From the IMG/VR virus record IMGVR_UViG_3300030103_000128, positions 1 through 22,795 of that record: a DNA stretch of 22,795 nt; one strand, given 5' to 3'. A program made the translations under genes and the position numbers. Source of the stretch: a virus. Shown one piece after another: positions 1 to 22,795 of this stretch (positions within the stretch are counted from its first letter, which is position 1; each line of letters starts with the position of its first letter). Under the pieces are notes generated by a model. It searched no databases and was not told where the DNA came from. It saw nothing but the letters and a program-made list of their open reading frames with translations.

Positions 1-634
1 TATCTTCGGTGAACTCATATGCAGCATTAAATGTAACTGTTCTTGAGCCTGTGCCGTCTTGAATAATTAATAAAGATACAAACTGTCCTGTTTGTGCATT
101 GGTCCCTGCACCTAATGTTCTGTTAGCACCTAATGTTACTTTTGCTACTGGTGATGTTGAGACATCCCATGCTATTGTAGATGCGTCTGTTAGCGTTGCT
201 TCTGCATTGTATGCACCCACATTAAACTTTGCATTGGCTGAAGATAACACAAATCTATCTGTGCCACCTGCTTTAAAATCTATTTGATCATCTGTATCTG
301 CTGTAATACTAGAATCACCATCTACATCTAATATAAACTCTGCACCATTGATATCTGTATTCATTGGTCCACCCACTGCACCAGATATCTCTACAATAAA
401 GATTGATGCTCCACTGGCAGGTGCTGTGGTAAATGTAATCTGTGTACCACCTGTAGCTAGTGTATAGTCTGTTCCAGGTTTTTGTACAACACCATCATGA
501 GATACTAATAACTGTGCAGGAGAACCTACTTGTGTTCCTAAACTAAATGTTGTGTTAGAACCATTGTAAGTATTACCACTTGTGTCTAAGACACTGAAAG
601 TTCCGTTTTTAATTGATTGTCCTATGTATGCCAT
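1..634 (-). CDS. Tail fibre protein, 3' end cut off by window edge
   Basis: The reading frame starts at an ATG at 634 behind a GAGGAG Shine-Dalgarno and stays open for 211 codons to the left edge, so the C-terminus is missing. Residues ~20-85 form a compact beta-type domain (NTTFSLG ... DGVVQKPGTDYTL ... ITFTTAPASGASIFIVEI). The same domain appears near the N-terminus of the fibre gene at 3968-4894 and is common in marine phage fibres, where it probably anchors the protein to the tail. Residues ~95-130 carry the fibre motif LDVDGDSSITADTDDQIDFK, which is frequent in marine phage fibre shafts. The rest is Ser/Thr/Ala-rich. The gene follows a small chaperone-like gene by two bases. A role in host recognition is inferred. 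The receptor-binding tip, if present, lies outside the window. Confidence 0.85.
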   Translation of the reverse strand, partial: MAYIGQSIKNGTFSVLDTSGNTYNGSNTTFSLGTQVGSPAQLLVSHDGVVQKPGTDYTLATGGTQITFTTAPASGASIFIVEISGAVGGPMNTDINGAEFILDVDGDSSITADTDDQIDFKAGGTDRFVLSSANAKFNVGAYNAEATLTDASTIAWDVSTSPVAKVTLGANRTLGAGTNAQTGQFVSLLIIQDGTGSRTVTFNAAYEFTED

Positions 635-636
635 AA

Positions 637-861
637 TTACTCCTCCTCTGGTGGAGCATATCCTGTCAATGCTGTTGCCTCGTCTTGTGTAAGACCTAAA
701 TCTAAAAGTTTTTTGTTTCCTGTTTTTTGGTCGGCCACTTTTTTTATAGCAGCATCCTTTAAAACTTTTATTTCAGCATTTACATTTGCTCTATCTTTTT
801 CTAAAGCTGACACTTCTTCTGCAGTCATCTCTATTGTTTTACCATTTATAATTTTATGCAT
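637..861 (-). CDS. Small tail-assembly-chaperone-like protein (74 aa)
   Basis: A 74-residue soluble, helical, charged protein beginning MHKIINGKTIEMTAEE. That opening aligns by eye with the start of the clearer chaperone at 1462-1749 (MPRYHNINGTKVQFTAEEE), which is why I chose the ATG at 861 over the upstream ATG at 873. Neither start has a good Shine-Dalgarno, and translation is probably coupled to the preceding gene, whose stop overlaps it (ATGCATAA). The middle is a coiled-coil-like Glu/Lys segment. The end, KLLDLGLTQDEATALTG, resembles the C-terminus of several small phage tail proteins. It sits between two fibre-like genes, the position where fibre-assembly chaperones are usually found. 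Function is inferred from context and weak similarity only. Confidence 0.7.
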   Translation of the reverse strand: MHKIINGKTIEMTAEEVSALEKDRANVNAEIKVLKDAAIKKVADQKTGNKKLLDLGLTQDEATALTGYAPPEEE

Positions 862-1453
862 TTGTGTACCCATATATTTTTATGTTGTATGCAGTAATAT
901 TACCGCTATTAGCAACAAATTTTATCCCTCTAACTTGTTCTTCAGTATCATTATGACCCACTGATGTAGTAACGGCATGTGCGTTCTCTCCATCGTGATA
1001 ACCATAAGTAATTCCGTCATAATAAGTAACGGAACTTCCCATTGGATTTAAAAATTTACATGAAAATCTTGTATCTAGTCCTGCTTCACTTCCAGACCCT
1101 CTATTAAAGTAAAAGGTTGAAACATTATTATCATTATCGGTGGTATTTGTGGTATCGTTAGTGTGTACTCTATGAGCTGTTAAATAATAACTACTTGTTC
1201 TTTCGCTTCCGTCTGAAGATTTTAAAAATCTTAAATAAGTTCCCGCAGTATCACTTCTGTCAAATGTCATCTCAACATGATATAAATTATAAGTTGTTGT
1301 AAATACACTATCTATTGACACAGAACTAGCTGCACTTGATGAACTTGAAGAGTGTACTAACACTAGACCTTGTGGTGTTCCAGTCACAGTTCCCGTGAAT
1401 GCAAATGTGTCTGTTAGATCTATACCTGTTGAATCTACTTTTGTCTTACTCAT
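854..1453 (-). CDS. Receptor-binding / fibre-tip-like protein, paralogue D (divergent)
   Basis: A 199-residue protein with ATG at 1453 behind AGGAGG. It opens MSKTKVDSTGIDLTDTFAFTGTVTG, matching the start of the three tandem paralogues at 1774-3687 (SLNLAGTYGFSGTVTG and similar). It ends KFVANSGNITAYNIKIYGY, against F.FSSGNIDSG.I.LYGI in the others. The middle is more divergent: the NPSSTTF.KH motif has become NPMGSSVTYYD. Size, beta-rich composition and position among fibre genes suggest a small trimeric fibre tip or receptor-binding protein. No enzymatic motif is visible. It is separated from the other three paralogues by the chaperone-like gene at 1462-1749 and overlaps the next small gene at its stop. 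Confidence 0.75.
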   Translation of the reverse strand: MSKTKVDSTGIDLTDTFAFTGTVTGTPQGLVLVHSSSSSSAASSVSIDSVFTTTYNLYHVEMTFDRSDTAGTYLRFLKSSDGSERTSSYYLTAHRVHTNDTTNTTDNDNNVSTFYFNRGSGSEAGLDTRFSCKFLNPMGSSVTYYDGITYGYHDGENAHAVTTSVGHNDTEEQVRGIKFVANSGNITAYNIKIYGYTNA

Positions 1454-1461
1454 CTATCCTC

Positions 1462-1749
1462 CTATGGTTTAGTAGGCCAAGTTGCGTTCTCGCACTTCTC
1501 TACTGTATCTTTTCCCGCAGGTAAGTCTCTTAGATTCTGTCGATATGTTTTCATATCATCACTAAGAGTGCTATCTGATAAAGCTAGATAGTCTGTCTCT
1601 GCTAATAATCTGTTTCTTTTTGTTCTGAGGTCAGCCAAGGCTCTAGCAGGTGCTGCGTCAGCCCATGCTTTCTCTTCTGCGTCCCTGGCGGTCTCTTCTT
1701 CCGCTGTAAATTGGACTTTAGTTCCGTTTATATTGTGATATCTTGGCAT
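1462..1749 (-). CDS. Phage tail assembly chaperone (TAC-like)
   Basis: A 95-residue protein with ATG at 1749 behind AAGGAG (6-nt spacing). The N-terminal half is a charged helix. The C-terminal half has the order of motifs seen in phage tail-fibre assembly chaperones: RNRLLAETDYLALSDSTL, then YRQNLRDLPAG, then a terminal NATWPTKP. The R..LL..TD...L.D ... YRQ.LRD.P ... WP.KP pattern is characteristic of the tail-fibre chaperone families in P2/Mu-like and many marine phages. Such proteins help fibres fold and trimerise and are normally encoded beside the fibre they serve. Here it lies between paralogues C and D, so either could be its client. Confidence 0.85.
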   Translation of the reverse strand: MPRYHNINGTKVQFTAEEETARDAEEKAWADAAPARALADLRTKRNRLLAETDYLALSDSTLSDDMKTYRQNLRDLPAGKDTVEKCENATWPTKP

Positions 1750-1773
1750 GATCTCTCCTTTATATCAATTTCT

Positions 1774-2403
1774 CTAGTTAATTCCATACATTTCTATTGT
1801 ACCTGAGTCTATGTTTCCGCTAGACATACTGAACTGAACTCCATCTATAGCTGCTGTAACATTACAGTATCCTGCTAAAAATGCATCTTGAGCAGCATTA
1901 TTTCCTTCTATTGTTATAGACCTAGCTATAAAATGTTTTACAAAAGTAGTAGAACTTGGGTCAAATAAAAATAATTCTCCACAAATATGTTGGTCGGCAT
2001 CATTACCTACAAACCTGTCTAAATTAGCCGCACTAGTGCTTTGCGCTAAATCACCACTAGTATTGTAAGACATTTGTGCTTCAGAATCATCTTCTTTATG
2101 AGATGCTTGAAAAAAACTTGTTGTTTTAGTGGCATCAAAATTACTGCTGCCATCTCTAAAATTTATTAAAAAGTTTTTTCTATCTTCTGAACCATGTATA
2201 TTAATAAATCTAAACTTATAAATATTGTAAGTATTATCTATACTACTAGTAAAACTTAATGTACTACTACTAGATGCTGTTAATGTAGCTAATTTTTTTT
2301 CTTCATACGCCCCTGAAGATGCACTACTTATAGAGTTAGTTCCTGTAAAAGCATAATTAGCAGTTAGGTCCATAGATGCAGGTTGTATCTTACTTAATGC
2401 CAT
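1774..2403 (-). CDS. Receptor-binding / fibre-tip-like protein, paralogue C
   Basis: A 209-residue protein starting MALSKIQPASMDLTANYAF. The ATG at 2403 lies inside the end of the upstream paralogue (14-bp overlap), and its Shine-Dalgarno (GGGAGG) is embedded in codons of that gene. Shared family landmarks are NIHG, FLINFRDGSSNFDATKT, FDPSSTTFVKHF and the C-terminal YCNVTAAIDGVQF ... SSGNIDSGTIEMYGIN. Over the last 31 residues, 23 are identical to paralogue B by direct comparison. It is beta-rich and Ser/Thr/Asp-rich, with no signal peptide or membrane segment. A receptor-binding role is inferred from the tandem paralogy, the fibre neighbourhood and the presence of assembly chaperones. Confidence 0.8.
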   Translation of the reverse strand: MALSKIQPASMDLTANYAFTGTNSISSASSGAYEEKKLATLTASSSSTLSFTSSIDNTYNIYKFRFINIHGSEDRKNFLINFRDGSSNFDATKTTSFFQASHKEDDSEAQMSYNTSGDLAQSTSAANLDRFVGNDADQHICGELFLFDPSSTTFVKHFIARSITIEGNNAAQDAFLAGYCNVTAAIDGVQFSMSSGNIDSGTIEMYGIN

Positions 2404-3028
2404 ATAACGCTATCCTCCCTGAATCTATGTTGCCACTACTAAATTGAAATCTAACTGCATCTATAGCTGCTGTGACATTACAATAACCTCCACCCATTCC
2501 TCTGTAATTTATATTATTTCTGTCATACCCTGAAAAATCAGAATTAAAATGTTTTATAAAAGTAGTGCTACTAGGATTAAATAAATACACATCTCCACTA
2601 CAACATTCATCACTACCATTGCCTTGATTTCTAGACAGCCTTGCATTACCTGTTCCTTGAGCAACATCTGCTCCTGTGTCATAAGCTAAACTTGCAACAG
2701 TAGAATCATCCTCTGAATGTCCTGAATCAAAAAATGTAGTTGTTTTAGTTGCATCATAATTAGAACCACCATCTCTAAAATTTATTTGAAATGCAACATT
2801 GTCTGTAGCAGGGTGAATATTTACACACCTAAACAAATATGTTTTATAAGTATTATCTAAAACTACACCACTAGCACCATTAACAAAATCTACTGTACCA
2901 CTAGAACTTGCATCAATATTCTTAATTAAAAATAATTTCTGTGTAGATACAACTCCAGTTACTGTGCCTGTTAGAGCATAGTTGTCTGTCAGGTCAAAAG
3001 AGTTTGCTGCTAATTTACTAAGTGCCAT
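2390..3028 (-). CDS. Receptor-binding / fibre-tip-like protein, paralogue B
   Basis: A 212-residue protein, MALSKLAANSFDLTDNYALTGTVTG at the start, whose ATG overlaps the stop of paralogue A (TAATG at 3028) with GGAG upstream. Landmarks are NIHPATDNVAFQINFRDG, SNYDATKT, LFNPSSTTFIKHF and YCNVTAAIDAVRFQF-SSGNIDSGRIALYGIK. It is closest to paralogue C, with near-identical blocks around FRDG.SN.DATKT and the C-terminus. One substitution near the C-terminus (GR instead of GT) coincides with bases that form the Shine-Dalgarno of the next gene. No catalytic motif is seen. It is a probable fibre-tip component or an alternative receptor-binding protein. Confidence 0.8.
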   Translation of the reverse strand: MALSKLAANSFDLTDNYALTGTVTGVVSTQKLFLIKNIDASSSGTVDFVNGASGVVLDNTYKTYLFRCVNIHPATDNVAFQINFRDGGSNYDATKTTTFFDSGHSEDDSTVASLAYDTGADVAQGTGNARLSRNQGNGSDECCSGDVYLFNPSSTTFIKHFNSDFSGYDRNNINYRGMGGGYCNVTAAIDAVRFQFSSGNIDSGRIALYGIK

Positions 3029-3687
3029 TATACTACTCCAAATAAATCTATCGTTCCGCCTTGTATTTCACCACTGTTAAATTCAAATTTAACATTGTTG
3101 ACTGCTGATGTTGTATTAACGTACCCTGCTGTATAAGTGTCATAAGCATATTGGTCGCCATCACCTGATGAAGTTACTGTGTGTGTTGTATAATGTTTTA
3201 CAAATGTAGTTGAACTAGGGTTATATAATTTCATAATACCAGATACTCCATCATCATTATTAGAACCTGTATCAGCACTAATATAATGAGTGCTACCACT
3301 AGCTGTATCAAAACCAGTTTGATATTCTAATGTAGGTCCTACACCTCCACCATCTTCTCTGTGATATGTTGTAAATGCTGAAGAGGTTAAACTTAAATTA
3401 TAATTAGAGCCATTATCAATACTAGGATGAAATCTTAAATACTTTTGATTAGTCCCTGGGTGTATATTATTAAACACAAACAAATATTCTTTATATGTAG
3501 AAGTTATATGTGAACTTGTAAATGTTGCATTTGCATCAGAACCATCAGAAGTAAATGTGCTTAATAATACTAAAGGTGTCTCATCAGCTAATCCTGTGAC
3601 TGTGCCACTAAAGCCATATGTACCTGCAAGATTTAAGCTATTGGCTTTTATCTTGGATAGTGATGTTCCAACTTCTCCAAATGCCAT
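3028..3687 (-). CDS. Receptor-binding / fibre-tip-like protein, paralogue A
   Basis: A 219-residue protein with ATG at 3687 behind AAAGG. After a short extension (MAFGEVGTSLSKI) it carries the family start KANSLNLAGTYGFSGTVTG. Shared landmarks follow: NNIHPGTNQKYLRF, LYNPSSTTFVKHY, a Gly/Asp/Tyr-rich loop, and the C-terminal AGYVNTTSAVNNVKFEFNSGEIQGGTIDLFGVV. It is the first of three directly adjacent paralogues (A, B, C), and a fourth (D) lies further on. It begins two bases after a small XkdW-like gene. The function is inferred to be host recognition; the fold is probably a beta-sandwich or jelly roll. Confidence 0.8.
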   Translation of the reverse strand: MAFGEVGTSLSKIKANSLNLAGTYGFSGTVTGLADETPLVLLSTFTSDGSDANATFTSSHITSTYKEYLFVFNNIHPGTNQKYLRFHPSIDNGSNYNLSLTSSAFTTYHREDGGGVGPTLEYQTGFDTASGSTHYISADTGSNNDDGVSGIMKLYNPSSTTFVKHYTTHTVTSSGDGDQYAYDTYTAGYVNTTSAVNNVKFEFNSGEIQGGTIDLFGVV

Positions 3688-3689
3688 GA

Positions 3690-3968
3690 TTAACCTTTCG
3701 GATATTTATCTTTAACTGCTTTTATTGTTGTCTTCCAACCATCTATGCCGTTGTGGTATAGGTCATCCAATTGGTCAATGACACTAGGGTACTCAGCAAC
3801 TCTTTTATATTGATACTCATTTGGGTCAGTCCATGCTTCAACATTTGTCCAGTTTATAGTAACTTCATTACCGTCTTTATCTTTTGCTATAATATTTTCT
3901 TTAGTTTCTCCACGAATATAAATAGCTGTATTATGTATTGCCCTAATTGCCTTATGTAAATCTGCCAT
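3690..3968 (-). CDS. Small tail protein / chaperone, XkdW-like
   Basis: A 92-residue protein whose ATG overlaps the stop of the preceding fibre (TAATG at 3968), with GGAGA about 10 bases upstream. The C-terminal half has EYPSVIDQLDDLYHNGIDGW followed by AVKDKYPKG. The YP...DQLD.LYH ... I.AVK.KYPK pattern is found in small phage tail proteins of the XkdW type and in many marine phage tail-fibre neighbours. The first part, GETKENIIAKDKDGNEVTI, looks like a small beta domain. It lies between an anchor-type fibre and the paralogue array, which fits an assembly-chaperone or fibre-linker role. The match was made by eye to motif knowledge, so the family name is tentative. Confidence 0.75.
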   Translation of the reverse strand: MADLHKAIRAIHNTAIYIRGETKENIIAKDKDGNEVTINWTNVEAWTDPNEYQYKRVAEYPSVIDQLDDLYHNGIDGWKTTIKAVKDKYPKG

Positions 3969-4894
3969 TATGCTAAAATCTCCATTAATGTAATTGCTGA
4001 TGCTGTTCTTTGATATTCTGTAGTATCTGAGTCAGTAGCACTTCTATTAATATAAACAGTATTAGTTCCTGCAGCTCCTCTAGCTGTAAATTGATATGTT
4101 ACTGTTACTGCCGAAGTTGTGCTAGGAGTTAATACAAAATTAAATCCTTTTGTTAAAATTGTGTTCTCATTTGTAGAAGCAGTGCCTCTACCAGATGAGG
4201 TTAATACTCTGTTACTAGCCGCAGCACCAACAAAAACTGCTGTTGTTGACCCACCGCTTATCGCTTGAGTAAATCTTCCAACATGAACACCATTAGATGA
4301 ATCTGTGGAACCTGCATTTATTGTACACATAACCATAATTTTACTAGAGGTTGCTGTTGGAGTTATACTTGCTGCAACAGAACTGTCTGTAAAATTTCCA
4401 CTACTAGCTTCTGTCTGGGTACTCTCTGTTCCTGTAAATGTAGTTGTAACTACTTGAGCAATCTTACCTTTTGCTTTAATTAAAGAATAATCAATTCTTT
4501 TTATCGTTCCTGCATCTGAAACCAAAAATTCATCTGTGTCTGCGGGTTCACTCGCTAAAGCTGTGTGTCCAGATATAACAGAGTTATCAAAACTAGATGC
4601 TGTTACAGAACCTGCTGTTGGTGAAACACTAGCAACAGTGGGTGCTTGATGAACTACATAAATATTATTTGTGCCACTAGGAGGTGCGGCTGTAAATGTC
4701 AAAGTAGTCCCGTCTACTGTGTATGCACTGTTTGGGTCTTGACGAACATTCTCTACAAAGACTTCTATGTCTAGTGCAGAGTTTGCTCTTACATCTAATG
4801 TAAAAGCTACCGTACTGGCATCACCACTAAATCTCTTTCCTACAAGAGAACTAAATTGATTGCCTACGTCTATAGGTGTACCAACGTATGCCAT
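3968..4894 (-). CDS. Tail fibre protein with N-terminal anchor domain
   Basis: A 308-residue protein with ATG at 4894 behind GGAG (GGAGATAACCTAGAATG). Residues ~20-90 form the fibre domain seen in many marine phages (FTLDVRANSALDIEVFVENVRQ ... YTVDGTTLTFTAAPPSGTNNIYV); the truncated fibre at 1-634 carries a related copy. Residues ~95-145 form a Ser/Ala-rich linker ending in LIKAKGKI. Residues ~145-308 form a beta-rich C-terminal domain (TPTATSSKIMVMCTI, GFNFVLTPSTTSAVTVTYQF, ASAITLMEILA) that resembles globular heads of marine phage fibres. It starts the operon segment holding the XkdW-like gene and the paralogue array. Confidence 0.85.
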   Translation of the reverse strand: MAYVGTPIDVGNQFSSLVGKRFSGDASTVAFTLDVRANSALDIEVFVENVRQDPNSAYTVDGTTLTFTAAPPSGTNNIYVVHQAPTVASVSPTAGSVTASSFDNSVISGHTALASEPADTDEFLVSDAGTIKRIDYSLIKAKGKIAQVVTTTFTGTESTQTEASSGNFTDSSVAASITPTATSSKIMVMCTINAGSTDSSNGVHVGRFTQAISGGSTTAVFVGAAASNRVLTSSGRGTASTNENTILTKGFNFVLTPSTTSAVTVTYQFTARGAAGTNTVYINRSATDSDTTEYQRTASAITLMEILA

Positions 4895-4895
4895 T

Positions 4896-5243
4896 CTAGG
4901 TTATCTCCATTACTGATAAAATTATGTCTGCTGCTGCTGAAGATGTTAGCGAAAGAGCATCTGTTGTTTCCATAACAACTTTATTTCCTGCCAACAACTC
5001 AAGTGTACCACCAACAGGAACGGGTGCATTGGTTACTAACTCAACTGTTTGGTTAGCCTCATTGTTTGCTCCTGCTCTATTGGAAGTATCTGAAGCCAAA
5101 CTAACTGTTACAGTAATTTGACTAGTTGTTGTGTTACCTATCATAATTCCAAGAAGCACTGTTGTTGTACTACTTGCTACTGTATAGATAACGTCAGCAC
5201 TAGTTACTCCTGCTTTAGTTATTGTTTTAAACGTATTTGCCAT
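4896..5243 (-). CDS. Small virion structural protein (115 aa)
   Basis: A beta-rich, Thr/Ser/Val-rich 115-residue protein, MANTFKTITKAGVTSADVIYTV, with ATG at 5243 behind TAGGAGGATAG. The VYT-type strand, the GIMIGNTTTSQITVTVSLA segment and the late GGTLELLAGNKVVMET segment resemble small structural proteins found beside fibre genes in marine phages. There is no signal peptide and no catalytic motif. It begins 8 bases after the 408-residue fibre and ends one base before the next fibre start. It may be a fibre-base or tail decoration subunit; its exact position in the virion cannot be told from sequence. Confidence 0.75.
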   Translation of the reverse strand: MANTFKTITKAGVTSADVIYTVASSTTTVLLGIMIGNTTTSQITVTVSLASDTSNRAGANNEANQTVELVTNAPVPVGGTLELLAGNKVVMETTDALSLTSSAAADIILSVMEIT

Positions 5244-5251
5244 CTATCCTC

Positions 5252-6478
5252 CTATCCTAATGCGATTGCCAAGGCTGTTGGGTCTTCTTGAGAAAATCCT
5301 TGGGCTGACATTAATGTTACTACTCTTGATAATGCGGCTTTTTTATTTGTGCCACCTGCACCATCATCTACTATAATTAAATCAGATGTTGTTAAATCTG
5401 CGCCTATGTCAGATCCACCATCAATCTCTAATGCTGTTAATGCTACTTTACCTGCTGTAGATATCGTAGCTAATTTTGAATCTGCAATGGCAGCGTTTGC
5501 TTTAATGTCTGCATTTACAATGTTTGTAATTGTATTGTTATCTGAGTCAATAGATTTATTAGTTAAAGTATCTGTGGTTGCACGAGCCACTATTGTATCT
5601 GTTGTTGCAGGTAAAGTTAAAGCAGTGTTACCAGAAAAATCTGCATGTGCTGGAGCTTTAAGAGCTGCGTAGTGTGCATTACTAGATTCACAATAAAGTC
5701 TAAGCTCAGATTGTGCTCCAGTATTTTTTAATGCTATAACTCCGCCTTCAACAGTTAAATCATCTCCTACACTTACATCAGCAGTTACTGTTAAATTACC
5801 ACTACTATCTAATTTTAGTCCGTTACCAGAACCTACGGTTCCTCCGGATTTAATTACTAAATTATCACTGTCAGAATCATCTACAGCAAAATGAAATTTA
5901 TCTGCTCCTTGTGTATCTAATATTATTGCTGGATCTCCAGATGCTACATCTATTTCTATATTACCTGTAAAAGTTGCACCTGATAAACTTGCAAAAATAG
6001 AGGATAGAGCAGTTCCGTTTAGTGTAATTGCATCGGCTTCTAATGTGCCATCAATATCTGCATCACCAGAAATATCTAAAGTTGCCGCATCTAATTCACC
6101 TGATGCTGTAAGATTTGTAACGCCTGTTACAGCTCCACCAAAAGCTACATTATTGCTTCCGTCTTCAAATATTAATTTACTTGCAGGTAGAGTACAGAAA
6201 ACATCTTTGGTGCCCGAACTAAAATTAACAGCACTATCACTGTTAGAACTAGATATTACAGTAGTTCTTGTTAAATCAGAACTGTCTCCGTCTAAAGTTC
6301 CAAGGCCTACTTCAAACTCCGCCTGGTCTTGATGTGCTATACAATAATATACTGTATTAGAGTTACCAATACCTGCAGCAAAAGTTTCAAAACCAGTAAC
6401 TGCACCAGCAAGTGATACGGCACCTGTGCCTGTAGTAGTAGTTGTTTCTTTTACTCTATCATTAATGACTAATGCCAT
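5252..6478 (-). CDS. Tail fibre / shaft protein (408 aa)
   Basis: ATG at 6478 behind AGGAGA. Residues 1-100 (MALVINDRVKETTTTTGTG ... ETFAAGIGNSNTVYYCI ... EFEVGLGTLDG) form a conserved virion-attachment domain found in many marine phage fibres. Residues ~110-240 are shaft-like repeats with LT.SG.L.A..L.ISGDA.IDGTLEADAITLNG and LDSSGNLTVTADVSVGDDLTV, typical of triple-beta-helix fibres. Residues ~255-310 carry LRLYCESSNAHYAALKAP ... TLPATTDTIVARATTDTLTNKSI, a well-known fibre element. The C-terminus (TTSDLIIVDDGAGGTNKKAALSRV) is short. It lacks an obvious large receptor-binding head, which the neighbouring small paralogues could supply. Confidence 0.85.
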   Translation of the reverse strand: MALVINDRVKETTTTTGTGAVSLAGAVTGFETFAAGIGNSNTVYYCIAHQDQAEFEVGLGTLDGDSSDLTRTTVISSSNSDSAVNFSSGTKDVFCTLPASKLIFEDGSNNVAFGGAVTGVTNLTASGELDAATLDISGDADIDGTLEADAITLNGTALSSIFASLSGATFTGNIEIDVASGDPAIILDTQGADKFHFAVDDSDSDNLVIKSGGTVGSGNGLKLDSSGNLTVTADVSVGDDLTVEGGVIALKNTGAQSELRLYCESSNAHYAALKAPAHADFSGNTALTLPATTDTIVARATTDTLTNKSIDSDNNTITNIVNADIKANAAIADSKLATISTAGKVALTALEIDGGSDIGADLTTSDLIIVDDGAGGTNKKAALSRVVTLMSAQGFSQEDPTALAIALG

Positions 6479-6490
6479 CTAAATTTTCTC

Positions 6491-6922
6491 CTATGCTAAT
6501 CTTAATATAGCGTTACTTGCATCAGCAGCTGGAAACTGAATAGTAAATGTTCCACTTGTAGATGTCTTGTCACCACCAAAATCTAAAACAGCAACTGCTT
6601 TATTTGAATCAGAACTATTATATATTAAAGCTCCTCTTGCAGTAATTGTAGCTGATGTAAATGAAATGTCTGCAAAATCACAAATAGCAGTAGTTCCAGA
6701 TGTTGTTGGAGTTACGCTAGTTAAAGTGCCTCCACCAGAACTATACGTACCTGAGTTTGAAACTTCATTTGACGTGCTAAAAGCAGTAGTGGTTGCATCT
6801 AAGCTTGCAGAGCTTGTATACAGTGCAATCTTAAAAGTATCGCCCGATGTCGCTGTAAAATTATGAGTGCCAGTTAAAAGCTCTTGTTTAAAACTAGTAC
6901 ACACAGCTTGTGTAATTGCCAT
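6491..6922 (-). CDS. Virion structural protein, tail-associated (143 aa)
   Basis: ATG at 6922 behind AAGGAGGG. It opens MAITQAVCTSFKQELLTGTHNF with FKIALYTSSASLDATTTAF; proteins with this opening are widely conserved in marine phages next to fibres and are annotated as structural or hypothetical. The remainder is beta-rich and Gly/Ser/Thr-rich (ICDFADISFTSATITARGALIYN, GTFTIQFP, NAILRLA), suggesting a small trimeric or ring-forming tail subunit. It lies between the neck adaptor gene and the first fibre, so a fibre-attachment or distal-tail role is plausible but unproven. Confidence 0.75.
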   Translation of the reverse strand: MAITQAVCTSFKQELLTGTHNFTATSGDTFKIALYTSSASLDATTTAFSTSNEVSNSGTYSSGGGTLTSVTPTTSGTTAICDFADISFTSATITARGALIYNSSDSNKAVAVLDFGGDKTSTSGTFTIQFPAADASNAILRLA

Positions 6923-6934
6923 AGTTTACCCTCC

Positions 6935-7618
6935 TTATGGACTTGTTGATTTAATAGGCAATCTAATTGCCCCTTGCATGTATTCATCTCTACGATGCCT
7001 TCCTTGTTGCTCTACAGCTAACTCTTGAATAGCACGTTGATATGATTGTTCGTATAATTGCAGCATTTCTGCTGGTCCCTTTAAGTATTTAAAGGCCTCG
7101 GCAAGGCTCCCATACAATAACGCACTTGGAGCATTGTTGCCTAACCAAGACGTTGCGTTTGTACTAGATAACCTTGATGGTAATCTTGTGATTCCTAATT
7201 CAACATTATAAGCAGAATCTGGTGTAGGTGCAACTATTAATGAGTTATGATCCCACCATGCCCAATACACAGGTTCTCCTGTAGCAGTTCTATCTGGAGC
7301 ATATTCTGTTATAAAACTAACATCTCTTTGTTCCAGCATAGTTCTTGTTGGTGTTCCAGAGGCTGGAAAAATATGCATAGTTCTAATTGTGCCTAATGAT
7401 TCTAACGTAGGAGAAGATCCACCTGGTAATGAAACGAAAGCATTACTGGTTGATAAATTAGCGGTCTGATTTGATTTAAAAACATCTAAATCTACATCTC
7501 TAAATATTCTATTCTCAGCATGTTCTATGAAGTCATTTGTAATTGTAGAAGTGAGAACATCTGTTCCAACTTCTGTGTAGTCCAATATTTGTTGTGTTAG
7601 TTCTGTGTATGTTGTCAT
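6935..7618 (-). CDS. Head-to-tail adaptor / tail tubular-like protein (227 aa)
   Basis: A 227-residue protein with ATG at 7618, overlapping the stop of the previous gene (ATGA); only a weak GTGAG precedes it, so coupled translation is likely. The motif order fits the phage adaptor family that includes podovirus tail tubular A-like proteins: an N-terminal helix with DFIEHAENRIFRDVDLDVF, a beta core with LEQRDVSFITEYAPD, the GEPVYWAWWDHNSLIVAPTPD strand pair, and a C-terminal helix bundle with SWLGNNAPSALLYGSLAEAF ... YEQSYQRAI. Such proteins form a 12-fold ring below the portal and receive the tail. Its neighbours (a second connector-like gene and fibres) agree with this role. Confidence 0.82.
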   Translation of the reverse strand: MTTYTELTQQILDYTEVGTDVLTSTITNDFIEHAENRIFRDVDLDVFKSNQTANLSTSNAFVSLPGGSSPTLESLGTIRTMHIFPASGTPTRTMLEQRDVSFITEYAPDRTATGEPVYWAWWDHNSLIVAPTPDSAYNVELGITRLPSRLSSTNATSWLGNNAPSALLYGSLAEAFKYLKGPAEMLQLYEQSYQRAIQELAVEQQGRHRRDEYMQGAIRLPIKSTSP

Positions 7619-7941
7619 GATATACTCACTGTCACTGCATTTACTTTAGCAGAAAAAATAGTTTCATTTTGTTTTTGTGGAACCATTGTTTTGTTTTGAT
7701 CAAAGAAAGTCTTACTGCCTACCAAAACTTCTACTGGCTCTGACCTATCTGATCTTGAATTTTTTAAAGCTTCAGCATCTGCTCTGTGTGTAGAAGGATT
7801 GTCTTCTTGTGGATGTTCCGGTTCAAATTCAGATCTGTGCACAAGCACTCCATCATGTTCTTCAACCATTTCTGTATATGGAAAAGCAAATCCACTACGA
7901 TCAGATATTGCTTTTGAATATTTTCCTTTTGCTGTTGCCAT
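7615..7941 (-). CDS. Small conserved protein with zinc-ribbon-like layout lacking cysteines (108 aa)
   Basis: The ATG at 7941 overlaps the stop of the upstream connector (TAATG), and GGAG is embedded in that gene's last codons. Residues ~9-50 read AISDRSGFAFPYTEMVEEHDG, then VLVHRSEFEPEHPQED. This matches the layout of small phage zinc-ribbon proteins (CDRCGF...EL..EW.G..VC..C.E..HPQ), but here the Cys positions are Ser or His, so metal binding is probably lost. The C-terminal half is charged and then ends in short strands (SAKVNAVTVSIS). It is wedged between two connector-type genes, suggesting a neck-associated accessory subunit. I do not know a specific function. Confidence 0.75.
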   Translation of the reverse strand: MATAKGKYSKAISDRSGFAFPYTEMVEEHDGVLVHRSEFEPEHPQEDNPSTHRADAEALKNSRSDRSEPVEVLVGSKTFFDQNKTMVPQKQNETIFSAKVNAVTVSIS

Positions 7942-8609
7942 TACATTACTCCAACATCAGGAACTATTTTAATACTAGATCTAGTGCTATCTTCAGAAGA
8001 AGCTCTTTGCCACTCGTCTTCATATACTTGTTTTAAAAGTTGTATTCTGTCAGGTGCTTTTTTCATAGCTATGTAATATGAAAGTCCTGATACTAAACAA
8101 GGAAAAAATCTAAAAGGCACTTCTGGATTTTGTGTATAAGTTCCAGCATCTGCAATTCTAGTCATTGCATAATATTTAAAAGTATCTGCTGAATCTGGAG
8201 TTGCATAGACATACAATTTAGGAGTTATTGTTCTCTCCACGTAATACTGTGTAGGTGAAGCAGAAGTAGATTTTTTTGATATGTTTAAATACTCGGCTCT
8301 ACTTATTCTTTCTATTTGTCTATCAACCGTAGAATCACTGGCTTCTGTTATGACAGCAGATAATACATCTACTACATCATCATCTAAATCATAAGACGAT
8401 GTTCCTGCAACGAGAGTTTTAGTTCTCTGTTCAATGGTCCAAAGATTTAATCCTCTGTTAGCCCATTCAGCAAACAATAAATTTAAAGATCTTCTAGCAG
8501 TTTTGAGATCATACCCAGACCTTACGTAAAGGCCACATCTTTCATATGACTCTGCTATAACCTCTTCTATTGTGAGAGTAAATGCGTTAGTACCTGAGTA
8601 TGTAGGCAT
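7941..8609 (-). CDS. Head-tail connector-like protein (222 aa)
   Basis: ATG at 8609 behind AGGAG. The N-terminal helical part has EEVIAESYERCGLYVRSGYDLKTARRSLNLLFAEWANRGLNLW, followed by a beta core (SYDLDDDVVDVLSAVI, RISRAEYLNISKKST, QYYVERTITPKLYVYATPD) and a C-terminal helical region (GLSYYIAMKKAPDRIQLLKQVYEDEWQRA). Helical start, beta middle with Y.YAPD-like strand, and helical end is the organisation of the P22 gp4 / T7 gp11-like connector family, and this sequence type is common in marine podovirus-like genomes. It probably forms a ring at the neck together with the 227-residue adaptor. Confidence 0.78.
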   Translation of the reverse strand: MPTYSGTNAFTLTIEEVIAESYERCGLYVRSGYDLKTARRSLNLLFAEWANRGLNLWTIEQRTKTLVAGTSSYDLDDDVVDVLSAVITEASDSTVDRQIERISRAEYLNISKKSTSASPTQYYVERTITPKLYVYATPDSADTFKYYAMTRIADAGTYTQNPEVPFRFFPCLVSGLSYYIAMKKAPDRIQLLKQVYEDEWQRASSEDSTRSSIKIVPDVGVM

Positions 8610-8618
8610 GTTTTACTC

Positions 8619-9038
8619 CTAATAATTCTTTAGAAATTCTGCTATACAGGTATATGTGTTACCAGAGTCAGCTGCACTAGCTACAACAAAATTAATATCG
8701 TTTTGATTACTATTGCTACTTGTGTTAGCTGGTATTCCACCAAACTCTCTAAAATCCCAATAACCAGAATCTATTAATGTTACGATAGGAATATCTCCAT
8801 CTGAATCTTCATAATCTAATCTAGCAAAAGAGTTTCCTCCATCACCATTAGAGCATGTCCACCATAGTCTTTGTAGTGAAAGTGTTGATACTGATTGACC
8901 TTCTTTATTATCTGCTAAAGCAGAAACGTCACCAAATACTGTGGTTCCACCTGATCCATCAGATTGAACTACAATTTTAATAGTAACTCTTTTATCGTTT
9001 TGTTGTAGAATTGTTGGTCCTGTTACTGTGTCTGCCAT
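8619..9038 (-). CDS. Virion structural protein, conserved marine phage type (139 aa)
   Basis: ATG at 9038 behind AAGGAGGG. The protein opens MADTVTGPTILQQNDKRVTIKIV and continues with beta-rich segments: LSLQRLWWTCSNGDGGNSFARL, IVTLIDSGYWDFREFGG, and a closing NTYTCIAEFLKNY. Similar proteins occur near capsid and tail genes in marine phages without a known function. Two Trp in tandem and a DxDGD-like acidic loop (DYEDSDGD) are notable; the loop could bind metal but that is speculative. It is preceded by the UUCG hairpin at 9060-9081 and begins the neck segment. Confidence 0.72.
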   Translation of the reverse strand: MADTVTGPTILQQNDKRVTIKIVVQSDGSGGTTVFGDVSALADNKEGQSVSTLSLQRLWWTCSNGDGGNSFARLDYEDSDGDIPIVTLIDSGYWDFREFGGIPANTSSNSNQNDINFVVASAADSGNTYTCIAEFLKNY

Positions 9039-9059
9039 GTTCCCTCCTTAATTAAGAAC

Positions 9060-9081
9060 TTGTGGGGCCGAAGCCCCACAA
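9060..9081 (-). terminator. UUCG-tetraloop hairpin after the 168-residue gene
   Basis: On the minus strand the sequence TTGTGGGGC-TTCG-GCCCCACAA forms a perfect 9-bp stem with a C(UUCG)G tetraloop, an exceptionally stable RNA hairpin. It starts 8 bases beyond the stop of the gene at 9090-9596. Only a short U-poor tail follows (GTTCTTAATTAAGG), so it may act as a partial terminator, an attenuator or an mRNA 3'-end stabiliser. Confidence 0.7.
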
Positions 9082-9089
9082 TATATATA

Positions 9090-9596
9090 TTATTGATCTG
9101 CAAATGCAGGTACGTCTGCACCTTCTTGATAACCCCAAATATAATAATTTGTGCTATCTTTAGCTACAATATTAATCTCTAAGAGACCAAAATCTGTTAG
9201 AGTCAATTTTGAATTTGAGTTGCCATCAGAATAAACAGATACGTTGTCAGCATTTGAATCTAAATGAACAACACCACCTAAGAAAAAGTTAGAGTTTCCA
9301 GGTGTTACGATGATTAGATTTTCTGTTTCCTCTGCGGCACCACCATAAATAAATTTATATGTTTGACCAGCTACAGGAGCAGGTAAAGTAATAGTTCTAT
9401 TAGCTGCAAGTGCAGGAACTACAAGAGTTCTTCCACTATGTGTAGCTGCATCAAGAGTTTTATCTTCATCTGCTAGTGCTACAGGTGCATCACCCATAGT
9501 AATGATTTCAGTAATTGTTCCTGTACTAGCGTTTTTGCTTACAGTTTTTACTGTGCTTTCAGATCTTAAAGGACCTGAAAAAGTTGAATTAGCCAT
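9090..9596 (-). CDS. Abundant-type virion structural protein (168 aa), separately punctuated
   Basis: ATG at 9596 has a near-perfect Shine-Dalgarno (AAGGAGGT). The protein begins MANSTFSGPLRSESTVKTV and has a fibre- or decoration-like beta composition: TLVVPALAANRTITLPAPV-AGQTYKFIYGG, FFLGGVVHLDSN, TNYYIWGYQEG. The RTITLP...G..YKFI motif occurs in small structural proteins of marine phages. It is the only gene between two strong hairpins, with a possible promoter in the 150-base gap ahead of it, which suggests high, independent expression. A decoration, spike or major tail-associated role is possible; the sequence does not decide among them. Confidence 0.78.
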   Translation of the reverse strand: MANSTFSGPLRSESTVKTVSKNASTGTITEIITMGDAPVALADEDKTLDAATHSGRTLVVPALAANRTITLPAPVAGQTYKFIYGGAAEETENLIIVTPGNSNFFLGGVVHLDSNADNVSVYSDGNSNSKLTLTDFGLLEINIVAKDSTNYYIWGYQEGADVPAFADQ

Positions 9597-9625
9597 TTTA
9601 AACCTCCTTGGTTATATAGACCACA

Positions 9626-9666
9626 CTACATAGTCTCTATACAGTCTGCATAAGCAGTCTATGTAG
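9626..9666 (-). promoter_or_regulatory. Structured leader with inverted and direct repeats
   Basis: In the 152-base gap between the capsid gene and the 168-residue gene, CTACATAG (9626-9633) and CTATGTAG (9659-9666) form an 8-bp inverted repeat that encloses a nested CTGC-ATAA-GCAG hairpin (9646-9657). Three AGTCT copies (9632, 9643, 9656; AGACT on the coding strand) are spaced 11 and 13 bases apart. It could be an mRNA leader fold or a protein-binding site; no known operator is recognised. Confidence 0.5.
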
Positions 9667-9676
9667 CTCTTACTTA

Positions 9677-9706
9677 AATATATACAGTTTTAGAAAAAAT
9701 TTGCAA
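9677..9706 (-). promoter_or_regulatory. Possible sigma70-type promoter
   Basis: On the minus strand TTGCAA (9706-9701) and TATATT (9682-9677) are 18 bases apart, upstream of the structured leader and the 168-residue gene and just after the capsid-gene hairpin. Position supports it more than sequence: in AT-rich DNA such matches arise easily, and the spacer contains the T-run that may belong to the terminator. Confidence 0.35.
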
Positions 9707-9710
9707 TAAG

Positions 9711-9737
9711 AAGAATGGGGGATATACCCCCATTCTT
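9711..9737 (-). terminator. Strong hairpin terminator after the major capsid gene
   Basis: On the minus strand AAGAATGGGGG-TATAT-CCCCCATTCTT gives a perfect 11-bp stem with a 5-base loop. It lies 11 bases past the capsid stop codon and is followed by CTTATTGCAAATTTTTT. The U-tract is displaced about 11 bases from the stem, so termination may be partial. Confidence 0.75.
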
Positions 9738-9748
9738 TAGTTTATTTA

Positions 9749-10657
9749 TTAAGCTCCTGGTGAGCCAAAGATACCTCTAGGATCAGAGAATCCAAATGAA
9801 TATCTCTCTCTAGCTTTGTATCTTACGTTACCTGTATCAAAATCGCCTTCCATAGAAGTTTTGATAGGCGCACGATTAAAGTGCTTTAGACCATTAGGTG
9901 CATCAGTTTTAATAAAGAATGCATCTGTATCTGTTAGATAATGGTTGATAACGTATCCGCCAGGGATCATGCCCATGTTACCGATAGCGTTAATGTCATT
10001 ATCTGAAGTTGCAGTTCTTAACTGACTCTTCATTAATCTTTCAGCTACGAACTGAAGATTAACAGGAATGATCATCTTTGTTGCCTTTACAGCGATTTTT
10101 AGACCACGATTGTCAATGAAATTAGCAATGTCAATTAATGATTGCTCTAAAGAAGTTTCATTGAGGTCAGCAGATGTTGCTAGTTCGTTGGCATAATTGC
10201 CACCACCCACTGTTAAGTGTGCAGTTGAACATAATTCAACACCGTCTCCGCCTGTGAAGGAAGAGTTAAATGCTCTGTTAAGAACATTTGCGCCTTTGAT
10301 TTCTTTAGCGTTAGCCATTGAACGTGCTAAAGCCTTTGTGTATCTAGAACTTAGGCTGTCGTAAAGGTTGTCCTCTACTGCTTCCTCAGTAATAGCAAAT
10401 GCTAAAGCAATTGTTTCGTGTGAGTAACGACTAGTGAAAGCTTCTGTAGCATCGTCAAATTGTACGCTTGCTCCTTCAGCTTTTACTGGTGCACTACCGA
10501 AGCCAGAAAGTTCTACTTCTTCTTCAAACGCTCTGTCTGAAGTTTCAGTGTCAAAAATTTCTGCCCACTCCTGCTCGTATCTACCATATTCTAGACCAAA
10601 CAGTGCATTAAGACCAGGTTCTAACTCTTTTACGAGTTGACTTCTTGATATAGCCAT
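9749..10657 (-). CDS. Major capsid protein (HK97-fold, Mu gpT-like)
   Basis: A 302-residue protein with ATG at 10657 behind AGGAAGG. It starts MAISRSQLVKELEPGLNALFG, then YEQEWAEIFDTETSDRAFEEEVELSGFG, an N-arm/E-loop-like region, and YSHETIALAFAITEEAVEDN. The central part has ALARSMANAKEIKGANVLNRAF, LIIPVNLQFVAERLMKS-type segments (KMIIPVNLQF at ~195), and PGGYVINHYLTDTDAFFI. The C-terminus is VRYKARERYSFGFSDPRGIFGSPGA. This layout fits the Mu-type major head subunit branch of HK97-fold capsid proteins. No N-terminal protease-cleaved delta domain is evident; a separate scaffold gene lies upstream. The strong terminator after it is typical of a highly expressed gene. Confidence 0.9.
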   Translation of the reverse strand: MAISRSQLVKELEPGLNALFGLEYGRYEQEWAEIFDTETSDRAFEEEVELSGFGSAPVKAEGASVQFDDATEAFTSRYSHETIALAFAITEEAVEDNLYDSLSSRYTKALARSMANAKEIKGANVLNRAFNSSFTGGDGVELCSTAHLTVGGGNYANELATSADLNETSLEQSLIDIANFIDNRGLKIAVKATKMIIPVNLQFVAERLMKSQLRTATSDNDINAIGNMGMIPGGYVINHYLTDTDAFFIKTDAPNGLKHFNRAPIKTSMEGDFDTGNVRYKARERYSFGFSDPRGIFGSPGA

Positions 10658-10673
10658 TTTTTAGTCCTTCCTA

Positions 10674-11258
10674 TTAAATACCAGCAGTATTAGCGTAGTG
10701 AAGACCTTCGTTGATTCTAACGAGATAGTTCCCGTTAGCACTTCCAGTTTCGCTGTTGTATTCATCAGAAACAACATCCACTATTCTAAATTGTGCTGTA
10801 GCTGCAGTAATTGTGCTAGAATCTAGTTCCATACCAGATCTTCCAGTTTTTGTACTACCAGCGTGTGTTGATACTAGATCAGCATTCGATCCTCTATTGG
10901 CAGGCCATGAGGCTCCAATATCGGTGCTGTCTTCTTGTGCTTCAAAAACAATGTTAGGATCGTCTAAAACGAACGCTACTGCATCACTTGCAACAGTGCT
11001 TGCAGGCCAGTGTTTTGAATATGTCGGTTTGCCATTTGTGTCAGTGTAAAAACATCCATTGAATACGCCAATTATGTTTGTTGCTCCTGCTGCGGCTACA
11101 GTGATTGTACCATCTGTATGCAGTTCAACAGCATCGCCTGTGAAAATATTACTAGAAAATCCACTTGCGATATCATAACTTGTTTGGCCGTTATTAAAAG
11201 GTGCTCCACCCAACATCTTTGCAGGTCTAAAACCGAACGGTGCGTCTTTATTTGCCAT
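10674..11258 (-). CDS. Probable head decoration / capsid-associated protein (194 aa)
   Basis: ATG at 11258 with AAGGAGG 10 bases upstream. The protein reads MANKDAPFGFRPAKMLGG, then a beta-rich body with NIFTGDAVELHTDGTITVAAAGATNIIGVFNGCFYTD, VAFVLDDPNIVFEAQED and FRIVDVVSDEYN. The MANKDAPFGF.P start followed by a G-D-V.L-G-I..A stretch and IGVF.G..Y is common in proteins directly upstream of marine phage capsid genes. Adjacency to the capsid gene and the lack of enzymatic motifs support a decoration or stabilising role. A hairpin that overlaps its ribosome-binding site may modulate its translation. Confidence 0.75.
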   Translation of the reverse strand: MANKDAPFGFRPAKMLGGAPFNNGQTSYDIASGFSSNIFTGDAVELHTDGTITVAAAGATNIIGVFNGCFYTDTNGKPTYSKHWPASTVASDAVAFVLDDPNIVFEAQEDSTDIGASWPANRGSNADLVSTHAGSTKTGRSGMELDSSTITAATAQFRIVDVVSDEYNSETGSANGNYLVRINEGLHYANTAGI

Positions 11259-11261
11259 GGT

Positions 11262-11311
11262 TATAAGTCCTCCTTAACCAGTTAGTTGTTTTATAAGTGA
11301 TAGGACTCATA
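11262..11311 (-). promoter_or_regulatory. Leader hairpin overlapping a ribosome-binding site
   Basis: In the 60-base gap before the decoration-like gene, TATGAGTCCT (11311-11302) can pair with AGGACTTATA (11271-11262) on the minus-strand RNA: 10 pairs including one G-U, across a 30-base loop. The 3' arm includes the last bases of the Shine-Dalgarno AAGGAGG (11275-11269). It could lower initiation, but the stem is only moderately stable. Confidence 0.35.
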
Positions 11312-11318
11312 TCAAAAA

Positions 11319-11789
11319 TTAATTTTTGTCGTTGCCTCTACCACTACCAAAAGTAACCCTACTATTCCTTTCGGAAGAGATAGGCATACTTCTATGCTGC
11401 TCCTTAAACAAATTGTTGTCTACAGACTCTTCTTGCGTTTTAGTTTGCTCTGCAAAATACTCCGCTCTCTGCTGTACAATTTCTTCTGGTATACGAGCAA
11501 GCAATAATCCACCAACTCCGATAACACCAGCGTGCGATCCATTTTCTATTGTAGGTGCGTGAAAATCTGGAAACTCATCAGCACGAACTAGCTCGAATCC
11601 TTCACGAAGTCTTCCAGCCATATTCTTTCTGTCTTCAGTTCCTAGAGTCTCAGCTCTTATCCACCTATGTTTAAATCCTGGAGGCGCCGGTGGCGCTTCT
11701 AAGCTTGACGGTGGGCGCCAAGGTTGTGCTCTCTTTGTTTTTTCACGAGAAGCATCGGTGCGTGAGGTCTTTTGGGTTTTATCTTCCAT
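11319..11789 (-). CDS. Head-module conserved protein (156 aa)
   Basis: ATG at 11789 with GAAGGAG overlapping the end of the scaffold gene (5-base gap). The N-terminal ~30 residues are basic and Pro-rich (KRAQPWRPPSSLEAPPAPPGF). Then come HRWIRAETLG..DRKNMAGRLREGFELV, DFHAPTIENGSHAGVIGVGGLLLARIPEEIV and QQRAEYFAEQ. This W.PPS.LEAP.PPG..HRWIR ... GRLREG.E.V ... LLLARIP.E layout recurs between scaffold and capsid genes in marine phages. It is probably an assembly cofactor or minor head protein. There is no protease triad or membrane segment, and I know no experimental function. Confidence 0.72.
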   Translation of the reverse strand: MEDKTQKTSRTDASREKTKRAQPWRPPSSLEAPPAPPGFKHRWIRAETLGTEDRKNMAGRLREGFELVRADEFPDFHAPTIENGSHAGVIGVGGLLLARIPEEIVQQRAEYFAEQTKTQEESVDNNLFKEQHRSMPISSERNSRVTFGSGRGNDKN

Positions 11790-11793
11790 GCTA

Positions 11794-12702
11794 TTACTCC
11801 TTCACGTATTTAGCGTATTCCTCCAGAGGTACTCCAAGTCTCTTGGCGATATGGACTTGGCTCGGAGATAGTCTAACTGTTTTGCGTCCTGATGTTGATT
11901 GCGTTGTTGAACGACCAGCAGAAGCTACGGGTTGGACGGGTCTCGTAGATTCCGAACTATTTGCCCCAAACTTATGGGGAAACTCGTTTTTAATCCTATT
12001 ATCAATCTCAGCATAATACTCATCTGAATTAGGATTAAATCCTTCTTCTTCAACTAGTTTTTTATGTATTCCAAAACTAGCATAAGTCATTGCCTCATCT
12101 TTACCGAACCAAGGGTTTTTTTCAGCCCAGGCTTCAGCTTTAGGATCTACTTTTTTAGGAGGAGCTTCTTGAAGTTGTTCAGGTGTGACATCCTCTTTCT
12201 GTTCCTCTTTTAAACTTTCCTTAGCTTCTTTTGTAGCTAAAAGACGCTCATTGTCAATAGATAACTTCGCCAAGGCTTTTTGTGCTTCAACTTGTGCTGA
12301 CGCATCTCCTGCTTGAATTGCAGTTTGTAAGTCTTGTTCGGCCTTTTTAGTTTCTATTTGAGTCCTAGCTTCAAATTCTTGAATATAGGAAGCATCTAAG
12401 CTATTTGATTTAGCTTTTAGTTTTTTATTTTCATCTGCTACACGTTTTGCATATTGAAAAGAAGCTTGTTCTCTTCTTTCTGCTTCACGTAGTTTTCCTG
12501 TGAGTTTGTTAATTCTAGTTTTAACTTTATCACTGTACTCTTCAAGTTCTTCACCTTGAGATTCTTGAGTTACAACTTCAGGTTGTGTACTGTCTTGTGT
12601 TTCTTGTTTTTCTTCCTGTAGATCAATATCTACAGAATCTCCCTCAGAGGGGACACTAACGACAGGTTCATCTTTCGCTGTATTTATTGCTTGTTCTGGC
12701 AT
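11794..12702 (-). CDS. Capsid scaffolding protein
   Basis: A 302-residue highly charged protein with ATG at 12702 behind ATGGAGG. Residues 1-60 are acidic and disordered-looking (Glu/Gln/Ser-rich). Residues ~60-180 form a long coiled coil (KVKTRINKLTGKLREAERREQ ... KKLKAKSNSL ... KKAEQDLQTAIQAGDASAQVEAQ). Residues ~188-240 carry the conserved KAEAWAEKNPWFGKDEAMTYASFGIHKKL and FNPNSDEYYAEIDNRI. A Ser/Thr-rich linker follows, then a basic C-terminal segment (GRKTVRLSPSQVHIAKRLGVPLEEYAKYVKE), which in scaffolds typically contacts the capsid protein. It lies two genes upstream of the decoration-like protein and three upstream of the capsid gene. Composition, motif and location agree well. Confidence 0.88.
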   Translation of the reverse strand: MPEQAINTAKDEPVVSVPSEGDSVDIDLQEEKQETQDSTQPEVVTQESQGEELEEYSDKVKTRINKLTGKLREAERREQASFQYAKRVADENKKLKAKSNSLDASYIQEFEARTQIETKKAEQDLQTAIQAGDASAQVEAQKALAKLSIDNERLLATKEAKESLKEEQKEDVTPEQLQEAPPKKVDPKAEAWAEKNPWFGKDEAMTYASFGIHKKLVEEEGFNPNSDEYYAEIDNRIKNEFPHKFGANSSESTRPVQPVASAGRSTTQSTSGRKTVRLSPSQVHIAKRLGVPLEEYAKYVKE

Positions 12703-12717
12703 GGTTCCTCCATGTTA

Positions 12718-13149
12718 TTAATATAAATGCAAGATATCCTCTGGATTCTTGATTGTTGCTAAAATTTCGTCATCATTTAAAATACGAATTTCTCCACCTT
12801 CTATTTGTAGGCGAGAACCTGCATATCTACCAAAGATAACCCAGTCTTTCTCTTTACACCACGGACCTTCCGTGAATTTGTTTAAATCTTTATATGCATC
12901 TGGTCCTACACTTAACACATATCCACATGTCGTGCTAACTGATTGCATTTCAATAGTTTGATCTGACAAAATAATACCGCCTTTTGTTTTACCTGTTCCT
13001 TTGTAAGGTAAAATTACTATTCTCCAACCTGTCGGTTTAGGTAGTCTTTCAGTTAATTTTTTTGGAATATTATTAGGATCAATCTTTTCTACTTGATCGT
13101 CTGCGACTTTGCCAAAGTTTAGAACTTTGTCTGGTATTGGTTTACTCAA
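12718..13149 (-). CDS. groES: GroES-like co-chaperonin (Cpn10)
   Basis: A 143-residue protein with a Cpn10 domain at ~37-134: PTGWRIVILPYKGTGKTKGGIIL, CGYVLSVGPDAY, KEKDWVIFGRYAGSRLQIEGGEIRILNDDEILATI. The segment KTKGGIILSDQTIE (~54-67) corresponds to the GroES mobile loop that docks on GroEL, including the hydrophobic GGIIL tip. A ~36-residue N-terminal extension is unusual compared with bacterial GroES (~97 residues). The start is TTG at 13149: it has AAGGAG at good spacing and no in-frame ATG precedes the domain. By analogy with T4 gp31, it would replace host GroES to fold capsid or other virion proteins; which client is an inference. It overlaps the 65-residue gene before it. Confidence 0.88.
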   Translation of the reverse strand: MSKPIPDKVLNFGKVADDQVEKIDPNNIPKKLTERLPKPTGWRIVILPYKGTGKTKGGIILSDQTIEMQSVSTTCGYVLSVGPDAYKDLNKFTEGPWCKEKDWVIFGRYAGSRLQIEGGEIRILNDDEILATIKNPEDILHLY

Positions 13150-13339
13150 CTTGTATTCTCCTTTTTTGCAAGAACTCTTTAAATTCTTGTTCTACATTGT
13201 CTAATGATTTTAACTTACCCATTAGATACATGTAATTAGTATAGTCTGTAGCACCACCTGTCAATACAACATCTTCTACTAGTTTTCTATTTGATTTAAG
13301 TATTTTGTTTAATTCTTCAATTAATTCTATTGGATCCAT
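13142..13339 (-). CDS. Small helical conserved protein (65 aa)
   Basis: A 65-residue, mostly helical, charged protein: MDPIELIEELNKILKSNRKLVEDVVLTGG, then YTNYMYLMGKLKSLDNVEQEFKEFL. ATG at 13339 has only a weak AAGAAA upstream and begins 3 bases after the holin stop; it overlaps the co-chaperonin by 8 bases. There is no membrane span, signal or catalytic motif. Two helices around a Gly-Gly-Ala-Thr turn suggest a small dimeric or coiled protein. I recognise it only as a type of small protein seen near holin genes in marine phages; no function is assigned. Confidence 0.7.
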   Translation of the reverse strand: MDPIELIEELNKILKSNRKLVEDVVLTGGATDYTNYMYLMGKLKSLDNVEQEFKEFLQKRRIQVE

Positions 13340-13342
13340 ATA

Positions 13343-13738
13343 TTATTTCTTTTTAGAAATCATTCCTTTTATACCAGGTGCCGCCCTAACCCCCAGACTG
13401 ACACTGCAGGCTAAATATAATAAATGAGTATAATACTCTGGTAAATTTTCCAAAATTTGAAACCCACGCTCTATGTGTGGTTGCATGAAAGGTAAGAAGG
13501 CACAAATTGCAGGAACCATTAAGGCTAATAAAACAAATTCGTCTTTCCAGCTGCCTTTCATCTGATCAACAGCACTTTGCTCCCATTTTATTTTGCCTGC
13601 GGCTATGTCTTCATTTCTTTTTTTCTCGGCTTCAATTTGAGCTATCTTAACTTCACCTTTTAATTTTTTTGTCTGAATAAATCCTTTAACGGAGTCTGTT
13701 ACGACTCCGAGTAAAGGTTTAGCGAGTAGTTGCCACAT
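13343..13738 (-). CDS. Holin (GTA-type 3TM-like)
   Basis: A 131-residue protein with ATG at 13738. Residues 1-20 are a hydrophobic amphipathic helix (MWQLLAKPLLGVVTDSVKGF). Residues ~22-60 are a charged helix (KKLKGEVKIAQIEAEKKRNED). GSWKDEFVLLALMVPAICAFLPFM (~62-85) holds a membrane span, and YYTHLLYLACSVSLGVRAAPGIKGMI (~102-126) a second. The W..EF.LL....P.I..F.P ... G...L..LP.YY ... S.G.R pattern matches the gene-transfer-agent 3TM holin family. It would permeabilise the inner membrane at lysis. No endolysin is present in the window. It follows the 42-residue membrane protein by three bases, with GGTGGAG as a likely ribosome-binding site inside that gene. Confidence 0.82.
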   Translation of the reverse strand: MWQLLAKPLLGVVTDSVKGFIQTKKLKGEVKIAQIEAEKKRNEDIAAGKIKWEQSAVDQMKGSWKDEFVLLALMVPAICAFLPFMQPHIERGFQILENLPEYYTHLLYLACSVSLGVRAAPGIKGMISKKK

Positions 13739-13741
13739 AGT

Positions 13742-13870
13742 TTAGGCTCCACCCATTTTCCAAAGAACAGCTAAAACGATTCCACATACGATACCAGCTT
13801 TAATCCAGTCTTTCATATTCCAATCGTTCCATTCCTTTAGCCATCCAATAACATCTTTTAATAGTTTCAT
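13742..13870 (-). CDS. Trp-rich single-span small membrane protein (42 aa)
   Basis: A 42-codon gene that short-ORF cutoffs would miss. ATG at 13870 has a strong AAGGAGG Shine-Dalgarno and the stop is three bases before the holin start. The N-terminal half (KLLKDVIGWLKEWNDWNMKDW) is an amphipathic helix with four Trp; residues ~23-38 (IKAGIVCGIVLAVLW) form one membrane span; it ends KMGGA. Tight spacing to the holin and its own good ribosome-binding site argue it is real. It might be a holin regulator (antiholin-like), a pinholin or a membrane-active lysis helper; the sequence does not distinguish these. Confidence 0.8.
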   Translation of the reverse strand: MKLLKDVIGWLKEWNDWNMKDWIKAGIVCGIVLAVLWKMGGA

Positions 13871-13893
13871 GTTATCCTCCTTAAAACTTTTGA

Positions 13894-14142
13894 TTATTTA
13901 TATTTGACGGTGTTCTTAACACCTTTGTGGCCTTGAGTGACAGTTTCAACATCACCGCCATCTTTGTACATCATGCCTCCGCCCATCATGCCTGGCACTT
14001 GTATTTCTTGAGGCATTCTGATTACTTCATCAACTTTGATGTCGCCACCTTTGTTATAACCCATTATCTTTTTAGCAACGTCAGGTCTTTTTGAGGCCAA
14101 CGCATTCATGCCTTTAGAAGGGTATTTTCCATTTTTTTTCAT
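13894..14142 (-). CDS. Small Gly/Met-rich protein with two GG-tag motifs (82 aa)
   Basis: I place the start at ATG 14142 because TAAGGAG, overlapping the stop of the upstream gene, lies six bases ahead; an upstream ATG at 14178 lacks such a site. The protein opens MKKNGKYPSKGMNALASKRPDVAKKIMGY, then NKGGDIKVDEVI, a Met/Gly-rich linker (MMGGGMMYKDGGDV) and a basic tail ending KNTVKYK. The K.MNALA.KRP.V..K.MG pattern is known from marine phage small proteins of unknown role. The two GG-D[IV] motifs recur in neighbouring proteins. Low complexity, no membrane span. Confidence 0.75.
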   Translation of the reverse strand: MKKNGKYPSKGMNALASKRPDVAKKIMGYNKGGDIKVDEVIRMPQEIQVPGMMGGGMMYKDGGDVETVTQGHKGVKNTVKYK

Positions 14143-14152
14143 CTTTGTCTCC

Positions 14153-14380
14153 TTAGTGTAAAGTTCTATCGGCATCACCGAAAGTCTGTCTCATAACTTC
14201 TAGTAAAAGACTTGTTGCTATCTCTTCACCTAGAGCTTGAGTATATAGTATTTTTGTGGCATTTAAAAATGCATTTGCAATAAAAATTGTGTCTTCATCA
14301 GACTCAGAATGCTCTTTAGTTATTTTATTAGCCTCCTGCAACACTTTTTGCGTTAATTTACTAATTTTAGCAGTGTCCAT
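14153..14380 (-). CDS. Small acidic helical protein (75 aa)
   Basis: The start is placed at ATG 14380, which shares bases with the upstream stop (TAATG); an ATG four codons earlier (14392) is an alternative. The sequence, MDTAKISKLTQKVLQEANKITK then EHSESDEDTIFIANAFLNATKILYTQ and LGEEIATSLLLEVMRQTFGD, is helical, acidic and soluble. It stands out from its Lys-rich neighbours by its acidic charge, which could let it pair with them. No family is recognised. Confidence 0.68.
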   Translation of the reverse strand: MDTAKISKLTQKVLQEANKITKEHSESDEDTIFIANAFLNATKILYTQALGEEIATSLLLEVMRQTFGDADRTLH

Positions 14381-14661
14381 TAACAATTCCATTTTCTTAA
14401 TGATTTGTTAATTCTTGAATTAGGATCTTTAGCTGTTTTAGCTGATGTTAATTTTTTCTTCATGCCTGACATTCTAGCACAAAAAGATTTTCTTCTATTA
14501 GCAGCTTTTGAGCCTGATTTTAATTTAGAAGGTTTAGTTGTTACCGCTGTTTTAAGTTTTGAACCAGGATTAGCTGCTCTATAAGAAGCTACACCTTTTT
14601 TATTTAATCCTCCTGATTTACTTTTACCTTCTTTACGTTGCCATGCCGCAGTTTTTGCCAT
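14380..14661 (-). CDS. Lys/Arg-rich small protein, AWQRKEGK...SFCARMSGMK type (93 aa)
   Basis: ATG at 14661 overlaps the previous stop (TAATG). Motif order is AWQRKEGKSKSGGLNKKG, SYRAANPGSKLK, RRKSFCARMSGMKKKL and a terminal NKSLRKWNC. This AW.RKEG....GGLN.KG ... R..SF.ARM.GM ... L..W.C pattern is a domain of unknown function found in marine phages and other aquatic viruses (DUF6321-like by my recollection). About 27 Lys/Arg against 2 acidic residues implies nucleic-acid binding. Two Cys are near the C-terminus, one terminal. No enzymatic motif. Confidence 0.82.
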   Translation of the reverse strand: MAKTAAWQRKEGKSKSGGLNKKGVASYRAANPGSKLKTAVTTKPSKLKSGSKAANRRKSFCARMSGMKKKLTSAKTAKDPNSRINKSLRKWNC

Positions 14662-14930
14662 TATGCTACCTTTTTACTTTTTTTCTTTGCAAAGGTCGCA
14701 ACGTTAGTTGGTTTTCCACCTGGATTACCTGCTGCTCTTTTTCTTCTGACTGCTGATTTTCTTTGACTGTCTGTCATTTTTGCGGCTTTTGATGCGGGGA
14801 CACATTTAGGGTAGCCACTTCTTTTCTCACCTTTGCTTCTACCACAAGGTTTGAATCCACCACCTTTTTTAGGTGCTCCTATGTCGACCCATTTGTCTTT
14901 TACCCATTTACGAAGACCGTTTTTTGCCAT
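14661..14930 (-). CDS. Lys/Arg-rich small protein, KWVDIG...PCGR...YPKC type (89 aa)
   Basis: I use ATG 14930 (MAKNGLRKWVKDKW); a TTG four codons upstream (14942) is an alternative, and neither has a clear Shine-Dalgarno. Motifs are LRKWVKDKWVDIGAPKK, FKPCGRSKG, GYPKCVPASKA and SAVRRKRAAGNPGGKPT. The W...KW.DI...K.......CGR ... YPKC.P ... VRRKR pattern matches a virus-spread domain of unknown function (DUF5872-like by my recollection). The two Cys could bind metal with outside ligands. About 27 basic against 4 acidic residues. It overlaps the 45-residue gene upstream. Confidence 0.8.
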   Translation of the reverse strand: MAKNGLRKWVKDKWVDIGAPKKGGGFKPCGRSKGEKRSGYPKCVPASKAAKMTDSQRKSAVRRKRAAGNPGGKPTNVATFAKKKSKKVA

Positions 14931-15045
14931 TCTTTTTACCAATAACCGATTTTAAAGTTTTAGCTTGACCCGCATGTAATTTAGATGCTTTGTTAAGTCC
15001 TTTAATAACTTTTTTTACTTTGTTTTTATTTTTTGGTTTAAGCAT
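14908..15045 (-). CDS. Tiny polycationic protein with no acidic residues (45 aa)
   Basis: A 45-codon gene in the gap between two small basic genes; ATG at 15045 overlaps the upstream stop (ATGCTTAA) and its end overlaps the next gene. The protein (MLKPKNKNKVKKVIKGLNKA then SKLHAGQAKTLKSVIGKKNG) has 15 Lys and 1 Arg, and no Asp or Glu. The KGL.KASKLHAGQAKTL core is a pattern I associate with small marine phage proteins, supporting it as a real gene. A DNA-compacting or packaging role is inferred from charge and position. Confidence 0.72.
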   Translation of the reverse strand: MLKPKNKNKVKKVIKGLNKASKLHAGQAKTLKSVIGKKNGKKRSS

Positions 15046-15310
15046 AACTGGTTGACTTTCTTTTTCCTTCCATTACAGCTCCACACCCTCTGGCAACACC
15101 ACCATTATTCATATGTGATACTTTTTTTCTAGATTGCGATAGTTTATTTCCATCACCAATCATTCCACCGCTAGCTTTTTTATTTTTCTTGCCTCCTGGT
15201 GTAATCTTTCCACTACAAACCCCGCTTGCATACATATTAGCATACGCGCTAGGGTAGACATCGAATTTGGCCTTGGCTGCCGCTTTTCCTCTTGCACATA
15301 ATTTGCCCAT
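15038..15310 (-). CDS. Small basic Cys-containing protein with YPSAYAN and RGCG motifs (90 aa)
   Basis: ATG at 15310 behind GAGGAGAT inside the portal gene's end. The N-terminal part is MGKLCARGKAAAKAKFDVYP then SAYANMYASGVCSGKI; this CA.GK.AAK.KF.VYPSAYAN.YAS.VC.GK pattern occurs in small proteins of marine phages and some giant viruses. The C-terminal part has ASGGMIGDGNK and MNNGGVARGCGAVMEGKRKS, a GG/RGCG-type tail that recurs in uncultured marine phages. About 18 basic against 3 acidic residues. It follows the portal gene directly. Unknown function; a virion-associated or DNA-associated role is inferred. Confidence 0.8.
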   Translation of the reverse strand: MGKLCARGKAAAKAKFDVYPSAYANMYASGVCSGKITPGGKKNKKASGGMIGDGNKLSQSRKKVSHMNNGGVARGCGAVMEGKRKSTSYA

Positions 15311-15311
15311 T

Positions 15312-17762
15312 TTAATTATCTCCTCTTTTTTTAGTGTCTCTGTCTTTGTCTGCTTTGTCTAAAGCAACGTTTGCACGTAATTGTGCAATGTCTTCTTGAC
15401 TTTCTATCTTTTCTCTAGTTAATTTATCAGTTTGCATTAGTTTTTTCTCATCTAAAGCTTGTTTTTCGCCCATTGCTTGTGCTTTTAACTCTAAATCGTC
15501 CTTTCTAAGGTTAATTTCTTGTTGTTTTAAGTCCACAAGTGGATCAGAACTAGAAGTATCCATCATTTCTTGCTCTTCTGCAACCATTTGTTCTATAATT
15601 TCAGCTATTTTTACTGCAACACCACTTTCGGTACGTTGTGAAAGCTCTTGTTGTTGTTCTTGAGTCATTTGACCTCCTGTTTGTGCCATAATTTGCTCCA
15701 TTTCAGGTGCTATTTCTTGTTCTACAATCATTCTAGCCATAAAACTAACGTGTTCCGTAATATGTGCTTGTAAAATTGTCATTGTTGCAGGATTATTTTT
15801 GACTAATTCTGATGACATAAAGGCTCTGTGTGCTCTTATGTGAGCAGAATGATCTTGTTCAGGGAAAGGAATAGGTGGCATACCGTTTAAAGTTCCTGCA
15901 TTTTCAATTGCAGGATCTTGTGCCTGTGGTTCTTGAGGTGCTGGTAATAATTTTTCTATATTTTGTACACCTAAAGCAGAATACATTCTTGAATATGCTT
16001 CTCTTAAATCATGCATCTCAGGATTTGATTGAGCTAATTGTAATTGAGATTGAGCAAGAGTTACTCTTTGTGCCATAGAAAAGATGTTTGGATCTGAAAC
16101 AGGTATAACATCTACTCTTTCATCAAAGTCTGCTTTTTTAACTGATTGTTCTCCACCTGATACCATGTAAGGATAATTTTCAGGTAGATAATCAGCAAAA
16201 ACTTTTGCTAATAATTTAAATTCTGTTTTTTGTGCATAGTGCAATCTTTTATGAATAGCTGACATAACTTTCATGCCACGCTCTAAGATGGCCATAGTTG
16301 TTCCAACAGGCTGTTGCTGACTACCAGCATTCTCACCCATCATCATATCTGCTACACCAGCAAATCTTCTTCCTGCATCTACAACAAAACCTAATAATTG
16401 AAATAACGTTGCACTAGGTTCTTTGTAAGGTAATGGCATAAGTGACTCACGTAAATTACCCCCAGGTGCATCTACATCTCTCCATTCGCCAGGATTGATT
16501 GCTTCATCATCATCTCTAATTCTTAAACCTCTAGCTTTAAAACCAGCAGGTAAGTTAGATAAAGTTCCAGCATCTACCAATTGACGTAGAGCTGCAGTTG
16601 CGGTTCTTGATAAACCACCTAGCATGTGAATTAAACCAAAGCCATAGAATCCTAAGCCAGGTAAAAATTTAAAATGTGTAAAATACTCTTTCTTTTTACG
16701 TAGAGGATCACCTTGATTCCAGTTTCGATATATAGATAAAATTTGACCAGAGTCCTCATCAAGAGTTACAATATAAGGCAACATAATTCCTGTTTTTTTA
16801 TTGTCAGCGCCCATGTCCTCAAAACCTGGTAAATCTAAATCAACATGCATTTCCAAAACATTGTGCTCTTCTTCTGCGAAAGAAATTTGTTCTACTCCAG
16901 ATAGCTCATCTTGTTTTTCTTTTATGTCTGAAGGATTTGCCGTGCTTGGTGAAAGCTCTACATCTCTATAAAAACCAGAAACTTGATTCTTTCTTAAATC
17001 ATTGTGTTTCATTTTAACAACGTGAGTAATTCTACCACAAGATTCTAAGTCAGTGATAAAATATGGAACGACCAAATCTTCTGCTGGTACAAATTTAGAT
17101 ACCGCTCTTTCTAATGTACCGTCATAGTAAACTTTTTTGAATGCTGAACCTGCTAAAGGTAAATGAAATAATAACTGATCTAGCTCAGGATCAAATTCTT
17201 GCATTTGACAAGTAATTTGATAGTTCATAAATTGTTTAATTCTTTCAGCTTGTTGTTCTACCTCAAGACTAGGTGCTCCCATTATTTCTGTTCTAACGGG
17301 ACCTCCTGGAGGTAGTAATTCTTTGTATGCTTGTGCTTGAAACTGTGTGACTGCTTCTGCAAGCAGTGGATGTGTTACACCTGCAGCTCCTGCAAAAGGT
17401 TTTGATCTTTCTTCATATTTAAATCCAAGAAGATCTAATCCGTCTTTGTATGTCTTTTCCCAATCGGATCTAGAACTTTTATCGTCTTCAAAGTTTTTTT
17501 GTAAATCAGAAGATAATTTATCTAATAAATCATCTTCCATAAACTCTGCTATGTTCGCAAAATAGTCACCTTGAGATTGTTTTTTATTGGGATCAAAATC
17601 TAAAGTGACCCCTCCATCTTCTTCTTCAATAATTTCATAGCCTTTACTGGTGTTCTCAGGCTCTGTTAATTGTATTTCTTCTCCTACACCCTCTACTTCA
17701 AGTGCATTATTAGCATTGGGAGATATATCTATTGCTGTATTTTGTATTCGTTTTTCTACCAT
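15312..17762 (-). CDS. Portal protein (816 aa)
   Basis: ATG at 17762 with AGGAG upstream, overlapping the end of the 1368-residue gene. An acidic N-terminal tail (1-90) precedes the conserved region: YKDGLDLLGFKYEERSKPFAGA, GVTHPLLAEAVTQFQAQAYK, LLPPGGPVRTEIMG (~105-165), then PLAGSAFKKVYYD, VPAEDLVVPYFITDLESC, KFLPGLGFYGFGLIHMLGGL and GTLSNLPAGFKARGLRIRDDD (the stem and crown region). MVGENAGSQQQPVGTTMAILE-like residues follow at ~480. The last ~150 residues are Gln/Glu-rich coiled coil (QQEINLRKDDLELKAQA). This is the large portal type of marine podovirus-like phages. It forms the dodecameric DNA gate at one capsid vertex and docks the terminase and the neck proteins. Confidence 0.92.
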   Translation of the reverse strand: MVEKRIQNTAIDISPNANNALEVEGVGEEIQLTEPENTSKGYEIIEEEDGGVTLDFDPNKKQSQGDYFANIAEFMEDDLLDKLSSDLQKNFEDDKSSRSDWEKTYKDGLDLLGFKYEERSKPFAGAAGVTHPLLAEAVTQFQAQAYKELLPPGGPVRTEIMGAPSLEVEQQAERIKQFMNYQITCQMQEFDPELDQLLFHLPLAGSAFKKVYYDGTLERAVSKFVPAEDLVVPYFITDLESCGRITHVVKMKHNDLRKNQVSGFYRDVELSPSTANPSDIKEKQDELSGVEQISFAEEEHNVLEMHVDLDLPGFEDMGADNKKTGIMLPYIVTLDEDSGQILSIYRNWNQGDPLRKKKEYFTHFKFLPGLGFYGFGLIHMLGGLSRTATAALRQLVDAGTLSNLPAGFKARGLRIRDDDEAINPGEWRDVDAPGGNLRESLMPLPYKEPSATLFQLLGFVVDAGRRFAGVADMMMGENAGSQQQPVGTTMAILERGMKVMSAIHKRLHYAQKTEFKLLAKVFADYLPENYPYMVSGGEQSVKKADFDERVDVIPVSDPNIFSMAQRVTLAQSQLQLAQSNPEMHDLREAYSRMYSALGVQNIEKLLPAPQEPQAQDPAIENAGTLNGMPPIPFPEQDHSAHIRAHRAFMSSELVKNNPATMTILQAHITEHVSFMARMIVEQEIAPEMEQIMAQTGGQMTQEQQQELSQRTESGVAVKIAEIIEQMVAEEQEMMDTSSSDPLVDLKQQEINLRKDDLELKAQAMGEKQALDEKKLMQTDKLTREKIESQEDIAQLRANVALDKADKDRDTKKRGDN

Positions 17763-20700
17763 CTACTGGCTCCTATAGGCGACAGTAACTCATTAACAGA
17801 AACTATCGGTGTGTATAATATACTTTTTTTCACAAGACCTCCATCTTTTTTATACGCTTTATATGGGAACAACATGTCAGGTGTCAATTCAATCATAAAA
17901 GTATCTACTCCCTCTCCTGCCATACCAAATTTCACTTTTCCCACCTCTACTTTAGAACTTTTTGCATTTGCTATTTTATTTAAACTTTCTTCTACATTAC
18001 CTGTAAAGTGTGTGCCAGTATGGTCATTTAAGTTTGGCCCACCATATTGCATATCATAAGCAACCATTTTACCACTTCTGTTAGGATCATCGGGTGAAAG
18101 TTCTACTCCATTACCACCTCTGTAAGCTTTGACAGCTTTATTGGGTGCTACACCATAATGAGAAGGTGCATCTCTGTTTACTTGTAAAGCTCCATTTTCA
18201 TCAAAATAAAATCTTTTCTTAGCTGCATTGTAGACGTCATTTTTAATTATAGCGTCTACCCAATCCTTTTGATCTTTAAAAGGTATGTTAGGAAATAATT
18301 CTCTAGCATCTATATTATCAATAGAAGCATTTATTGTAGCTAATGCCTGATCTCTTTTTGTTGCGGCTTCTCCTAATTGTTTAAAACTTTCTTTAGTTAA
18401 ATCATCAATATCCATTTTAGATATTTTTTCAAATATTGCATCGCTTTCTATTAATTTATCTAATGATTTTTTTAACTGTGCATAAGTTGCAGGCATAGGT
18501 CTAAAAACATTTTCTAGTTTTTTATAAAGCTGTTCTATCTGTTGATTTCCATATGTAAATGGTCCTCGGTCTTGTACAAGAGTTCTTATGTCTTTTTTAA
18601 TATTAGATTTTAATGTAGCTGCTTTTTGCAGAAAGTCTGACTGTATCTCATCTGCTACATTTACAACAATATCTCTGTTGTTTAATTTTGCAATTCGATT
18701 ACTTCCCAATGACCAACCTATGACATATGGTTCTCCATCTAATTTATTTTCTTGCGCCATAAAATCGTCACTAGTTCTGACTTCACGCATTTCTCTATGA
18801 CCTTCATATCTTCTTATATCAGAAGGTAGAGAACCTATGTCTCCTCTAATGTCTTTAGAGTCTAGCCACAATACTCTTTCTGTTCTTGAACCACCAATAT
18901 AATCATCTTGTCTTCCAGAGTTACCGTATTTTAAATTACCTGCTTCATCACTGTAGGATACTGTTTGAATATAATTAGAAGGAGATGTATCTACTAATTC
19001 TTTTATTTCTGCAAAAGTTATTTTCTCATCATTTGTAAACTGTCCTGTCTCCCTGTTAAATCCACCTTTTTTATTTAAATAAGATCTTACGTAAGAGTCA
19101 TACAGTTCACCTTCTTTGATACCTTTAGATCTAAACCAATCGTGCCATTCTTTAGCTGACATATTAACAGTGTCATTTGGCACTGTAACTCCCTTGATTG
19201 TCAAATTACCTGTGTCGGTGTTTATTACAGAATTTAAATCTGAGTAAAATAATTTGTTATTCCCAGAACCAATAGCATTCTCTGGAACTATCGTAGAAAC
19301 AAGTGATGTTCCTGGTTTTGTTGTTTTGGATTTTTTTACTTTGACAGGTACTTCTATTTCTTTCACAGTAAATTGTTTACCTTCTAAGTCACCTAGCTTT
19401 AATGCTTTTTGTTGTGCATCATCTATACTTTTACTTTGATAAACTTTATTACCATTCTCATCAAATATATTATACCTCTTCTCTAAAATAGGTGCTTCAG
19501 GTGGAGGTAATTGTTTTACGGTTTCTGTTTTCTTTACAAGCTTTGGTGTGTCACCTAATAAAAAGTTTTTAGGTAGAGGTAATGCTTCTGCTTCAGGAAT
19601 TATAAAGTTACTAACTGCTGAAGCAGCTTTTGATAAAAATGATTGATCCTCTTGTTCTGTTTTCACTTCTCCTCCTTGGTCAAAGGATTTTAAATAACCC
19701 TTTTCATTTTTAATATCCGAAGGCTTTAATTTATTTTCTATGGCATAGTCTAAAATTTCTTGAAGTCTTGTTGCACCTATTTCCACTCTTTGATTTAAAG
19801 TAACTGATTTCGGGTCTTCAATACCATAAATTACTGTGTCTTTTTTACCACTTTTTTTTGTAATAGGAACTATAGTTCTAATTAGTCTGTCTTTATAAAT
19901 TCCATCTATTACTCCTGATACCTCCTGCATCAATTCATATTGATTATTAAATTTATTTAAATTTGGCTTATAGCCATAGTCTTCTAATATATCTAATAAT
20001 TTTTGATTTATAGGATTTTTTCTAGTTAGATCTTTGTTATTAATTTTTAAATCAGTAATTTGCGAAAATTCTTTTTTTAATCCCTCTTGATTTAATATAT
20101 CTCCTAAAATGTTTGCATAGGGATCTAATTTAACTTGTAAATAGTTATAAGCTTGAAGGTGAGGTTGTATAAATTCTGTTTCGGTTCCAGCACCTTTAAA
20201 TCTTCCTACATTTTGTAATCTACCACTTCCCTCTGTTCTAGTAACAAATAATGGGATATCATGTGTTTTGTCAAACTGTAGAATTTTATAATCAATTTTA
20301 TTATCTTTATTCAAAAGGTAAGGTCTGTATTTTTCATTTTTAGCCAACTCATTTAAAATGTCACGACCCGCCACATTTGCATTTGTTCTTTGTAATTCTA
20401 AATTAACATAAAGAGGAAAGTCTTCTAAATCTTGATCACTCATGTATTTATTAATAAAGTCTTCTGTGTTTAATTTTTCATTACCTTTTGTTTGTTTTAT
20501 ACTACGAAACTTATCGTACATATAATCTTGAAAAAGTTGAAAAGGAGATACTGTTTCAGCTTTGTATTTTCCCGCTCTTCTTAAATCGTTAATTTTTTTA
20601 AAAGTTTCAGGATCAATATTTTTAAAATATTTATTTAAGTCAGCTTTGTTTGAAAAAATTTCTGCTGCCTCTCTGTTAAAAATTTTTCTTGGATCATTAG

Positions 20701-21862
20701 TTTGTCCTTTTACAGTATTCCCTCTGATAACTATGTCGTCTATCTTTTGTTTTAATACAGGATCTTGTGCCGTGTAACTGTTAAGAAGGGTAGGGTCCAT
20801 ACCAATTGCATCTGCAAGCTCTACTCTTGTTTTATAGAATATGTTGTTTTGTTGAGCATTGTTTACAACTTTATTTATTTTTTCTCTACCTATTTCACCT
20901 GCTTTAGAAGTAGCTTTCGATAAACCCTCTTTTGCGTTTAATTCGATTTTTGCAAATTTTTCATCCGAAACTAAACCATATTTTAAAAGATTGTTTTTAA
21001 CTCCAGCTTTAACTCCTCTGCTGTACTCTTTAATAAGAGGGTTAAGGTTGTTTTCTTTTAAAATACTGGCAAACGATCCATCTAATTTATCTATAGGAGT
21101 GTTATCTATTATTTCAGCAAATCTTAAAATATTATCTAAGTCTTTCTTGTTTTTAAATTCTTTAAAATTTTTAGGATCAGAATAAAATTTTTCTCTAGGA
21201 TTTATTTTATTTTCCTTTGAAAGAAGATTAGAAACCTCTTGCACTTTTTCAGGAGGAAGAGTATTTATAATATTTTTTAAAGCACCGAAGTCCTGTTTAC
21301 TTAATGCTTTTCTAATTGTGCTAACTACTCCTGATCCAATACCTGCAACGTCTGCTACATCAACGAATCCAATTAAATAGTTTGCAAGATCTTGACCTTC
21401 CAATTGAGAGGGTCTTATTTCACCATCAGCTACCTTCTTGTGAATATCATAAGTATCACCAAAGAAAAATTCTCTGCCTTTGTTAAGAACGTTCATGACA
21501 GTTGTTTTAGGGTAGCCAATCGCTACCATGTCATCTTCAAGCTGTTCGATAGCTAATAGTTGTTCTCGTGATTTAGGAGGTAATTGTAAAATATTTTGTA
21601 TCCTAGTTCTTGCTCCTTCTAAGAAAGATGCTTGTGTTTGATCTTTAGCTGCAATGTCTGCTTTGATTTGTTGACGCTCTTCTTCTGATGTTCCGGGGAC
21701 CAAGAACCGTAGTATGGGTTCAACGGCTATATCAGAGACCGCCTCGAAAGGTATTTCAGTTGTTCTTGTTAAAGTGTTACTAAGGAAAGCAGGTATTTGA
21801 TCTATACCTTGTCTTACATTATCAATAAAATTATTTTTTAGTGCGCTGTTTTTATCTACCAT
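17756..21862 (-). CDS. Giant polyvalent protein with C-terminal DEIQSD-type domain (1368 aa)
   Basis: ATG at 21862 overlaps the terminase stop (TAATG). Residues 1-~700 are helical and Lys/Asp/Asn-rich without a family I can name; a small hydrophobic stretch (~160-185, NYLIGFVDVADVAGIGSGVV) is the only membrane-like part. FDQGGEVK (727-734) ends the first half. A Pro/Lys-rich linker runs to ~850. Residues ~900-1340 resemble the large domain of phage polyvalent proteins: WLDSKDIRGDIG, EGHREMREVRTSDDF (~1020-1034), VIGWSLG, VVNVADEIQSDFLQ (~1066-1079), PFKDQKDWVDAI (~1194), and VEVGKVKFGM ... FMIELTPDML (~1305-1331). It ends with KKDGGLVKK and a short tail. Such proteins are often injected with or packaged alongside phage DNA; its activity is unknown. 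The gene sits between terminase and portal, a place for packaged or internal proteins. Confidence 0.82.
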   Translation of the reverse strand: MVDKNSALKNNFIDNVRQGIDQIPAFLSNTLTRTTEIPFEAVSDIAVEPILRFLVPGTSEEERQQIKADIAAKDQTQASFLEGARTRIQNILQLPPKSREQLLAIEQLEDDMVAIGYPKTTVMNVLNKGREFFFGDTYDIHKKVADGEIRPSQLEGQDLANYLIGFVDVADVAGIGSGVVSTIRKALSKQDFGALKNIINTLPPEKVQEVSNLLSKENKINPREKFYSDPKNFKEFKNKKDLDNILRFAEIIDNTPIDKLDGSFASILKENNLNPLIKEYSRGVKAGVKNNLLKYGLVSDEKFAKIELNAKEGLSKATSKAGEIGREKINKVVNNAQQNNIFYKTRVELADAIGMDPTLLNSYTAQDPVLKQKIDDIVIRGNTVKGQTNDPRKIFNREAAEIFSNKADLNKYFKNIDPETFKKINDLRRAGKYKAETVSPFQLFQDYMYDKFRSIKQTKGNEKLNTEDFINKYMSDQDLEDFPLYVNLELQRTNANVAGRDILNELAKNEKYRPYLLNKDNKIDYKILQFDKTHDIPLFVTRTEGSGRLQNVGRFKGAGTETEFIQPHLQAYNYLQVKLDPYANILGDILNQEGLKKEFSQITDLKINNKDLTRKNPINQKLLDILEDYGYKPNLNKFNNQYELMQEVSGVIDGIYKDRLIRTIVPITKKSGKKDTVIYGIEDPKSVTLNQRVEIGATRLQEILDYAIENKLKPSDIKNEKGYLKSFDQGGEVKTEQEDQSFLSKAASAVSNFIIPEAEALPLPKNFLLGDTPKLVKKTETVKQLPPPEAPILEKRYNIFDENGNKVYQSKSIDDAQQKALKLGDLEGKQFTVKEIEVPVKVKKSKTTKPGTSLVSTIVPENAIGSGNNKLFYSDLNSVINTDTGNLTIKGVTVPNDTVNMSAKEWHDWFRSKGIKEGELYDSYVRSYLNKKGGFNRETGQFTNDEKITFAEIKELVDTSPSNYIQTVSYSDEAGNLKYGNSGRQDDYIGGSRTERVLWLDSKDIRGDIGSLPSDIRRYEGHREMREVRTSDDFMAQENKLDGEPYVIGWSLGSNRIAKLNNRDIVVNVADEIQSDFLQKAATLKSNIKKDIRTLVQDRGPFTYGNQQIEQLYKKLENVFRPMPATYAQLKKSLDKLIESDAIFEKISKMDIDDLTKESFKQLGEAATKRDQALATINASIDNIDARELFPNIPFKDQKDWVDAIIKNDVYNAAKKRFYFDENGALQVNRDAPSHYGVAPNKAVKAYRGGNGVELSPDDPNRSGKMVAYDMQYGGPNLNDHTGTHFTGNVEESLNKIANAKSSKVEVGKVKFGMAGEGVDTFMIELTPDMLFPYKAYKKDGGLVKKSILYTPIVSVNELLSPIGASRW

Positions 21863-22795
21863 TAGTAATATTCTCGTTGAAGTCTAGGTACGGGATCATC
21901 CACATAGTCATCGCTCAAGCGTAAGAAATTACCCTGTCTAAAACGCATTACGGCCTGTGTCATGCTATCCACCAAGTCATCATGATCTCCATAGGGGAAT
22001 GCTGCACATTCCTCGATTACATCCTCCGACCATCTTGTGTCGGGTGTCCATATCATACCACTTTCAAACAACGGTGCAACCGAATTAACACGGACGTGTT
22101 TATCTTGTCCTCTACTAGGAGTATAATTAACAACAGGGACTCCCATCTGACGTAACTCGTGTGTTAGGGGTAGACCCGATGCTTTCGCTTCCACGATCAC
22201 TGTTTCGGGTTCCCAGTATTTATATTCTTTGAAGGCTATCTTTTTTAATTCAGGAAAGTCCCACCGACCTCGTTTGGCATCTAAAAGAATCAAATGTGCT
22301 GTATTGTTTGTCTTGGGATAAAACACACCCCATGTGGTAATAGCAGAATAGTCAGCCGTCTCTCGTTTACTGAACGCTGTATCGTAGCTTTGTATAATAT
22401 GGTGAAGATCAGGTATATCTTTCTCTTCCCACATTTGCCACCACTCTCGTTTAATAATACTACCTTCTTGTGATACGGGAGCCTGTTGCCATTGTGCATT
22501 CCACTTGGTAGCGGACAGTGAAGCTTTGACAGATTCTAACTCTTCTAGCTTCCAGAATCCTGGCCAAACGGGTTTGTTGCTAGGCATGATAGCAGGGAAC
22601 TCTACTACCTCCCATTGATCTGCTTTGAGTTCTCCTTGCTTCTTCATCAGCTTTCCTGTTAAGTCTTTGACGGACCAACGAGTCATAACGATAACAATCG
22701 CACCACCTGGCTGTAAACGCTGACGAGGACCCGAGGTATACCACTCATATGCTGAATCGAGAGCCGTGTCGCTCAGTGCGTCTTGCTCGGAATGT
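21862..22795 (-). CDS. terL: Terminase large subunit, 5' end cut off by window edge
   Basis: The frame is open to the right edge (310 codons visible). The visible part starts HSEQDALSD, the stretch that typically follows the Walker B DDP, so the ATPase P-loop lies outside. LQPGGAIVIVMTRWSVKDL is the late ATPase coupling region. The nuclease domain shows its acidic residues: QSYDTAFSKRETADYSAI (first Asp, ~138 of the visible part), VIVEAKASGLPL (Glu, ~202) and GDHDDLVDSMTQA (Asp cluster, ~270). It pumps DNA into the prohead through the portal and cuts concatemers. The ATG at 22686 lies inside the coupling motif and is not the true start. The stop overlaps the next gene by one base. Confidence 0.95.
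   Translation of the reverse strand, partial: HSEQDALSDTALDSAYEWYTSGPRQRLQPGGAIVIVMTRWSVKDLTGKLMKKQGELKADQWEVVEFPAIMPSNKPVWPGFWKLEELESVKASLSATKWNAQWQQAPVSQEGSIIKREWWQMWEEKDIPDLHHIIQSYDTAFSKRETADYSAITTWGVFYPKTNNTAHLILLDAKRGRWDFPELKKIAFKEYKYWEPETVIVEAKASGLPLTHELRQMGVPVVNYTPSRGQDKHVRVNSVAPLFESGMIWTPDTRWSEDVIEECAAFPYGDHDDLVDSMTQAVMRFRQGNFLRLSDDYVDDPVPRLQREYY

Follow-up and report, generated by a model that had tools for sequence, protein, structure and literature searches.

A cassette of small basic proteins behind the portal gene of ocean phages: a conserved unit and its probable place in the virion

What is the role of a run of tiny, strongly basic proteins encoded directly behind a phage portal gene? 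The question is raised by a 22.8-kb linear IMG/VR fragment from a tailed phage of the ocean, the whole of which (22,795 nt) is referred to here as the window. The late genes of the window lie on the - strand in the order terminase, 1368-aa protein, portal, A, B, C, D, E, F, two small TM-like proteins and GroES, followed by a 302-aa scaffold-like protein and then a homologue of the major head protein. The portal gene (15312..17762, - strand) was identified by its match to phrog_1216 (1.5e-52) and stands next to the cassette, as a preliminary description of this DNA had proposed. The gene of the GroES-like co-chaperonin (12718..13149, - strand; PF00166, 2.4e-11), a protein that belongs to the HTVC023P-type core genome (PMC9599517), sits within the head gene block. 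A holin had also been named as a neighbour of the cassette; this is unproven, and the 42-aa and 131-aa TM proteins of the window matched no holin family.

Two other parts of the window were noted. Between the terminase and the portal, the 1368-aa protein (17756-21862, - strand) had no match in Pfam or NCBIfam, and its size and position resemble those of a large packaged or injected protein. At 854-3687 (- strand), four adjacent genes (199, 209, 212 and 219 aa) share an N-terminus (DLT..Y.FTGT) and have the appearance of tandem paralogues; they are probably duplicated tail-fibre or virion-surface genes.

The cassette genes and the DUF6321 family

All six cassette genes are on the - strand. Gene A (15310-15038) encodes a protein of 90 aa with 18 K+R and 3 D+E residues, which matched phrog_27331 (PHROG, 1.6e-24) and has the motif layout CARGK...YPSAYANMYASGVC...RGCG. 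Gene B (15045-14908) encodes a Lys-rich protein of 45 aa (basic to acidic residues, 16:0), and gene C (14930-14661) a protein of 89 aa (27:4; phrog_23735, PHROG, 2.1e-31) with the layout LRKWVKDKWVDI...CGR...YPKCVP, or of 93 aa if an alternative TTG start at 14942 is used. Gene D (14661-14380; 93 aa, 27:2) encodes a DUF6321 protein (PF19846) with an invariant Cys pair. It is followed by gene E (14380-14153), which encodes an acidic helical protein of 75 aa (8:12, pI 5.0), and by gene F (14142-13894), which encodes a Gly/Met-rich, mildly basic protein of 82 aa (16:8). Neighbouring genes overlap by 8 nt (A/B), 23 nt (B/C), 1 nt (C/D) and 1 nt (D/E). The charge counts reported earlier for four consecutive overlapping genes (18:3, 16:0, 27:4 and 27:2) were exact; the range given as a basic cassette holds for A to D, which are strongly basic, and also spans F, which is only mildly so. 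No other gene among the 33 of the window is as basic as A, B, C and D, which have a net charge per residue of 0.17-0.36 against a window median of -0.03 and are contiguous (P ~ 7e-4 under random gene order). Neither signal peptides nor TM segments were evident in A, C or D.

Gene D matches the whole DUF6321 profile (Pfam, 2.1e-19; 70.4 bits against a cut-off of 28.5; profile positions 1-72 of 72). This family is curated as of unknown function, is grouped here with phrog_727, phrog_3477 and phrog_4689, and was present in 513 of 50,697 phage records, mostly of cyanophages and pelagiphages. PHROGs 727 and 3477 hold both C-like and D domains. In the literature, no paper was found that names DUF6321 or ties it to A, C or head targeting. 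The AF2 model of D was all-helical (mean pLDDT 82), and its confident structural matches were phage or uncultured-virus proteins; a model of the fused C-A form (pLDDT 66) was too poor to use. Neither the D model nor the low-confidence C-A model had a fold match in the PDB. HU/H-NS-like nucleoid proteins are small and basic like the cassette proteins; a known nucleoid protein family (HU/histone-like) was considered for the cassette and rejected, as no such family was matched by sequence in Pfam, NCBIfam or the PDB, or by fold. In the pelagiphage Greip EXVC021P (MT375525), gp45 is a plain DUF6321 protein annotated as 'RecA-like recombination protein' (Gp114), a label that is likely a misannotation and whose name was possibly carried over from P-SSM2 gp114.

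Conservation of A, C and D

The occurrence of the cassette genes was counted with iterative profiles over 233 loci. Genes A, C and D were found in 186, 193 and 201 of these loci, respectively; B is an optional member (32/233) and F a variable one (52/233). Gene E, though it overlaps D in the window, was present in just 19 of the 233 loci, so that its product, suggested earlier as a neutralising partner of the basic proteins, falls outside the conserved core. When the loci in which both genes stand separate were considered, A and C were adjacent in 185 of 192, with A first in 184 and a median gap of -1 nt, and C and D were adjacent in 138 of 177, with C first in 136; since homologous contigs are not independent, these counts are not to be taken as probabilities. 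The commonest setting of the cassette is the interval from portal to GroES, as in the cultured pelagiphage HTVC027P, and the GroES neighbourhood of the module is conserved. The block was relocated in HTVC023P, DSL-LC04 and others, and in some pelagiphages (HTVC106P, Greip, HTVC033P) cassette genes were found near genes for peptidase M15, lysozyme or amidase.

Median pairwise dN/dS values, from pairs that are not independent, were 0.15-0.17 for A, C and D (about 0.16 for the set and 0.17 for A), and thus not near 1. The Cys pair of D (FCARM..WNC) was kept in 100% of 270 sequences, the pair of C in 83% and 99%, and the three cysteines of A in 95%, 63% and 78%. Both the paired Cys motifs of the preliminary description and the conserved neighbourhood that it had anticipated in related genomes are therefore real. 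Taken together, the co-occurrence and order of A, C and D, their dN/dS and the invariant cysteines of D establish that the cassette is a conserved unit under purifying selection.

Outside phages, 67 loci were found in 84,980 genomes, nearly all of them environmental MAGs or single-cell genomes. Many of these loci carry phage genes, with the portal or GroES alongside; a bacterial origin of the cassette was accordingly rejected, and the 67 loci are probably phage contigs.

Fused forms, leaders and virion detection in T4-like relatives

In T4-like contigs, the cassette domains were joined in single large proteins, of which 48 had the arrangement C-A-D and 16 the arrangement C-A, and others included versions with B, which was thus also found as a segment within fused proteins. 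In T4-like phages, the fused domains are placed between the small and large terminase subunits, and the genes adjoin terminase genes in P-HM2, S-SCSM1, S-CREM1 and S-CREM2. The motif [LI]xE occurred 256 times in the linkers of the fused proteins and 181 times in shuffled ones (ratio 1.41); given that ordinary non-virion proteins were likewise enriched (1.25), polyprotein cleavage at [LI]xE is weakly supported. Between the domains of fused T4-like proteins, for example L067:3916-5661 and L256, more small basic Cys-paired motifs were seen (CWPGYEKKGTKMMFGKRYNNCVKK; CKPGYYYCYTDKKCKKIP), and their recurrence suggests that there may be a larger repertoire of mini-domains of the cassette kind. A cyanophage-type C-A-D fusion (L256:2607-5177) also contained DUF192 (residues 335-434, E 6e-28).

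The first ten residues of T4 IPIII are enough to bring a protein into the head, with residues 4 and 7 serving for targeting and residues 8 and 10 needed for cleavage (PMC9026906). According to the sequence record, T4 ipII and ipIII start with MKTYQEFIAE; S-CREM1 gp179 starts with MKTYNDFITE, and DUF6321 follows directly. A leader rule (F/Y/L at position 4, F/Y/L/H at position 7, Glu at position 10) was applied in a leader-blind test, in which IMG/VR was searched with the C domain without its leader and 80 contigs were obtained. The rule fitted 69 of 115 A/C/D ORFs as against 25 of 1562 other ORFs. With alternative starts allowed, leaders were found on C in 36 of 39 cases, on D in 25 of 28 and on A in 4 of 17, as well as on 14 of 21 A+D and 10 of 22 A+C fusions. 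The 51 distinct leaders gave the 10-residue consensus MK[TS]FKQ[FY][LIV]xE, in which features outside the rule also match T4, namely K2 (46/51), T/S3 (46/51) and a hydrophobic residue 8 (42/51). The gp21 protease and gp23 were present in all nine of the leader-type contigs of at least 89 kb that were searched.

A different picture was obtained for the podovirus-type phages, where the leader rule fitted 0 of 251 A/C/D ORFs. The window proteins start with MGKLC, MAKNG and MAKTA and have no leader, and no gp21-type prohead protease (Peptidase_S77) was found in the window fragment, HTVC027P, HTVC023P, DSL-LC04, Greip or HTVC033P, the last five being related complete phages; the same search does find gp21 in T4-like records.

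Virions of two cyanophages have been analyzed by mass spectrometry. In the published proteome of CsCl-purified S-CREM2 virions, gp137 was detected by 4 unique peptides covering 4.1% of the protein (PMC10665884 Table 3), and the adjoining gp136 by 8 peptides (PMC10665884). The gp137 protein (108049-109521) carries DUF6321 at its C-terminal end (E 1.6e-28) and itself has no leader; the peptides are credited to gp137 as a whole. For S-SCSM1, the authors detected 45 virion proteins (PMC9602691), and gp29 (C-A-D) was labelled 'virion protein' by them in the sequence record; with about 48 such labels, counting three enzymes named in the text of the paper, the label follows the mass spectrometry list closely, not perfectly. 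Among the S-CREM2 proteins fitting the leader rule, 5 of 6 were in the virion list (52 of 219 proteins; Fisher p = 0.003), including a SAM hydrolase, a kinase and a cytidylyltransferase. An earlier, loose pattern gave no significant result (p = 0.17) and was replaced by the rule on positions 4, 7 and 10 taken from the T4 literature; since the rule was set after this first look, the leader-free search carries more weight than the p value. The S-SCSM1 NMNAT (L314:38819-40048), which has been reported in virions, also bears the leader. The earlier suggestion of virion proteins is supported in the relatives by detection in cyanophage virions, by leaders and by fusions beside the terminase; for the window type, which has neither leader nor gp21, packaging would follow by homology.

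Proposed role and alternatives

On balance, A, C and D, with B in genomes that have it, are probably small basic proteins located inside the virion that are made from a late coupled operon, enter the head, contact DNA and are ejected with the genome. Packing in the virion, as opposed to remaining behind in the cell, is the most likely fate of proteins of the A/C/D type. The three proteins would be translated late from the coupled operon, get into the head together with the genome or before it, rest on the DNA via Lys and Arg, and be ejected along with it. In phages with a T4-type core, the leader would address them to the core, or the domains would belong to larger head proteins. In window-type phages without such a core, they would be leaderless late products made beside the portal and the scaffold; judged by homology, they may be packaged in spite of the absent leader, and entry would probably depend on a different contact, with DNA, the portal or the scaffold. 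Contact with DNA is suggested by charge alone: the Lys/Arg density of A, C and D suits it, and lysines of T4 internal proteins are reported to touch DNA phosphates (PMC3012670). The proteins would then be expected to leave with the genome. That their main job would be to organise the packaged DNA and partly neutralise its charge is the weakest step; the main job may instead be help with ejection, and early DNA protection or host takeover is possible by analogy with T4 IPI and Alt.

A wider proposal is put forward tentatively. The cassette could serve aquatic phages as a protamine-like kit of three to four polycationic mini-proteins that coat the packaged genome, with a conserved Cys pair in both C and D and conserved cysteines in A. 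Such a kit would have passed between unrelated phage lineages: in T4-like phages its members carry a T4-type leader as head tag or form part of larger head proteins, and in window-type phages they are encoded in a portal-adjacent operon.

Packaging would equally be expected of host-takeover or anti-defence proteins that are injected like T4 IPI or Alt and act in the host on nucleases, the nucleoid or transcription. The same leader on the virion enzymes of S-CREM2 and S-SCSM1 is in line with this explanation, as is the shielding of injected DNA by T4 IPI against a restriction enzyme (PMC3012670). However, A, C and D are conserved as a set, and strongly so across phages of very different hosts, whereas the T4 internal proteins have been described as highly diverse (PMC3012670); this suggests a phage or DNA target and not a fast-changing host target, and we regard the host-takeover explanation as rather unlikely. 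DNA-binding factors that assist the terminase or portal while the head is filled, without staying in the virion, would account for the position of the cassette beside the portal in the window and between the terminase subunits in T4-like phages, but a DUF6321 protein was detected in virions and A, C and D bear capsid-targeting leaders, which makes such assembly factors improbable. Lysis-associated cationic proteins that act on the envelope as infection ends are very improbable: most loci have portal and GroES as neighbours, A, C and D show neither signal peptides nor TM segments, and the T4-type leaders address the capsid, although lysis-type genes lie nearby in HTVC106P, Greip and HTVC033P and TM proteins are encoded downstream of the cassette in the window. 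A chance run of small Lys-rich ORFs, forming no functional unit, has practically no probability; AT-rich DNA favours Lys codons, but hundreds of homologues and the invariant Cys pair oppose this explanation, and the dN/dS and the conserved gene order rule it out.

The probable virion-interior proteins resemble T4 IPI, IPII and IPIII in being small head proteins, and the 10-residue leader pattern is shared by A, C and D of T4-like aquatic phages that have gp21 and gp23. Unlike the T4 proteins, those of the window phage type come without leader or gp21, and the mature parts of A, C and D match no named family. The polyvalent or head-packaged injected proteins of Iyer et al. 2017 (PMC5512222) are late proteins of several domains for which packaging and injection have been predicted, whereas the cassette domains are tiny and polycationic, lack an enzyme signature and are encoded by separate genes in podovirus-type phages.

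A location of DUF6321, A and C within the head would give very common ocean-phage proteins a testable role. The results also point to use of the T4 capsid-targeting leader by cyanophages and other T4-like phages of aquatic habitats; NMNAT, SAM hydrolase and kinase are examples of the packaged and probably injected cargo that it marks there. The leader thereby offers a possible simple sequence rule for finding what T4-like aquatic phages inject. The leader-bearing cyanophage virion enzymes of non-structural type (SAM hydrolase, kinase, cytidylyltransferase and NMNAT) are gp6, gp13 and gp14 of S-CREM2 (L385), gp136 and gp154 of L387 and the NMNAT of S-SCSM1 (L314). A similar motif, RFASFMAE, lies near residue 18 of S-CREM2 gp12, which is annotated as a Cas9-like nuclease.

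What the first reader, a model, noticed from the sequence alone, without database searches (positions are those of the whole stretch)
17756..21862. A 1368-residue polyvalent protein sits between terminase and portal
The terminase and portal genes are normally adjacent or separated by small genes. Here a 4.1-kb gene of unknown function lies between them, translationally coupled to both (TAATG at the start, 7-bp overlap at the end). Its last ~450 residues carry the DEIQSD core and a terminal ..ELTPDML block, as in large phage polyvalent proteins that I associate with co-injected or packaged effectors. The first ~700 residues match no family I recognise. The gene's place in the packaging operon suggests an internal or ejection protein delivered with the genome, perhaps with an enzymatic domain around EGHREMREVRTSDDF / DEIQSDF.
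Basis: partly seen in the sequence, partly recalled or inferred. Interest (0 to 1): 0.75.

Follow-up and report, generated by a model that had tools for sequence, protein, structure and literature searches.

The report
Marine phage protein with swappable middle
A very large marine phage protein, encoded between the DNA-packaging motor and the portal, has conserved ends but a middle third that is exchanged wholesale between close relatives, which suggests a modular host-adaptation or attack protein that may travel with the viral DNA.

Summary
In detail: a 1368-residue gene (minus strand, 17756-21862) lies between terminase and portal, overlapping them by 1 and 7 bases. It marks one uncultured marine lineage: 53 of 53 tested contigs with a portal 60% identical or more carry it directly upstream; 0 of 18 with portals 42-51% identical do. 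Its last ~400 residues belong to a widespread phage domain (signature EIQSDW; hhalign E 6.6e-8) that sits in genuine polyvalent proteins and matched no Pfam family in 6 of 6 tested members. The predicted core resembles GNAT acetyltransferases, but the GNAT CoA-binding motif is absent in 44 of 44 relatives. Best reading: a polyvalent effector or internal protein, made with head genes and perhaps injected, with a recombining middle. Packaging, injection and enzyme activity are inferred, not shown.

The parts
17756..21862 (-). the whole gene, 1368 aa
   Evidence: 59 relatives in viral contigs
21188..21862 (-). N-terminal block, residues 1-225; several alleles (76-89% or ~30-45% identical between relatives)
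   Evidence: mostly helical in the model, first ~60 residues under pLDDT 50
19688..21187 (-). variable cassette, residues ~226-725
   Evidence: background identity between relatives with conserved flanks; 8 sequence clusters in 25 proteins
19703..20410 (-). C-proximal half of the cassette, residues 485-720; confident in the model; near-invariant H534 and N573
   Evidence: [AST]H..N..[QH] pattern in 26 of 26 (pattern made after seeing the alignment)
19493..19699 (-). linker, residues 722-790: predicted disordered but conserved; holds QGGEV at the cassette border (G730 invariant, G731 and V733 nearly so in A5)
17861..18982 (-). EIQSD domain, residues ~961-1334, with a helical insert (model residues ~400-468)
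18635..18649 (-). EIQSD signature, residues 1072-1076
   Evidence: invariant in 44 sequences
17870..17890 (-). ELTPDML, residues 1325-1331
   Evidence: [IVL].[IVL]TP.M in 44 of 44 family members
17831..17845 (-). second GG motif, DGGLV, residues 1340-1344
21862..22794 (-). terminase large subunit, C-terminal 310 aa (cut by the window end)
15312..17762 (-). portal protein

Best explanation
A lineage-specific phage polyvalent protein in three exchangeable blocks. Shown here: an N-terminal block (1-225), a recombining cassette (~226-725), and a conserved C-terminal part with a domain of the phage EIQSDW family, in a fixed gene slot between TerL and portal, coupled to both. Inferred: it is made with head proteins, enters the capsid or portal region, and is delivered with the DNA; the EIQSD domain, whose predicted core looks like a divergent GNAT, modifies a host target; the cassette supplies the part that must keep changing, for instance a host-, defence- or competitor-specific activity; alleles are traded between related phages at the conserved flanks.
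For: Fixed slot: 53 of 53 contigs with portal 60% identical or more and 120 bases or more upstream have it, 0 of 18 at 42-51%. EIQSDW homology: hhalign probability 94.6, E 6.6e-8; 20 column-shuffled controls at most 0.7. Domain company: 4 of 7 long EIQSDW ORFs had a Pfam hit, 2 of them polyvalent families (LPD22; ART-PolyVal + PBECR5), the others GGDEF and phage lysozyme. Structure: the three best BFVD matches (E 4.8e-7, 1.4e-6, 5.1e-4) include a 'Large polyvalent protein associated domain-containing protein'. GNAT-like core: best VIA match AtaT Z 8.2, 129 of 157 residues, rmsd 3.4; all 14 listed rows that span the alpha/beta core are GNATs, the other 36 rows cover only helices within 361-468. 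Cassette: 27 of 41 pairs with C-part 85% or more have a middle under 30% (e.g. L027-L028 N 86, middle 25, C 99); DNA identity drops from ~80-93% to ~35-50% around codons 200-250 and recovers to ~94% by 750 in window versus L014 and L008. Movement: L251 carries residues 488-733 at 62% identity while its C-part is ~25% and its portal 62% identical.
Against: No virion proteomics or expression data were found for this protein; a close isolate is not in the phage collection. GNAT motif A ([QR]..G.[GA]) is absent from the 30 residues after E in 44 of 44 family members and present in only 17 of 89 EIQSDW relatives; Z 8 is near what models without a true match reach (note); Pfam GNAT PF00583 does not match the window. 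Foldseek against PDB gave nothing under E 0.35. The C-model is only moderately confident (mean pLDDT 63.6, pTM 0.57). The cassette matches no family, so its role is open. Fast divergence instead of exchange could explain part of the pattern: some cassette clusters are distantly related (6 of 28 cluster pairs at hhalign probability over 80).
Confidence: 0.5

Rival explanations
1. Internal or ejection protein without enzymatic effector role: a mostly helical virion protein that forms part of the DNA-delivery channel; the middle varies because it meets the host envelope.
For: Head-operon position, large size, mostly helical N-half, fixed presence.
Against: The conserved EIQSD domain shared with polyvalent proteins is unexplained. 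No solved ejection protein matches convincingly: the cyanophage A4 pre-ejectosome appears only at Foldseek E 7 and VIA Z 4.0 over 49 residues.
Confidence: 0.25
2. Cassette as nuclease-type module against host or competing phage DNA: residues 485-720 are a divergent His-Me (HNH-like) finger with H534 as base and N573 on the helix, and variable helix-turn-helix-like pieces choose the target.
For: Predicted strand 530-534 ending in H534, strand 565-569, helix 570-590 holding N573; H534 and N573 near-invariant or invariant in alignments; pattern in 26 of 26 proteins over 8 clusters and L051. HNH proteins beside terminases and HTH look are recalled or by eye.
Against: No HNH or HTH family match in 20 segments scanned (10 each, best hits unrelated and below cut-off). 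The loop between the strands is under pLDDT 50. The search pattern was made after seeing the alignment and matches a second place in 3 of 26 proteins.
Confidence: 0.25
3. DNA-packaging accessory protein: works with TerL or portal and varies with packaging signals.
For: Position and coupling.
Against: TerL and portal stay 90-100% identical between phages whose cassettes share nothing detectable, and related phages with the same kind of portal lack the gene.
Confidence: 0.1

Closest known systems
Phage polyvalent proteins (Iyer et al. 2017, PMC5512222; passages read)
   Same: Large phage protein with a domain that also occurs beside LPD22, ART-PolyVal and PBECR5; phage with terminase and portal.
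   Different: Only one recognisable domain family; middle matches none; cassette exchange between fixed ends was not among the passages I read.
EIQSDW domain of phage giants (no Pfam match in 6 of 6 tested; inside phrog_7348 'endolysin')
   Same: EIQSD, P..PFK..W, profile homology over 136 columns.
   Different: Window family has F for W, lacks the GR..GY stretch after the signature, and carries a long helical insert.
GNAT acetyltransferase toxins AtaT, KacT, TacT (solved structures)
   Same: Predicted core aligns over most of the GNAT domain, Z 7-8.
   Different: CoA motif A missing; no sequence similarity to solved structures.
Bacterial polymorphic toxins (recalled)
   Same: Conserved delivery-type part joined to an interchangeable module.
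   Different: Variable module is in the middle, and there is no room for an immunity gene next to it.

Membership tests
EIQSDW phage domain | profile homology to the family | tested here: met
   hhalign probability 94.6, E 6.6e-8; shuffled controls
EIQSDW phage domain | EIQSD plus P..PFK..W | tested here: met
   EIQSD invariant; P.[IV]P[FL]K in 44 of 44, stricter form with W in 39 of 44
polyvalent protein | domain shared with accepted polyvalent proteins | tested here: met
   EIQSDW ORFs with LPD22 or ART-PolyVal + PBECR5: 2 of 7 scanned
polyvalent protein | two or more disparate biochemical domains in one chain | tested here: inconclusive
   cassette matches no family
polyvalent protein | packaged and injected with DNA | not testable with these tools
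   needs virion proteomics
GNAT acetyltransferase | GNAT fold | tested here: inconclusive
   VIA Z 8.2 to AtaT, 14 GNAT rows; Foldseek PDB nothing under E 0.35
GNAT acetyltransferase | motif A [QR]..G.[GA] after strand 4 | tested here: not met
   0 of 44
GNAT acetyltransferase | acetyl-CoA-dependent activity | not testable with these tools
   needs purified protein
HNH / His-Me nuclease | beta-beta-alpha site with catalytic His | tested here: inconclusive
   topology around H534/N573 in the model, loop at low confidence
HNH / His-Me nuclease | match to an HNH family profile | tested here: not met
   none in 10 segments
phage ejection protein | fold match to a solved ejection protein | tested here: inconclusive
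   only E 7 and Z 4.0
polymorphic toxin | variable module at the C-terminus | tested here: not met
   variable part is internal, residues ~226-725
polymorphic toxin | adjacent immunity gene | tested here: not met
   TerL and portal overlap the gene on both sides

The most novel reading that the evidence does not exclude
A phage-borne modular effector: fixed N- and C-terminal parts that place the protein in the packaging machinery and a middle cassette traded between phages by recombination, so that each phage delivers a different early weapon, against the host, its defences or rival phages, from the same gene slot between terminase and portal.
Probability: 0.35. Interest if true: 0.8.

Novelty: new variant of a known kind. 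Interest (0 to 1): 0.6.

Why it matters
If right, it shows that a lineage of abundant, mostly uncultured marine phages keeps an exchangeable effector slot inside its packaging operon, comparable in logic to bacterial polymorphic toxins but with the variable part in the middle. The cassette borders make the idea directly testable: alleles can be cloned and compared.

Tried and rejected
Pfam, PHROGs and PDB-sequence searches of the protein and its parts gave no family; isolated weak hits were below cut-off and inconsistent. N-half model against PDB: best Foldseek E 0.46, best VIA Z 5.7 over 46 residues; two TasH rows, a nuclease I first took as a hint for HNH, appear at E 5.5 and 6.7 and align only helices 70-118 in VIA, so I dropped that hint. 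C-model against PDB by Foldseek: nothing under E 0.35. Relatives in annotated phages and in prokaryote genomes (64 pattern matches, none confirmed): none. Homology to the slot proteins of HTVC027P, HTVC023P, 023Pt_psg01 and DSL-LC04: none convincing.

GG motif as a shared packaging or cleavage signal: 11 sites against 2.57 expected in the window, 13 against 4.00 in HTVC027P, but 12 against 11.43 in HTVC023P; pattern chosen after seeing it. Left as a lead. Promoters and terminators in 15000-22795: no more than in shuffles (19 against 26.1; 4 against 4.5). Repeats in the gene: only short two-copy matches, no recombination signal seen. Stronger early wording 'non-homologous replacement' was softened: 6 of 28 cassette cluster pairs are related at profile level.

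Rows left out: L017 (identical to L016); L051 and L053 from the clusters and pairs, L053; 32 of 120 stretches were not read (88 read); 47 of 89 EIQSDW matches went into alignment A6; 6 of 80 portal loci without a portal start were left out.

Full report
Observation. The gene is on the minus strand, 17756-21862, 1368 aa. It overlaps TerL by one base and the portal by seven. TerL and portal are named by PHROGs and Pfam matches. The protein itself has no convincing family match.

Relatives. Viral contigs gave 59 loci and 66 with the C-terminal alignment (many the same contigs). None were found in 50,697 phage records by tblastn or in prokaryote genomes. The portal's nearest annotated relatives are Pelagibacter phages HTVC027P and HTVC023P, 52-54% identical; the host of the window's phage is unknown. 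An independent portal search (92 relatives, best 80 kept) gave 74 loci with a portal start: of those with at least 120 bases upstream, 51 of 51 with portal identity 75% or more and 2 of 2 at 61-62% have the C-terminal part upstream; 0 of 11 at 50-51% and 0 of 7 at 42-44% do (3 loci had too little sequence). So the gene is a fixed mark of one lineage, while other phages use the slot for other genes or leave it nearly empty.

Three blocks. In 26 relatives the C-terminal part (721-1368) is 37-92% identical to the window by segment. In L008 and L014 the N-block is 76-84% and the C-part 85-91% identical while residues 231-720 are at 17-30%, the level of chance in such global alignments. Over all 300 pairs of 25 proteins, 41 have C-parts at least 85% identical, and 27 of these have a middle under 30%; the correlation of N with C identity is 0.73 but of middle with C 0.32 and N with middle 0.25. 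Examples: L027-L028 N 86, middle 25, C 99; L045-L047 N 44, middle 22, C 99; L012-L007 N 89, middle 27, C 90; but L003-L004 N 45, middle 87, C 93, so the N-block moves too. The DNA shows the same borders (50-codon bins). The 25 middles fall in 8 clusters at E 1e-5; 6 of 28 cluster pairs are related by hhalign at probability over 80, none of 56 reversed controls exceeds 20. Searches with two cassettes found 10 and 6 loci; L251 carries residues 488-733 at 62% identity although its C-part is only 24-25% and its portal 62% identical, and in L253 the match follows a TerL 70% identical. I found no cassette outside this slot, but the searches reach close relatives only.

C-terminal domain. Profile comparison of the window family with 47 of them: probability 94.6, E 6.6e-8 over 136 columns, from residues ~1026 to 1218. 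Of 7 long ORFs scanned, 4 had Pfam hits: LPD22; ART-PolyVal and PBECR5; GGDEF; phage lysozyme. The domain itself had no Pfam match in 6 of 6 and fell in phrog_7348, labelled endolysin. The AlphaFold model of residues 722-1368 (44 sequences, mean pLDDT 63.6, pTM 0.57) matches polyvalent-type viral models (low TM-scores of 0.14-0.23) and, within its core, GNATs: AtaT Z 8.2, KacT and TacT 7-8; 14 of 50 rows, and the only rows covering the alpha/beta part. Against this stand the missing motif A (0 of 44; 17 of 89 in the EIQSDW relatives), the modest Z and the lack of a Foldseek PDB hit under E 0.35. I therefore say GNAT-like fold, about 60% likely, not a GNAT member.

Cassette content. The N-half model (27 sequences, mean pLDDT 67.6, pTM 0.47) is mostly helical with no solved relative. 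Residues 470-535 and 565-720 are confident. A strand ending in H534, a strand 565-569 and a helix holding N573 look like a His-Me finger, and H534/N573 persist in every cluster, but no family profile agrees. This is a lead.

Mechanism. Shown: fixed slot, coupling, EIQSDW membership, cassette exchange. Inferred: late synthesis with head proteins, packaging, injection, host modification by the EIQSD domain, and a variable activity in the cassette. The polyvalent-protein paper (PMC5512222, passages read) argues that phage polyvalent proteins are packaged and injected and lists GNATs among their domains, which fits. The HTVC027P transcriptome paper (PMC12753301, passages and section 12 read) gives timing classes but no word on terminase or portal in the text; the HTVC023P-type genome paper (PMC9599517, passages read) does not mention portal. 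The AXL1 paper (PMC9206674, passages read) describes another head-operon polyvalent protein. A search for EIQSD in print returned two papers whose titles are unrelated to phages, and searches for a polyvalent protein with virion mass spectrometry or with terminase and portal gave two papers each; the library is open-access only.

Verdict. The new and more surprising feature is the exchangeable middle.

Noticed in passing
window 13894-14178 and 15038-15310; residues 729-733 and 1340-1344 of the protein: A GG.[VI] motif recurs in this protein and in small proteins of the head operon (11 sites in the window against 2.57 expected; 13 against 4.00 in HTVC027P; no excess in HTVC023P). It could mark cleavage or packaging.
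   Followed up: partly
L089-L176 (EIQSDW ORFs): A widespread phage domain with signature EIQSDW matched no Pfam model in 6 of 6 tested and sits inside a 2564-position PHROG labelled endolysin, probably a misleading label.
   Followed up: partly
window 854-1453, 1774-2403, 2390-3028, 3028-3687: Four neighbouring ~200-219-aa proteins look like paralogues by their N-terminal sequences.
   Followed up: no
window 12718-13149: By position and a shared KTKGG stretch this looks like the GroES co-chaperonin annotated in HTVC027P and HTVC023P.
   Followed up: no
L041 near 5431: The relative of this gene in L041 is read in two frames near its 3' end, a frameshift or assembly error.
   Followed up: no
L064 4400-6877: Phage DSL-LC04 has a protein annotated PcfJ-like in the same TerL-portal slot.
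   Followed up: no
window residues 722-790: The linker after the cassette is predicted disordered (pLDDT under 50 over model residues 1-69) yet has a clear consensus (AEALPLPKNFLLGD), as expected of a binding or cleavage site.
   Followed up: no
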